Shown here piece after piece: positions 1 to 64,000 of a stretch of DNA of 64,000 bases. The position numbers and the translations under genes are program-made. Origin of the DNA: Bacteroidetes bacterium HGW-Bacteroidetes-6 (GTDB lineage: Bacteria; Bacteroidota; Bacteroidia; Bacteroidales; DTU049); the NCBI GenBank assembly GCA_002842495.1, contig PHDB01000010.1, positions 1-64,000 of the forward strand, in the 5' to 3' direction. The notes beneath the pieces were generated by a model. The model searched no databases. It had not been told where the DNA came from and saw only the letters and a program-made list of their open reading frames with translations. Each line of letters starts with the position of its first letter. Position 1 is the first letter of the stretch.

Positions 1-850
1 AGAGACATTTGCTGTTCCTGTGCATCCCGCAGCACTGGTCCCGGTGACAGTGTATGATGTTGTAGTAGCCGGATTTACCGAGATGCTGGTACCGCTGCCA
101 CCTGTACTCCAGTTGTAGGTTGAACCACCCGTTGCGCTCAGCGATGTGGTTTGCCCCGCACAAATAGCGGCCGGCGTAGCAGATGCAGTAACCGTAATAT
201 TCGGACTCTGTGTTACAGTAACTGTTGCGCTACCTGTACAACCAGCTGCGCTGGTTCCTGTAACAGTATAAGTTGTTGTTCCGCCAGGAGTTACAGTAAC
301 TGGCGTGCCAGTTGCACCACTACTCCATGAATAGGTAGATGCACCGGAAGCTGTTAATGAAGTACTTTGGCCCGGGCAAACCGATGCAGGCGAAGCCGAT
401 GCCATAACCGTAGGCAATGGATTTACTGTTACACTTACATTTCCCGACCCGGTGCAACCTGCTACAGTAGTTCCGGTTACTGTGTAGGTGGTTGTTGAAA
501 CAGGACTAACTGAAACTGAAGTACCAGAACCACCTGTACTCCAATTATAAGTACTTGCCCCCGAACCAGTTAATGTAGTGCTTTGACCTGCGCATATGGA
601 ATTAGGCGAAGCCGAAGCCGTAACAGTTGGACCAGCATTTACTGTTACAGTAACAGAAGCTGTTCCAATACAACCAGATGCATTTGTTCCGGTAACAGTA
701 TAGGTAGTTGTTGAACCAGGGGATACTGAAATGGATGAGTTTGTTCCACCGGTGCTCCACAAATAAGAAACAGCCCCAGATGCTGTAAGAGTTGAACTCT
801 GACCAGCGCAAATTGATGCTGGAGATGCTGAAGCAGAAATAACCGGCCCC
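1..850 (-). repeat. Tandem coding repeats of about 210-216 bp (about 70 aa Ig-like units)
   Basis: Recurring near-identical blocks on + strand such as ccagttgtaggt/ccaattataagt and actgttacagtaac, spaced about 210 bp. Confidence 0.8.
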
Positions 851-2436
851 GAAGTCACAACAACGGTAACCGTGGTATCGTATGAACAGCCAAAGTCATC
901 TGTAATGGTATAGGTGTATGTGTTTGTTCCAACAGCCGGAGGCGTAACAGTGACTGGATTTGTAGATGTTGTTACAAGACCAGGTCCCGACCATTGCTGC
1001 GTAGCCAATACGGGAGTAAATCCCCAAAGACTCGGATAGAGAGAGGGATTGAAGTTGATACCCCAACTAAAAATGTATCCATTGTCGGAACCCAAATGAT
1101 CAGTAACGGTAATAGTCCAACATCCATTTAATGGGCATCCCACAAGTGTACTCCAAGCTCCTTCGGGTGCATAATTTCCGGCTGGGATATAAGACATTGA
1201 AGAAACCAATGTGCCATCATTATCGGTATAAGAATATGTTGGTGGAGTGGCAGTTACAAGTGCTTCAATCGTTGTACCGGCACTAGGAGTGAAACAGTAA
1301 GTATATGGGTTTCCAGGCGTGAGTGAAGCATCGTCATCTACAGGTTCGCCAAGATTAACCCAACCTGTAGCAGGAGAGGTATATCCGTCGGTTAGTATTA
1401 TAGAACTGCCATTGGGACATGCTACTGAAATAGTAAGATCACCCCAATAAGAATGTTCAATATCCATACAAAGGCTAACAATATCTGATGCACTCGTTAC
1501 TGTTTGACCCAATGCAAAATCGGTGAAGCACAATTGTGTAGTGTATGAAACACCAGATCCATCTGGGAGAAACGTTGTACCTGCAAGTACTGCTCCTGTT
1601 GGTTGCGACCAGGGAGTCATATGAGGGCTTCCCGTGAGCGTTGATGTTTGACCAAGACAAATTGTGGCCGGATTGGCATTGGTTCCGGTAAAAGTGGGCG
1701 TTGTAGAAACCCGAACTTTAATATCAATATCATTGGTGCTTACACAGCCATTGATATCTGTGACAGTAAGATTAACATCGTAACCTCCACCGTTTGGATA
1801 TGTATGCGTAACGTTTTGTCCTGTTGCTGTAGTACCGTCACCAAAATCCCATAAAAAAGTAGAAGTTGCATTGCTTTGGGTATAACTGGTTCCATTTTGA
1901 GGATAAGTAGCAGAGCCACTAAAAGAAACCGTTTGCCCTTGACAAATGCTTATATATCCACCAACAGCAGCTGGTGTGGAACTACTGAAAACAGACAGAA
2001 TGCTTTGGCATGGAGTTGTACAGGAAATAGTTGCAGCCCAACCAGCGTATTGAAAAGAGCCATCGGAGTGGAATGCGAAAGTGAGACAACCAGATGCATT
2101 TGCCCCAGTTGCCTGAACTATTCCAAGCAAAGGAACATTGTTGTCGTACGATCCTAAACTCGGAGAGCCAGTATTTGGACCATCATAAACAGTCAAATAA
2201 TCGTAGTTAGCCTCCAAATCGAAAAGAGTGAAATTCAAAGTGACTTTAGAGCCAGCTACCGACGGACAAATGGTATAAATCAAATCCTGACTGGCGCTAT
2301 AGGTTGACGCACTTCCTCCATTGTCGTAAAAATTTCCACTACAAGTGGTAACTGTTCCGTTGGACATGTTGTATGTTTGCGAAAACAACGAAACTGAAAT
2401 AATAAAGGCGATAGAAAATAGTAAAAGTTTTTTCAT
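1..2436 (-). CDS. Large secreted surface protein, 3' truncated by window edge: signal peptide, CUB-like region, PKD-like domain, P-domain-like region, then tandem Ig-like repeats
   Basis: Open frame from ATG (complement 2434-2436) to the window edge with no stop, hence absent from the ORF track. Starts MKKLLLFSIAFIISVSLFSQ; contains LWDFGDGTTATGQNVTHTYPNGG (PKD) and repeats of the type SICAGQSTTLTGSGASTYNWSTGGSGTSVSVSP..TTTYTVTGT. Confidence 0.88.
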   Translation of the reverse strand, partial: MKKLLLFSIAFIISVSLFSQTYNMSNGTVTTCSGNFYDNGGSASTYSASQDLIYTICPSVAGSKVTLNFTLFDLEANYDYLTVYDGPNTGSPSLGSYDNNVPLLGIVQATGANASGCLTFAFHSDGSFQYAGWAATISCTTPCQSILSVFSSSTPAAVGGYISICQGQTVSFSGSATYPQNGTSYTQSNATSTFLWDFGDGTTATGQNVTHTYPNGGGYDVNLTVTDINGCVSTNDIDIKVRVSTTPTFTGTNANPATICLGQTSTLTGSPHMTPWSQPTGAVLAGTTFLPDGSGVSYTTQLCFTDFALGQTVTSASDIVSLCMDIEHSYWGDLTISVACPNGSSIILTDGYTSPATGWVNLGEPVDDDASLTPGNPYTYCFTPSAGTTIEALVTATPPTYSYTDNDGTLVSSMSYIPAGNYAPEGAWSTLVGCPLNGCWTITVTDHLGSDNGYIFSWGINFNPSLYPSLWGFTPVLATQQWSGPGLVTTSTNPVTVTPPAVGTNTYTYTITDDFGCSYDTTVTVVVTSGPVISASASPASICAGQSSTLTASGAVSYLWSTGGTNSSISVSPGSTTTYTVTGTNASGCIGTASVTVTVNAGPTVTASASPNSICAGQSTTLTGSGASTYNWSTGGSGTSVSVSPVSTTTYTVTGTTVAGCTGSGNVSVTVNPLPTVMASASPASVCPGQSTSLTASGASTYSWSSGATGTPVTVTPGGTTTYTVTGTSAAGCTGSATVTVTQSPNITVTASATPAAICAGQTTSLSATGGSTYNWSTGGSGTSISVNPATTTSYTVTGTSAAGCTGTANVS

Positions 2437-2446
2437 ATTCACAACT

Positions 2447-2878
2447 TTACAATTTGCGGTATTCATTAAATCCCTCAGTGATTTCGGAGTGACTTTTTAT
2501 TATAAGTAGCTTTGAACAACCTGCAACCTTATAATAACCTCTTTCTTTTTTAATCACATAATCGTATGTCAACAGGTTAAAATGCTGCAATCCAGCACAA
2601 TTCAAATACGTCTGCAAAGCCATTTTCGTCTCACGATCAATTTTATACAAGAATGGATAATCTTGCAAGGTATTTTGCTTTTCTGTTGGAATATCCATAA
2701 TCTCCCAACCATGCTCAGTGAGATAATTCAAATATTCAATTCTATCAGGCGTAAGCTGACTTAACTCTGCTGAACTATAAACTTCACTCAAGAATTGATT
2801 CGGAGCAACAATATTTTGTCCCGACGAAGAAAACCCAAATGCTAGCACTATTAGCACTAATAATGCAACTACTTTCAT
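2447..2878 (-). CDS. Small secreted hypothetical protein
   Basis: 143 aa ORF with signal peptide, 10 nt upstream of the large surface protein gene. Confidence 0.75.
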   Translation of the reverse strand: MKVVALLVLIVLAFGFSSSGQNIVAPNQFLSEVYSSAELSQLTPDRIEYLNYLTEHGWEIMDIPTEKQNTLQDYPFLYKIDRETKMALQTYLNCAGLQHFNLLTYDYVIKKERGYYKVAGCSKLLIIKSHSEITEGFNEYRKL

Positions 2879-3015
2879 AATAATCCCGTTTTAATCTTCA
2901 AAAATACAATATTAAATTTATTTTCAACAAGACTAAGACTGTTTTTTAGTGAAAATGTTTAATTTCATATCCCAATAAACACTATGTGATTATCTATATA
3001 CTTAAAAATAAATAA

Positions 3016-3046
3016 AATAGGCCTGTAAATCAATTACAGGCCTATT
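3016..3046 (-). terminator. Intrinsic terminator-like hairpin downstream of the 900-aa T9SS protein
   Basis: Perfect 13-bp inverted repeat AATAGGCCTGTAA-ATCAA-TTACAGGCCTATT flanked by A/T tracts. Confidence 0.85.
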
Positions 3047-3063
3047 AAAAAATAAATATTTTC

Positions 3064-5766
3064 CTAATGGATTAACACTACGGTATCGTAGAAGTAGTTT
3101 TTTGTTCCATCAGAAGCATTTACCCAGACGCGTACTGCATAAACGCCTGGAATAGCCTCACTCCCATCTGGCATATTGCCATCCCAACCTTTGTTTACAT
3201 CATGCGTTATAAACACCAATTTACCCCAGCGATCGTATATTCTCATTTGAAAAGTATTTACATCCCATCCGATTCCAAATGGAATAAACATATCGTTTAG
3301 CTCATCGCGATTAGGCGAAAAACTATTTGGAAGATAGAATGTGAATGTTGGCTTTATCTGGACAGTAGCAGATGTGGAGTCGGTACAACCATTGCTGTTT
3401 TTTACAATTAAAGTTACGGTAAAGGTGCCTGTACTTTGATAAGTGTAACTTGGATTTTGCATCGATGAATTATCACCTGTTCCCGGTTCACCAAAATCCC
3501 ACCACCAGGTGTTTGCTCCGCTTGATTGATCGATAAATTGAATATAGGGATTGTCTTCTCCTGCAATAGTAGGATTTGCAACAAATGACGCATCGGGATA
3601 TGACGCTACATCAATATAATTGTTAATTGTAACAGAATTTGGACAACCGTCGTTTGAAGTCACACCTAAAGTGACATTGTATAATCCGGAGGTTAAATAT
3701 GTGTGATTTGGATTCTGAGAAGTTGAAGTTTGTCCATCGCCAAATTGCCAATCCCATGAAGAAATGGAAGCTGCTGAAATACCTTGGAATTGAACCGTTA
3801 CAGGAACACATCCTGCAAGAGGGTTCCCGGAAAAGCTTACATCCGGAATTGGAGATACAGTAACTGTTGTGCTTGCACTACCGGTGCATCCTGTTGCATC
3901 TGTGCCTGAAACAGTATAATTAGTTGTTGTTAGTGGTGTTTGTGTAATTGTAGCTGTCAAATCACCGGTGCTCCATTCGTAATCTACACCCGATCCTGTT
4001 GTAGATGCAGTAAGTATAATATCGTCGCCATCGCAAACCATTGGACTGGCAGGTGATATATTTACAACCAGATTAGTATTAACTGTTACTGTTACATTCG
4101 CAGTATTGCTGCAACTTGTTGCTGTATTTGTGCCAGTTACAGTATAAATTGTAGTTGAAAGAGGAGTAACATTGAATGTGTTTCCATTACCCAATCCATT
4201 ATCCCAAACATATGTGTCGGCTCCTGATGCGGAAATATCACTGGAACTATTTATACAAATAGATGAAGGGCTTGCAGTTGCAGAAACAGATGGCAAATCG
4301 TTAAATGTAACAATTACATCATCGCTACAAGTAAGTCCAAGACTGTTGGTGATTGTCCAGGTAAATGTATAGGCTCCTGCTAAAGGAACTGTAACGTCAG
4401 AGTTGGCATCACTTGCGTCAGTAAAAACAACTCCCGGATCTGTTGACGACCATGATGTATTGATATCTCCTACCTGTGTTATAGCCCCCATAGTAGCTGT
4501 AAGCCCACACAATGATTGGTCCGGCCCTGCATCTGCCGAACAATTATTACACGAAACCGGTGCCGTATAATCAAATGTCAACTGACAAGTTGGTGCGTCG
4601 GTAAAATAAGCAGTAATAGTATGTGTTGCCCCATCCGAATTGATGCCGGACAACGTATAGGAAAGCGGGCTTACAAATGGAGGATTGAACGTCTGCGAGT
4701 TGCCACCGTTGTCTGTTACAATTAATTGCCCAGTAGATGGCTGATCGTTGAAAACAATAACTCCATCTACGGAATAATCGTTTGTGACAGGGTCGCAGGC
4801 CGAAGCCAGGCCACTAAGGTTTGTCATATCACAAAACACAATATTACAATTTGTGGTTCCGGTTCCGCCTGTTTGAGTAAATGTAATGGTTCCTGCGGCT
4901 TGTGAATAATTAGTTATGCAAAGCATATAGTATTGACCCGACAAAGCCCCCAGTATATGGCATGTCTCGTAAGAAGCTGCATCAAAACTACAGTCAACTG
5001 TATTGCCACTTGGATAAAAAGAGGGACTGGTGGTATTGTTGGGGCATGAAGTGCAATTGGATGTCATACCAGCAGTGCAAGAGCCGGTGGCTGATGTGAA
5101 AGGGCCCCAGCATATAAAATCGATATCATTGCCGGTGGGAGATTCCATATATATAATGATGTCTCCCGGATTATCCACAAGCAAATAATACCAAACAGGA
5201 TCGGGTTGCGATCCCAAACATGCATAGTCGGGACCCGATTCTGCTGTTGAACCAACCATGAGTGGAAAGTTATAGGTTGTGCCGGTACAAAAAGGTGCAG
5301 CATCGCTGCAACCAACTGGCATATCGGAACACGAGACTGAGAGCGTCATTTGGTCGGAATTGGTTTGACAAGGATCAGGAATAACCCATAAAATATAGTC
5401 CATCTCTGTCAAAAGTATGGTGACAACTCCGGTAAATGTAGCCGTCCAAGTGATTTGGGATTGATCTCCGCAAAAATTGTCGTTGTAAGCCAACTCAGTT
5501 CCGCTGCATCCAGTTCCTTGAAAAAGAGTCAATTCAGTATCAAAATCTGTGTCACCACAGGTACTCCATGTGTATGTTAAGCCAGCAACAACATTAAATG
5601 TGGTGTAATTTCCCCCCGACATAGTTGTGCTTACAATTAATGTCTGATTTACATTTACAGATGTTGTTACTACCGGGTTATTTGTGCCGCAATTGGAGCA
5701 CTGCGAAAAACTTACGCGGACATTTACCAGGAACACGAAGAGCAAAAAAAAGTATATGTTTTTCAT
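3064..5766 (-). CDS. PKD/Ig-repeat surface protein with T9SS type B (gliding-motility-associated) C-terminal sorting domain
   Basis: Signal peptide; PKD motifs WDWQFGDGQTSTSQNPNHTY; C-terminus YLPNSFSPNRDELNDMFIPFG...RIYDRWGKLVF...GWDGNMPDG..PGVYAVRVW typical of type B CTD. Confidence 0.9.
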   Translation of the reverse strand: MKNIYFFLLFVFLVNVRVSFSQCSNCGTNNPVVTTSVNVNQTLIVSTTMSGGNYTTFNVVAGLTYTWSTCGDTDFDTELTLFQGTGCSGTELAYNDNFCGDQSQITWTATFTGVVTILLTEMDYILWVIPDPCQTNSDQMTLSVSCSDMPVGCSDAAPFCTGTTYNFPLMVGSTAESGPDYACLGSQPDPVWYYLLVDNPGDIIIYMESPTGNDIDFICWGPFTSATGSCTAGMTSNCTSCPNNTTSPSFYPSGNTVDCSFDAASYETCHILGALSGQYYMLCITNYSQAAGTITFTQTGGTGTTNCNIVFCDMTNLSGLASACDPVTNDYSVDGVIVFNDQPSTGQLIVTDNGGNSQTFNPPFVSPLSYTLSGINSDGATHTITAYFTDAPTCQLTFDYTAPVSCNNCSADAGPDQSLCGLTATMGAITQVGDINTSWSSTDPGVVFTDASDANSDVTVPLAGAYTFTWTITNSLGLTCSDDVIVTFNDLPSVSATASPSSICINSSSDISASGADTYVWDNGLGNGNTFNVTPLSTTIYTVTGTNTATSCSNTANVTVTVNTNLVVNISPASPMVCDGDDIILTASTTGSGVDYEWSTGDLTATITQTPLTTTNYTVSGTDATGCTGSASTTVTVSPIPDVSFSGNPLAGCVPVTVQFQGISAASISSWDWQFGDGQTSTSQNPNHTYLTSGLYNVTLGVTSNDGCPNSVTINNYIDVASYPDASFVANPTIAGEDNPYIQFIDQSSGANTWWWDFGEPGTGDNSSMQNPSYTYQSTGTFTVTLIVKNSNGCTDSTSATVQIKPTFTFYLPNSFSPNRDELNDMFIPFGIGWDVNTFQMRIYDRWGKLVFITHDVNKGWDGNMPDGSEAIPGVYAVRVWVNASDGTKNYFYDTVVLIH

Positions 5767-5778
5767 AATTCTCAGGAA

Positions 5779-6291
5779 TTAATTGTTTTGTTCATCTTCA
5801 ACAGACCTGTATTGCGGATTCAGTACATAAAACCTTCGCAATAATTCATTTCTGGCTATTGAAAATAGCAAATCGGACAGTTCACTATTTGCTCCAACCC
5901 GTAGGTAGGGAAGCTTCTGGTTAAAGGCATTGTTAATCATGATGTTATTGCGGAGCAAATAAATATTCAAAAACAACGAATCGGTAAGATCTGCTATTTC
6001 GAATTCGTCGATGTAAAATCCTTTGCCTGAGTTGTTAGTGTAGGAAATAATATTATCGATGTTCAACATCGATGAAACAACAAAACCATTTCCATCAAGG
6101 TAACTGAATGCAGAAAATAATACGAGATTCATTTTTTCCAAACTTCTGCTTAAATAGTCGGCTTTTGAAGGACTATCAACTCCGGAAATATGAATTTTCC
6201 AAGTGTGCCATTGCGTCCTGTCTGGAATTGTTTGAGCAAACAAAAAACATGTTTGAATCAGAAATGCAAAGACAATTAAAATTTTTTTCAT
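5779..6291 (-). CDS. Small secreted hypothetical protein
   Basis: 170 aa with signal peptide MKKILIVFAFLIQTCFLFAQ; 12 nt upstream of the 900-aa T9SS protein. Confidence 0.75.
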   Translation of the reverse strand: MKKILIVFAFLIQTCFLFAQTIPDRTQWHTWKIHISGVDSPSKADYLSRSLEKMNLVLFSAFSYLDGNGFVVSSMLNIDNIISYTNNSGKGFYIDEFEIADLTDSLFLNIYLLRNNIMINNAFNQKLPYLRVGANSELSDLLFSIARNELLRRFYVLNPQYRSVEDEQNN

Positions 6292-6552
6292 ATGGTCGTA
6301 TTTTTAACAAGCTGATGTAGATGAGGTGTGTTTTATTCCATTATTCAATAACCAAATAACCTGATAATCAGTATTTGATAATGAAAATACGAAATAGCTT
6401 AAAGCAAAATCTAAGGGCCTGTCTAGGCAGAGAATTACTGTATTTTGCAATTTTTCGCAAAATACTCTAATAATCCTTGACAGAATTGTCAGAAAAAACC
6501 CAGAATACATATATACTAATCCCCCTTAAGGATACAAATATACATATTAATT

Positions 6553-8493
6553 TTAATCTGAGTCCGATAGAAATAAATTTAACTCGTTTTGCTGCTCTTC
6601 CCACACATGTAAACAGGTGTCTAATTCATCTTTATATTTTTTATACGTAGCTGTCAGATTTTCAATGTTTTCACCATTAGGCAGCGAGTCGGGATTCTCT
6701 AACAGACTTTCAATATTTGCAATTAATTTTTCCTTTTCGTCAATGTTTTTTTCAGTTTCTGCTACATTTTTTTCAAGTTTTCTTCTGACTTTTTCCCGCT
6801 CCTTGTTTTCCAAATACTGTAGCTTATTTACACTTAGTTCTTTTTCTTCGGACGATTGATTGTTTTTGATATTGTTTTGTAGTTCTTCGTTTTTGCGTCG
6901 ATCCATCAATTCGCTTATAGAATCGTCGATTTGGCGAATTTTATTTTCGCGGAATTCAAAAATTTTTGTGGTAAGCCCCGACAAAAAATCGCGATCGTGC
7001 GATACTATAATTAGCGTGCCATTAAAATGTAATAATGCATTTTTTAATACATCTTTAGCTGCCATATCAAGGTGGTTGGTTGGCTCGTCGAGCACCAAAA
7101 AATTAATAGGCTGAAGTAACATTTTTGCCAGAGCTAAACGTGTTTTTTCGCCACCCGATAATACCGACACCTTTTTTTCAATATCTTCCCCTCCAAACAA
7201 AAAACTTCCTAAAATGTTCCGGAGTTTTGGTCGTGTATCACTGTCTGCAATTTGTTCAAGTGTTTCGAATACCGTTAGGTTTCTATCGAGCTTTTCGGTC
7301 TGGTTTTGTGCAAAATAACCCAATAAAGCATTATGTCCTAACTTTAGCTCGCCATCGAAAGGAATATCTCCAACAATCATTTTTAGCAGAGTGGTTTTCC
7401 CTTGTCCATTCTGTCCGACTAGCGCAATGCGTTCGTTGCGGGCAATGATAAAATCGAAAGGATTGATTACTTTTTTTTCACCATACGATTTAGCTACATT
7501 TTTTGCCTCAACCACAATTTTACCACTTTCGCGTGCGGGCGAAAACCGAAAAACCATACGTGAATTGTCCGTTGAGTCAATACCTATATCGTCAAATTTC
7601 TGTAGCATTTTCACACGCGATTGAACCTGTTTGGCTTTGCTGGCTTTGTAGCGAAACCGCTCAACAAATGCTTCTATTTGTGCAATTTCTTTCTGCTGAT
7701 TTTTGAGCTCTGCATTCTGTAGTTCGATGCGTTGCATCCGAAGCTCAATATAATCGGAATATGCAGCAGGGTAATCGTAGAGTCTGCCTTGTTGTACTTC
7801 AATGGTGCGGCTTGTTACGTTGTCGAGCAGTACACGGTCATGGCTAACCAAAATAACGGCTCCTGGGTAACCCTGCAAATAGGATTCGAGCCATTGAATA
7901 CTTTCAATATCAAGGTGGTTGGTTGGTTCATCTAACAATAGCAGGTCAGGACGGCTCAGCAGCAATTTGGCAAGCTCAACTCGCATCTGCCAGCCGCCGC
8001 TGAATTCCGACATGGGTTTAAACATGTCGTTGCGCTCGAAACCAAGACCTTTCAATACTTTTTCGATGGCTTCACCATAATGCGAACCTCCCATCATGTT
8101 AAGTCTTTCAGTAATTTCATGAAGCCGCTCGGATAGTTTGGTGTATTCAACCGATTCGTAATCGGTACTAGCCAACATTGTTGCTGTTACTTTTTCCGAT
8201 TCGGCATTCAAACGGTGAAGTTCTTCAAAGGCCGTTTCAGCTTCTTCATAAACAGTTTTCGACGAAGTGAAGCTGCGTTCCTGAATTAGATAACCTACAG
8301 TTTTATCCTTAGGAAATGCAACTGAGCCCGAATAACTACGGTCGATTCCAGCCAATATCTTCATTAAGGTCGATTTTCCTGCCCCATTGCGACCAACCAG
8401 CCCAATGCGATCACGTGCATTTATCACAAAACCTATCCGATCGAACAAAATTCGCCCGGGAAACTCTACCAATAAATCATTTACCGAATACAT
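6553..8493 (-). CDS. ABC-F family ATP-binding cassette protein (Uup/ABCF3-like)
   Basis: Two ABC cassettes: GRNGAGKST, SGGWQMRVELAKLLLSRPDLLLLDEPTNHLD and GQNGQGKTT, LSGGEKTRLALAKMLLQP. Start moved to ATG at complement 8491-8493 (MYSVNDLLVEFPG). Confidence 0.93.
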   Translation of the reverse strand: MYSVNDLLVEFPGRILFDRIGFVINARDRIGLVGRNGAGKSTLMKILAGIDRSYSGSVAFPKDKTVGYLIQERSFTSSKTVYEEAETAFEELHRLNAESEKVTATMLASTDYESVEYTKLSERLHEITERLNMMGGSHYGEAIEKVLKGLGFERNDMFKPMSEFSGGWQMRVELAKLLLSRPDLLLLDEPTNHLDIESIQWLESYLQGYPGAVILVSHDRVLLDNVTSRTIEVQQGRLYDYPAAYSDYIELRMQRIELQNAELKNQQKEIAQIEAFVERFRYKASKAKQVQSRVKMLQKFDDIGIDSTDNSRMVFRFSPARESGKIVVEAKNVAKSYGEKKVINPFDFIIARNERIALVGQNGQGKTTLLKMIVGDIPFDGELKLGHNALLGYFAQNQTEKLDRNLTVFETLEQIADSDTRPKLRNILGSFLFGGEDIEKKVSVLSGGEKTRLALAKMLLQPINFLVLDEPTNHLDMAAKDVLKNALLHFNGTLIIVSHDRDFLSGLTTKIFEFRENKIRQIDDSISELMDRRKNEELQNNIKNNQSSEEKELSVNKLQYLENKEREKVRRKLEKNVAETEKNIDEKEKLIANIESLLENPDSLPNGENIENLTATYKKYKDELDTCLHVWEEQQNELNLFLSDSD

Positions 8494-8497
8494 GCAG

Positions 8498-8505
8498 CAA
8501 AGATA
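8498..8505 (-). promoter_or_regulatory. Bacteroidetes -7 box TATCTTTG for ABC-F gene
   Basis: CAAAGATA on + strand = TATCTTTG on - strand, 4 nt before the ATG. Confidence 0.5.
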
Positions 8506-8838
8506 GAAAATAATGGGCGTTGAGTGAAGAGCTGGCAACTATCAGAATTTTTCGAGAAAGTCTTTGGAATTTATTTTGTTAAAAATATAATTAGTAAGGT
8601 GTTTATTGTTAGATGATTGGGGGTAAATTTGTGGTGTGACTTTATGGCGATCAAGTCTTGGGAAAATGTAAAAGTGCATATATCAGGTTATTGGATGTTT
8701 GTCAGTTGTCTGACAGATGACAAACAGAATACCTGTAGCAATAGTTGCAATAATGCCTAATGTTGATTTGCTTTCAGCAAGGTTCGTCTCTAAATAGATG
8801 AATATTTGAAGCGGCGCTGTACTTTTACTCAAAATGTG

Positions 8839-8846
8839 TATTTTTG
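8839..8846 (+). promoter_or_regulatory. Bacteroidetes -7 box TATTTTTG for merR-family gene
   Basis: Matches TAnnTTTG; 3 nt before ATG 8850. Confidence 0.5.
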
Positions 8847-8849
8847 TGC

Positions 8850-9197
8850 ATGGTTGAGAGCAAAGACAGTAAATTATTTTATTCTATTGGGGAGGTGACC
8901 GAACGCTACAAAGTTCAGCCATCAACACTCCATTTCTGGGAGAAACAATTTCCGGAACTTCAGCCAAAGCGAAACAAAAAGGGGAATCGGTTTTATACCG
9001 AGCAGGATATCTTGCTGCTTGATACCATTTATTATCTGACCAAGGAGAAAGGCTACACCCTGAAAGGTGCGCGCGAAAGGCTCAAATCCGATCGCAAAAA
9101 ACTTGAACGAAGTGCCACTATTCGGTCAACGTTGCTTCGTATGCGGGAATTTTTAGTCGAAATCAAAAAGGAACTCGATAAAAAAAATCCGACATGA
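8850..9197 (+). CDS. MerR family transcriptional regulator
   Basis: FYSIGEVTERYKVQPSTLHFWEKQFPELQPKRNKKGNRFYTEQDI, MerR HTH. Confidence 0.92.
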   Translation: MVESKDSKLFYSIGEVTERYKVQPSTLHFWEKQFPELQPKRNKKGNRFYTEQDILLLDTIYYLTKEKGYTLKGARERLKSDRKKLERSATIRSTLLRMREFLVEIKKELDKKNPT

Positions 9198-9240
9198 ATT
9201 GATTCTGCAAAGCGGATAAGAGTAATCTGCAAATGTTTTT

Positions 9241-10068
9241 TTAGTTTTTTGTCATATGAATATCCATTTGTGGAAAAGGGATGTTGAGCTTGTACTCTCC
9301 AAAACGTTTATAGACTTTTTCGTTCATATCGAAGAAAACATCCCAGTAGTTTTCGCTATTGACCCATGCTCTCACTGTAAAATTCACAGAACTATCTCCA
9401 AATTCAGATAGACCTATAAAAAAAGCAGGGTCATCTAAAATTCGTTCATCCTCCGAGATGAAATCAGCAATGGCTTTTTTGAAATTTTCCATATCGTCGC
9501 CATATGCAATTCCAAAATTCCAATCGACTCTGCGTATGGGTTCTGTTGAAAAATTTGTCATAGGACCGGTAGCAAGTGGCCCATTAGGAATGATAACAAG
9601 CTTTTTATCAACAGTATTCAATGTAGTTGTAAAAATACTAATACCTTTTACTGTGCCAATATAGCCCTGAGCTTCAATGAAATCACCCGCCTTAAATGGT
9701 TTGAATACAAGTAAAATAATTCCACCGGCAAAATTCTGAAGCGTTCCCGATAAAGCCATGCCTATTGCAAGACCGGCCGCGCCAAGCAGCGCAATGAATG
9801 ATGTCATTTGAATACCCACCATCCCCATTACGGAAATAATAATCAGAATTTTCAGTACAACTCCGATTAGACCTCTGATAAAAGGGATGAGAGATGGATC
9901 GGTATTTTTCTTCAAAAGTGTTTTTGCGACACTTTTAGTGATTATTCGTGTAATCCATAATCCAATAACAAGAACCAGTATAGCTCCGATAAGATTGGGA
10001 CCATATTCGAAACAGAAATTGATGAATTTGTCAAAGTAAATGTTTACATCCGAAATTTGATCAGCCAT
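9241..10068 (-). CDS. Small-conductance mechanosensitive ion channel (MscS family)
   Basis: GAAGLAIGMALSGTLQNFAGGIILLVFKPFKAGDFIEAQGYIGTVKGISIFTTTL..IIPNGPL; SD AGGAGG before ATG. Confidence 0.95.
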   Translation of the reverse strand: MADQISDVNIYFDKFINFCFEYGPNLIGAILVLVIGLWITRIITKSVAKTLLKKNTDPSLIPFIRGLIGVVLKILIIISVMGMVGIQMTSFIALLGAAGLAIGMALSGTLQNFAGGIILLVFKPFKAGDFIEAQGYIGTVKGISIFTTTLNTVDKKLVIIPNGPLATGPMTNFSTEPIRRVDWNFGIAYGDDMENFKKAIADFISEDERILDDPAFFIGLSEFGDSSVNFTVRAWVNSENYWDVFFDMNEKVYKRFGEYKLNIPFPQMDIHMTKN

Positions 10069-10240
10069 TTGATGCCTCCTTTTTTGTTTACTTACTTGTT
10101 AGGTTTTTCGGTTTTGTCCCGAAAATTCCATTGCAGGAAAGGATATATGTATTTTTGCTTAAGCAATAGACTATATTCAAAACAAATTTTCATGAGCCAA
10201 AGATATTGATTTTGAAAAAACAAAGTTGCAAATTGCTAGA

Positions 10241-10283
10241 ATAATAAAAAGCCGCCAGTTTTTCTGACGGCTTTTTTATTATT
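10241..10283 (-). terminator. Intrinsic terminator (bidirectional shape) downstream of DUF6150-like gene
   Basis: AATAAAAAGCCGCCAG-ttttt-CTGACGGCTTTTTTATTATT long stem with A/T flanks. Confidence 0.85.
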
Positions 10284-10328
10284 GCAGATACTGGTGTTGT
10301 TGCGGATTAGAAAGAGATTGATTTTGTA

Positions 10329-10640
10329 TCAGTTGGTATAGCCGGCTTCGCTTTTCCAGTCGGAGAAATAAATAACCAAATCGGCTTCGCTTTTCCAATC
10401 GGTGAAGTAAACCACCCAATTGGCTTCACTTTTCCAGTCGGAGAAATACCAAATTCCTGATTCGGGTTTAGCTTCGCTTTTCCAGTCGGTTACATATACA
10501 ATCATGTCGGCTTCGCTCTTCCAGTCGGTTACATAAACCACTTTGTCGGCTTCGCTTTTCCAAGTGGTTTTATACACAATTTGCGCATTAGCAAAAGTAA
10601 ATGCAAAAAGAAAGAAGAAAAAAATGTAAATGGGTTTCAT
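10329..10640 (-). CDS. Small secreted repeat protein, DUF6150-like
   Basis: 103 aa with signal peptide and six WKSEA repeats (W at residues 27,40,53,69,82,95). Confidence 0.75.
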   Translation of the reverse strand: MKPIYIFFFFLFAFTFANAQIVYKTTWKSEADKVVYVTDWKSEADMIVYVTDWKSEAKPESGIWYFSDWKSEANWVVYFTDWKSEADLVIYFSDWKSEAGYTN

Positions 10641-10827
10641 GACTTTGGGCTTTTGGTGAGTTATAACATTAATAACAAAGATTGTACCGGAGTTTTTAGC
10701 AATAAGAATAGGCTTTTGGAAAAAAATGAAAATATAATATTACCTGACAAATTTATCTGAAACCCAAACAAGATTACACCTTGTCATATATCATCCCTAA
10801 AACCCAACCCCGTTCTTTTTAAATTCT

Positions 10828-10835
10828 TAATTTTG
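10828..10835 (+). promoter_or_regulatory. -7 box TAATTTTG upstream of sucA
   Basis: Matches TAnnTTTG; overlaps the TTG start in the ORF track, favouring ATG 10854. Confidence 0.5.
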
Positions 10836-10853
10836 TCTTCAGATATCATTAAC

Positions 10854-13622
10854 ATGGATTCTAAATCATACCTGACCCCAAATTCGCCTGAATATATTGA
10901 CGATTTGTATCAGCATTATCTGAGCGATTCATCTTCGGTGGAACCCGGCTGGCGCACGTTCTTCGAAGGCTTTGAGTTTGCTCGTACCAACTATGACAAC
11001 ACAGAGGTCTCAAAAACCAATTCAGATGAATTTAGAGTACTGGCTTTAATAGACGATTACCGTAAACGTGGACATTTGTTTACAAAAACAAATCCGGTTC
11101 GTACGCGTCGTACCTATTCTCCAACGCTTGATTTTCGGAATTTTGGATTAGCCGAAGCCGATTTAGACCGTACTTTCGATGCAGGGAAAGAAATTGGCTT
11201 GGGAAAAGTAACTTTGCGTCAGATTATTGCTACACTCGACAATTTCTACTGTCGTTCCATTGGATCCGACTACACCTACATTCGCAATGCTGATGAGATA
11301 AACTGGATTCGAAGGCAGGTGGAAATTGCTCCTGTTGAGTTTTCTGAGGAGAAGAAAAAAAACATTCTGCTAAAACTTACTGAGGCTGTGTTGTTCGAAA
11401 AGTTTATTCACAATCGTTTCCCGGGACAGAAACGCTTTTCAGTTGAAGGAAGTGAATCTGTAATTCCAGGGCTCAGTTTTCTGATTGAAATGGGTATTGA
11501 AGCTGGTGTTCGCTCAGTCAACGTTGGAATGGCGCATCGAGGCAGACTTAATGTGTTAGCGAATATTTTGCATAAGCCTGTGAATGAGATTTTTACCGAG
11601 TTTTCTGGGAAAGCGTACGACGATGAATCGTTGCTTGGAGATGTGAAATACCATCTTGGTTTCACCTCATCTTCCGATTGTCCCGACCGAAAATGTAGAA
11701 TCACTTTGGTTCCCAATCCTTCGCACCTCGAAGCTGCAAATCCAGTTGTTCAGGGCATCACCAAAGGTTTGCTTAATCATGTTTACGAAAACGATTACAA
11801 TAAGGTGCTTCCAATTCTTATTCATGGCGATGCCGCAATTGCTGGCCAGGGAATTGTGTACGAAATTCTCCAGATGAGTGAACTTGAACCTTATTATGTC
11901 GGTGGAACCATTCATGTGGTAATTAATAATCAGATTGGTTTTACAACCAACTATCTCGAATCGCGCTCGAGCACATATTGTACCGATGTTGCAAAAGTAA
12001 TCCAGGCTCCGGTTTTTCATGTCAACGGCGACGATGCCGAAGAAGTTGTCAGAGTATTCGAATTGGCCTTTCACTATCGGCAGACCTTTCACAAAGATGT
12101 TTTTATTGATGTGTTGTCGTATCGAAAATTTGGGCACAACGAAGGTGACGAACCACGTTTTACACAGCCAACACTCTATAAGGCCATTGCGAACCATCCA
12201 AACGTGCGCGATATTTATCTGAAACAGCTGAAAGAGCAAAATATAGTTTCGGTTGCTGATGTGAAAAAGATGGACGATGATTATCTGTCCGATCTCGAAA
12301 AAAGCATTACCGAAGCCAATCGAACTCCAAAGTCGCATATTGGTTCATTTTTGGAACATTTGTGGAAAGATTATACCAAACTTGGCAGCTATGATGTTTT
12401 CCCCACAGTCGATACAACTATTTCTGGTGCAATTTTGCGCCAGATTGGCGATACCATCACAACTCTTCCCAATGGGAAAGCATTTTTTGCCAAAGCCCGT
12501 GCTATTGTTGATGATCGAAGAAAGCAAATTCTCGAATCGCACGAAATCGATTGGGGAACAGCAGAATGGCTCGCATATGCTTCGCTGAAGTACGAAGGTT
12601 TTCCTGTGCGCCTGATCGGACAGGATTCTGTACGTGGAACTTTCAGTCATCGCCATGCAGCTCTCACAATTGATGAATCGGAGGAAAAACATTGTGTTTT
12701 TGGTGGCGTTGATGGTGCTCAGCTGAAAATTTACAATTCGTCGCTTTCCGAATATGGTGCTCTTGGATTCGAATATGGCTATGCGTTTGCGGTTCCCAAA
12801 GGTCTTACCATCTGGGAAGCGCAATTTGGCGATTTTGCCAATGGTGCTCAAATTATTTTCGATCAATTCATAAGCTCTGCCGAAGAAAAATGGAATGTTC
12901 AGAATGGTCTAACGGTGTTTTTGCCGCATGGCTACGAAGGGCAGGGGAGCGAACACAGTAGTGCCCGCATCGAGCGTTTTCTTACTTTGGCAGCCGACAA
13001 CAATATGATTGTGGTAAACGCCACCACCCCATCCAATTTGTTTCATTTATTGCGTCGTCAGGTAAAGTTCAATTTTCGTAAACCACTCATATTATTTACG
13101 CCAAAGAGTCTTTTGCGCCATCCGCAGGTTAAATCGCAACTGACAGAATTGTCAGATGGAGCATTTCAGCCAGTTATTCCCGACAATATTGTTGTTGCAG
13201 AAAATGTTAAGCGCGTATTGCTTTGCTCGGGAAAATTGTATTACGAGTTGTTCAACGAGCGCGAAAAACGTCAAGATAAAACAACGGCAATTGTCCGTGT
13301 CGAGCAACTTTACCCGTTCCCAAGCGCTGAGCTTGCTCAAATTGCCGAGCAATACAAATTGGCGACCGATTGGGTTTGGGTGCAGGAAGAGCCTGGAAAC
13401 ATGGGCCCATGGTCTTTTGTTGCCCGCCGTTTCACAGGTCCTTCACTACGTGTAGTTTGTCGCCCCGATATGGGAAGCCCCGCAACCGGATCGTACGATT
13501 TGCACAAAATCCGACAATCGAAAATTATTGAAAAAGCATTTGGCGAATGTTCGTGCGACCGCGTAAAATCGGAATGCCGAATGATTTGCTCCGAAAAAGA
13601 ATGGCAGTTTGCAAACCGCTAA
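10854..13622 (+). CDS. sucA: 2-oxoglutarate dehydrogenase E1 component
   Basis: [81 protein letters not shown]. Confidence 0.97.
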
Positions 13623-13632
13623 TCCCGAAAAT

Positions 13633-14883
13633 ATGATGTTGAATGTTATAGATATTGTTGTCCCAAGTCCCGGCGAATCGGTTTCCGAAGCGCAAATAGC
13701 ATCGTGGCTTATTGAAAATGGTGCTTTTGTTGAAAAAGACAACGAAATAGCCGAAATTGATAGCGAAAAAGCTACTCTTTCCATAGTAGCACCTGTTTCA
13801 GGAACTATCGAAATTCTTGCTGAAGTTGGAAAAGTTGTGAAGATAGGCGCCACGGTTGCCCGAATCACAGCCGCCGAAGGAGAAAATGTCCCAGATAAAA
13901 ATGCAGTAGCAGAACCAGAGCTTGTTGCTGAAAATACTACTGCTTCACCAAATCGGAATATTCAAAAAGAGGATGAACAATTAAAGCTGACTCCTCTTGC
14001 GCGCAATGTTTTGAAAGGTGGAGGCTTCACCGAGGCTGAATTTATCAGCTATTTGAAGAAGCACCGTTTTGGTGTGGCAGATGTGAAAGATTTTATCGAA
14101 AACCACAACAAACCAGAACCAAGCAAGCAAAAAACAGCTCCAGCCCGCATAAAAACAGAAGGCGAAATGTTGGAGCCAATGAGCATGTTGCGTCGCAAGC
14201 TGGCGGCCCGATTGGTTGCAGTGAAGAATGAAACGGCCATGTTGACAACGTTTAATGAAATCGACATGAGTGCAATTATGGCTTTTCGAAGCGAACACAA
14301 AGATGCTTTTCTGTCGAAACATGGTGTTAAGCTCAGCATGATGTCGTTTTTTACACTTGCTGCTTCAAAAGCTCTGAGCGAATTTCCGCAAGTAGCTGCG
14401 CAAATTCATGGCGACGATATTGTTAAATTCAACTTCAACGATATTGGCATTGCCGTAAGTACTCCAAAAGGATTGATGGTGCCTGTTATTCGTGGAGTAC
14501 AAACTCTTTCTCTTGTAACGGTCGAAAAAGCAATTGCAGCAATGGCCGAAAAAGCTCGCAGTGGAAAAATTGCACTTGCCGATTTGCAAGGTGGAACGTT
14601 CACTATCACCAATGGTGGTGTGTTTGGGTCACTTCTTTCGACGCCTATTCTCAATCCGCCACAAAGTGCAATTCTTGGTATGCACAACATTGTTGAACGC
14701 CCGGTTGTGAAAAACGGTGCCATTGTGGCCGCTCCAATGATGTATGTGGCTTTATCGTACGATCATCGCGTGATTGATGGCCGCGAAAGCGTTGCATTTC
14801 TTTTGAAAATTAAAGAATTCATTGAAAATCCTCTGTTGCTCGATTCCGAAAACGGCAGCATTACAAATTTGCTGGAGATATAA
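13633..14883 (+). CDS. sucB: Dihydrolipoyllysine-residue succinyltransferase (2-OGDH E2)
   Basis: Lipoyl domain [10 protein letters not shown]3-binding region; catalytic DHRVIDG. Confidence 0.96.
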
Positions 14884-14884
14884 A

Positions 14885-16450
14885 ATGAAACATTATTGCG
14901 ATTTTTTGATTATTGGTAGCGGAATTGCAGGTCTGTCGTATGCGCTCAAGGTTGCGCCACATGGCAGAGTGATTATTCTTACCAAGTCTGAGCTCGACGA
15001 AACAGCAACCCATTATGCCCAGGGTGGAATTGCCGCTGTAATGTACGACCCCGATTCGTACGAAAAACATATCAGCGACACCATCAATGCCGGAGCTGGA
15101 TTGAACAACGAGAAAGTGGTTCGCTTCACCATCGAAGAAAGCACCGAGCGCATCAGAGAGCTTATTGAGATGGGTACCATGTTTGACCGCAACGTCAAAG
15201 GCGATTTCGATTTGGCCCGCGAAGGCGGACACAGCGAGAAGCGTGTTTTTCACTACAAAGACCAAACAGGTGCCGAAATTCAACGTGCTCTTACTCGACA
15301 AATTCGTGAACACCCAAATATTACAGTGCTTGAAAACTATTTTGCAATAGAAATCATTACACAACACCATTTGGGTATTGAATTAACACGCAGATCGCCT
15401 GATATTACCTGTTTTGGAGCATATGTACTCAATCCCAAAACAGGAACCGTCGATACATTTATTTCAAAACTAACGCTTATCGCAACAGGTGGAAGCGGAA
15501 CTGTTTATGGAAACACGACGAACCCGGATGTTGCAACCGGCGACGGAGTAGCAATGGTATATCGAGCCAAAGGCGAAGTCGAAAACATGGAATTTGTTCA
15601 GTTTCATCCCACGTCGTTCTATTCGCCTGGCGAAAGACCTGCTTTTCTGATTACAGAGGCTATTCGCGGGGCAGGTGCAATTCTCAAAACCATTAATGGT
15701 GAGGAGTTTATGCAAAAGTACGACGAGCGTGCTTCGCTGGCTCCGCGCGACATTGTTGCACGGGCAATCGATAATGAAATGAAGTTGAGCGGTTCCGATC
15801 ACGTTTTTCTCGACGCACGTCATCTCGGAAAAGAAAAATTGCTGACCCATTTCCCAACCATTTATGCACATTGCTTAAGTAAGGGAATCGACATTTTACG
15901 CGATATGATTCCGGTTGTTCCTGCAGCTCATTATCAGTGTGGGGGAATTAAAATTGACGAATTTGGCAAAAACAATATCGGGAATTTATACGCTACTGGC
16001 GAAGTAGCAAGCTCCGGATTGCATGGGGCAAACCGTTTGGCGTCGAATTCGCTTCTCGAAGCTGCTGTTTTCAGTCATCGTGCTGCAATGCACGCAATTC
16101 AGGCTGTTCATGGCGTTGAGCAAAATATGGATATTCCCGAATGGGATGCCGAAGGAACTGTGTTGAACGAAGAAATGGTTCTTATCACGCAAACACGGAA
16201 AGAACTCAATTCAATCATGAGCAGCTATGTTGGTATTGTCCGTTCAAATCTGCGTCTGAAACGTGCTTTTAATCGATTGAATATTCTTTACGAAGAAACT
16301 GAAGAGCTTTTCAAGCGGTCAGTTGTGACTAAAGAAATATGCGAATTGCGCAATATGATTAACGTTGGATATTTAATTATCCGCATGGCGCAAGATCGTA
16401 AAGAAAGTCGTGGTCTTCACTATTCGCTTGATTATCCTCCGGTGAAATAA
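14885..16450 (+). CDS. nadB: L-aspartate oxidase
   Basis: FAD GSGIAGLSYALKV; ATHYAQGGIAAV; EFVQFHPTSFY; GEVASSGLHGANRLASNSLLEA. Confidence 0.95.
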   Translation: MKHYCDFLIIGSGIAGLSYALKVAPHGRVIILTKSELDETATHYAQGGIAAVMYDPDSYEKHISDTINAGAGLNNEKVVRFTIEESTERIRELIEMGTMFDRNVKGDFDLAREGGHSEKRVFHYKDQTGAEIQRALTRQIREHPNITVLENYFAIEIITQHHLGIELTRRSPDITCFGAYVLNPKTGTVDTFISKLTLIATGGSGTVYGNTTNPDVATGDGVAMVYRAKGEVENMEFVQFHPTSFYSPGERPAFLITEAIRGAGAILKTINGEEFMQKYDERASLAPRDIVARAIDNEMKLSGSDHVFLDARHLGKEKLLTHFPTIYAHCLSKGIDILRDMIPVVPAAHYQCGGIKIDEFGKNNIGNLYATGEVASSGLHGANRLASNSLLEAAVFSHRAAMHAIQAVHGVEQNMDIPEWDAEGTVLNEEMVLITQTRKELNSIMSSYVGIVRSNLRLKRAFNRLNILYEETEELFKRSVVTKEICELRNMINVGYLIIRMAQDRKESRGLHYSLDYPPVK

Positions 16451-16482
16451 AAAAGACAAGCTTTTCAACTTGCCTCTTTTGA
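16447..16482. terminator. Imperfect terminator between convergent nadB and tonB-like genes
   Basis: AAAAGACAAG-cttttcaa-CTTGCCTCTTTT with a 2-nt bulge. Confidence 0.5.
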
Positions 16483-16499
16483 GTATTTATTAAAGTGCT

Positions 16500-17234
16500 C
16501 TAATTAAGCTTGATAAAGTTGTAGGTAATGGTTCCTTTCTGAACTTCAGGAGCATCGTTGTTTACATCAAATTTGGCTTGTAATGCTGCAGTTTTGGCTG
16601 CATTCCACAAGGTTGGATTCGAAACAGTAGTTCCAATTGCTCCTGGTTCTGCACGTGTAACATTGCCTTGTTTATCGACCCAAATGGTTACAACCACTTT
16701 TCCTTGGTCGTCTTCGGTGTATTTAGGTTTGGGAATGCTTTTTCCACTACGACCGTTGAGCGAATAAGCCGGACCGCTGCCAGGTCCAACTCCAGGTCCA
16801 TCACCCGAACCAACACCTGAGCCATTTCCACTACCGGTGCCACTTCCGTTTCCACTTCCATTTCCCGTCCCAGTTCCACTTCCTTGGCCCCAGGTGAAAT
16901 TGGTAATATGGTTGTCAACTTTGTTCGAATTATTGTTGTTGTTTCCGGTGCTTGTTTGGCCAGCACTATAATTCACAGCTTCAGTGCCTTGAGTAACGTA
17001 ATTTTCGTTCAAATCGCCTGTATTGGCATTCGATGAGTTGATATTGTCGAATACCTCATCATATGTGTCGCTTCCACCACCACCTCCTCCACCGCCAAGT
17101 TCAATTACAACACCTTCTTCTTCGGGAAGGGGCAGGGGAGTACGGAACGAATACAGAAAAAGCAACAATACTACTACTACCGAGCTGAAAAGCAGGGTGA
17201 ATAAAGCGGCGAGTTTTTTACGTTTCTTTTCCAT
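16500..17234 (-). CDS. TonB-like energy transducer with Gly/Ser/Asn/Thr-rich low-complexity linker
   Basis: N-terminal TM, GGGGGGGGSD, GTGNGSGNGSGTGSGNGSGVGSGDGPG linker, C-terminal GKVVVTIWVDKQGNVTRAEPGAIGTT; downstream of ExbD/ExbB-like genes. Confidence 0.85.
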   Translation of the reverse strand: MEKKRKKLAALFTLLFSSVVVVLLLFLYSFRTPLPLPEEEGVVIELGGGGGGGGSDTYDEVFDNINSSNANTGDLNENYVTQGTEAVNYSAGQTSTGNNNNNSNKVDNHITNFTWGQGSGTGTGNGSGNGSGTGSGNGSGVGSGDGPGVGPGSGPAYSLNGRSGKSIPKPKYTEDDQGKVVVTIWVDKQGNVTRAEPGAIGTTVSNPTLWNAAKTAALQAKFDVNNDAPEVQKGTITYNFIKLN

Positions 17235-17252
17235 GGCAATATTTTTTAATGT

Positions 17253-17678
17253 TTACGGCTGATCTTCGGGCCGGGTTGCAAGAATTACTTTGTGTTTAGT
17301 GCCTTTTTGCTTGTTGATGGCATTCACAATATCAATTACATTCACTGCAAACTGAATGGGAACAGTAGCGTCGGTGCGTAATACAACCGATGCTTCAGTT
17401 TGTCCTTCGAGCTGTTGTGCAAGTCCGGTCTTCAGTCCATTCGCATCAACGGGTACTTCTTCAACAAAATATTGAAAATTGTCATCGATGTAGATGGTTA
17501 CAGCTTTATTGGGAGCCATTGTGCGGTCGCTGTTACTGCTTGGTAACAGAAGCTTAATGGCATTCGGACTCACCAGCGTAGAAGTGAGCATGAAGAAAAT
17601 GAGCAGCAGGAACACAAGATCCGACATCGAGGCGGAGTTGAATTCGGCGGCACGCTTATTTCTGGTTCTAATGTTCAT
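17253..17678 (-). CDS. ExbD/TolR family biopolymer transport protein
   Basis: EFNSASMSDLVFLLLIFFMLTSTLV. Confidence 0.93.
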   Translation of the reverse strand: MNIRTRNKRAAEFNSASMSDLVFLLLIFFMLTSTLVSPNAIKLLLPSSNSDRTMAPNKAVTIYIDDNFQYFVEEVPVDANGLKTGLAQQLEGQTEASVVLRTDATVPIQFAVNVIDIVNAINKQKGTKHKVILATRPEDQP

Positions 17679-17688
17679 AACTTTTCGC

Positions 17689-18405
17689 TTATGCGGGTTC
17701 GTTCAGAATATCCATAAATTCAGTTGCACGTGCTTCGAGCATATATACCACTTTTTCTACTCGGGCTACAATGATATTGTAGGCCAGATATGCCAAAATC
17801 CCTACAATAAGACCAGCAACAGTGGTGACCATAGCTTCGTAAATACCACCCGACAAAATGCCAATATCAATATTATTTCCCGATTTCGATAACTGGTAGA
17901 AAGCGGAGATCATTCCACTTACTGTTCCTAAAAACCCCAACATAGGTCCAACACCGGCAATAGTTGAAAGAAAACCAACACTTTTTTCAAGTTTTGCTAC
18001 TTCGAGTTTTCCAACATTTTCGATGGCAGCCGAGATGTCGTTGAGCGGTTTTCCAATTCGCTGAATACCTTTTTCTATCATTCGCGCCATTGGACTTGAA
18101 TTGCTTCTGCATGTAGCCAAAGCAGAATCGATTTTCCCGTCCAAAATATATTGCTTAATGTTGGTCATGAAGCCGGTGTCTTCTTTGGCGGCTCTATTGG
18201 TTGCCATAAAGCGTTCGAAAAAGATATAAACTGCTATCAAAAGCAAAATAGCCAGCGGAATCATGAAGAGACCGCCTTTAAGCATTAGATCCCAATACGA
18301 AAGTTTGTCGTATTGCTGCGTGGCAGCATCAACTGTTTTTTTTACCGTGTCGGCAACTGCTGTGTCGGCACCCTGAACAATCTGAAGAAAAATAGTCGTT
18401 AACAT
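17689..18405 (-). CDS. MotA/TolQ/ExbB proton channel family protein
   Basis: GPMLGFLGTVSGMISAFYQLS...AMVTTVAGLIVGILAYLAYN. ATG at complement 18403-18405. Confidence 0.93.
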   Translation of the reverse strand: MLTTIFLQIVQGADTAVADTVKKTVDAATQQYDKLSYWDLMLKGGLFMIPLAILLLIAVYIFFERFMATNRAAKEDTGFMTNIKQYILDGKIDSALATCRSNSSPMARMIEKGIQRIGKPLNDISAAIENVGKLEVAKLEKSVGFLSTIAGVGPMLGFLGTVSGMISAFYQLSKSGNNIDIGILSGGIYEAMVTTVAGLIVGILAYLAYNIIVARVEKVVYMLEARATEFMDILNEPA

Positions 18406-18516
18406 AAATACTGAATTTGCCGTAAAGTTACCCCCATTTTGCAATCCCGATTTTACAACCAAGTTGATGTTGTCAACACCAAACTGTTAATTAAAACGTT
18501 TGTTGCAAGTGTTTTA

Positions 18517-19593
18517 TTATGGCAAATAAATGGCACCTGAACTGATGGCTTTTTTAGCTCCGGTAGCCGATTCCAGAGTGTTGCAAATTCGATTTATGCG
18601 TAACCAACCAAGAAAGGCAAATACCAATGCTTCTTTAAAATCGATCAGTATAGAATCGGCGGCAATAGCTCTTTGTCCCGATTTCGAACGAATAAGACTC
18701 ATCAAAAATGTATTTCTTACTCCACCTCCGGAAAACAAAACTTTTTCTTTGTTTGCTGCTGCATCTGCTATTTGATTTGCAGCATGATGAGCAACAGTGC
18801 ATAAAATATCGTCGACGCTTAAATTGATATATTTTTGAATTACTGGTAGAAATGCAGATTCAACCCATTCACGTCCGAGCGATTTGGGCTGTTGCTGCGA
18901 ATAATATGAGATATCGTTTAATTCTCTCAGAAGTTCGGTGCAAAGAATTCCTGTCTTTGCCCATTGGCCATTTTTGTCGTATTCGGAGCCTTTTAGCCTC
19001 GCAAAATAATTCAATACAATGTTCACAGGGCAGATATCCCAAGCCAGGCGCTTGCCATTTATATTCATCGATATATTGGCAAATCCGCCCATATTGACCA
19101 ATGCATCATATTGCGAAAATAAAAGTTCGTCGCCGACAGGGACCAAAGGGGCTCCTTGCCCCCCCAGAGCTACATCGCCGCTTCGGAAATCGCAAACAAC
19201 CGGAACCCCTGCTTCTAAAGCAATATTGGCTCCATGGCCAGCTTGAAAAGTGTAGCCATAAGCTGGATTATGAAAAATGGTGTGTCCATGCGAAGAAAGA
19301 AATTCTGGTTCAATATTGTGCTTTTTAATGAAATCAGCGGCAATATTTCCATAATAGCTTCCAAGTTCTCTGTCCGATTTAATAAGTTCAACTGCATTCA
19401 TTTCGGGCATTCGATGGAGCATTCGAAGTATCAATGACGAATACCCAATAGTTTCGGCCTGCTCAATCCGATATTCCCAGCCCGAATTACTCAGACGAAA
19501 GCCACAATATGCAATATCGACTCCATCAAGGGATGTTCCCGACATGATTCCGATCCCAAAATGCCAATCAGCAAGATTGTTTTCCGTTATCAT
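18517..19593 (-). CDS. anmK: Anhydro-N-acetylmuramic acid kinase
   Basis: GIMSGTSLDGVDIAYC; SHGHTIFHNP; CDFRSGDVALGGQGAPLVP; LFSGGGVRNTFLM. ATG at complement 19591-19593. Confidence 0.95.
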   Translation of the reverse strand: MITENNLADWHFGIGIMSGTSLDGVDIAYCGFRLSNSGWEYRIEQAETIGYSSLILRMLHRMPEMNAVELIKSDRELGSYYGNIAADFIKKHNIEPEFLSSHGHTIFHNPAYGYTFQAGHGANIALEAGVPVVCDFRSGDVALGGQGAPLVPVGDELLFSQYDALVNMGGFANISMNINGKRLAWDICPVNIVLNYFARLKGSEYDKNGQWAKTGILCTELLRELNDISYYSQQQPKSLGREWVESAFLPVIQKYINLSVDDILCTVAHHAANQIADAAANKEKVLFSGGGVRNTFLMSLIRSKSGQRAIAADSILIDFKEALVFAFLGWLRINRICNTLESATGAKKAISSGAIYLP

Positions 19594-20876
19594 AAAATGT
19601 TTTTGATTCGCTCTACGCCAATACCTCTGGATCCTTTTAACAGCATTAAACAATTCGAAACATCATTGAGTTTCGATTTTTGTATGGCTTCATTGGTGTT
19701 GATGAAAAAATCGAACATGCTATAACTTTTTTCCCATTGCATAAATTCAGGTCCGATTAGCACAGCTTTTTTTACATTCAATGTCGAAAGCAACTTCAAT
19801 ATATTTTGGTGCTCTTCGGCTGAGTAAATGCCAAGTTCGAGCATATCTCCCAGAATAGCAATTTTGTCGAAGCCTTTCAATGTGTCGAAATTGGTAAGAG
19901 CCTTTGCCATGCTCGATGGATTTGCATTGTAGGCGTCGAGAATTAGTTTGTTGCGCCCGGTATCAATCCACTGCGACCGCATATTGCCAGGAGTATATTT
20001 TTGCAACTTGAGATGAATATTGTTGGGATTTCCCCCAAAATACAATCCCGCTGCTATTGATGCCAGTATGTTTGGCGTATTGTATTCGCCGATTAGCTGC
20101 GTTTTCGTTTGATATACCTTATCATTATATGTCCACCCAAATTCTAACAGAGGATTGTGTAATTCTGCTGTTTTTACCGAGAATGCTGTAGTACCGTAGA
20201 GAATTCTTTTTTGTTCTTCCGATAAAGAAAGCAGCAAAGAATCATCTTCGTTTACAAAAATAGCTTTTCCATGAATGGCGATGTGCCGGTAAAGTTCTGT
20301 TTTTGTTTGAACAACCCCATCGAAATTGCCGAAGCCTTCCAAATGAGCGCGACCAATATTGGTAATCAGACCATAATCAGGCAAAGCTATTTTACACAAA
20401 AAGTCAATTTCTCCGGGATGATTGGCCCCCATTTCAATGATAGCAAAGTTGGTGTCATTCTTAATTTTAAGCAGTGTGAGCGGAACCCCGATATGATTAT
20501 TTAAGTTCCCTTCGGTAGCCTGTACTTTTCCAGCAGTACTCAACGTTTCGCGCATCAATTCTTTGGTGGTTGTTTTGCCGTTGGTGCCGGTAATGGCAAT
20601 AACGATAGCCTTCAATTGCTTTCGGTGGAGCAAAGCTAATTCTTGCAAAGCGGTCAGTGAGTCGTTGCAATAATAACAATCGGGGTGATTGCTGAATGCA
20701 GGATTCTGGGTAATCACAGCCGAAGCACCTTGCCTAAGTGCAATGTCGACCATTGTATTTGCATCGAAGCTTTCGCCTTTCAGTGCAACGAAAATCATTC
20801 CACGCTTAAAAGAGCGCGTATCGGTTGATACACCAGCCGAATTGCAGAATTTCTGATAGAGAGTATTTACTTCCAT
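19590..20876 (-). CDS. murF: UDP-N-acetylmuramoyl-tripeptide--D-alanyl-D-alanine ligase
   Basis: TDTRSFKRGMIFVALKGESFDAN; ITGTNGKTTTKEL; EMGANHPGEI; LDAYNANPSSM. ATG at complement 20874-20876. Confidence 0.95.
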   Translation of the reverse strand: MEVNTLYQKFCNSAGVSTDTRSFKRGMIFVALKGESFDANTMVDIALRQGASAVITQNPAFSNHPDCYYCNDSLTALQELALLHRKQLKAIVIAITGTNGKTTTKELMRETLSTAGKVQATEGNLNNHIGVPLTLLKIKNDTNFAIIEMGANHPGEIDFLCKIALPDYGLITNIGRAHLEGFGNFDGVVQTKTELYRHIAIHGKAIFVNEDDSLLLSLSEEQKRILYGTTAFSVKTAELHNPLLEFGWTYNDKVYQTKTQLIGEYNTPNILASIAAGLYFGGNPNNIHLKLQKYTPGNMRSQWIDTGRNKLILDAYNANPSSMAKALTNFDTLKGFDKIAILGDMLELGIYSAEEHQNILKLLSTLNVKKAVLIGPEFMQWEKSYSMFDFFINTNEAIQKSKLNDVSNCLMLLKGSRGIGVERIKNIL

Positions 20877-20904
20877 AAAAAACCCCCATGGGTTAGATGG
20901 GGGT
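20877..20904 (-). terminator. Terminator/attenuator-like hairpin between gldJ and murF
   Basis: Minus strand ACCCCCAT-ctaaccc-ATGGGGGT-TTTTT directly followed by the murF ATG. Confidence 0.65.
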
Positions 20905-20931
20905 AAAGTTACATATTTTTTGCAGGAACTA

Positions 20932-22407
20932 TTAGAATCCGATAGGACTTCCAACACGAACCATTGCACAACGAAATCCGATATAGTCGGTCGACATTTC
21001 CTGATCGAGGAAGCGACGAGCACCAGGGCTGAGGTAATACGCTCTGTCTTTCCATGATCCACCTTTGTAAACACGGGCCATATTATTGATCATAGATGAT
21101 TTTGAATATTCATACATAACCTTATTGGCTTGTTCTTCATCTTTCATATCTTCTTGATTGTAATAAATTGAAGATGAAAAATCACCATCAAGGAAATTAC
21201 GGTTATCACTATAGCGGTAGTTACGACGACTGGCAGATTCTTCAGCAGTAACCGGCCGCCAGACAATACGTCCGAGACTATCTTTTTCTGCAATCATTCC
21301 TTCTTCGTCGAGTTGCTTAGTCATAAACTCATTGCCTCGGAAAGAGCGGAAGTCGTCAAAGTCCTCAAAAGAGAGCGGACGATACACATCCATAACCCAT
21401 TCTGCAACGTTCCCGGCCATGTTGTATAAACCATAATCGTTTGGCCAGTATGAATAAACAGGTGCTGTAATATCAGCGGCATCATTCAGATTGCCCGCTA
21501 CACCCATATTATCACCTCGGCCACGCTTGAAGTTGGCTGTAAATTCACCCATATTCTTGTAATAGTCGGTGCGTAGCAAGTGACCATTCCATGGATAAAT
21601 CCGACGTTCTATAACACGTTCAAATAATGTATTACCGATAAGACCTAAAGCTGCAAATTCCCATTCAGCTTCGGTCGGAAGTCGGTACTTCGGCAAAAGA
21701 ATACCATCTTCAATGCGTACTTTACGGGTTCCGGCACCATTGGGGTTTAGATCGTAAAGGTCGTTTTTAACCATACCTTCAAACTGACCTGCCAGATAGG
21801 CATCGGTATTAAAGTTTTCTTCGTTCTGTTGATTGGGGTCTACCTTCAGGATTCCCTCGCGAATAAGAATGTATTCATTTACCCGGTCGGTACGCCATTC
21901 GCAATAGCGGTTTGCTTTTACCCAGTTTACACCTACTACAGGGTAGAATGCATATGCCGGATGACGGAAATAATATTCAACGTAAGGTTCGTTGTATCCG
22001 AGACGCGAACGCCACACCAAGGTGTCGGGCAATGCTTGCTTGACAACTTCGGGATAATCAACGCCAAAAACGCGGCTGAGCCAGTAAAGATACTCACGGT
22101 AATCAACATTGGTAACTTCGGCCATGTCCATATAGAACGATGAAACGGTTACACGGCGTGGAACATTATCCCATTTGAAAGGGGTTTCCTGTTCGGTACG
22201 ACCCATTACAAATGTTCCGCCCTCGATAAGAACCAAACCAGGGCCGGTTTCCTGTTCTTCGTAAGGGACAACTTCAAAACCACCCCATTTGGGGTCGTTG
22301 TAGTACCACGCGGTGGTACGGGATCTTTCTTTGTAACATGAAGTAAAGGCGATAGAAATGATTCCCAGCGCGATTAATCCCTTGATAATCCTGATTTTAT
22401 TGAGCAT
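20932..22407 (-). CDS. gldJ: Gliding motility lipoprotein GldJ-like (FGE-sulfatase domain)
   Basis: Lipobox-like FTSCYKERS; GPGLVLIEGGTFVMGRTEQ...PRRVTVSSFYMDMAEVTNVDYREYLYWL; MAGNVAEWVMDVYR; YKGGSWKDRAYYLSPGARRFLDQ. Confidence 0.88.
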   Translation of the reverse strand: MLNKIRIIKGLIALGIISIAFTSCYKERSRTTAWYYNDPKWGGFEVVPYEEQETGPGLVLIEGGTFVMGRTEQETPFKWDNVPRRVTVSSFYMDMAEVTNVDYREYLYWLSRVFGVDYPEVVKQALPDTLVWRSRLGYNEPYVEYYFRHPAYAFYPVVGVNWVKANRYCEWRTDRVNEYILIREGILKVDPNQQNEENFNTDAYLAGQFEGMVKNDLYDLNPNGAGTRKVRIEDGILLPKYRLPTEAEWEFAALGLIGNTLFERVIERRIYPWNGHLLRTDYYKNMGEFTANFKRGRGDNMGVAGNLNDAADITAPVYSYWPNDYGLYNMAGNVAEWVMDVYRPLSFEDFDDFRSFRGNEFMTKQLDEEGMIAEKDSLGRIVWRPVTAEESASRRNYRYSDNRNFLDGDFSSSIYYNQEDMKDEEQANKVMYEYSKSSMINNMARVYKGGSWKDRAYYLSPGARRFLDQEMSTDYIGFRCAMVRVGSPIGF

Positions 22408-22426
22408 GTTCGTGGAATTTTCGGTT

Positions 22427-22434
22427 CAAAGTTA
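22427..22434 (-). promoter_or_regulatory. -7 box TAACTTTG upstream of gldJ
   Basis: CAAAGTTA on + strand, 19 nt from the gldJ ATG. Confidence 0.5.
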
Positions 22435-22443
22435 AATAATTAA

Positions 22444-23442
22444 CTAAAATGACGGACAATTTATTGCACGAATTCTTTTTCTTTTCGGTGAACATTCAAA
22501 TTGAATGGTCAGAGAGAATTCATGAGCACCACCTGAAGCGTTTGTGAGTTTTGATACAGTAAGGTCGTAGCTATATCCGAAACGGAACGACTGTTGGATG
22601 AAGCCCAGTAATACAATCATAGCGTCAGAGTTGTCGAAATTATGACGATACCATAATCCGCCAACAAAAGGAAATTTATTCAGATACAATCCGTAGTTGA
22701 GTTGCTCGAATTCGGCCTGTTTTTGGAACATAATATTGGGAGAAATACTTGTTTCTTCAATAGTACGCTTGCGACTATTATCCCCTTCAATACTAATGAT
22801 GGCGCCTGTGTGAACGGTGTATTTTATCGGCAATTCGGAGTAACTAATGAAGCCTTCGTTAGGTGTAGTTAGGTGAGCTGCTGAAAATCCGAAATAAAAT
22901 CGTTCGCTGTACAATACAATACCGGTTGAGAAATCGGCAACTGTTTTGGTTAGTCCGTCTGGAGGATATACTTCGTTGGTGTTGAAAACAAAGCCATGAC
23001 GCGGATCAATCTGATCGGGAAAAGTAAGTTTGGTCCAGTCAAGATTTTTTTGTAGAAATGTTGCCTGAATTCCGGCACGCAATGAAAATGTGCGGCTAAG
23101 AGGCAGGTGATAAGAATAAATGCCGCTGGCCATGGTGGTACTCAATGTGCCTTCCCCTGCACGGTCAACATTCACAAGAAGACCAATTCCGCCTGAAAGC
23201 GCATCAACATGCTGGTCGTATGAAGCATTGTAAGTGACATATTGCCCTGAAATGCTTGGCCACTGATTTCTGTAGTTTAAAATCAGTCGAGGGCAAATTG
23301 GGGAGCCAGCCATGGCAGGATTCAGATACAAAGGATTTGCGTAGTATTGCGAAAAATGCGGATCCTGTGCAACTGCATCACTAAACGACAGTGTAGAAAT
23401 AACTACAACCGCCAACACGAATTTGGGTAAACGTCCAGCCAT
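22444..23442 (-). CDS. PorP/SprF family type IX secretion system membrane protein
   Basis: QDPHFSQYYANPLYLNPAMAGSPICPRLILNYRNQWPSISGQYVTYNASYDQHVDALSGGIG. Confidence 0.95.
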   Translation of the reverse strand: MAGRLPKFVLAVVVISTLSFSDAVAQDPHFSQYYANPLYLNPAMAGSPICPRLILNYRNQWPSISGQYVTYNASYDQHVDALSGGIGLLVNVDRAGEGTLSTTMASGIYSYHLPLSRTFSLRAGIQATFLQKNLDWTKLTFPDQIDPRHGFVFNTNEVYPPDGLTKTVADFSTGIVLYSERFYFGFSAAHLTTPNEGFISYSELPIKYTVHTGAIISIEGDNSRKRTIEETSISPNIMFQKQAEFEQLNYGLYLNKFPFVGGLWYRHNFDNSDAMIVLLGFIQQSFRFGYSYDLTVSKLTNASGGAHEFSLTIQFECSPKRKRIRAINCPSF

Positions 23443-23660
23443 CGGTTTTTAATTTAATGACAAAAATATCAATTTTTTTCGGATAATTACAACGAACTCG
23501 AAAATTTATACTCTTTTTTTTTTGAAAGGTTACATTTTGCTGCTAATTTTGTACAGGTATTTTACTAAAGCATGGGTTCAATATCTAAGTAGTTGCATAC
23601 TCTTGCACAATAAAAGAAACATAATTGTGTTATTCACACAAAATCCAGGTTACTACCTTT

Positions 23661-26600
23661 ATGAAACTATCATTTTTCACTCTTCTTTTTACACTTCCGA
23701 TGCTGATTTCGGCTCAAAATAGAAATTTATTTGCTGATCAGCAGCAAGCAGAAACATGTTCAAAAATTGAAAACACAGTGATTTCAGATTTTTCGTCTGT
23801 TCCTTGTTATGTGCGAAGTGTTCAGATGCCAGTAGCTGGAGCAACTGTTAACCCTAAACTCTTTGTTGCAAATGTAGTTGAAGTTGATGAATCTGGCCTT
23901 TCGTCTGATGTTCTTGGCGATATTTCAACAGATTTTGAATTAAATGTGCAATATTCGGTTGTGAGAAAAATCCCACTGGCCTATGTGTTTGTTAATTCGT
24001 TGCGTCGCAATAGTGTAACCGGTAAAATTGAAAAGCTGGTAGATTATCGTCTCGAAGCAGATAATGTTAATTTGAATAAGGATATTTCACAACAAAAGCG
24101 CTCTTATGCTACTCAGTCGGTTCTTAGCACTGGAACCTGGTACAAAATTAATACTTCGCAAGCGGGTATTTACAAAATCAGCTATAGCGATCTGGAATCG
24201 TGGAACATTGATCCTTCAAATATAGACCCGACCCAAATTCGTTTGTTTGGCAATGGCCCCAGAATGTTGCCGGAACTAAATTCTGAACCAAGAATTGACG
24301 ACCTGGAGGAAAATGCCATTTATGTTGAAGGTGGCGCTGATGGAACTTTTGATGCCAGTGATTATATTTTGTTTTATGCGGAAGGAATTCAATACTGGAC
24401 CAATAGTTCGGGAACAAATTTCAAACAGGAAACAAACCTTTACAGCGATAAAAATTACTATTTTATTACATTTGACAATGGACCTGGTTTGAGAATTTCC
24501 GATTTGAATTCATCGACAGGTGTTCCAACACACACAGTTGACCGTTTTTATGATTTTTCGGGCTATGAATTGAATCAATATAATCTTATTAAGAGCGGCA
24601 AAAACTGGTTTGGCGATGTGTTTGAATCCATATCGCTTACCCGCAGCTACTCGTTTACTTTTGCGAATATAATCACAGATTCATTAGCATTAGTTCGTGC
24701 TGGAGTGGCAGGTCGTTCATCTACAGCTTCGCTTTTTACGCTTTCAAGTGGAAGTAACTCAGGAAACATTTCCATTGCAGCTACTTCCGGATATACTTCC
24801 GATTATGCGAAGGAAAATAATGGCAGTATTCAATTTAATCCAACTTCCAATACTATCCCTGTTTTACTAACCTATAATCAGTCCGGGAACAGCGAGGCTT
24901 CGGGTTGGCTTGACTATATTCAGGTTTTTGTGTGGCGCGATTTACTTTTTTCCGGAAATCAAATGAGCTTTCGCAATCCGGTTGTGGCTGGTATCGGAAA
25001 TCTATGCGAATATAAACTGGGAAACGCTTCCTCTGCTGTAAGAGTTTGGGATGTTTCGAATCCACTACATCCGGCTGAGGTTAAGGGAACTCTTGTATCG
25101 AACGAGTTCTCGTTTACAATTCCCAATGACTCGCTTAAACAATTGATAGCTTTCAACGGTGTTTTATATAACACACCGGCTTTTAATGGTGTGGTTTCCA
25201 ACCAAAACTTGCATGCTTTGTCTCAAACCGATTATCTGATTGTTTCACATTCTGTTTTTCGCTCTCAGGCCACTGCAATTGGGCAGTTGCATCAGGATTT
25301 GGAAGGGTACAGCTATTTGGTCGTCGATCCTCAATCGATTTATAACGAATTTTCGGGGGGTAAGCAAGATCCGACTGCCATTCGCGACTTTGTGAAAATG
25401 TTTTACGACAGAGCCTCTGTACCTAACGAATTGCCCAAGTTTCTATTACTTGTTGGTGATGCCTCTTATGATTACAAAAACCGGGTTACCAACAACAATA
25501 ATCTGGTTCCAACATTCGAATCAATCAATTCAGTTTCGCCAACATCATCATATGCCTCCGACGATTTTTTTGGTCTTCTCGATGACAGCGAGGGATACGA
25601 TTGTAATGGTAGTCTCGATATTGCCATAGGGCGTTTGCCCGTGAATTCAACCGAAGAAGCCGATGCCATGCTCGTCAAGCTGCAGAAGTATACATCACAG
25701 ACCAAACTCGAAGTGAGCAATTCTAATTGTAGTGCAGGTGGTTGCATTATTTCAAATATGGCCGATTGGCGCAATCAGATATGTTTTGTTGCTGACGATG
25801 GCGACGGAAACCTGCACTCCAATCAGGCAGACAATATGGCCCGTAGGTTGGATACAACGGTTAATTTTCTTAATATAGATAAGATATACCTTGACGCCTA
25901 TAATCAGGTAACCACAACAGGCGGTGAACGTTGTCCGGAAGTAAATGAGGCTATTTCGCAGCGGGTTGAGAAAGGCGCACTCATTGTCAACTATACAGGT
26001 CATGGTGGCGAAGTGGGATGGTCGCTCGAACGCATTCTTGATGTGCCAACAATTCAAAATTGGACCAATGCCTGCAATATGCCTGTTTTCATTACAGCAA
26101 CCTGTGAGTTTAGTCGCTTCGACGACCCGGCACGTGTTTCGGCCGGTGAATATGTGATTCTAAATAAAATGGGTGGTGGAATAGCTTTGCTCACAACAAC
26201 TCGACTAGCTTATGCCAGCTACAACGAAGCTTTGAATAATTCGTTTTATGATGCTGCTTTTGATAGAAGCAGTGGCCGATATCCAACGTTAGGAGAATTA
26301 ACAGCCTTCGCAAAAACAGATAATGGTTCGGTTTCATATTTGCGCAATTTCATGCTCATTGGCGACCCGGCGCTTACAATGTCTATTCCTCAAAATACAA
26401 TTGTAACGACTGAAATTAATGGGCAGACTGTTGGAGTATTCGACGATACTATTTCTGCTCTTTCGTATGTTACAATAAAAGGGTATATAGCAGATCAGAC
26501 AGGTGTGATGCTTTCGAACTATAATGGGACTTTGTACCCAACTGTCTACGATAAGGCTTTCGAAATGAAAACACTGGCAAACAATCCAGCCGAGAATTAT

Positions 26601-27476
26601 GTGGCTTCGTTTATGTTGCAGAAAAATGTTATTTATAAAGGGAAAGCAAGTATTATCAATGGGGAGTTTTCGTTCTCGTTTATGGTTCCCAAAGATATTC
26701 AATACACTTTCGGAAAGGGAAGAATTAGCTATTATGCAGAGAATGGTACCAACGATGCAACCGGATGGTATGAAGAATTTATTATTGGTGGTAGCGCCGA
26801 CACAACACTCAACGATAATACCGGACCCGAAATTCGACTTTTTATTAATAATGATCAGTTTATCAGTGGTGGAACTACAAATGAAGATCCGGTTTTACTT
26901 GCTTTTCTGAGTGATGAAAATGGAATTAATACAGTAGGAACAGGTATTGGACATGACCTCACAGTTACACTCGATGCAAATACAAGCGAATCGGTAGTGC
27001 TAAACGACTATTACGAGGCGGAAACCGACAGCTATACCAATGGAACTGTACGTTATCCTTTTAAAACGCTTTCCGAAGGTACACATACCATGACTTTGAA
27101 GGCGTGGGACATACTCAATAATTCTTCGGAAGCCAGTATCGATTTTGTGGTAACTTCTTCTGCGATTTTGGCTATTTCGCATGTGCTCAACTATCCGAAC
27201 CCTTTTACAACCTACACCGAATTCTGGTTCGAACACAATCAGCCTTGTTGCGGGCTGGAAGTTCAGATTCAGATTTTTACAATCACAGGGAAATTGGCAA
27301 AAACAATCAATCAATCTGTTAATACCAGCGGATTTCGCGCCGATCCAATTCAGTGGGATGGTACTGACGATTACGGAGATCCTCTTGCTCGTGGTGTGTA
27401 TATTTACCGTGTCAGAATTAAAAACAGTGATGGCCAATATGCTGAGAAGTCCGAAAAGTTGGTTATCCTGAAATGA
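23661..27476 (+). CDS. porU: Type IX secretion system sortase PorU (C25 peptidase)
   Basis: C25 motifs VNYTGHGGEVGW and PVFITATCEFSRFDDPARVSAGEYVILNKMGGGIALLTTTR; FlgD-like/CTD C-terminus. ATG 23661. Confidence 0.93.
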   Translation: MKLSFFTLLFTLPMLISAQNRNLFADQQQAETCSKIENTVISDFSSVPCYVRSVQMPVAGATVNPKLFVANVVEVDESGLSSDVLGDISTDFELNVQYSVVRKIPLAYVFVNSLRRNSVTGKIEKLVDYRLEADNVNLNKDISQQKRSYATQSVLSTGTWYKINTSQAGIYKISYSDLESWNIDPSNIDPTQIRLFGNGPRMLPELNSEPRIDDLEENAIYVEGGADGTFDASDYILFYAEGIQYWTNSSGTNFKQETNLYSDKNYYFITFDNGPGLRISDLNSSTGVPTHTVDRFYDFSGYELNQYNLIKSGKNWFGDVFESISLTRSYSFTFANIITDSLALVRAGVAGRSSTASLFTLSSGSNSGNISIAATSGYTSDYAKENNGSIQFNPTSNTIPVLLTYNQSGNSEASGWLDYIQVFVWRDLLFSGNQMSFRNPVVAGIGNLCEYKLGNASSAVRVWDVSNPLHPAEVKGTLVSNEFSFTIPNDSLKQLIAFNGVLYNTPAFNGVVSNQNLHALSQTDYLIVSHSVFRSQATAIGQLHQDLEGYSYLVVDPQSIYNEFSGGKQDPTAIRDFVKMFYDRASVPNELPKFLLLVGDASYDYKNRVTNNNNLVPTFESINSVSPTSSYASDDFFGLLDDSEGYDCNGSLDIAIGRLPVNSTEEADAMLVKLQKYTSQTKLEVSNSNCSAGGCIISNMADWRNQICFVADDGDGNLHSNQADNMARRLDTTVNFLNIDKIYLDAYNQVTTTGGERCPEVNEAISQRVEKGALIVNYTGHGGEVGWSLERILDVPTIQNWTNACNMPVFITATCEFSRFDDPARVSAGEYVILNKMGGGIALLTTTRLAYASYNEALNNSFYDAAFDRSSGRYPTLGELTAFAKTDNGSVSYLRNFMLIGDPALTMSIPQNTIVTTEINGQTVGVFDDTISALSYVTIKGYIADQTGVMLSNYNGTLYPTVYDKAFEMKTLANNPAENYVASFMLQKNVIYKGKASIINGEFSFSFMVPKDIQYTFGKGRISYYAENGTNDATGWYEEFIIGGSADTTLNDNTGPEIRLFINNDQFISGGTTNEDPVLLAFLSDENGINTVGTGIGHDLTVTLDANTSESVVLNDYYEAETDSYTNGTVRYPFKTLSEGTHTMTLKAWDILNNSSEASIDFVVTSSAILAISHVLNYPNPFTTYTEFWFEHNQPCCGLEVQIQIFTITGKLAKTINQSVNTSGFRADPIQWDGTDDYGDPLARGVYIYRVRIKNSDGQYAEKSEKLVILK

Positions 27477-27484
27477 AAATTTTT

Positions 27485-27492
27485 TAACTTTG
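27485..27492 (+). promoter_or_regulatory. -7 box TAACTTTG upstream of porV
   Basis: Matches TAnnTTTG, 15 nt before ATG 27508. Confidence 0.45.
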
Positions 27493-27507
27493 CAAATTAT
27501 TTAAGAT

Positions 27508-28722
27508 ATGAAGACGATCATGAGAGTATTCCTTTTGTCACTGTTTTTTGTAGTTGCGGGTCATTCGGCCTTTTCACAAACATATAGTGGAGTTTTAGGT
27601 CAGGATGAAGGTGATTTTTTAAATACAATCACAACAGCAGTCCCTTTTTTGTTGATTGCCCCGGATGCTCGTGGTGGAGCAATGGGCGACGCTGGTGCCG
27701 GAACAACACCTGATGTTCATTCTATGCACTACAATGCTGCAAAATATGCGTTTATTGATCAAAATATGGGCTTTTCGGTATCGTATAGTCCATGGTTAGT
27801 GAAACTGGTTAACGATATCAGCCTTGGGTACATTACGGGATATAAAAAATTGGACGATAATCAAACTATCGCTGGGTCACTCCGATATTTTTCGCTGGGT
27901 GAAATTATTTTTACCGATCAGGTTGGTCAGGAAATTGGCCAGTTCAGCCCCAACGAATTTGCAATCGATGGAGCTTATTGCCGTAAGTTTTCCGATAATA
28001 TCAGTGGTGCTGTCGCACTTCGATATATTTATTCGAACCTCACGGGAGGAATTTTTGTAAATGGTGCACAATCGAAACCCGGGCAATCGGTAGCGACTGA
28101 TGTTTCTTTCTATTATCAAAAAGATGTAGAGCTTGGAAAAACTCCTGGTTTATTTTCGTTTGGTGTAAATGTGTCGAATATTGGAGCAAAAATAACCTAC
28201 ACCGAAATTCAATACCGCTCTTTTATACCAATTAATCTGCGATTAGGCCCATCGTTGCAGATGGATATAGACGATTACAATAAAGTGTTATTTACATTCG
28301 ATTTGAATAAATTATTGGTTCCAACACCTCCTATTTATGCTAAAGATTCTGCAGGTCAACCAATTAAAGATGCAAATGGTGATTATGTTATTGCCGATGG
28401 CAAAGATCCCAATCGCTCACTTGTAAGTGGAATGTTTGGCTCATTTTCTGATGCTCCAGGTGGATTCAAGGAAGAAATGCGCGAAATCAACTATTCTGTT
28501 GGAACTGAATATTGGTACGATGATCAGTTTGCTCTTAGAGCTGGATTTTTCTACGAAAACAAGTATAAAGGAAATCGCAAATACATCACATTAGGTGCTG
28601 GTCTACGCTACAATGTGTTTGGACTCGATTTTAGTTATCTCGTTCCTCTCGAACAACGCAATCCACTTGAAAACACTTTGCGTTTTACGCTGGTGTTCAA
28701 CTTCGATAAGGTTAAAGACTAA
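27508..28722 (+). CDS. porV: Type IX secretion system outer membrane channel protein PorV
   Basis: AVPFLLIAPDARGGAMGDAGAGTTPDVHSMHYNAAKYAF, FadL-like barrel; directly downstream of porU. Confidence 0.94.
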   Translation: MKTIMRVFLLSLFFVVAGHSAFSQTYSGVLGQDEGDFLNTITTAVPFLLIAPDARGGAMGDAGAGTTPDVHSMHYNAAKYAFIDQNMGFSVSYSPWLVKLVNDISLGYITGYKKLDDNQTIAGSLRYFSLGEIIFTDQVGQEIGQFSPNEFAIDGAYCRKFSDNISGAVALRYIYSNLTGGIFVNGAQSKPGQSVATDVSFYYQKDVELGKTPGLFSFGVNVSNIGAKITYTEIQYRSFIPINLRLGPSLQMDIDDYNKVLFTFDLNKLLVPTPPIYAKDSAGQPIKDANGDYVIADGKDPNRSLVSGMFGSFSDAPGGFKEEMREINYSVGTEYWYDDQFALRAGFFYENKYKGNRKYITLGAGLRYNVFGLDFSYLVPLEQRNPLENTLRFTLVFNFDKVKD

Positions 28723-28730
28723 TTTAGCTT

Positions 28731-29210
28731 ATGGATATCCGTCAGGGAATAGGCTACGACCTGCACCGAATAGTTGAAGGACGACCACTCATTATTGGCG
28801 GAATACGTATCCCATCTTCATTTGGACTTCTTGGGCACAGCGATGCTGATGTGCTGGCTCATGCAATTACAGATGCTTTGTTGGGAGCCCTTGCTTTAGG
28901 TGATATTGGAGGCCATTTCCCAGACTCCGATCCTGCATATAAAAATGCCGATAGTATGTTGCTGCTCAGTAAAGTGTTTCAAATGGTGCAGGCAAAGGGC
29001 TATATGATATCTAACATTGATTCGGTTATTATTGCCGAAAAACCCAAAATGGCTCCATATATTGATGAGATTGTGAACAGTATTTCAGGTGCTTTAAATA
29101 TGGATAGTTCGAGGGTCTCGGTAAAAGCTAAAACCAACGAGGGTGTCGATTCTATTGGAGAAGGTTTAGCCATTGCAGCCTGGGCAAACGTTTTGTTGGT
29201 TGCTGAATAA
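28731..29210 (+). CDS. ispF: 2-C-methyl-D-erythritol 2,4-cyclodiphosphate synthase
   Basis: RQGIGYDLHRIVEGRPLIIGGI; GLLGHSDADVLAHAITDALLGALALGDIGGHFPD. Confidence 0.97.
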   Translation: MDIRQGIGYDLHRIVEGRPLIIGGIRIPSSFGLLGHSDADVLAHAITDALLGALALGDIGGHFPDSDPAYKNADSMLLLSKVFQMVQAKGYMISNIDSVIIAEKPKMAPYIDEIVNSISGALNMDSSRVSVKAKTNEGVDSIGEGLAIAAWANVLLVAE

Positions 29211-29213
29211 TAA

Positions 29214-29238
29214 AAAAGCTGCTCTAAAAGGCAGCTTT
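29214..29238 (+). terminator. Intrinsic terminator after ispF
   Basis: AAAGCTGC-tctaaaag-GCAGCTTT. Confidence 0.75.
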
Positions 29239-29270
29239 CTTGCAAATTTTGAATCACCCAGATTCAAAGT

Positions 29271-29804
29271 TTATTGGTTACCGTGGTTTTGACAACACCC
29301 CTGTCCATTGCCATGTCCCTGGCCTTGTCCCTGGCAGCTCCCACTTCCCATTCCGTTATGCATGCCCATTCCTCCATGTTTCATCCCTTTGCCTTCTTGA
29401 TGCATATCGAACCAAAGTTTTTGTTCGTCGGTGAGCAGCGATCGGATAGCAAGACGATGATCGAGTTTGGACTTTTCGCGAGTAGCTTTCAATACAGAAA
29501 TCTCGTCAATAATCTTGAAAGCTTCATCTTTGTTGATTTTGTCGCCTGTTGTCAAAGTAATCAACCGGGCTTCTTTTTCCCTAATTTGATTTTTAAGATC
29601 AAGCATTTGCTTCTGATGATTGACTTTAAGGGCATCAATTTTTTTCTGTTGATCTTCGGTCAATCCTGGAATCATGCATTTGTGTTCTTTGTTCAAGCCT
29701 TTTGTTTGAGAACAGTTCCCACGACCCTGCATATCCTGTGCGAAAATCTGTCCGCCTGTTGTTGTGAATACCGCAATTAATGCGATTAAAATGGTCTTTT
29801 TCAT
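29271..29804 (-). CDS. Spy/CpxP/ZraP-like periplasmic protein with His/Met/Cys/Gln-rich C-terminal tail
   Basis: Signal peptide; LTEDQQKKIDALKVNHQKQM; tail GMKHGGMGMHNGMGSGSCQGQGQGHGNGQGCCQNHGNQ. ATG at complement 29802-29804. Confidence 0.8.
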   Translation of the reverse strand: MKKTILIALIAVFTTTGGQIFAQDMQGRGNCSQTKGLNKEHKCMIPGLTEDQQKKIDALKVNHQKQMLDLKNQIREKEARLITLTTGDKINKDEAFKIIDEISVLKATREKSKLDHRLAIRSLLTDEQKLWFDMHQEGKGMKHGGMGMHNGMGSGSCQGQGQGHGNGQGCCQNHGNQ

Positions 29805-29815
29805 TGTGTTTTCTC

Positions 29816-30346
29816 CTATTTTGTGTTTAGATTTTGTCTGCATTTGTGGTGAGTCGAGTCATGCTCACATCTGCCCATTGGCATCATTGCCTTTGAGAAA
29901 AATACCAACATACTGTCAACCTGAACCGGGTCGAGGAATTCTTTCATTGACAACATATAGTTAACGCTTTCTTTCTGAAGGTTGGCTTCGTAAACCGATA
30001 TTTTTTCAATTGCGTCGTTGATTAAAACGGTATCTGAATTGTCTTTTTCCAATTCGGTAAAAATTATTTCTCTAAGTTGACCAATGTTTTCGAAAATCGG
30101 CATTATACGTTGCTTGTGCGCAGCTCGTGAATCGAAAAATTTGTTTTCCTGTTCGGGCCTTAGGTTAAGCTTTTTGATTAACCTGTCTTTTTCCATTCTT
30201 TCGTGCTGCTGCGACTTGAAATGGTTTTGGTGATAACCTCTAAAGTCGGGCACTGCAGGGCGAATAAGCCAGAGAGTTATTAGTGCGGTTGTAGAAACAG
30301 TACTTACAACAGCCAGAATCCAGATTGTTATGTTTTTTTTTGTCAT
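29816..30346 (-). CDS. Membrane-anchored periplasmic heavy-metal-sensor (CnrX/Spy-like) protein
   Basis: N-terminal TM; LNLRPEQENKFFDSRAAHKQRI; C-terminal CEHDSTHHKC. Confidence 0.75.
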   Translation of the reverse strand: MTKKNITIWILAVVSTVSTTALITLWLIRPAVPDFRGYHQNHFKSQQHERMEKDRLIKKLNLRPEQENKFFDSRAAHKQRIMPIFENIGQLREIIFTELEKDNSDTVLINDAIEKISVYEANLQKESVNYMLSMKEFLDPVQVDSMLVFFSKAMMPMGRCEHDSTHHKCRQNLNTK

Positions 30347-30348
30347 GG

Positions 30349-30780
30349 TTATTCTCCTTCGTTGTCCATAATGGCTGAATAATACATTATTTCAGTGGTT
30401 TCGGCCATATATAGAGTGTCTTCGGTTTCAATATAAGAGTAGGCTTCGGTATTTTGAGCCGAAACGCGTGAATCGTAAACGGTGCTTCCAATAAACAATC
30501 CCAGTACGATTGCTGCTGCAGCACTGGAAATTTTGAGCCATAAAGGAACCTTGATTGCTCCGGTATTGTTTTCGAAAATGAAGTTGCTTATGCTGTTGGC
30601 CAAATTTTGCGCTGGTTCAATTTCGTCCCAGATATTTTGTGGATTTTCAACAAGTTCATTAACCAAATTGTAATAGTTCTTGCACAAAACACAACTTTCA
30701 ATATGAAGTACAATCAGGCTTTTGTTCTCCTGAATGAGCTCTTGTGAGTTGATGATGTTTTGAATTTCGTTGCAGTTCAT
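30349..30780 (-). CDS. Anti-sigma factor with zinc-finger-like N-terminus and one TM
   Basis: HIESCVLC (HxxxCxxC) followed by TM WLKISSAAAAIVLGLFIG; adjacent to ECF sigma. Confidence 0.8.
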   Translation of the reverse strand: MNCNEIQNIINSQELIQENKSLIVLHIESCVLCKNYYNLVNELVENPQNIWDEIEPAQNLANSISNFIFENNTGAIKVPLWLKISSAAAAIVLGLFIGSTVYDSRVSAQNTEAYSYIETEDTLYMAETTEIMYYSAIMDNEGE

Positions 30781-30810
30781 TGTTGAAAGAATTGTGTATT
30801 TGACATCGGT

Positions 30811-31395
30811 TTATTTTAAAACTTGCGCCGATTCCGAAAATTGTTTGTGAACTTCGGCTAAAATCTTGCGTAAATTGGCTTTGGCTCTGAATATTAGCGA
30901 TTCAACAGCGCCAAGAGTTGTTTCCATTACTTCGGCTATCTGATTGTAGCTGAGCCCTTCACTATTGAATAGCAAAAATGCCGTACGTTGATTTTCGGGT
31001 ATTTTTTCGAGAGCCCGATTTAAGAGAATGCGCAATTCTTTATTGTCGAGTGGCTTGTCGGCCGAATACGATGGTAGTGCAGGAATCTGAAACGAAGTGG
31101 TTTCAAAATCGCCCGAATCGGATATACTAACTGAAGAAAATTTGTTTTTGTTGCGCTTGATCAGGTTGAGCGATTTGTTTACCGTAATTCGGTAAAGCCA
31201 TGTTTTGATATCGGCTTCTTCTCTGAATTTGTCAATATTACGCCATGCGTCAAGAAAAACTTCCTGCGACACATCTTGAGCATCGTCGTTGTTTGCCGTA
31301 AAACGAAAGGCTAGACGATAAACATCGCGGTGAGTGCTGTCGATTAAAACACGGAAAGCTTTTTTGTCGCCTTTTTTTATGGCAGCAATATCCAT
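30811..31395 (-). CDS. ECF-type RNA polymerase sigma factor
   Basis: YRLAFRFTANNDDAQDVSQEVFLDAWRNIDKF..TWLYRITVNKSLN and LSYNQIAEVMETTLGAVESLIFRAKANLRK. ATG at complement 31393-31395. Confidence 0.95.
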   Translation of the reverse strand: MDIAAIKKGDKKAFRVLIDSTHRDVYRLAFRFTANNDDAQDVSQEVFLDAWRNIDKFREEADIKTWLYRITVNKSLNLIKRNKNKFSSVSISDSGDFETTSFQIPALPSYSADKPLDNKELRILLNRALEKIPENQRTAFLLFNSEGLSYNQIAEVMETTLGAVESLIFRAKANLRKILAEVHKQFSESAQVLK

Positions 31396-31492
31396 TTGCA
31401 GAGATTTCAATGCGATTTAGACAAAGATAACGCATTTTTCCTGCGCGAAGTATCGAAGTTTTTTCGAATCGACTCGAAATGGACAGGTAATG

Positions 31493-32908
31493 CTATTGAA
31501 GTTCGCGATGTACAATGGAAACATGAATATCGTTGCCGTATTTGCTTTTCAGGGCTTTTTCCATTTGCGAAGCACAATAAACCGATCGGTGTTGTCCACC
31601 TGTGCATCCAAAAGCAATTGCAAGCTGCGAAAAACCGCGACCCAGATAATTGTCGGTCGAAAGGCAGACCAAATCGGCACATGCATCAATAAAGTATGAA
31701 ACTTCGCGGCTATCTTCAAGGAAGCGTACCACATCATCATCGAGGCCGGTTAAGTGCTTGTATTTCTCTTCGCGACCCGGATTGGGAAGAGCCCGACAGT
31801 CGAAAATAAAGCCACCTCCATGTTCGGGATGCCCTTCGGGGTATCCTTTTTTAAAAGAAAAGCTGCTTATTTTGATATGAAGTTTTTCGTCGATCGATTC
31901 TTTTTGGGAAGCTGAAGTAAACTTTGTTGCAATTTGATTCCAGACATTGGAAAGTTCGGGGAATGCATTTTGAAAATTAATTTCGGTAAGCAATTTCACC
32001 AGATTGGCTGCTGCAAGCGGCACCGATTGGAGGAAGTGAGGTTTTTTTTCGTAAAAACCACGATATCCGTAAGCGCCAAAGGCTTGCATGATACGCATTA
32101 ATACAAAATGGTAGTAATAATTGCGAAATAAACCTGGTGACCCCAGTTGTTTTTGTTCGAGTTGCTGGCAATAATAATCTAGCATTTCTTTACGGAATGT
32201 ATCGCTCAAATTAGCTTTGGCATCATAAAGAAGCGAAGCCAGATCGTATTGCAATGCTCCGCGACGTCCTCCCTGAAAGTCCAGAAATGAAAGCTCGTCG
32301 CCATTAATCATGATGTTGCGCGATTGAAAATCTCTATATAGAAAATAGTGCGATGGGATCTGGCTCAGGGTATCGCACCAGGCGATAAAATCGTGCTCAA
32401 GCTTTTGCTCATCGAATGAAATATAGGCCAGTTTGAGAAAATAATATTTGAAATAATTCAAATCCCACATCATGCTGGTGCGGTCGAATGCTGCTCTGGG
32501 GAAGCAATATTGATAGTCGGGTGGTTTCGAAAACTGAAACTTTAAAAGATAATCAATGGCTTTTTGGTAGTAGAATGCTTGCTTTTCGGGTTTGATATGG
32601 CCTTCTTCAATAATGAAATTATATAAAGTTGTATTGCCTAAATCGTTGATGAAATAGAGTTTCTGATCGCTTTCGACATGTAGTATTTCAGGTACGGGTA
32701 GGCCTTGCTCCTTAAAATGACTGGCAAATTGAATGAAAGCCTCGTTTTCGCGAATTTCGCTGTTGTATGCCGCCAAAATGGATGAGTTGTCGCTAAAATT
32801 CAATCTGTAATACCTGCGACTTGAGCCAGATACAGGTAACTGCGTTACTACAAGCACTGGTTTGCCGAAAACACGTTCAGCAATTATTTTAACGGAATCA
32901 GTTTCCAT
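31493..32908 (-). CDS. Fusion: aminoglycoside-phosphotransferase/AmgK-like kinase N-terminus + RapZ C-terminal-like domain
   Basis: FLYRDFQSRNIMI (APH Brenner motif) and LSFLDFQGG; C-terminal GGFIFDCRALPNPGREEKYKHLTGLD...LAIAFGCTGGQHRSVYCAS. Confidence 0.88.
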   Translation of the reverse strand: METDSVKIIAERVFGKPVLVVTQLPVSGSSRRYYRLNFSDNSSILAAYNSEIRENEAFIQFASHFKEQGLPVPEILHVESDQKLYFINDLGNTTLYNFIIEEGHIKPEKQAFYYQKAIDYLLKFQFSKPPDYQYCFPRAAFDRTSMMWDLNYFKYYFLKLAYISFDEQKLEHDFIAWCDTLSQIPSHYFLYRDFQSRNIMINGDELSFLDFQGGRRGALQYDLASLLYDAKANLSDTFRKEMLDYYCQQLEQKQLGSPGLFRNYYYHFVLMRIMQAFGAYGYRGFYEKKPHFLQSVPLAAANLVKLLTEINFQNAFPELSNVWNQIATKFTSASQKESIDEKLHIKISSFSFKKGYPEGHPEHGGGFIFDCRALPNPGREEKYKHLTGLDDDVVRFLEDSREVSYFIDACADLVCLSTDNYLGRGFSQLAIAFGCTGGQHRSVYCASQMEKALKSKYGNDIHVSIVHRELQ

Positions 32909-32926
32909 GCGTAGGTGTAAATGAAA

Positions 32927-33757
32927 TTACGGTTTATCGTCGGGGTGAATACTGATGACAGGCACAGGGCTATTATTTACTACTTGTTGTGCCGATTCTC
33001 CAAGCATAATATTTGCCGAACGGTTTTGTTGCTCGGTCATAATAATGAGTAAGTCGGCTTCGGTTTTGTCAATCACCGATAGTAAATCACCGGTAAGGTT
33101 AACAACCAGCTTTTCAATATTTGTCACCTTGATTTTGTTGGATTCAAGGTCTTTTTGAACTTCATTTCCCAGATTGTCTACTTTTTTCTTGAGGATAGAA
33201 ACATTGGTTGTGTAAAGGCGCAAAAGTATAATCTCGGCATCAAAGGCTTTGGCAATCGACTTTGCAAACGGAACCTTTAGCAGAGTGTCATTGGTATTGT
33301 CGATTGGGAGAATTATTTTTTTTATGGTAGCAGGAATGGTGTAGTCCTGACGCAATGTGAATGTAGGACATGGTGCTATCGAGACTACACGGTTTGCATT
33401 GCTGCCAATCCAGAGTTCTTCGAAGCCACTGATGCCATGAGTTCCAACAACCACAAACTGACTGTTGTTCAGTTTTGCGTGGGTTGAAATTTCGTCGTAA
33501 ACCTTGCCGGTTCTGATTTTGTATTGAATATTCCCTTTTCCTAAAACGGGGGTATATTCTGCAATCAATGTTTCGAATCGGTCGTGAACACTTTGCCTGT
33601 GATTTTCTCCGTCTAAATAAATGCTCGAAGGGTTATGAGGTTTGTCAATCCAAAGCATAGTGACACTACAGCCAAATCCTTTGGCAAGTACCGATGCATA
33701 TTTTAGTGCATTAAGGGCTCCTTTGGAGAAATCGATGCCTACAACTATTTCATTCAT
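32927..33757 (-). CDS. Tandem universal stress protein (UspA family)
   Basis: MNEIVVGIDFSKGALNALKYASVLAKGFG...VVGTHGISGFEELWIGSNANRVV..APCPTFTL; second Usp domain. Confidence 0.92.
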   Translation of the reverse strand: MNEIVVGIDFSKGALNALKYASVLAKGFGCSVTMLWIDKPHNPSSIYLDGENHRQSVHDRFETLIAEYTPVLGKGNIQYKIRTGKVYDEISTHAKLNNSQFVVVGTHGISGFEELWIGSNANRVVSIAPCPTFTLRQDYTIPATIKKIILPIDNTNDTLLKVPFAKSIAKAFDAEIILLRLYTTNVSILKKKVDNLGNEVQKDLESNKIKVTNIEKLVVNLTGDLLSVIDKTEADLLIIMTEQQNRSANIMLGESAQQVVNNSPVPVISIHPDDKP

Positions 33758-33832
33758 ATCGTGCAATTTTGTTGCAAGATAGAAATTTTCAGAAAAACAA
33801 GGGCAGGTAAATTTGCCCAAAAATCAAAAATT

Positions 33833-35506
33833 TTAATTTCCAAGTTTTTTGTATCTGAATTTCACCGGATTATCTCCCAGACGTTTTTTGCGGTTTTCTT
33901 CGTACTCACTGAAGCTTCCTTCAAAAAAAACTACGGAAGCATCTCCTTCAAAAGCTAAAATATGCGTGCAAATACGGTCGAGAAACCAACGGTCGTGGCT
34001 AATCACAAGGGCACAACCAGCATACGATTCGAGTCCTTCTTCCAAAGCGCGTAGTGTATTGATATCGATGTCGTTCGATGGCTCATCGAGCAGTAAAAAG
34101 TTGGCTTCTTCTTTAAGTGTTAGAGCTAAATGCAAACGATTTCGCTCGCCACCCGAAAGAACACCGCACTTTTTTTCCTGATCGGGTCCGCTGAAATTGA
34201 ATCGGCTGACATATGCCCTCGAATTGATATCGCGGCCACCCATGCGAATAAGTTCAACACCTTCGCTGATAACCTGATAAACAGTTTTTTCGGGGTCGAT
34301 TGCTGCATGTGCCTGGTCGACGTATGCCGGACGCACTGTGTCGCCAATGGTGAAATCGCCGCTATCGGGTTTTTCGAGACCCATCATCAGACGAAAAAGA
34401 GTGGTTTTCCCAGCTCCGTTTGGCCCGATAATACCAATAATTGCGTTTGGTGGAATCGAAAAGCTGAGGTTTTCGAATAGTAATTTGTCGCCGAATGCCT
34501 TGCTGATGTTTTGAGCCTCAATAACCTGATCGCCCAGACGCGGACCATCGGGAATAAATATTTCAAGTCGCGATTCTTTCTCTTTCGAATCCTGGCTAAG
34601 TAGTTTTTCGTATGCATTCAGACGAGCTTTACCTTTTGCTTGGCGTGCTTTTGGCGCCATTCTAATCCATTCGAGTTCGCGCTCCAGAGTTTTGCGTCTT
34701 TTCGATTCGGTTTTTTCTTCCTGAGCCAATCGGTTCGACTTTTGTTCGAGCCAGCTACTGTAATTCCCCTTCCATGGAATTCCTTCTCCACGGTCGAGTT
34801 CGAGAATCCATCCGGCTACATTGTCGAGGAAATACCTATCGTGGGTGACTGCAATAACAGTTCCCTGATATTCCTGCAGGTGTTTCTCGAGCCATTGCAC
34901 CGATTCGGCATCGAGGTGGTTTGTGGGCTCATCGAGAAGTAAAATGTCGGGTTTTTGAAGAAGTAAACGAACCAGTGCAACCCGTCGGCGTTCTCCGCCA
35001 CTCAAATTTTCGACCAATTGATCCGAAGGAGGACAATTGAGGGCATCCATGGCGCGTTCCAATCTTGAATCGAGCTCCCAGGCATCGTTTTGTTCAATCA
35101 ATTCGGTCAGCTCACCTTGCCTGATAATGAGATTGTTCATTTCGTCGTCCGACATGGGTTCCGAAAATTTATTGTTCACTTCTTCGTATTCTCTCAACAT
35201 ATCAACAATTGGTTGAACAGCCTCTTCAACAATTTGCTTTACGGTTTTGCTGTTGTCGAGATCAGGTTCCTGTTCGAGAAGTCCAGTTGAATATCCGGGC
35301 GAAAAAACCACTTCGCCATTGGTCGATGCTTCTTTGCCGGCAATAATGCGTAGTAAGGTCGATTTTCCACTACCGTTCAGACCCAAAACCCCAATTTTGG
35401 CACCGTAGTAAAAAGAAAGATAAATGTTTTTAAGAACTTGTTTCTGTGGAGGATAAATCTTGTTTACACCTACCATCGAAAAGATGATTTTTTTGTCGTC
35501 GCTCAT
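33833..35506 (-). CDS. ettA: Energy-dependent translational throttle protein EttA (ABC-F)
   Basis: MVGVNKIYPPQKQVLKNIYLSFYYGAKIGVLGLNGSGKSTLLRIIAG; ARQAKGKARLNAYEKL; NDIDINTLRALEEGLESYAGCALVISHDRWFLDRICTHILAFEGD. Confidence 0.96.
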   Translation of the reverse strand: MSDDKKIIFSMVGVNKIYPPQKQVLKNIYLSFYYGAKIGVLGLNGSGKSTLLRIIAGKEASTNGEVVFSPGYSTGLLEQEPDLDNSKTVKQIVEEAVQPIVDMLREYEEVNNKFSEPMSDDEMNNLIIRQGELTELIEQNDAWELDSRLERAMDALNCPPSDQLVENLSGGERRRVALVRLLLQKPDILLLDEPTNHLDAESVQWLEKHLQEYQGTVIAVTHDRYFLDNVAGWILELDRGEGIPWKGNYSSWLEQKSNRLAQEEKTESKRRKTLERELEWIRMAPKARQAKGKARLNAYEKLLSQDSKEKESRLEIFIPDGPRLGDQVIEAQNISKAFGDKLLFENLSFSIPPNAIIGIIGPNGAGKTTLFRLMMGLEKPDSGDFTIGDTVRPAYVDQAHAAIDPEKTVYQVISEGVELIRMGGRDINSRAYVSRFNFSGPDQEKKCGVLSGGERNRLHLALTLKEEANFLLLDEPSNDIDINTLRALEEGLESYAGCALVISHDRWFLDRICTHILAFEGDASVVFFEGSFSEYEENRKKRLGDNPVKFRYKKLGN

Positions 35507-35521
35507 ATCGGAGATTGAAAA

Positions 35522-36361
35522 TTAATTAATTGCTTTGAAATCAGAAGACAGAAAAGCGTCGGGTTTTCCGGAACCCACACCGGTCATATCGTAATACACC
35601 GGACATCCATCGGCTGCTGAAATCAAAAATTTCAGACATTTGTAACCATTGTGGCTTCCCGGACCAATTTTGTGCAGAAAAACCACATTCGGATTTCCGT
35701 CGTGTACAGCTTGGCGAATATCTTCGGGAGTTACGAATTTTACTTTACCGGAATAGTATTTCCCAATTTTTTCAATAGTGTTTACATCTGAATCCATGTC
35801 GCTCTGGATGAGCCAGAGTTCTTTCCCTTCTATTTTCGATTTGTTGGCTTTTACCACATCTTTTATGTCAGAACCAGGATTGGCAATATTGTATTGGATG
35901 TAGTATTGAAAAAAACGAAGAATCCCAGCCATTTTATAGAGATACTGATCTTCATCATCGTCGTCATCCCAAACATAGCTTAATGGTGCACTGCCAAGGT
36001 CGGGCATATTGTTCATGCTTCCCGATTTGCTTCCCAAAACAATGTTGAGCAGATTAAGGGTGAAGGTTACACCTCCATCTGTTTTGCCTGCCTCAGACAG
36101 AAAGATGAATGAATTGTCCTTGTTTTTGCCAAGTGTTTCAAATTCGGAAGATGTTATTACTTTGTATGGTGTTATTGTCCACACTTTTTGCATATCTTCA
36201 ACAATGTAGGTGTTGAACGAACTAAACGGGTCGTCGTATTTCACCAAATAGGTTGTCGACGATTTGAATCGTTGAAACTGCTCAGATGTTGCCACAGGAA
36301 TATCCTGAGCAAAAAACACGAACGATTGCAGCATAATGCCGATGAAAATCAATGGTTTCAT
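35522..36361 (-). CDS. Secreted hypothetical protein
   Basis: 279 aa, signal peptide, acidic DDDDDED stretch; no family recognised. Confidence 0.75.
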   Translation of the reverse strand: MKPLIFIGIMLQSFVFFAQDIPVATSEQFQRFKSSTTYLVKYDDPFSSFNTYIVEDMQKVWTITPYKVITSSEFETLGKNKDNSFIFLSEAGKTDGGVTFTLNLLNIVLGSKSGSMNNMPDLGSAPLSYVWDDDDDEDQYLYKMAGILRFFQYYIQYNIANPGSDIKDVVKANKSKIEGKELWLIQSDMDSDVNTIEKIGKYYSGKVKFVTPEDIRQAVHDGNPNVVFLHKIGPGSHNGYKCLKFLISAADGCPVYYDMTGVGSGKPDAFLSSDFKAIN

Positions 36362-36454
36362 GATAATTTTCTTTGGGGGTTAAAGATGATTAAAAAACAT
36401 CGTGCCACGAATACCAACGATGAGAAAAGATTAATTGAATAGGTGGTCGAAATC

Positions 36455-37441
36455 CTATTTTCTTGGGGTATATGCATTTCTTTTCTGACTTTTGCCAAAT
36501 ACAGAAAAATGCAGGTATCGACCAGGATTTAAGCGCAAATCTTCAACAAGTTTATCAAGCTCTTCAGATGATCGTTGCAGATTGTTGTAAAGTGAATCGT
36601 TGTTGACAAGCATCCCCATTGAGCCTTGGCCTTGATTGATTTTGGTCATCACTTCGTTGAACTGGGCCAGCGAAGCATTGGCATTGTTGATGGTTGATTT
36701 GAAATTCGATTTCACAATACTGTCGGAAACCGCATCAAGATTTTTGAAAATATTAGTAATTCTCTCGTTGTTGTTTTTTAAATTATCAGTGATCGATTCA
36801 ACATTGGCGAAAATGTTTGAAAGCCTGTAGCGTTGCGACGACATGAGTGTGTCGAGATTGTACGAAGCATGTTCGAGGCTGCTGATAGTGTTTTTGATAC
36901 TTTCGAACGAACGGCTCAGGTTGTCGCGTGCATTTTCGTTGAAAATGGTTTGAAGAATAACCAAAACGCTATCGAAAGATGATAACAATTCTTCTGCTTT
37001 ATGTTTGAGAGGTAATATTTGCATACTGACCTCTTCTTTGAGATCGCGTTCTATTTCACCGGCAATTGTTTCTCCGCTTTTGGAATTTGTTTTTGAGTCG
37101 CCCAGATAAAAAACAACGGCTTTGCTGCCCAGTAAATCGCTGCTTTCTATTCTCGCAATTGTATTCACAGGGATGTCGACGTCTTCGGTTATTAATAGTT
37201 TAACCTGCAATTTCCCGTTTCCACCTTCTTTAAACGAAATGGTAGAAACCTGACCAATTTTAAAGCCGTTTAGCATGATTGGATTCGCTTCCTGCAAGCC
37301 GGCCACATTTTCGTATTCGGCATAGAGAACCATTTGGTTCGAGAAAATGTCTTTTCCTTTTAGATAATTGATGCCCCAATAGAGAAGGAACAATCCAAAA
37401 ACAAAAAACAATGCAACACGAATCTCTTTTCTTTTAAACAC
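36455..37441 (-). CDS. MlaD/MCE family protein
   Basis: KRKEIRVALFFVFGLFLLYWGINYLKGKDIFSNQMVLYAEYENVAGLQEANPIMLNGFKIGQVSTISF. Confidence 0.93.
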   Translation of the reverse strand: MFKRKEIRVALFFVFGLFLLYWGINYLKGKDIFSNQMVLYAEYENVAGLQEANPIMLNGFKIGQVSTISFKEGGNGKLQVKLLITEDVDIPVNTIARIESSDLLGSKAVVFYLGDSKTNSKSGETIAGEIERDLKEEVSMQILPLKHKAEELLSSFDSVLVILQTIFNENARDNLSRSFESIKNTISSLEHASYNLDTLMSSQRYRLSNIFANVESITDNLKNNNERITNIFKNLDAVSDSIVKSNFKSTINNANASLAQFNEVMTKINQGQGSMGMLVNNDSLYNNLQRSSEELDKLVEDLRLNPGRYLHFSVFGKSQKRNAYTPRK

Positions 37442-37494
37442 GGTCTGATTTTTTTACAAAGCTAAAAGATTTTTTTTGAACGGGCAAACAAAAA

Positions 37495-38616
37495 TCACTG
37501 ACCAGAGAGCTTGCGTGCATCCTGAACGCTGATTGGAGTGCCGTTTTTAAATGCAACAATAAAGGCATCGGCATAACCAGCTTTTTTGACTTCGGGCAAG
37601 TAATTACTGACTTCGCTATACAGCGCACTTTCGCCACAATAGTATTTGTAGTAATTGCCCGACTTTTCATAAACCACATTTTTGAGACTGCTAAAACGTT
37701 GGTCTGTTGTTGCCACAATATCCTTAAACGAGGCAAACTGGATCCGGAAAACAACGCCTTCAGCCTGAGAAATAGTTGAGTTTGTTTGCGAATTGTTTGC
37801 GGAGTTGTTTTCTTCTGTTTTGTGCATTGGTCCCGTCTGGAATGATTTGTTTTGTGTTAGATTCCTGTATTCGGTTATGGCAACATAAATCGCATAGGCA
37901 ATTTTTTCTTTACCGGCTTCTGACATCAGAATAGTCTCGTCGCTGTAGTTCGAAATAAATCCGGTTTCAATCAAGATAGCTGGCATAGCCGTTCGGTAAA
38001 GTACAAAAAAAGGTGCTTGTTTCACTCCTCGTTCGAATAAACCAACATGTTTATTCATACTTTTCATGAGTATCTGGGCCATGTTTAGACTTCGCTCGAT
38101 AAAAATATTCTGAAAAATGGAGAATGCGATATAGGCTTCCGATGAATTGGGATCAATTCCATCGTATTTTTCTTCGTGGTTATCTTCGAGTAAGGCAGCG
38201 GAGTTTTCTTTCATGGCAACTTCGAGGTTGGCTTCGGTTTTGTTGAGCCCCATCACATAAACCTCAGTACCATTAGGAGTTGTTTTGGCGTTGGCATTGC
38301 AATGAACCGAGATAAATAAATCGGCTTCTGCATCGTTGGCTATTTTGGCTCGTTTGTCGAGCTCGATAAAAACATCGGTGTTTCGGGTGTAAACTATTTT
38401 CACATCATCGAAGTTCTCGTCAAGATATTTCGCAACTCGATGTACCAGGTCGAGTACAATATCTTTTTCCTTGCTTCGTTTTCCCAATGCTCCGGGATCT
38501 TTTCCTCCATGGCCGGCATCGAGCACTATCACCCATTTATTGTTGTCGGTTTGGGACTGCAACGATGGCAGAAAAACAAATTGAAGCAGTATCAAAATAA
38601 AAAGTATGACTCTCAT
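37495..38616 (-). CDS. N-acetylmuramoyl-L-alanine amidase (Amidase_3) with C-terminal SPOR-like region
   Basis: WVIVLDAGHGGKDPGALGKRSKEKDIVLDLV; FISVHCNAN; PAILIETGFISN. Confidence 0.93.
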   Translation of the reverse strand: MRVILFILILLQFVFLPSLQSQTDNNKWVIVLDAGHGGKDPGALGKRSKEKDIVLDLVHRVAKYLDENFDDVKIVYTRNTDVFIELDKRAKIANDAEADLFISVHCNANAKTTPNGTEVYVMGLNKTEANLEVAMKENSAALLEDNHEEKYDGIDPNSSEAYIAFSIFQNIFIERSLNMAQILMKSMNKHVGLFERGVKQAPFFVLYRTAMPAILIETGFISNYSDETILMSEAGKEKIAYAIYVAITEYRNLTQNKSFQTGPMHKTEENNSANNSQTNSTISQAEGVVFRIQFASFKDIVATTDQRFSSLKNVVYEKSGNYYKYYCGESALYSEVSNYLPEVKKAGYADAFIVAFKNGTPISVQDARKLSGQ

Positions 38617-38629
38617 CCGTGATTATATT

Positions 38630-38637
38630 TATTTTTG
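38630..38637 (+). promoter_or_regulatory. -7 box TATTTTTG upstream of lptD-like gene
   Basis: Matches TAnnTTTG. Confidence 0.4.
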
Positions 38638-38685
38638 TAATCCGAAACCCGTCGCAAAAGTAAGACGAAATTTTCTTATCATCAA

Positions 38686-41193
38686 TTGTACCAAAATTTG
38701 AGAAACCGCCTGCTGAATATTGTTGTTTTGCTCCTGATTACTACTGGTGTTCAAGCACAGGTGGTGGATAGTACCAAGATTGGCGACGACAGTGTTCATG
38801 TTTCCATTTCTCCGGAAAAAAGTGCACTGGAAGCCCGGATTGACTATCAATCGCGCGACTCAATTAAGTTTAATGTCAAAAATCAGATTGTTGAACTTTT
38901 TGGTGCTGCAATGGTTGATTATGGAACTATTCATCTTGAAGCCGGGTATATTCGTATCGATTTTTCGAAATATATGATTTATGCATACGGCTTACCCGAC
39001 TCGAATGGGGTGGTACAGGGAACACCTTTGTTTAAAGATGGCGATCAGGAATTTGAATCGGATACCATAGCATACAATTATGAATCGAAAAAAGGAATTA
39101 TTCAGCATATTTTCAGTGAGCAGGGCGGGGGATTTCTTCATGGCGACAGGGTGAAGAAAATGCCTGACAACACCATCCTTGTCCGAAATGGTTCTTTTAC
39201 AACATGCAGTTTGCACGACCCGCATTTTCAGATTGTTTTTGGGAAAGCCAAGGTGATTCCGGACGATAAAATTGTTACCGGCCCTGTTTATCTCGAAATA
39301 GAAGGAATTCCCACACCACTGGTTTTACCTTTTGGATTTTTCCCTAATAAAAAGGGGAGATCTTCGGGGATTTTGATTCCATCGTATGGCGAAAGTACCA
39401 ATCGCGGATTTTTTTTGCAGAATGGAGGTTATTATTTTGGTTTCAGCGATAAAATTGATCTTGCTGTACGGGGCGATATCTACTCGCGTGGAAGCTGGGC
39501 GTTAAAAACGCAGACAAATTATAAGGTTAGGTACAAATACGAAGGAAGTTTGAATGTGAGTTATGCTGTTAATATTTTTGGAGAGCGTAATTCGACAGAT
39601 TATCAAAAGTTTAATGATTTTTTTATTAAATGGCAGCATATACAGGATCCAAAGGCTCGTCCTCATAGTCGTTTTTCTGCAAACGTGCAGGCTGGAACAT
39701 CCAATTATAACACATTCAATCCATCGTCGGCCAACGATTATCTCTCGTCGAGTTACAGCTCAAGTATTTCGTATAGCACGTCATTTCTGAATATTTTCAA
39801 TTTTACAGCAAATCTTAATCAGAGCCAGAACAAACAAACGCATGTTTTTAATTTGACTTTGCCCGAGATTTCGCTTTCAACTTCGCGTATTTATCCTTTC
39901 AGGCGTCCGGGGAAAAAACGGACATTTATAAAAGCTCTTGATAATTTGACCGTATCGTATGTGATGAACACTCGAAATAGTCTGAATACTATTGACTCGC
40001 TTCTCTTTGATGAGTTTGCCTGGCAGAATTTTGATAACGGAATTAAACACTCGATCCCAGTTTCGTTGCCGCTTAAATTACTGAAAGTAGTTACACTTAC
40101 AAATACCTTTTCCTATAATGAGCGATGGTATTTTAAAAGCATCGAAAAACATTGGAATAATGTTGACTCGGCTCTGGTTACCGATACCATGCCCGGATTT
40201 AGAGCTGCACACGATTTTTCGATGAGCTCAGCGTTTTCAACTAAACTTTACACCTTTCTCTCGTTTAAACATGGACCGATATCGGCATTCCGGCATGTTT
40301 TAACGCCTTCGGTCACTTTTGTTTTTCGTCCCGATTTTTCCGACCAGCGGTGGGGCTATTACCAGTACTATTTACTTCCGGGAAGTTTAACCCCAACCAG
40401 ATATTCGGTTTTTGAAAATGCCATATATGGCGGACCACCTTCAGGAAAAGCCTCGATGATGACTTTTGCCTTAGGCAATAATCTCGAAATGAAAGTGAGG
40501 AATCGGAAAGATTCAATTACAGGAATGAAAAAAGTTGTTTTGGTTGATAATTTTACCATTGCAGCCAGTTACAATGCAGCAGCGGATAGTCTTAACTGGT
40601 CGAAAGTAAGTCTTTCCGGACGAACCAAACTATTTAAAAATCTCGACTTACGCTATGCTGCATTACTCGATCCCTATATTGTTGATACGAGCGGAAGCAA
40701 TATGAATCAGTTTGAATGGGATGTTAACCATCGATTGTTGCGTCAAAATACAGGTGAGTGGGGTGCCAGCCTGAATTATATGTTCAATCAGGCATCGTTT
40801 GGTAAAAAGAAAAATACTTTACCCGACTCATTGCGGCCGAAAAATCTTGGAATTACATGGAATATGAATTTTTCCTACACATTACAGTATCGGCGTGATT
40901 ATACAGCCAATGCTCTGGAACCCGAAAAGCTGATCCAAACTCTTTCGTTCGGAGGCGAAGTTAATTTTACTCCGCACTGGAAAGTAAGCTTTATGTCAGG
41001 TTATGATTTCGTTAACCACGACTTCAGCTATACCTCACTCAACATCCACCGCGATATGCATTGTTGGGAAATTGTTTTCAACTGGATTCCGACAGGTTTC
41101 AGGAAAAGCTACAACATGACAATTCGAGTGAAATCGACAATATTGCAGGACTTGAAACTGGAGAAAAAGACGGATTGGAGAGATTATTATTAG
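38686..41193 (+). CDS. lptD: LptD/OstA-like LPS-assembly outer membrane protein; probable TTG start
   Basis: OstA-like N-terminus VDYGTIHLEAGYIRIDF; PLVLPFGFFPNKKGRSSGILIPSYGESTNRGFFLQNGGYYFGFSDKIDLAVRGDIYSRGSW; no in-frame ATG between the upstream stop (38638-38640) and this TTG. Confidence 0.88.
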   Translation: MYQNLRNRLLNIVVLLLITTGVQAQVVDSTKIGDDSVHVSISPEKSALEARIDYQSRDSIKFNVKNQIVELFGAAMVDYGTIHLEAGYIRIDFSKYMIYAYGLPDSNGVVQGTPLFKDGDQEFESDTIAYNYESKKGIIQHIFSEQGGGFLHGDRVKKMPDNTILVRNGSFTTCSLHDPHFQIVFGKAKVIPDDKIVTGPVYLEIEGIPTPLVLPFGFFPNKKGRSSGILIPSYGESTNRGFFLQNGGYYFGFSDKIDLAVRGDIYSRGSWALKTQTNYKVRYKYEGSLNVSYAVNIFGERNSTDYQKFNDFFIKWQHIQDPKARPHSRFSANVQAGTSNYNTFNPSSANDYLSSSYSSSISYSTSFLNIFNFTANLNQSQNKQTHVFNLTLPEISLSTSRIYPFRRPGKKRTFIKALDNLTVSYVMNTRNSLNTIDSLLFDEFAWQNFDNGIKHSIPVSLPLKLLKVVTLTNTFSYNERWYFKSIEKHWNNVDSALVTDTMPGFRAAHDFSMSSAFSTKLYTFLSFKHGPISAFRHVLTPSVTFVFRPDFSDQRWGYYQYYLLPGSLTPTRYSVFENAIYGGPPSGKASMMTFALGNNLEMKVRNRKDSITGMKKVVLVDNFTIAASYNAAADSLNWSKVSLSGRTKLFKNLDLRYAALLDPYIVDTSGSNMNQFEWDVNHRLLRQNTGEWGASLNYMFNQASFGKKKNTLPDSLRPKNLGITWNMNFSYTLQYRRDYTANALEPEKLIQTLSFGGEVNFTPHWKVSFMSGYDFVNHDFSYTSLNIHRDMHCWEIVFNWIPTGFRKSYNMTIRVKSTILQDLKLEKKTDWRDYY

Positions 41194-41606
41194 TAGTCAA
41201 ATGTAAGTAGTATTTGTGGTAATCATAGGGTTATAGCTCTAAATAGTTGATTGCAAATGTAAAATCCAGATTAATAAATAATATTCTGACGATAAGGAAT
41301 TGAAAATTTACGACAGGTTTCAATTGTTTGTAAAAGTATCCTGAATAATTTTTCAAGTCTACATTTAGATTATTGGAGTCAGTTTCTATCATGGTCAGAG
41401 GCGGATGTTAGAATGAAGGCGTCTCGTTTTTTTAGTTTTTGTTTGAGTTAGCCAAGTTCTGCAACTGAGATGTGAACAACTACGCATCAAATAAATTCCG
41501 TATTTATACTAATATTAATTTGACGAAGAGGGGGTATATTTGCTGTATGCAAAAGAAGTGATTATGTTCGCCACACTTTCTGCTGACATGAATTAAATAT
41601 AATAAC

Positions 41607-41915
41607 ATGAGTTTAAAGAATGGAACAGAATCGGTAGCCAACAGTATAGAACAAAAGTCCAATGAATTAGAAGCCGATATTGACAGACTTAATGGCCGGA
41701 TCAGGATTTTTTCAAATTGGGCCTGGCGTTTTGTTGTTCTTGGATTTCTTATACTTTTTTTAGGTATTTGGGCATATATTGGCAAATACAAAGAACTGGA
41801 TTTTGGTCTGGATTTGATTGGTGATTTTACGGCAGGAACGGTTTCTTCAGTATGGTCATTGGCAGGATTACTTTTTATATATATAGCGTTTTTAGGACAA
41901 AAACAGCAGCTTTGA
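41607..41915 (+). CDS. Small two-TM membrane protein, possibly truncated
   Basis: 102 aa with two hydrophobic segments. Confidence 0.55.
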   Translation: MSLKNGTESVANSIEQKSNELEADIDRLNGRIRIFSNWAWRFVVLGFLILFLGIWAYIGKYKELDFGLDLIGDFTAGTVSSVWSLAGLLFIYIAFLGQKQQL

Positions 41916-42273
41916 AAACAATAATCATAAGGGTGTCTGAATAGCTTGATGTATGGTATGGATAATTTGAGACATCCAGACAAAAAGAGGATAGATGAAG
42001 TTGGAGAATGATAGGCTATTCATTCAGCTTGGTTTATTAATTTGTACTTTTTTCGTGTTTGAGAGAAATAATAAATATGTTGCCTGTGGAAGCGGGTTGA
42101 CAGCTGTTTATTTATGCTGTAATTTGGAGACTTAGTGTGTGTTGATGCAGAGATAACATGGCTCTGGATGCACAAAAGTGGTGAAAAACCGAGTTTTATA
42201 GAGAGCCGGAAATGAAAAATACAAACCAGTTTTATATGATTTTGTAAATTTGTGAGATGTAAGGTGCAGAATT

Positions 42274-43146
42274 ATGCAAAGAATACTGTTTGTTTTTTTT
42301 ATTTTGATATCCTTGGTGGTGAAAGCTCAATGGGACGATGATACAACAAGATACACCAAAGGCTGGAATTTGGGAATAAATGCCGGAGTGTATTTTGCAT
42401 CAAAAAATCAGGCTGGTTATTACGATGGTCGCCCGTCGAATGAGAATAATATTGATTATGTTTTTTCGAACACGTATTGGTATCAGGATATTAAAAACAA
42501 GCTTATGGACGAGGTCTCGCGTGATAATTTCTGGATTGCCGAATACCCGATGGATATGCATTACAATCCATCGCTATATGCTGGTTTTTCTGCGCGATAC
42601 AATTTTTCAGCCGATTTTTCAATCAATGTTCATTTCAATTTCGGCAAACTGAAGCTTATCGATGCTTTTAATATTGAGGTTGATCCACCCTTACCCGGAA
42701 GCGTTCATAGCTATATTCCTTGCTCTATTACCGGCGAAGAGTCGCGATCGAATATCGATTTTTCAATGTTGTTTGCTTTTCCCGATAAAAATCATTCGCC
42801 GTTAAAACCATTTGCCGAATTGGGTTTTAATTTGAATAGTGTGAATGTGAAATCGTCACAGATACAGATATACGATCTTGTTTTTAATCTTCGTAATGTG
42901 TATGGCGATGTTGGATACATCCCCAATACGGGAACTACAGAATACACAGTGAAGCAGGGTGGGGTAGGCTTTGGCTTGTTTTCGGCTGCCGGAGTTCGCT
43001 ACGAAATGTCGCGCGATTTTTCGATTGAACTTTGCTGTCAGTTGTATTATTCTACTATTCATTTAACAGGGTACACAGGTTTTGGTTTGCATTATGCTCC
43101 AATGTTAAGACTTGTTCTAAGTCCCAGCATGATTAATTTGAATTGA
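42274..43146 (+). CDS. Secreted, probable outer-membrane beta-barrel protein
   Basis: Signal peptide, alternating hydrophobic strands, FSAAGVRYEMSRDFSIELCCQLYYS. Confidence 0.7.
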   Translation: MQRILFVFFILISLVVKAQWDDDTTRYTKGWNLGINAGVYFASKNQAGYYDGRPSNENNIDYVFSNTYWYQDIKNKLMDEVSRDNFWIAEYPMDMHYNPSLYAGFSARYNFSADFSINVHFNFGKLKLIDAFNIEVDPPLPGSVHSYIPCSITGEESRSNIDFSMLFAFPDKNHSPLKPFAELGFNLNSVNVKSSQIQIYDLVFNLRNVYGDVGYIPNTGTTEYTVKQGGVGFGLFSAAGVRYEMSRDFSIELCCQLYYSTIHLTGYTGFGLHYAPMLRLVLSPSMINLN

Positions 43147-43245
43147 TTTTATGCAAAAGCAAAAATGTGATGACCGTGTTTTGATAAAAATATATATTTT
43201 TGGCTATTAATATTTTCCAAATTAAAGACTTTTTGCATTGTGTTT

Positions 43246-43911
43246 ATGAAAAATGTGTTGCTGATTATTTGTGTCTCCAGTGGGTTACTTGTGAATTATT
43301 ATGCTTATGGACAACTTAGTTATTGCCTCGGCAGTGGCATTGGTTTGTCGAATTTTAAAGCTGATAGTATTGAGACCTCACCCCGGTTAGGGTTTAATAT
43401 CAACTTGGGAGCGAAGAGTGAACTTGATGAGACTATCTCATTTATTACAATGATTTCTTTTACCCAACATGGAGCAAAAGCCACAAACGGGCGTGTATAT
43501 TCAGATACAGGTTTTAGTTCAGAAGTTAAAGAATATAAGTTTTATTATACAGAATTAGGCTTGTCAATTCTTGCCAATTATTACTTGAAATATCCGGCAT
43601 TAAGTGTTCAAGGTGGTATTAAAATGGGCCTTACAAAGTCTAGTTATAGTCGAAATCAGTATCTAGTGTGTTTTGGAAATTCTGCCAATCCCGAGGATAA
43701 TTTAACTTCATCCGATTTTGAGTATTCACTTAGCAAAATTCCCTGTAGCTATGCTATTGTTCTTGGTGCTGCAAGTGGGAATGAAGAAATGCAGGTGATG
43801 CTAAATTACAGTCTTTATTTTGCGAATTCAAAGAGCAATGTTATTGCATCAAAACAATACAAAGTTCATAAATCGCTGATAGAGCTTAAAGTGTTGTTTT
43901 TTATTGGTTAA
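43246..43911 (+). CDS. Outer-membrane beta-barrel family protein, paralogue A
   Basis: Signal peptide; shares DSIETSPR.G.NIN.G and GAKATNG..YSDTGF with the next gene. Confidence 0.75.
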   Translation: MKNVLLIICVSSGLLVNYYAYGQLSYCLGSGIGLSNFKADSIETSPRLGFNINLGAKSELDETISFITMISFTQHGAKATNGRVYSDTGFSSEVKEYKFYYTELGLSILANYYLKYPALSVQGGIKMGLTKSSYSRNQYLVCFGNSANPEDNLTSSDFEYSLSKIPCSYAIVLGAASGNEEMQVMLNYSLYFANSKSNVIASKQYKVHKSLIELKVLFFIG

Positions 43912-43996
43912 TTCGTTTTAAATTGACTCGAATCTAAGTTTCAACTTTGTGTTTTTTGCTGTTTCATTTTGCAGATTTTAATTTACCTGATTTGAT

Positions 43997-44665
43997 ATGA
44001 GAAATTTTTTATTGACAATGTGTGTTGCTTTTAATTTTGTTGCATGGAATTCATCTGAGGCACAAATTCATTATTTCTTGGGAAGCGGCGCCAATATGTC
44101 CAACTTCCGTATCGACAGTATTGAAACTTCTCCACGTTTTGGGACAAATATCAATTTTGGGGGGATGGCAGAAGTGAATGATAAGTTCTCTTATTCTTCT
44201 ATGCTTGAATTTGTACAGCTTGGTGCAAAAGCTACAAATGGACAAGAGTATTCCGATACTGGTTTTATTACAGAACCAACTGTTTGTAAGTTCTACTATT
44301 CTGAGTTAACCACTTCTGTTTTTGCAGATTATTACATTAAATACCTAGGGTTGAGTATTCAGGGAGGTTTGAAGGTTGGATTTATTTGGCCTACGAAAGA
44401 TAAAGACTTGCCTGAAGTGTATTTTGGAAATTCCGATAATTTGGGGTCAAGAATTTTTTCGAGGGATTTGAATACAGCAATACAAGCCCAGTCGATGAGC
44501 TTCTCGTTTTTTGCTGGACTTGCTGTGAAAATTGACTTTATGCAGTTTTGTCTGAATTATAGTTTTTACTTGCCCGCCAAGCTGAAAGGTTTCTATAGTA
44601 TTTATGGAAATTCTACGATTTATAAATCGTTGCTCGAGTTCAAAGTGTTGTTTTATTTAGAATAA
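43997..44665 (+). CDS. Outer-membrane beta-barrel family protein, paralogue B
   Basis: Signal peptide; tandem paralogue of 43246-43911. Confidence 0.75.
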   Translation: MRNFLLTMCVAFNFVAWNSSEAQIHYFLGSGANMSNFRIDSIETSPRFGTNINFGGMAEVNDKFSYSSMLEFVQLGAKATNGQEYSDTGFITEPTVCKFYYSELTTSVFADYYIKYLGLSIQGGLKVGFIWPTKDKDLPEVYFGNSDNLGSRIFSRDLNTAIQAQSMSFSFFAGLAVKIDFMQFCLNYSFYLPAKLKGFYSIYGNSTIYKSLLEFKVLFYLE

Positions 44666-44808
44666 GAGAGCTTTGAAGCGATTGTTTGTTTCTTTTGTTC
44701 AACGACTCGGGCAACATTATCTCGATGTGCTTTCAACTCGCAAAGTTGCAGCGATAGGAAAGTTGTTGAATGCGCTGCATTTTTTTTTGTCAGTTCACTG
44801 AATATTTG

Positions 44809-44816
44809 TAATTTTG
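44809..44816 (+). promoter_or_regulatory. -7 box TAATTTTG upstream of thrS
   Basis: Matches TAnnTTTG, 27 nt before ATG 44844. Confidence 0.5.
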
Positions 44817-44843
44817 CACCTCTTTTTTAAAACTGTGGAAGAA

Positions 44844-46778
44844 ATGATTAAAATTACTTTGCCGGATGGCAGTGTGCGCGAATTTGAACAAGCTGTTAAC
44901 GGGATGGATATTGCCCGTAGCATCAGCGAAGGTTTGGCGCGCAATGTGCTTGCGGTGAAAGTAAATGACGAAGTATGGGATCTCAACCGAATGATAGAAT
45001 CCGATTCGCGCGTCAAATTGTTTACCTGGGATAACGAAGAAGGTAAAGCTACCTTTTGGCATAGCTCGGCCCACTTAATGGCTGAGGCTGTTGAGCAACT
45101 TTTCCCGGGTACCAAGTTTGGAATTGGCCCCGATGTCGAGAATGGATTTTACTACGATATGGATTTTGGTGCAAACAGCATCAGCGAAACCGACCTTGAG
45201 ACTATCGAAAAACGTGTTTTGGAACTTGCCCGCGAAGGACAAACGTTTATCCGCCGTAATGTTTCGAAAGCCGAAGCGGTTGAGTTTTTTACGGCAAAAG
45301 GCGATGAATATAAGATTGAATTGATCAACGATCTCGAGGATGGAACCATTTCGTTTTATCAGAGTGGAACATTTACCGACTTATGTCGTGGTCCGCATTT
45401 GGCCGATACCTCAAAGATAAAAGCAGTAAAGCTTACTTCTATTGCTGGTGCATACTGGCGTGGTGACGAAAAACGTCCTATGATGACCCGCATTTATGGC
45501 ATCACATTCCCGAAGCAGAAAGACCTTGAGGAATATCTGGTTAAGCTCGAAGAGGCCAAGAAGCGCGACCATCGTCGTTTGGGAAAAGAACTCGAAATTT
45601 ATATGTTCAGCCAACGCGTTGGTTCGGGTCTTCCCATCTGGTTACCCAAAGGAGCTGCATTGCGTGAGCGTCTCGAGCAGTTTCTCAAGAAAAAACAGAA
45701 GGAATATGGTTACCAGCAGGTAATCACTCCGCATATTGGAAACAAAGAATTGTATGTAACTTCGGGGCATTACGAAAAGTACGGAAAAGATTCGTTCCGT
45801 CCTATTTCGACGCCGGTTGAAGGCGAAGAGTTTTTGCTGAAACCGATGAATTGCCCGCATCATTGCGAGATTTTTGCATTGAAGCCGCGTAGTTATAAGG
45901 AATTACCACTTCGGCTTGCCGAATTTGGAACTGTTTATCGTTACGAGCAAAGTGGTGAATTGCATGGTCTCACACGTGTTCGCAGCTTCACACAGGATGA
46001 TGCTCATATTTTTTGTCGTCCAGACCAACTGAAAGAAGAATTTATTAAGGTAATTGAGATTGTATTATACATTTTCAAAACACTTGGATTTAATGAATTT
46101 ACAGCTCAGATTTCGCTGCGAGATCCCAATAACCGGGAAAAGTATATAGGCTCAGACGAAAACTGGGAAAAAGCTGAAAGAGCCATTGTTGAAGCAACAC
46201 AGGAGAAGGGAATGGAAACCACGGTTGAAGTTGGCGAAGCCGCTTTCTATGGTCCAAAACTCGACTTTATGGTTCGCGATGCCTTGGGGCGCAAATGGCA
46301 GCTGGGAACCATTCAGGTCGATTACAATCTGCCGGAACGATTCGATTTGGAATACATTGGCTCCGATAATCAACGTTACCGTCCTGTAATGATTCACCGT
46401 GCACCTTTTGGTTCGATGGAGCGTTTCGTTGCCGTATTGCTCGAACATAGCGCAGGTAAATTACCATTATGGCTTATGCCCGATCAGGCAATTGTTTTGC
46501 CTATCAGCGAGAAGTATGAGGAGTATGCTAAAAAAGTCTTACATTTGCTCGAAAATTTGGATGTAAGGTGTTTGATCGACAATCGCTCGGAGAAAATTGG
46601 TAAAAAAATACGTGAAGCAGAGCTCAAACGTATTCCTTTTATGATCATTGTTGGCGAGAAAGAGGAAGAGCAAGGGCTGGTTTCGGTTCGTCGTCAGGGC
46701 GAAGGCGATTTGGGTCAACAAACTGCAGAAGAATTTGCAGCTTACATTCAGTCCGAAATAAACAAAGAACTTAACTAA
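44844..46778 (+). CDS. thrS: Threonyl-tRNA synthetase
   Basis: TGS domain [62 protein letters not shown]. Confidence 0.98.
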
Positions 46779-46796
46779 ACAGTAGGAGGAAAAGTT

Positions 46797-47363
46797 ATAG
46801 CAACACATCCACACAGTCAGGGACAATTCCGGCGCAGGCCCCCGCAAAAGGAGGAGCCTTATCGAGTAAACCAGTTTATTAAAGCGCCCATGGTTCGTTT
46901 GGTCGGCGAAAATCTGGAGCCGGGCATATTTCCGTTGCGCGATGCATTGCAAATAGCCGAAGACCAGGGACTCGATTTAGTCGAAATTTCACCAACTGCC
47001 AATCCGCCTGTTTGCAAGGTGATTGATTATAGGAAATTCCTCTACGACAAAAAGAAAAAGCTGAAAGAGCAAAAAGCAAAATCGGCTAAAATTGTTTTAA
47101 AAGAGCTTCGCTTGAGTCCAAATACCGATGATCATGATTTTGATTTTAAACTCAAACATGCCATGGGTTTTCTTCAGGAAGGAGCAAAAGTGAAAGTGGA
47201 TGTCTTTTTTAGAGGACGGTCCATTATATATAAGGAGAAGGGGGAAATAATGCTGCTTCGTTTTGCCAACGAGTTGTCGGAATATGGAAAAGTAGAGATG
47301 CTGCCTAAGCTCGAAGGAAAACGAATGATTATGATTATCGCTCCCAAAAAAGCAAATAGTTAA
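46797..47363 (+). CDS. infC: Translation initiation factor IF-3, predicted AUA start
   Basis: In-frame N-terminal extension from ATA 46797 ([42 protein letters not shown]...) with AGGAGG just upstream; body [25 protein letters not shown]. Confidence 0.9.
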
Positions 47364-47386
47364 CCCAACAAAAAAAACATAGAATC

Positions 47387-47581
47387 ATGCCTAAGTTGAA
47401 AACTAAATCCGGTGCCAAAAAACGATTTTCCTTCACAGGTACTGGTAAGATCAAAAGGAAGCATGCTTACAAGAGTCACATTCTGACTAAAAAATCAACC
47501 AAACGCAAACGTAATCTTACTTATTTTGCGATTGTTGATAAGACGAATCTGAACTCTGTAAGAGATATGCTCGTTAAGTAA
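47387..47581 (+). CDS. rpmI: 50S ribosomal protein L35
   Basis: [44 protein letters not shown]. Confidence 0.97.
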
Positions 47582-47600
47582 AAAAAGTGTAAACTTGCTC

Positions 47601-47638
47601 TCAGCCGAAAGATTCCGAGGCTTGACCCGGAACGCTGA
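47601..47638 (+). promoter_or_regulatory. Potential structured leader before rplT
   Basis: Nested pairing TCAGC/GCTGA and TTCCG/CGGAA in the rpmI-rplT gap. Confidence 0.4.
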
Positions 47639-47661
47639 AGCAACAAAAAAAAGGAGAAAAA

Positions 47662-48006
47662 ATGCCACGTTCAGTAAATTCAGTTGCATCGCGTGCACGC
47701 AGAAAAAAAATTCTGAAAAGAACTAGAGGTTATTTCGGAAGAAACAAAAATGTATGGACCGTAGCGAAAAACCGCTGGGAAAAAGGTCAACAGTATGCAT
47801 TTCGCGATCGCCGCGCCAAAAAAAGAAGTTTCCGCGCTCTTTGGATTCAGCGTATCAATGCCGGTGTGCGTCCGCTGGGACTCTCGTATAGCCAATTCAT
47901 GGGACTCATTCACAAAGCAGGGATTGAACTTAATCGTAAAACCCTAGCTGATTTGGCAATGAATAACCCCGAAGCTTTCAAAGCTATTGTGTTAGCGGTT
48001 AAATAA
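47662..48006 (+). CDS. rplT: 50S ribosomal protein L20
   Basis: [42 protein letters not shown]. Confidence 0.98.
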
Positions 48007-48021
48007 AACCATTTTTGCTAT

Positions 48022-48050
48022 TAAAAACTGTCTTCGGGCAGTTTTTTTTA
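48022..48050 (+). terminator. Intrinsic terminator of thrS-infC-rpmI-rplT
   Basis: AAACTGTC-UUCG-GGCAGTTT followed by T run (UUCG tetraloop). Confidence 0.9.
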
Positions 48051-48066
48051 TGTCTGTCGATATGCA

Positions 48067-48074
48067 TATATTTG
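48067..48074 (+). promoter_or_regulatory. -7 box TATATTTG
   Basis: Matches TAnnTTTG, 4 nt before ATG 48079. Confidence 0.5.
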
Positions 48075-48078
48075 CGAA

Positions 48079-49761
48079 ATGAATTTGGAGTCGAAACAAC
48101 AAAAGTGGATTTATGCTGCTGCTCTTGCATGTCTGTGGGCTTCGTCCGAAATAATTCTGGGGAGTTTTCTGCACAATCTTAAAATTCCCATGCGTGGTAC
48201 TATACTTGCTTCCATTGGTGTCGCAATAATGGCTGCAACTGGCTACCGATTCAAACTAAGAGGTATTTATTGGCGCGCCGGATTGCTTACTGCAGCTATG
48301 AAAACGCTGAGTCCAAGTGCAGTTTTGCTGGGTCCAATGCTTGCCATCACCATGCAAGGTCTTATTATGGAGGTTGTTGTTTCAGGTGGAGGCCCCAGAC
48401 GGGTGTTTTTTATACTGGGAGGAGCACTTTCTATTACATGGAACTTTGTTCATCTTATTCTTGGCTATTGGCTTTACTATGGTAACGATGTCATTGAGCT
48501 TTACAACAATTTGGTCGATTATGCACGAAAAGAAACCGGTTGGAGTTTTGTGTCGGGAACAGCTTTGATCGTGGCTTTTGGCTCGGTTTATTTTATTGCG
48601 GGAGCAATTGCAGGTTGGATGGGAACTGCTTTGCGAAAGCCCGGTATATCGAAACCGCTTAACATTCCGCGAAAAGACAAAGCCATTGGGCCGCCGGTTA
48701 AAAAGGTTATAGCCAATTTGCCCGATCGCTCATTGCTTTGGTTCTTTTTGCTGCCATTTATGGTTGCATCGCAGCTTTATATGATGATGTATCTTCCCGT
48801 TGAGGTATGTTTTTTTGCGTGGGCAGCTGCTATTTCGATGCTGATAATTCGTTATCGTTCTTCGTACAAACGATTGGCGAAAATTCGGTTCTGGATTGTG
48901 TTTTTATTACTCACTGTTTTATCGTCGTTACTTCTTGGCCCCACATTGCAGGAAGGTTTGCTTATTGGCTTACGCATGAATATGCGTGCAATTTTATTTG
49001 TGCTGGTACTGGCAGCTCTTAGTTTCGAATTGCGGAACGAAAAACTTACCCGTCAGGTGAACAAGCGTATGAAGAATTTTCTGGCTGTGTTCGAAACATC
49101 GTTCGATACCTTGCCGATGGTAATTTCCATTTTGCCACCTGCGGCAACCATTCTGAAAAAACCGCGCGAATCGTTGTCGTTGTTTGCTGGCACATTTTCG
49201 GTGTGGGTCGATTCGATGTATTTTCGCCAACTCGATTCAATGCCTGTTGTGTTGATTACCGGCGAAAAAGGCAGCGGGAAAAGTCTCCTTATTCAAGAAA
49301 AAATACTTCCCTATCTGGCCGAAAAGCAAGTTGATTATTCGGGTATAGTAATGAACTATGTGTTTGCCGACGACAAGCATATTGGCTATAAAATTCGTTT
49401 GCTGCCCGGCAGCGAAGAAAAAATTCTTGTTGGTCCTGATGTTTCCGATGCTCAACTCACCATTGGACGTTATGCTTTTTCGGCTTCGGCGTTCGATGCA
49501 GGAACAAAACACACCACTGATTTGTTGTCCAAAAGCAAGCTTGTTGTGCTCGATGAATGTGGCTGGCTCGAATCGTACGGACTCGGCTGGTATACGCTGA
49601 TGAAAGAAATCAGAACCCGGGTTGTTCCACTCATTGTGGTTGTTCGCCCTGACCTGAGTAGCGATTTTTGCCAATTCTGGAATGTGAATCCTGTGAAAGA
49701 ACTTGCTCCTGATTCATCGGACGAGGAAGTGAGAGTTGCTGTTGATGGGTTGATGCGATGA
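48079..49761 (+). CDS. Multi-TM membrane protein fused to C-terminal THEP1-like P-loop NTPase
   Basis: Many hydrophobic segments to about residue 320; then VVLITGEKGSGKSLLIQEKILPYL (Walker A) and LVVLDECGWLESYG (DExGxxE-like Walker B). Confidence 0.75.
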   Translation: MNLESKQQKWIYAAALACLWASSEIILGSFLHNLKIPMRGTILASIGVAIMAATGYRFKLRGIYWRAGLLTAAMKTLSPSAVLLGPMLAITMQGLIMEVVVSGGGPRRVFFILGGALSITWNFVHLILGYWLYYGNDVIELYNNLVDYARKETGWSFVSGTALIVAFGSVYFIAGAIAGWMGTALRKPGISKPLNIPRKDKAIGPPVKKVIANLPDRSLLWFFLLPFMVASQLYMMMYLPVEVCFFAWAAAISMLIIRYRSSYKRLAKIRFWIVFLLLTVLSSLLLGPTLQEGLLIGLRMNMRAILFVLVLAALSFELRNEKLTRQVNKRMKNFLAVFETSFDTLPMVISILPPAATILKKPRESLSLFAGTFSVWVDSMYFRQLDSMPVVLITGEKGSGKSLLIQEKILPYLAEKQVDYSGIVMNYVFADDKHIGYKIRLLPGSEEKILVGPDVSDAQLTIGRYAFSASAFDAGTKHTTDLLSKSKLVVLDECGWLESYGLGWYTLMKEIRTRVVPLIVVVRPDLSSDFCQFWNVNPVKELAPDSSDEEVRVAVDGLMR

Positions 49762-50169
49762 TATGCTGATTTGCTAATACAATGATGCTACGCTTGCAGT
49801 GCAAATTTTTTCATCAGGCTTATCGATGGCTTTTGTGAAGGAAACAAAATCGAAGAGGAGTTCCCGAATTCCATTATATTTATTTTTTACTCTTGTTTTT
49901 TTCTCTTTGGATCAAAGAAGGAAAATATTTTGTAATTGGTGGTTCTTGTTGTTTTTTCTGCAAGTAGCGAAGACCAGTCTGTGTTCAATGGTTCTCTGAT
50001 TAAATCTGTTTTTCTATGCAATCAGTGCAATCAAAGACGAATAATTTCAGTACAGCCATTTTTCAATCACTATTCGGGCAAAAAATGATTATTTATGTGT
50101 TTTTCACACATTTATTTTGTCAATTCAAAAATAAATCAGACCTTTGCACCCCTCAAATAAAATCATTTT

Positions 50170-50868
50170 ATGCCAGCAAAAATCAGATTGCAGAGATTTG
50201 GTAAAAAAGGTGCTCCTTTTTATCATATCGTAGTTTCAGACAGTCGTGCACCACGTGATGGTAGGTATATTGAGAAGCTTGGCATTTACAATCCGCTTAC
50301 AAAACCTGCCACCATCGACATCGACTTCGAACGTTCCGTTTATTGGGTAAAAGTCGGGGCACAGCCCACCGACACAGCCAAAGCCATTTTGTCTTACAAA
50401 GGTGTGCTTTATCGTCATCACCTCAACGTAGGTGTTGTTAAAGGTGCAATGACCCAGGAGCAGGCCGACGCGAAATTCGACAAGTGGTTGAGCGAAAAAC
50501 AAGCCAAAATTGAGCAGAAATCGAAATCGGTAGAAACAGACTCTATCGAAATGAGAAAAGCTCAGATTGAAGCTGAAAAGAAAGTAAGAGCAGAACGCGA
50601 CAAAGCATTACAGGCAAAACGTCAGGCCGAAATGAAGGCAGAGGCGAAAACTGAAGACGTTGCTGAAGTTGAAGAAGTTGTAGCTGATGTAGAAGAAGCC
50701 CCTGTGGCTGAAGAAACAGTAGCTGTAGCAGAGGAAACTCCTGTAGCCGAAGTAGAAGAAACCCCCGCTGTTGAAGATGCTCCTGTTGCCGAAGAACCTG
50801 TAGCTGAAGTTGAAGAAACTCCTGCCGCAGAAGAACCCGCAACCGAAGAGCCTAAAACCGAAGAATAA
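50170..50868 (+). CDS. rpsP: 30S ribosomal protein S16 with long Ala/Glu/Val/Pro-rich C-terminal extension
   Basis: MPAKIRLQRFGKKGAPFYHIVVSDSRAPRDGRYIEKLGIYNPL; tail of EEAPVAEETVAVAEETPVAEVEETPA units. Confidence 0.96.
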   Translation: MPAKIRLQRFGKKGAPFYHIVVSDSRAPRDGRYIEKLGIYNPLTKPATIDIDFERSVYWVKVGAQPTDTAKAILSYKGVLYRHHLNVGVVKGAMTQEQADAKFDKWLSEKQAKIEQKSKSVETDSIEMRKAQIEAEKKVRAERDKALQAKRQAEMKAEAKTEDVAEVEEVVADVEEAPVAEETVAVAEETPVAEVEETPAVEDAPVAEEPVAEVEETPAAEEPATEEPKTEE

Positions 50869-50883
50869 ACGGTTTCGACCCCT

Positions 50884-51393
50884 ATGATAGAATTGATCCT
50901 GGTAGGAAAAATTGTAAAAACGCATGGGGTTAATGGCGAATTGCTATTGAAGCTTGAGCCCGGAAAGGCTCCGGCAAACACAAAAGAACCTGTATTCCTT
51001 GAATTTGATGGAATACAGGTTCCTTTTTTTATACATAGTTCCAGAAATACAACACCGGTTGACTGGTATGTGATATTCGACGATTATCAGTCGCTATCGC
51101 TTGCCGAAAAACTACTCGGACGGGCAGTTTCAATACCCGGAACAAATCTTGCAGCTATCAGCGATGCCGATCCGACAGAAGAACTTATCGGGTATAAAGT
51201 CAGAGATATTAATTTTGGCTATGTCGGAATTTTGAAGTTCATTCAGCAGGGGATGCAGGATTTGATGATCATTGAAAATGATGGTCGGGAAATTTTGGTG
51301 CCTTTTGTTGAAGATTTTATTATGGAGATTGATGATGAAGACAAACAAATCGTCATTGAAACTCCCGATGGCTTGCTCGATATGAATAGATAG
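50884..51393 (+). CDS. rimM: Ribosome maturation factor RimM
   Basis: VGKIVKTHGVNGELLLKLEPG; EPVFLEFDGIQVPFFI; VPFVEDFIMEIDDEDKQIVIETPDGLLDM. Confidence 0.93.
   Translation: MIELILVGKIVKTHGVNGELLLKLEPGKAPANTKEPVFLEFDGIQVPFFIHSSRNTTPVDWYVIFDDYQSLSLAEKLLGRAVSIPGTNLAAISDADPTEELIGYKVRDINFGYVGILKFIQQGMQDLMIIENDGREILVPFVEDFIMEIDDEDKQIVIETPDGLLDMNR
50986..51030 (+). terminator. Intragenic terminator-shaped hairpin inside rimM
   Basis: GAACCTGTATTCC-TTGAATTTGAT-GGAATACAGGTTC, perfect 13-bp stem, followed by C then seven T. Confidence 0.6.
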
Positions 51394-51396
51394 GCC

Positions 51397-52110
51397 ATGA
51401 AACCCTTTCGTTTCAGACAATTTGAAGTTTATGATCATCTTTCTACCATGAGAGTTGGTACCGATGGTGTTATACTTGGCGCATACAGCAGTAGAAGAAA
51501 TTTTAAAAATGCAATCGACATTGGAACAGGATGCGGATTGATTGCTTTAATGTTAGCACAGAAATCGACTGGGAATGTTGTGGCAATCGATGTTGATGAT
51601 GCGTCGGTTGTTCAAGCGAACGAGAACTTTAAAAGCTCGCCTTGGTTCGATAGGTTGAAGGTCAATTTAATGTCGGTTCAGGAATTAATGGAAAGCGAAA
51701 ATGCTGTTTTTGACCGCATGGTTTCCAATCCGCCCTATTTTGTTGATAGCCTTTTATCGCCCGACAAACGAAAAACCAAAGCACGTCACTCGGGAATCAC
51801 AATTAGTCATGACGAACTGGTCCATGCCGCAGTAAAACTACTTGTGCCTGATGGAGTTTTCGATATTATTCTGCCGTTTGAGACTTCTTTGTCGTTCGAA
51901 AGCAGAATGTTTCTGGAGGGGTTTTATCTGATTGAAGAATTGATCATTTCTTCGTTCGAAGGGCATAAGCCTGTTCGCCGAATCATGTCGTTTTCGCGAA
52001 AGCTACCACAAACTGTTGTTTCAGAAAAAATAGCTGTCCGAGCCAATAATGAGCATTTTTCGGACGAATACCGGAATTATACTGCTGATTTTTTTATTGG
52101 GTTGGTGTGA
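51397..52110 (+). CDS. tRNA1(Val) (adenine(37)-N6)-methyltransferase-like (TrmN6/YfiC)
   Basis: FRFRQFEVYDHLSTMRVGTDGVILGAYS...DIGTGCGLIALMLAQKS; VSNPPYF. Confidence 0.92.
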   Translation: MKPFRFRQFEVYDHLSTMRVGTDGVILGAYSSRRNFKNAIDIGTGCGLIALMLAQKSTGNVVAIDVDDASVVQANENFKSSPWFDRLKVNLMSVQELMESENAVFDRMVSNPPYFVDSLLSPDKRKTKARHSGITISHDELVHAAVKLLVPDGVFDIILPFETSLSFESRMFLEGFYLIEELIISSFEGHKPVRRIMSFSRKLPQTVVSEKIAVRANNEHFSDEYRNYTADFFIGLV

Positions 52111-52156
52111 GTAAAATAACTAAGTTTGTATTGAACTTATTATTTCGTCAGCATCA

Positions 52157-53377
52157 ATGAAAATACTGCATACATCGGATTGGCATTTGGGAAAGCGTTT
52201 GGGCGATTTTTCGCGCATGGGAGAGCAGCAGTTGGTTCTCGATGAGATAAATGCTGTTGCCGAAGCCGAAAAGGTGGATGTGGTTATTGTTGCCGGCGAT
52301 TTGTTCGACACATTCAATCCGCCTGCCGAAGCCGTTGATTTGTTTTACCGAAGTTTGAAAAAACTGGCCAATGGAGGAAAACGACCGGTTGTTGCCATTG
52401 CCGGAAATCACGATTCGCCCGAGCGTATCGAATCGCCCGACCCGCTTGCCCGCGAATGCGGAATTGTATTTATTGGAAGTCCGAATAGCATAGTCGCTCC
52501 GTTTAAACTCGATACCGGATTCGAGGTGTTACGCTCCGAAGAAGGCTTTGTTGAATTTAAAATTCCGGATTTCGAGGCACCGCTGCGCATTGTACATACA
52601 GCATATGCCAACGAGTTCCGACTTAAAACTTATCTTGGTTCCGAAGATAACGAGGAACAACTTCGCGAAATACTGGCGCACCGTTGGAAGCGACTTTCCG
52701 GTAATTACTGTAACAACGATGGCGTCAATATTTTGCTCAGTCACCTGTTTTTTGTGAAAGATGGCGCCGACTGGCCCGAAGAGCCCGAAGACGAAAAACC
52801 TATTTTGCATGTTGGCGGAGCGCAGGCTGTTTTCAGTAGCAATATCCCGACAGAAATGCAATATGTGGCACTGGGACATTTGCATCGCAAGCAAACAGTC
52901 GATAACGAGCCTTGTCCGGTGATGTATTCCGGGAGTCCTGTTTCGTATTCGTTTGCCGAGGCCGGCCAAAAAAAGTTTGTTTTGCTTGCTGATATTCAAC
53001 CGGGCGAAAAAGCAGTATTAAAAGAAATTGAACTATGTTCGGGAAAGAAGTTGCTTCGGTTCAAAGCCAATGGCATCGAAGAAGCTGTGATTTGGCTCGA
53101 AGCCAATCGGGATTGTTTGGTTGAATTGACTGTGGTGAGCGAAACGTATCTGACTGCAGCTGACCGAAAAATATTAAGTAATGCCCATAATGGGATAGTG
53201 AATATTATTCCGGAAGTAACAACAATGCCGGATTCAGTCAAAACCGCAAGAGTCGATCTGACAAAGACAACCGAAGAGCTTTTTTGCGATTATTTCAGGT
53301 ATGAAAAGGGACAAGAGCCCGGCGAGCGTTTGTTGGGGCTGTTTAGAGAACTTCAAGCGCAGGAGGACGAGATATGA
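52157..53377 (+). CDS. sbcD: Exonuclease subunit SbcD
   Basis: MKILHTSDWHLGKRLGDFSRMGEQQLVLDEI; VVIVAGDLFDTFNPPAEA; AIAGNHDSPER. Confidence 0.96.
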   Translation: MKILHTSDWHLGKRLGDFSRMGEQQLVLDEINAVAEAEKVDVVIVAGDLFDTFNPPAEAVDLFYRSLKKLANGGKRPVVAIAGNHDSPERIESPDPLARECGIVFIGSPNSIVAPFKLDTGFEVLRSEEGFVEFKIPDFEAPLRIVHTAYANEFRLKTYLGSEDNEEQLREILAHRWKRLSGNYCNNDGVNILLSHLFFVKDGADWPEEPEDEKPILHVGGAQAVFSSNIPTEMQYVALGHLHRKQTVDNEPCPVMYSGSPVSYSFAEAGQKKFVLLADIQPGEKAVLKEIELCSGKKLLRFKANGIEEAVIWLEANRDCLVELTVVSETYLTAADRKILSNAHNGIVNIIPEVTTMPDSVKTARVDLTKTTEELFCDYFRYEKGQEPGERLLGLFRELQAQEDEI

Positions 53378-56300
53378 TGCCCGTTAGTTTGTCGTTGGAA
53401 GGTTTATACTCCTATCAGAAAAAGCAAACCATCGATTTTTCAAAACTAACCCATGCCCGTTTGTTTGGAATATTTGGTCCGGTTGGCTGTGGAAAGTCAA
53501 GCATTTTGGAAGCCATCACCTTTGCCTTGTACGGCAAATCGGAACGGCTTAATGGGCGCGACAATGTAAGTTACAATTTGCTCAATCTTAAATCGGATGT
53601 ACTGTCGATTGAATTTGTATTCGAAGCAGGTAATCCGTCAGTGAAATATTTGGCCACTGCTAAAACCCGACGCAACAGTAAGCAATTTGCCGATGTCAAA
53701 ACTATTGTTCGGGCGCTTTATCGCGATCGGAATGGAGAATGGGAGCCACTTCATACAGGAGATATTGAGCAGATTGTTGGTTTGAGCTACGACAATTTCA
53801 GACGAACCATTATTATTCCACAAGGAAAATTTCAGGAATTTCTGCAATTGGGAAGCAAAGACAGAACTCAAATGCTTAAAGAACTGTTTAATTTGCAGAA
53901 ATATGAGCTTTATAAAAAAGCAGGCAAACTCGATGAGAAAAACAAAGAGCGGTTACAAAATATTGAAGGACAATTGCTTCAGCTTGGTGATTTCGATCAG
54001 GCTAAACAGGATGAGTTGAAAACTATCCTGTTGAATAAGCAATCTGAGTTGAAACTTCAAAACGAAGCCTTGCTATTGCTGCAAAAACAGGAAAATGAAC
54101 AATGCCAACTGAAACAGGCAAGCGACAAATACTCTTCTGTAAATATTGAATTGCAGCAGCTGAAATTGAAAGCAGACGAGATTCAAATGCTTGAAGAACA
54201 GGTGAGGAAATTGGAATATTGTCTCATTCATTTTAAAGGTTCCATCGATGCACTAGAATCTGCTCAAAAGAAGCGTGAAGTTTTAAATATTGAGATCGGA
54301 ACAGATTTAAAAGAACTTGAGTTGTTGATTGCTCGTCGCGAATCGGCCGAAAGAGCAATTAGTGAAATAGCGAAAGAATATGAGCAACGCGATATCCTCT
54401 TGACCGAATCGGACGATTTGGAGCGACTAGCCGATGCAAAAAAGTATTCTTTGGAAGCCGCAACGTTGCAGTTGCGGGTTAAGAATGGAGAGAAGCTTAT
54501 TGCCGATGGCGAAGGAATGCTTGATTCGAAGCGCGAAGAACTACGCCAGGGATTGATTCGGCTCGATGAATTAAAGCAATTGATGCCCGATCTTGCAGAA
54601 CTTGCATCTATAAGCGACTGGCATACCCGGAGCAATCACATGCGGAAAAATATTGAAATAGCTTTAGCAGAGAGAAATGTGTTGGTGGAGAAGGGAACTG
54701 AGATTGAAAAGCAACTTAAGGATATAGTTTTCGAAATGGGTTTTTCTGAAGCCCGTGAATGGGTTACTATTTCGGATGTAACTGTCGGAATCGAAGAATT
54801 AAAGCGCGGGGAAAAAACAAAAAATGCGGAAGTTGAAGGCTTAATATCGCATTATCAGCTTCAGATGAAGTTGAAAGATTTCTCGGATGCTCTTACCGAT
54901 GGAAAACCCTGCCCATTATGCGGTTCGGAGCATCACCCTAATGCGACCAATTTTGAAAATGTTACTGCAGAACTTGAAAATTGTCAAAAACAAAAATCTG
55001 AAATTGAAAAACAGATAGAATTGGCAGAGAAAGCTGCAAAGAAATTGATTGTTTTGCAGGAAAAGGAATCGGGTAGATTAATCGGAGTACAACAAAATGA
55101 AAAGGCTATTGAAGAAGCCCGGGTCGTTTGGCTGGAGCACGAAAAGGCTTTTGTCTGGGACGATTTCAGAGATCCGGAAAAACTTAAAGCAGCTTTTGAG
55201 GAATCAGGAAATCTAAAGTTGCAAATTGAACAGCTGGAGAAAGAATTGAAATCTGCTGCCGAAGTAACAGAGAAGGATAATGCAGAATTGCAGAGGAACA
55301 AAGATGGATTGGGGAAATTGCACCGGGAGCTTGTTTCGAAGCAGAGTGCGTCTGAAGCTTTGTTGTCGCAAATAAAAATTGTTCAGTACCGGAAATACGA
55401 AGGTTGTACAGCAGAAGAACTTGCAAATGAAGTTCTTAAGCGGAGAGAACAACATAGAGTGTTAGCCGGCAGGTATAAAGAGCTTGAGACTCAGATACAG
55501 TCGGTTTCGGGTAGCGAAGCATCGGTTAAAGGTCGTATCGGCGCCAACAGGAATGCGTTGTCGGGCGAAATACAGCTTATCGGCGAACTCGAAGCAACAA
55601 TTGCAAGCAAAATTCAACAGTCGGAGTTCAATAATCCGGATGAGGTTCGTGAAATTCTGAAGCAGAATATCAATCCGGACGAATCTAAAAATAAGATAAA
55701 AGACTATAATACAAAACTTACGACGCTTGAACTGCAAAAGCGCGATTTGGACTTAAATATTGCAGGTCGTGTTTACAATGCAGAAGATCATCTGCTGTTG
55801 AAAGTTCAATTGGAGACATCGCTAAATTTACAGCAACAATTAAATCAGGAAATTGGACGATTGGAAGGGGAGTTGAAGCAGATAGGAGAGGATTGGGCTA
55901 AAATGAGAGAACTGCAAAAGGAACAGGCCGGTTTGCGTGAACGAGCAGAGGATATAAAAAGCCTGATGAATCTGTTCAAAGGAAGTGGGTTTGTGAATTT
56001 TGTGAGTTCGGCATATCTGAGCAATTTGTGCAAAGCAGCCAACGATCGTTTTTATAATATGACACGTCAGCAGTTGAGTTTGGAACTTACCGAAGATAAC
56101 GAATTCAGGGTTCGCGATTTTATGAATGGTGGAAATGTACGCAGCGTTAAAACCTTATCAGGTGGGCAGACTTTTCAGGCAGCTTTGTCGCTGGCACTTG
56201 CTTTGGCTGACAACATCAGGCAGTTGCAGCAGACCGATCAGAATTTTTTCTTTCTCGATGAAGGCTTTGGTACACTTGATCGCGATTCGTTGAATGTGGT

Positions 56301-56448
56301 TTTCAATACTTTGAAATCGCTTCGCAGCGAAAACAGAGTTGTTGGTGTTATTTCTCATGTTGAGGAGATGCAGCAGGAAATAGAGACTTATTTGAGCATC
56401 GTGTTGGATGCAGAGCAGGGAAGCATTGTTTCGCCGGGTTGGAAATAA
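53374..56448 (+). CDS. sbcC: Exonuclease subunit SbcC (AAA/SMC-like ATPase)
   Basis: GIFGPVGCGKSSILEAITFALYGKSER; Zn-hook DGKPCPLCGSEHHP; LSGGQTFQAALSLALALAD...FFLDEGFGTLDRDSL; ATGA overlap with sbcD. Confidence 0.96.
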   Translation: MMPVSLSLEGLYSYQKKQTIDFSKLTHARLFGIFGPVGCGKSSILEAITFALYGKSERLNGRDNVSYNLLNLKSDVLSIEFVFEAGNPSVKYLATAKTRRNSKQFADVKTIVRALYRDRNGEWEPLHTGDIEQIVGLSYDNFRRTIIIPQGKFQEFLQLGSKDRTQMLKELFNLQKYELYKKAGKLDEKNKERLQNIEGQLLQLGDFDQAKQDELKTILLNKQSELKLQNEALLLLQKQENEQCQLKQASDKYSSVNIELQQLKLKADEIQMLEEQVRKLEYCLIHFKGSIDALESAQKKREVLNIEIGTDLKELELLIARRESAERAISEIAKEYEQRDILLTESDDLERLADAKKYSLEAATLQLRVKNGEKLIADGEGMLDSKREELRQGLIRLDELKQLMPDLAELASISDWHTRSNHMRKNIEIALAERNVLVEKGTEIEKQLKDIVFEMGFSEAREWVTISDVTVGIEELKRGEKTKNAEVEGLISHYQLQMKLKDFSDALTDGKPCPLCGSEHHPNATNFENVTAELENCQKQKSEIEKQIELAEKAAKKLIVLQEKESGRLIGVQQNEKAIEEARVVWLEHEKAFVWDDFRDPEKLKAAFEESGNLKLQIEQLEKELKSAAEVTEKDNAELQRNKDGLGKLHRELVSKQSASEALLSQIKIVQYRKYEGCTAEELANEVLKRREQHRVLAGRYKELETQIQSVSGSEASVKGRIGANRNALSGEIQLIGELEATIASKIQQSEFNNPDEVREILKQNINPDESKNKIKDYNTKLTTLELQKRDLDLNIAGRVYNAEDHLLLKVQLETSLNLQQQLNQEIGRLEGELKQIGEDWAKMRELQKEQAGLRERAEDIKSLMNLFKGSGFVNFVSSAYLSNLCKAANDRFYNMTRQQLSLELTEDNEFRVRDFMNGGNVRSVKTLSGGQTFQAALSLALALADNIRQLQQTDQNFFFLDEGFGTLDRDSLNVVFNTLKSLRSENRVVGVISHVEEMQQEIETYLSIVLDAEQGSIVSPGWK

Positions 56449-56452
56449 AAAA

Positions 56453-56470
56453 AGAAGGCCGAAGCCTTCT
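56453..56470. terminator. Intrinsic terminator between convergent sbcC and hsp20
   Basis: AGAAGGC-CGAA-GCCTTCT, A tract upstream and pyrimidine-rich downstream. Confidence 0.75.
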
Positions 56471-56493
56471 CTTTCAACCTATGAAAAACGAGA

Positions 56494-56916
56494 TTAGCGG
56501 ATACTGATTACGCGGGAATCCTTCTTTTGTTCGGCTTCCTTCTTGGGAATGCTTACTTCGAGTACCCCGTTGTGGTAGGCAGCATCTATTTTTTCGCTGT
56601 CGGCCAGTTCGGGCAGCATAAACGAACGTGAGAAGCTGCAATAGCTGAATTCGCGACGCATGTAGTTTTTGCCATCTTCTTTTTTCTCCTCTTTTTTTTC
56701 GTTGCTGATGGTCAGTACATCGTCTTTTACTTCAATTTTGAAATCGTCTTTTTCAAGACCAGGAGATGCGAGTTCGATGGTCCAGGCATTTTCGTTTTCA
56801 GCAATGTTCACTTTGGGCACAGCTACTCGCTGGTTGTAGTTGCGCATGGGGCTGTCGTTAAAAAATTCGTCGAAAATTGACGGAAAGTAGTTGTTTGTTC
56901 TGATTACGGGTAACAT
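56494..56916 (-). CDS. Small heat shock protein Hsp20 family
   Basis: NENAWTIELASPGLEKDDFKIEVKDDVLTISNEKKEEKK...RREFSYCSFSRSFMLPELAD; SD AAGGAGG. Confidence 0.96.
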   Translation of the reverse strand: MLPVIRTNNYFPSIFDEFFNDSPMRNYNQRVAVPKVNIAENENAWTIELASPGLEKDDFKIEVKDDVLTISNEKKEEKKEDGKNYMRREFSYCSFSRSFMLPELADSEKIDAAYHNGVLEVSIPKKEAEQKKDSRVISIR

Positions 56917-57192
56917 AATTAACCTCCTTGTTTTTTAGTTTTTGAATTTCGTGTCTTCCTTGTCAAATCTAATACCATTTCCGACCGAAAATTCCGACTA
57001 AAATATCTAAGTTTAAGAAAATCAATGTCTTAATAATGTTTTTGTTGAATCACGTGTTGTGACACAATGGCATTAAAATGGAATAATTGATGATTTTTCG
57101 ATGACAAAAAGGCAGTTTAGCGTATTGAGCTTAATATAATGGATGATGTTTTTTTATTTTACTGAGGAATTTAGTGGAGTTGTTTTTGAGAC

Positions 57193-58956
57193 TTATTTTT
57201 CAATAAACATAATGCTTTTTTGTGAATCGGCTTTCAGTAGCACCAAGCCATGCATTCCTTCGGGTATTCGAAAATGGGCTTGTTGGGTTTCGGTTTGCAA
57301 TTCTTCCGAATACAGTAGTTTGCCTCGCATATCGTATATGGAAATGTTGCTGAAAGCTTTGTTGCTGAAAATATTAACTTCGCTTTGAGCGGGATTTGGA
57401 TATACGCTTAGTGCCATGTTAGCGTCTGTTAATTGTGTTACATAAAGCGTGTCGTTGCAGGTTGCAAAATTGCCGGAGAGTGCATTTGTTTCGCTTGGAA
57501 TTTGGTTTGCTCCAATTGTGTTAGGTAACCCCAATGCAGGCCAACTCAATCCGGGAATCCAAAAGTGGGGTTCTGTTGTACGATACATCGATGCTCCGGT
57601 GAGAGTTGTTGTGCCCGACGGATTGATGACTCCATTACAATTGTTTCCCCAGGCAAAATTTCCGTTACCGGTTAAAACGTACGCTCCCAGGGTAAAAGGA
57701 AATGAATAGCCGCTACCTGCTATTTCGTTGCCAACAATATTTGAGGTGTCGGTGGTTGCCGAGCTCATTATAAAACCATAATACTCAATTTTGTTGCGAA
57801 AGAATGTGTTGTAGGGGCCCGATGGTCCCCAATAGTCATCAATCATGATATTTTGAACCACATTGCCTTCGAACAAGTTGGCAAACGAAAAATGCCCGTG
57901 TAGCGAAATATCGCCACAATAATCGCTGGGAAATTCGAAATCACCATTTCTGTAAGGATTGGTTGAATAGTTGTAGCCAAACACATTTCCGTTGGCACCA
58001 TGTTTTGTCATCATTGCATGCCGTAAATGATTAAAAATATTGTTCTCAATTCTGCACAAGGTAGCATGGTTGTTCAGTGTAACGCCATAACCTTTGGTTC
58101 CGGTACCATCGTACATGTACGCGTCGTGAAAATAGCATCGTTCTATACTGATATGCGATGATGCCGCAATCATCACATGGCTTCCCTGACTCTTGTTGCT
58201 TCCGATACCATGAACACGACAATTGTGTGCAAAATTAAAGCTGATATTGTAGCTGGTTCCGGCGATATTGGCTTCGGTTCGCTCCATTGAGAAGCAGCCC
58301 ATCGATACGCAGTTTGTTGAGTTGATTCGTCTTATTTCAGGGTTGAGAACGTTTTCGTATGAGATATTCAACGCATCTTCAAGAAAAATGCTGTCACCCG
58401 AAACCGATAAAACCCGATTGATTTGCCCAACACTGTATGTAGCCCATGTTGCTGGCGAAATATCCCAATTGCCATTGGTTTGATGAATTTCGACATTATC
58501 GCCTGCGATAAAAAGATGAGCACTGTCGCAAATGATAAAGAACGATCCTTTTGTGTATCCATTTGTAATGGGATAGAAAGGCGAAATGGCCGATCCATTT
58601 ACCGAAATACCATTGTTGCTGTGGTTGATCAGAAGTAAAACCGAATCAGTACCGGCTCCTTGTAGAATAATACTATCGGGGAGTGTCAGTGTAGCTGAAA
58701 GATCCCAGATGCCAGCAGGAATGAAAATAATACCGCCCGATGCGGGAAGTGAAGTTATTGCCGCCTGGAACGCTGCTATATCGTCGTTGCTATCGTTGGG
58801 AATAGCACCAAAATCAGCAACTGAAACTTGTATCCAGTTGAAGGGAAATACAAAGTTGCAACCCGATTTTTGCCAATCGATTGAGCGCTCAACCGGAATG
58901 GTTTGCGCCTGTAGCATTTGCAGGCATAAGTATAGGACTAGAATGAACAAACGCAT
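57193..58956 (-). CDS. Secreted pectate-lyase-superfamily/GH28-like beta-helix protein with T9SS type A sorting domain
   Basis: VADFGAIPNDSNDDIAAFQAAITSLPASGGIIFIPAGIWDLSATLTLPDSIILQGAGTDSVLL; C-terminal ALSVYPNPAQSEVNIFSNKAFSNISIYDMRGKLLY. ATG at complement 58954-58956. Confidence 0.9.
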   Translation of the reverse strand: MRLFILVLYLCLQMLQAQTIPVERSIDWQKSGCNFVFPFNWIQVSVADFGAIPNDSNDDIAAFQAAITSLPASGGIIFIPAGIWDLSATLTLPDSIILQGAGTDSVLLLINHSNNGISVNGSAISPFYPITNGYTKGSFFIICDSAHLFIAGDNVEIHQTNGNWDISPATWATYSVGQINRVLSVSGDSIFLEDALNISYENVLNPEIRRINSTNCVSMGCFSMERTEANIAGTSYNISFNFAHNCRVHGIGSNKSQGSHVMIAASSHISIERCYFHDAYMYDGTGTKGYGVTLNNHATLCRIENNIFNHLRHAMMTKHGANGNVFGYNYSTNPYRNGDFEFPSDYCGDISLHGHFSFANLFEGNVVQNIMIDDYWGPSGPYNTFFRNKIEYYGFIMSSATTDTSNIVGNEIAGSGYSFPFTLGAYVLTGNGNFAWGNNCNGVINPSGTTTLTGASMYRTTEPHFWIPGLSWPALGLPNTIGANQIPSETNALSGNFATCNDTLYVTQLTDANMALSVYPNPAQSEVNIFSNKAFSNISIYDMRGKLLYSEELQTETQQAHFRIPEGMHGLVLLKADSQKSIMFIEK

Positions 58957-59378
58957 CTTAGGGGTATGTTTCAAAAAGTTTGTAAAAATACAATTCTTGT
59001 CAGGTGTTTTCAAGCGAAGAAATACCTGATGTTGATAGCTTTCCTGTCAGCAAGGCAATCTGAAAATATCTGAATCGTATCTGGCGTGAAGCTTTAGTGT
59101 CTGTATACATATATCTTTTGACTTTATCCGCTTTGGATGCGTTATCTGTATTTTCTGTAAATCCATCCTGTGGCTGCTAGCATTTTCCGTAAGAGAAAAA
59201 AAACAGTCAATGAAATTAAAAAACAAAATATTTAATTTTAAAGTTTGAATAAATTATTTTATTAGATGAATTAACAATATTTTTGTTATGAAGGGTGTTT
59301 TTGCCTGTCTTTTTGAGTGCTTTTGCTATTCTTATACCATACCCGTTGCCATATCTTCACACAATAAAACTAGCCACC

Positions 59379-61163
59379 ATGAAAACGAAACTACTTTTTA
59401 TGATACTTGTATTTACCTGCATCATTCAGGTAAATGCACAGGTGAAAATCGGCGACAATCCGGCTACCATCGATGCCAATTCTATGCTTGAAATCGAAAG
59501 CGGAAGCAAAGGATTTTTAGGTCCCCGTGTTGCTATAAACAACCTCAGTCTTCCTGCGCCATTAACTGCGCCTGTCCCTGAAGGAATGCTTGTGTATTCG
59601 GATGGCGGAACAGTGACAAATGGGTTTTACTATTGGGATGGTACCAAGTGGGTGCGCCTGATTTCGGGCAAAGACAATACCGAGCTTGTGATCAAGTCGG
59701 CTACATCAACATTGCTGAAAACCGAAAAATTTGTGCTGGCTTCCAACGATATTACTATTACGTTGCCGGTTGTTACTATTGCCGATGATGGATTGGAGAT
59801 ATCGGTCAAGAATATTGGCTCAGCTACCGATCTTATTTCGGTGCAGGGAAGCGGTGGTGCTCTGATAGATGGTTACGCAACCAGCTATCTTACCCGATAT
59901 AAGGGACATACATATGTTGCCTACAATGGTGCCTGGATTATGAAAGACCGAGAACCACAACTCGAAAATATTCTCGATGTGTCACCTATTGGTAGCTGGA
60001 CAAGCATAGCAGAGGTGCTTGCATTCCTTGGTGAGCATATGATGCGACCAACAGTTGTTCGTCTCTGTGGTGGCGATTTCACAATAAATGAGACAGCGGT
60101 TGTTGATTTGCCATATGCACTTACCATACAAGGAGCTACCTATGGAACTTCGCGAATAATACCGGGCGCATCGCTTGCAGGAATGCCTATGTTTCGTTGT
60201 GTCAGTGAAACGTATTTCAAAATGCTCGATTTCGATGCAACAGCTCTTGTTGGATATGGTGTAAATCCCGGGGAAGATGGGATTAGGTATATTGGAGAAG
60301 ATCTTTATAGTGAAATTAAAGATTGTACACTTGAAGGTTTTTATAATTGCATTCTTGATTCCTCAAATGCTGAGCTTTGGATTTTCGAATGCGATATTTC
60401 TGATGCGGAAAGTAATGGAATATTGCTCCACAGCGCAATAGCAGGAGTGGTCTTGCGCGTATCAGAAACCGATTTTATTAATTGTAAGCGCGGATTGCAT
60501 ATGGAAAAAGGTTCTCAGGCAGCTATTCAGCTCAATTCGGGCGAATATGACTGCGCCACTGCTACCGACACAGGAATAGTATATGATCCCGCAACATTTT
60601 CTTTCGATAGAATTATTATCACCAATAATTCGTGGAATAATGTAGGACATTTTATTGAAGGATTCGATTTCTCCCGACCCGATTCTCGCGATGCCAATGC
60701 CGAAATATCGAACAATGCCGGTATTGAAGATAAAACTCCCCATCTTACTATTAATGTTGTTGATAATGCTACTGCAACTGATCTTGCATTGAGCTCAAGC
60801 TGGTATAAATGCGAATGGATTAATACGACTAATATCGCTTGTAAATGGATAATTGACAATAATAAAATAACGTATCAACCTGATAACATCAGGGATGCCT
60901 TTGTTGCAATTACCGGAAATGTGACTTGTAATTCTTCCAGCCGAGTTATAACAATTGCATTGGTTAAAAACGGAAATGTTTCGAGCCGTTTTGGAGAGTG
61001 TAATTTAAGGATAACAAATTCTAATCAACCATTTCAATTTTCAACTGTAATTTATCTTCAGCAGTTGGTAGCTGGAGATTATTTCGAACTTTACTGCAAA
61101 GCAAATGCGAATGGAGTTTCACTTGTTTTTCAGGATGTACAATGGTATGTCAATACACAATAA
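59379..61163 (+). CDS. Secreted right-handed beta-helix protein with tail-fibre-like N-terminus and C-terminal jelly-roll-like region
   Basis: Signal peptide; SMLEIESGSKGFLGPRVAINNL...GFYYWDGTKWVRL; beta-helix-like repeats. ATG 59379. Confidence 0.75.
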   Translation: MKTKLLFMILVFTCIIQVNAQVKIGDNPATIDANSMLEIESGSKGFLGPRVAINNLSLPAPLTAPVPEGMLVYSDGGTVTNGFYYWDGTKWVRLISGKDNTELVIKSATSTLLKTEKFVLASNDITITLPVVTIADDGLEISVKNIGSATDLISVQGSGGALIDGYATSYLTRYKGHTYVAYNGAWIMKDREPQLENILDVSPIGSWTSIAEVLAFLGEHMMRPTVVRLCGGDFTINETAVVDLPYALTIQGATYGTSRIIPGASLAGMPMFRCVSETYFKMLDFDATALVGYGVNPGEDGIRYIGEDLYSEIKDCTLEGFYNCILDSSNAELWIFECDISDAESNGILLHSAIAGVVLRVSETDFINCKRGLHMEKGSQAAIQLNSGEYDCATATDTGIVYDPATFSFDRIIITNNSWNNVGHFIEGFDFSRPDSRDANAEISNNAGIEDKTPHLTINVVDNATATDLALSSSWYKCEWINTTNIACKWIIDNNKITYQPDNIRDAFVAITGNVTCNSSSRVITIALVKNGNVSSRFGECNLRITNSNQPFQFSTVIYLQQLVAGDYFELYCKANANGVSLVFQDVQWYVNTQ

Positions 61164-61182
61164 TAAATTGGAGGAAATGCAT

Positions 61183-62604
61183 ATGAAAACCTTCATGATT
61201 TTTACAGGTTTGTGTTTGACATTTGCAGGATTGCAAGCGCAAATACAGAATAATGGCAGTCTTCGGCTTCATGCTGGTTCGCAGGTGGCAATTCTTGGAG
61301 ATATTACCAATAATGGGACTTTCGTCGATTCGGGACAGGTAGTCTTGCTCAGTGGATCGACTATTCAGGATATATCGGGAACTGCAGCGACAGTTTTTAA
61401 GAATGTGAAATTGTCAAATGCTACAGGGGCGCGTTTGCAGAGAAATGTTTCGGTTAGCAACAGTTTGGAACTTGATAATGGACCATTTGATCTGAATGCA
61501 TTTACGCTAACCATATTAAATAGTCAACCTGCTGCAATGAGTAGAACAAACGGGTATGTTTTGAGCGAGAGAACCGATAATGCAAGTGTGCTTGCCTGGC
61601 AAATAAATTCAACAACCGGGGCTCATGTTTTTCCGTTGGGGACGGTTTCCGGAACGTATATTCCTTTCACACTCAACCTGACAGCAGGCAACATTGGTGT
61701 TTTTTCGGTTGCTACTTATCCAACAGCTGTTAACAATACGCCGTTTCCAACAACACCCGTTGCAGTTACTCATATGCTCGATTCAAACCTGGTGGATAAC
61801 AGCGTAAACGCAGTGGATCGTTTTTGGTACCTCGATAAAAATGGTGCCGATGGAACTGCAACGATGACTTTTACCGCAACTCCTTCCGAGGTTGGAGTAT
61901 TGTCGGGTTTGGTTGCTCAGCGGTGGAATGAATCAGATGCCGGATGGGAGAAACCGCTCCCAGGACAATCGTCAACCGCAACATCGGCGACTGTTTCCGG
62001 AGTGACTGATTTTGGGGTATGGGTGTTGACTGCATCGTCGCATCCTTTGCCAGTTGAATTACTTTCTTTTGATGCAAGTGTTAATGCCGAAGTTGTAGAT
62101 ATGGACTGGACAACGGTCAGTGAAAATGGAAGCCGGTATTTTGTTGTTGAAAAAACGATCGGTTTTTTCGATTTTACTGAAGTTGTACGTGTCGAAGCTG
62201 CCGGATATTCGAACGAACTGCTTCATTACAGCGCGGTTGATCTAACACCTTATAGTGGTTGGTCGTGGTATCGCTTAAAACAAGTTGATTTGGACGGGGG
62301 CGAAATGTTTTCCGATTATGTTGCTGTGTTTTTTGAAACTGGTACCGAAATGACTGCCGATGTGTACCCCATCCCTGCTATGCCGGGCAACATTAATGTT
62401 CGTCTACAGTTTTGTGAAAAAGGATTGGCGACTCTCGAGCTACTTGATTACCTTGGTAGATCTGAGTATTCGATGCAGCAACAGATAGAAACCGAGACGG
62501 TGAATATTGTCTTGCCTTCCGATATTGGACTTACTTCGGGAATAAAAACAATTCGTATTACGCTTGGAAAGAATGTGATTAATAAAAGATTGATTATTCA
62601 ATAG
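61183..62604 (+). CDS. Secreted protein with T9SS type A sorting domain
   Basis: Signal peptide; PVELLSFDASVNAEVVDMDWTTVSENGSRYFVVEKT...YPIPAMPGNINVRLQ. ATG 61183 preceded by GGAGG. Confidence 0.85.
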   Translation: MKTFMIFTGLCLTFAGLQAQIQNNGSLRLHAGSQVAILGDITNNGTFVDSGQVVLLSGSTIQDISGTAATVFKNVKLSNATGARLQRNVSVSNSLELDNGPFDLNAFTLTILNSQPAAMSRTNGYVLSERTDNASVLAWQINSTTGAHVFPLGTVSGTYIPFTLNLTAGNIGVFSVATYPTAVNNTPFPTTPVAVTHMLDSNLVDNSVNAVDRFWYLDKNGADGTATMTFTATPSEVGVLSGLVAQRWNESDAGWEKPLPGQSSTATSATVSGVTDFGVWVLTASSHPLPVELLSFDASVNAEVVDMDWTTVSENGSRYFVVEKTIGFFDFTEVVRVEAAGYSNELLHYSAVDLTPYSGWSWYRLKQVDLDGGEMFSDYVAVFFETGTEMTADVYPIPAMPGNINVRLQFCEKGLATLELLDYLGRSEYSMQQQIETETVNIVLPSDIGLTSGIKTIRITLGKNVINKRLIIQ

Positions 62605-62768
62605 AGAATATTTTTCAAGTACTCTGTTATTTTGTGAATTCTGTAATACCGATTTCGATCACATCCGAATATGGACGAAATACCGCATGTAAGCAGGGTG
62701 AGGTAGCTTTTTATAAACACTGATCAACATGGTTTTTAGAGTTGGCCGTGCTACAAATAACTTTTTGT

Positions 62769-62776
62769 TATTTTTG
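62769..62776 (+). promoter_or_regulatory. -7 box TATTTTTG
   Basis: Matches TAnnTTTG, 4 nt before ATG 62781. Confidence 0.5.
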
Positions 62777-62780
62777 CCAT

Positions 62781-63077
62781 ATGGGAGGAGGTGGAGGATT
62801 TACAGCCGAAATGATTGCGCGTATCAAAGCCAACGAGGCTTTGCGAATGTCGAAGCGTAAAGGCTACGACTGGGCAAAAAAGTATTATTTAGTGGCAACA
62901 GGAGGTCGGAAATGCCCATACTACGATGATCCCAATTATGATTTAACCACTATTCGCAAGAAAATTAAGAAGTTTAAGCGAATCGAAAACAGGAAAAACC
63001 TGATAGCGCTTGCGATTTCAATTACTGTTGTATTTGGAACAGTGTACGGTCTCTATTCGATATATACAAATTTTTGA
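62781..63077 (+). CDS. Small single-TM hypothetical protein
   Basis: 98 aa MGGGGGFTAEMIARIKANEALRMSKRKGYDWAKKYY... with C-terminal TM; start at ATG 62781. Confidence 0.7.
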   Translation: MGGGGGFTAEMIARIKANEALRMSKRKGYDWAKKYYLVATGGRKCPYYDDPNYDLTTIRKKIKKFKRIENRKNLIALAISITVVFGTVYGLYSIYTNF

Positions 63078-63080
63078 TTG

Positions 63081-63734
63081 CTATTTTACTCCCCAAAACA
63101 ATCCGTCTCCAATAGGTAAAACCATACGGCTTGCCCATTCCTTTTTAGCAACATCGTTGAGAAAGTTTCCGATACCAATGGTTTCTTTATCGGGCTTTGG
63201 AATTTGGGTTAACATTTTTCCGCCCCAAATCACGTTGTCGGCCAGCAATAATCCTCCAATATTCAGCAATGCATAGCATTTTTCGAGATAGTTTGAATAG
63301 TTTTCTTTGTCAGCGTCAATATACACCAGATCAAATTTCTTCGTTTCGGTTTTGGCAAGCATGGTTTCAAGAATATCAACTGCATTGTCAAAAATGAGAT
63401 CAACTTTGTTTTCGATATGTGCTAATGCGATGTTTTTACGAATTCGATTTTCTAGCTCTTCGTTTTTTTCGATGGTAATCAATTGGCCTCCATCGGGTAG
63501 TTCGCGAGCCATGCTGATTGTCGAATAGCCTGTGAAGGTGCCTATTTCGAGAATCCGCATTGGTTTGCTGAGTTGCACGACCGATGCAAGGAATTTCGCT
63601 TGTAGCTCGTTGGTAAGCATCTGCGGATAAAGAGTATTCACCCACGTGTCGCGATAAACAGTTTGAAGAACCGAGTCGGTGGGAATACTGTTTCGAAGGC
63701 AGAATTCTTCGGAAAGTAAATTTAATTCGCTCAT
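63081..63734 (-). CDS. O-methyltransferase (caffeoyl-CoA OMT-like, class I SAM-dependent)
   Basis: KPMRILEIGTFTGYSTISMARELPDGGQLITIEKNEEL; FDLVYIDADKENYSNYLEKCYALLNIGGLLLADNVIWGG. Confidence 0.95.
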   Translation of the reverse strand: MSELNLLSEEFCLRNSIPTDSVLQTVYRDTWVNTLYPQMLTNELQAKFLASVVQLSKPMRILEIGTFTGYSTISMARELPDGGQLITIEKNEELENRIRKNIALAHIENKVDLIFDNAVDILETMLAKTETKKFDLVYIDADKENYSNYLEKCYALLNIGGLLLADNVIWGGKMLTQIPKPDKETIGIGNFLNDVAKKEWASRMVLPIGDGLFWGVK

Positions 63735-64000
63735 TTATTCTAATATTATCTGACTGTGATTATCGAAATTGAGTAGTTGCGAACACATTGTATTGATGTC
63801 GCTGTGTTTTATATTGTGCAATTCTTTCATTAGTTTTTCTTCGGTAGTGATTTTACCCGAATATTGAAAATGCTTGGCATGAAACATGGCTTCGTTGAGC
63901 GAATGTTCGAAAAACATAGTGTATTGACTTTTGGTCATTCTTACAATGTTTTCAAACTCGGTATAGCTTAATCCGTTTTCAGCATAATGTTTAAAGATGC
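63735..64000 (-). CDS. Partial C-terminus of a probable M16 family peptidase (start lies outside window)
   Basis: Open frame from the window edge ending ...EHSLNEAMFHAKHFQYSGKITTEEKLMKELHNIKHSDINTMCSQLLNFDNHSQIILE. Confidence 0.6.
   Translation of the reverse strand, partial: IFKHYAENGLSYTEFENIVRMTKSQYTMFFEHSLNEAMFHAKHFQYSGKITTEEKLMKELHNIKHSDINTMCSQLLNFDNHSQIILE

What the first reader, a model, noticed from the sequence alone, without database searches (positions are those of the whole stretch)
48067..49761. Single-polypeptide membrane protein plus THEP1-like NTPase: candidate undescribed transporter or membrane-signalling ATPase
About 320 residues of multi-TM sequence in two hydrophobic blocks are followed by a P-loop domain with GEKGSGKS and VVLDECGWLE, the motif layout of THEP1-type nucleoside triphosphatases, not of ABC ATPases (no LSGGQ). 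The first block recalls ECF S-component-like or CPA-type membrane modules and the second (LLLGPTLQEGLLIGLRMNMRAILFVLVLAALSFELR) recalls EcfT. That would make an S+T+NTPase fusion powered by a non-ABC ATPase, which I do not know to be described. The domain split is by eye; the NTPase motifs are clear. The gene is monocistronic between terminator and gap, also with a -7 box 4 nt before ATG.
Basis: partly seen in the sequence, partly recalled or inferred. Interest (0 to 1): 0.7.

Follow-up and report, generated by a model that had tools for sequence, protein, structure and literature searches.

The report
Candidate molybdenum-cofactor importer with non-ABC NTPase
This gene belongs to an undescribed transporter-like family (two membrane modules plus a THEP1-type NTPase) that marks bacteria which use molybdenum enzymes but cannot make the molybdenum cofactor, so it may be the missing importer of that cofactor.

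Summary
Window 48079-49761 (+) encodes 560 residues: a membrane module S, a second membrane module T, and a P-loop domain matching THEP1-type NTPase_1 (PF03266, E 4e-15), without LSGGQ. No library holds this architecture. Relatives show that S, T and N are real, separable modules: fused S-T-N, N-S-T, an S-T gene beside an N gene, or separate S, T and N genes with a TonB-dependent receptor between T and N. S and T resemble ECF S-components and EcfT only below curated cut-offs (T versus TIGR02454, best 2.7e-5): ECF-like, not proven. In 31 of 60 related loci a molybdoenzyme, MobA or XdhC gene lies within 8 kb. In 80 genomes the gene goes with xanthine-dehydrogenase-type molybdoenzymes (39/40 versus 10/40). 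Twenty-five of 40 gene-bearing genomes have neither MoaC nor MoeA, yet 19 of these keep MobA; none of 24 gene-less genomes lacking both has MobA. Best reading: an importer of molybdenum cofactor (Mo-molybdopterin) driven by a non-ABC NTPase. Transport, substrate and the NTPase's role are inferred. The window genome itself has MoaA, MoaC and MoeA, so its own substrate is less certain.

The parts
48024..48049 (+). terminator-like hairpin with T run behind rplT; separates the gene from the upstream ribosomal operon
   Evidence: read directly in the sequence: aaaactg-tcttcggg-cagtttt then T run
48067..48074 (+). TATATTTG, fits the Bacteroidota -7 consensus TAnnTTTG, ends 4 nt before ATG (leaderless or nearly so)
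   Evidence: sequence; consensus from general knowledge, not tested
48079..49761 (+). S-T-N fusion gene, 560 aa
   Evidence: ORF; orthologues; AF2 model pLDDT 85
48079..48642 (+). S module, residues 1-188, membrane helices; ECF S-component-like (weak); conserved E24, G28, L31-H32, P37, G40, G135
   Evidence: alignment A2; stand-alone S genes; sub-threshold PF09819/PF09605 in relatives
48733..49233 (+). T module, residues 219-385, four membrane helices then a helical part; EcfT-like (weak); conserved M300, R303, P346
   Evidence: alignment A7; stand-alone T genes; TIGR02454 hits in relatives
49240..49758 (+). N module, THEP1-type NTPase, residues 388-560
   Evidence: PF03266 E 4.3e-15; all 16 N members match; Foldseek 2i3b human NTPCR E 3e-4
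49261..49284 (+). Walker A GEKGSGKS
   Evidence: lysine and glycine invariant in A3
49543..49557 (+). Walker B VVLDE
   Evidence: D and E invariant in A3

Best explanation
The gene encodes a one-chain inner-membrane importer. S binds the substrate, T couples, and the cytosolic THEP1-type NTPase N hydrolyses nucleotide to drive uptake, in the place that a pair of EcfA ABC ATPases would hold. In relatives the same three modules are separate subunits and a TonB-dependent receptor brings the substrate through the outer membrane. The substrate of the family is the molybdenum cofactor itself (Mo-molybdopterin, Moco, or a close form such as MPT or a dinucleotide that is trimmed), so the family is a Moco salvage system: cells that lack MoaC, MoaE and MoeA take up Moco and hand it to MobA (for bis-MGD enzymes such as NapA, NarG and PsrA) or to XdhC (for xanthine-dehydrogenase-type enzymes). 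Shown: module structure, NTPase family, gene linkage, and co-occurrence with Moco users that lack synthesis. Inferred: transport, direction, substrate, and that N energises transport.
For: Linkage: 31 of 60 loci have a molybdoenzyme, MobA or XdhC within 8 kb; MobA overlaps or abuts S-T-N in L104, L109, L122, L123 and L124 and is 39 bp away in L041; XdhC is 37 bp away in L110; a TonB-dependent receptor lies 10-830 bp away in 13 loci. In five single-contig genomes 6 of 7 S loci lie within 8 kb of such genes, and these zones cover only 1.3-2.2% of those genomes. Co-occurrence in 80 genomes: XDH-type enzyme 39/40 with S versus 10/40 without (Fisher 5e-12). Among genomes without MoaC: S+XDH+ 27, S+XDH- 1, S-XDH+ 2, S-XDH- 22 (2e-11). 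25 S genomes lack both MoaC and MoeA, yet 19 of them keep MobA; 0 of 24 S-less genomes without MoaC and MoeA have MobA. Single-contig genome G135 has NapA, NarG, PsrA, XDH-type genes and MobA but no MoaC, MoeA or MoaE. Missing upstream steps with kept downstream steps point to Moco, not molybdate. Membrane and NTPase anatomy.
Against: No biochemical data. Twelve S genomes, the window genome among them, have MoaC and MoeA (G000 also MoaA), so import is not needed for all of them, although MoaE is undetected in 11 of these 12. About thirteen S-T genes have no N gene in the fetched stretch. Five of seven N-S-T variants show no molybdenum neighbours, so substrates may differ within the family. Two S-less genomes (G020, G310) also have XDH-type enzymes without MoaC. 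Genomes are related and the P values are not corrected for phylogeny. ECF homology stays below cut-offs and structure search did not support it. The window gene has no molybdenum neighbour. Free Moco is unstable (PMC9793310).
Confidence: 0.55

Rival explanations
1. Same machine, but the substrate is molybdate or tungstate: an ECF-like replacement of ModABC.
For: Linkage to molybdoenzymes; ModA above cut-off in 0 of 40 S genomes versus 4 of 40 others; the window genome has MoaA, MoaC and MoeA but no ModA, so it needs a molybdate source.
Against: 25 S genomes lack MoaC and MoeA, where molybdate alone would be of no use. Two S genomes with a synthesis cluster carry a Wtp-like ABC transporter beside it (L132, L133). 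MobA and XdhC, not MoeA or MogA, are the close neighbours.
Confidence: 0.15
2. Importer of another substrate (another pterin, a metal chelate or another cofactor) that merely accompanies anaerobic respiration and purine catabolism operons.
For: TonB receptors and respiratory clusters may travel together; five N-S-T variants and the window gene lack molybdenum neighbours.
Against: The link spans different enzymes (nitrate reductases, polysulfide-reductase-type, xanthine-dehydrogenase-type) that share only the cofactor, and MobA, whose known job is Moco.
Confidence: 0.15
3. Not a transporter: a membrane-bound NTPase that acts in Moco maturation or signalling, for example a membrane-tethered MobB-like chaperone.
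For: N has weak similarity to MobB (2 of 16 members, best 1e-3); MobB and THEP1 are both small P-loop NTPases.
Against: Two separate multi-helix modules, TonB receptors in the same operons, and absence of the synthesis pathway that a maturation factor would serve.
Confidence: 0.1

Closest known systems
ECF transporters (EcfS + EcfT + EcfA/EcfA', e.g. CbiMNQO)
   Same: An S-like membrane module, a T-like membrane module and a P-loop NTPase; weak colinear matches of T to CbiQ (TIGR02454) and of S to PF09819 and PF09605
   Different: The NTPase is THEP1-type, not ABC; no LSGGQ; one NTPase domain per chain; matches below every curated cut-off; the window genome also has an ordinary cbiMQO-type set
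THEP1 / NTPCR nucleoside triphosphatases (PF03266; 1ye8, 2i3b)
   Same: N domain by sequence (E 4e-15) and fold (2i3b, TM-score 0.65 normalised by target)
   Different: Solved members are single-domain proteins without membrane parts; here N is fused to or encoded with two membrane modules
Molybdate/tungstate ABC importers ModABC, WtpABC, TupABC
   Same: Serve molybdenum metabolism
   Different: No sequence relation found; ModA above cut-off absent in S genomes; S-T-N occurs also where Moco synthesis is missing
Dietary Moco acquisition in C. elegans (PMC9793310)
   Same: Use of Moco made by other cells
   Different: No transporter identified there; [quoted passage not shown]

Membership tests
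ECF transporter | EcfA-type ABC ATPases with LSGGQ signature | tested here: not met
   N is PF03266; no LSGG in the protein; no ABC ATPase seen beside the split S/T/N operons
ECF transporter | EcfT-type T component | tested here: inconclusive
   TIGR02454 in 4/25 members, best 2.7e-5 but 24 of 111.8 bits; PF02361 6/25, best 0.024; HHalign against 3 CbiQ (shallow) and Foldseek of the T model negative
ECF transporter | six-helix S component | tested here: inconclusive
   PF09819 5/27 members, best 3.2e-4; PF09605 best 0.005, colinear; model has seven helices over residues 2-184, one of them short
THEP1-type NTPase (PF03266) | Match over curated cut-off; Walker A and hhhDExG Walker B | tested here: met
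   56.4 bits over cut-off 23.9; 16 of 16 N members match; motif residues invariant
ABC transporter | ABC signature and ABC_tran domain | tested here: not met
   No ABC_tran hit, no LSGG
Moco salvage importer (function class) | Linked to Moco-using genes and present where synthesis is absent but use persists | tested here: met
Moco salvage importer (function class) | Transports Moco in vivo or in vesicles | not testable with these tools
   needs experiment

The most novel reading that the evidence does not exclude
A previously undescribed class of importer, with ECF-like membrane modules powered by a THEP1-type NTPase instead of ABC ATPases, takes up intact molybdenum cofactor (through a TonB receptor in many relatives) and lets Moco-auxotrophic Bacteroidota run nitrate reductases and xanthine-dehydrogenase-type enzymes on cofactor made by other cells.
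Probability: 0.5. Interest if true: 0.95.

Novelty: categorically new. Interest (0 to 1): 0.85.

Why it matters
[quoted passage not shown] Genomes with molybdoenzymes and MobA but without MoaC, MoaE and MoeA, nearly all of them carrying this one gene family, would make Moco a shared community vitamin and give a concrete gene to test. It would also add a non-ABC NTPase as the motor of an ECF-like importer, and would give THEP1-type NTPases, whose biological role is unclear to my knowledge, a transport function.

Tried and rejected
PDB sequence search with the full protein and with S or T profiles: no meaningful hit. Foldseek with the whole model found only the NTPase and spurious transporters; Foldseek with the T-only model (pLDDT 76) found nothing. 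HHalign of T versus three CbiQ and S versus three CbiM: no signal; a weak test because the targets hold three sequences. A first MSA with stand-alone T rows misplaced them and was not used for folding. Plasmid collection: no relative. Literature: no paper found on THEP1 with ECF, on ECF with molybdate as a described substrate, or on a bacterial Moco importer; the library holds open-licence papers only. PF00384 alone was rejected as a molybdoenzyme marker because it also hits NuoG-like and ActB-like frames; PF20256 and MobA were used instead. CPA-type membrane similarity: no support. Phyla other than the window's were not surveyed.

Full report
OBSERVATION. The ORF 48079-49761 (+, 560 aa) is present as described. 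The NTPase domain matches PF03266 NTPase_1 at residues 391-530 (E 4.3e-15, 56.4 bits over a cut-off of 23.9); the membrane part has no match above cut-off in Pfam or NCBIfam. Walker A (395-402) and Walker B (489-493) are single and LSGG is absent. The AlphaFold2 model built from 35 family sequences is confident (pLDDT 85, pTM 0.78): helices over residues 2-184, a poorly ordered linker near 189-209, helices 207-383, then an alpha/beta NTPase.

THE MODULES ARE REAL. Searches of the same bacterial family gave orthologues at 86, 66 and 47% identity. A phylum sample gave fused relatives and, in two genomes, separate genes S (about 200 aa), T (about 180 aa), a TonB-dependent receptor, and N. A profile search of one class of the phylum found S in 55 of 197 genomes. 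Among the loci examined the census is: S-T-N fusions 17 including the window gene, N-S-T 7, S-T fusion with an N gene beside it about 15, S-T without an N gene in the fetched stretch about 13, and separate S and T genes in seven loci, with N found in five of them (two automatic N assignments, L086 and L120, were discarded by hand as other ATPases, and for L121 and L107 an N gene was found by six-frame search).

WHAT S AND T RESEMBLE. Member-by-member scans put ECF families on top, and in the right places: T against TIGR02454 (cobalt ECF T component) in 4 of 25 members, best 2.7e-5, colinear from the N-terminus (4-101 of the protein to 10-114 of the profile), and PF02361 in 6 of 25 (best 0.024); S against PF09819 (5 of 27, best 3.2e-4) and PF09605 (3 of 27, best 0.005). 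From general knowledge PF09819 and PF09605 are ECF S-component-type families. All these are far below the curated cut-offs; profile comparison with three-sequence CbiQ and CbiM sets and Foldseek of the T model gave nothing. I therefore call the membrane part ECF-like and do not file the protein as an ECF transporter: the defining ABC ATPase was tested and is absent.

GENOMIC CONTEXT POINTS TO MOLYBDENUM COFACTOR. Clustering of all ORFs around 61 loci gave, as the most frequent functionally telling neighbour families, the catalytic subunit of Mo-bisPGD oxidoreductases (18 loci), a CMD-family protein (16), the Fe-S partner (14), TonB-dependent receptors (13) and MobA (11) (identities checked with Pfam). 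A direct count found a molybdoenzyme, MobA or XdhC within 8 kb in 31 of 60 loci. MobA overlaps or abuts the fused gene in five loci (from few genera), XdhC lies 37 bp away in L110, and in L111 a MOSC-like protein abuts the S-T gene (identity by eye). Five single-contig genomes hold seven S loci; six lie within 8 kb of molybdenum genes, and these zones cover only 1.3-2.2% of the genome.

SYNTHESIS IS MISSING WHERE THE GENE IS. In the same 80 genomes (40 with S, 40 without) I searched molybdoenzymes and Moco synthesis genes (table). XDH-type enzymes: 39/40 versus 10/40. MobA at E 1e-12 or better: 33/40 versus 11/40. MoaC: 12/40 versus 16/40. MoeA: 15/40 versus 16/40. MoaE: 1/40 versus 10/40. Among genomes without MoaC, S and XDH-type enzymes nearly coincide (27 with both, 22 with neither, 1 and 2 exceptions). 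Twenty-five S genomes lack MoaC and MoeA, and 19 of them keep MobA; of 24 S-less genomes lacking both, none has MobA. The single-contig genome G135 is the clearest case: NapA, NarG, PsrA, XDH-type genes and MobA, no MoaC, MoeA or MoaE, and three S loci, all beside molybdenum genes. The S genomes without MoaC of that class span eleven bacterial families. Within families f15, f20 and f41 the S-less genomes either have MoaC or have no XDH-type enzyme. The P values ignore relatedness.

MECHANISM. Cells with molybdoenzymes and MobA but no way to make molybdopterin or insert molybdenum must obtain a finished or nearly finished cofactor. The one membrane system they share, often coded beside MobA, XdhC and TonB receptors, is S-T-N. 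Because MoeA is missing in most and MobA is kept, Mo-molybdopterin is the most economical substrate; metal-free MPT would fit the few that keep MoeA with MobA only (G062, G396). The NTPase, with intact catalytic motifs, is fused to or encoded next to the membrane modules in most loci and takes the place of EcfA. Shown: anatomy, linkage, co-occurrence. Inferred: transport, inward direction, substrate, role of N.

THE WINDOW GENE. Its genome (G000) has MoaA, MoaC and MoeA, MobA, two XDH-type enzymes and a formate-dehydrogenase-like molybdoenzyme, no ModA and no detectable MoaE. The gene lies in a ribosomal neighbourhood, not next to molybdenum genes. Two readings remain for it: supplementary Moco or MPT import (needed if MoaE is truly missing), or a molybdate specificity. 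I put the family hypothesis first and hold the window gene's own substrate as less certain.

KNOWN OR NEW. No paper in the searchable library was found that describes this architecture or a bacterial Moco importer. PMC9793310 states that the prevailing view is de novo synthesis in cells that need Moco and that uptake of exogenous Moco had not been examined or observed in organisms other than C. elegans. The search covers open-licence papers only, so a description not held there is possible.

Noticed in passing
L043, L044, L051, L085, L088, L089, L090, L092, L095, L102, L108, L109, L117, L122-L124; also L129:8619-8936: A 103-107 aa carboxymuconolactone-decarboxylase-family (AhpD-like) gene sits beside S-T or S-T-N genes in 16 loci and in L129 directly before moeA-mobA; its role in Moco metabolism is unknown.
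   Followed up: partly
L037:4852-5433 and L035:17891-18469: A second, stand-alone S paralogue without its own T or N lies about 9-10 kb from the split S-T-receptor operon, between cytochrome and two-component genes of the nitrate-respiration cluster.
   Followed up: no
L038, L039, L040, L045, L094: N-S-T order variants with a shortened T part and no molybdenum neighbours, so they may have another substrate.
   Followed up: no
window genome G000 (C134, C9) and 10 other S genomes: MoaC and MoeA are present but MoaE (PF02391) is not detected: a divergent MPT synthase or a real gap in the pathway.
   Followed up: no
L083:328-3076 (G000:C47): Ordinary cobalt/nickel-type ECF set (CbiM, a small membrane protein, CbiQ, ABC ATPase) in the window genome, a useful contrast to S-T-N.
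   Followed up: partly
L133:1237-11235; L132:3606-9912: Wtp-like ABC transporter in one cluster with moeA, moaA, moaC and a MOSC-like protein; in L133 next to an aldehyde-ferredoxin-oxidoreductase-like gene, suggesting a separate tungsten pathway in two S genomes.
   Followed up: no
L048:9061-10935: The S-T-N relative of G025 has a repeated GEHPGEQSGDLPG-type insertion inside its NTPase domain.
   Followed up: no
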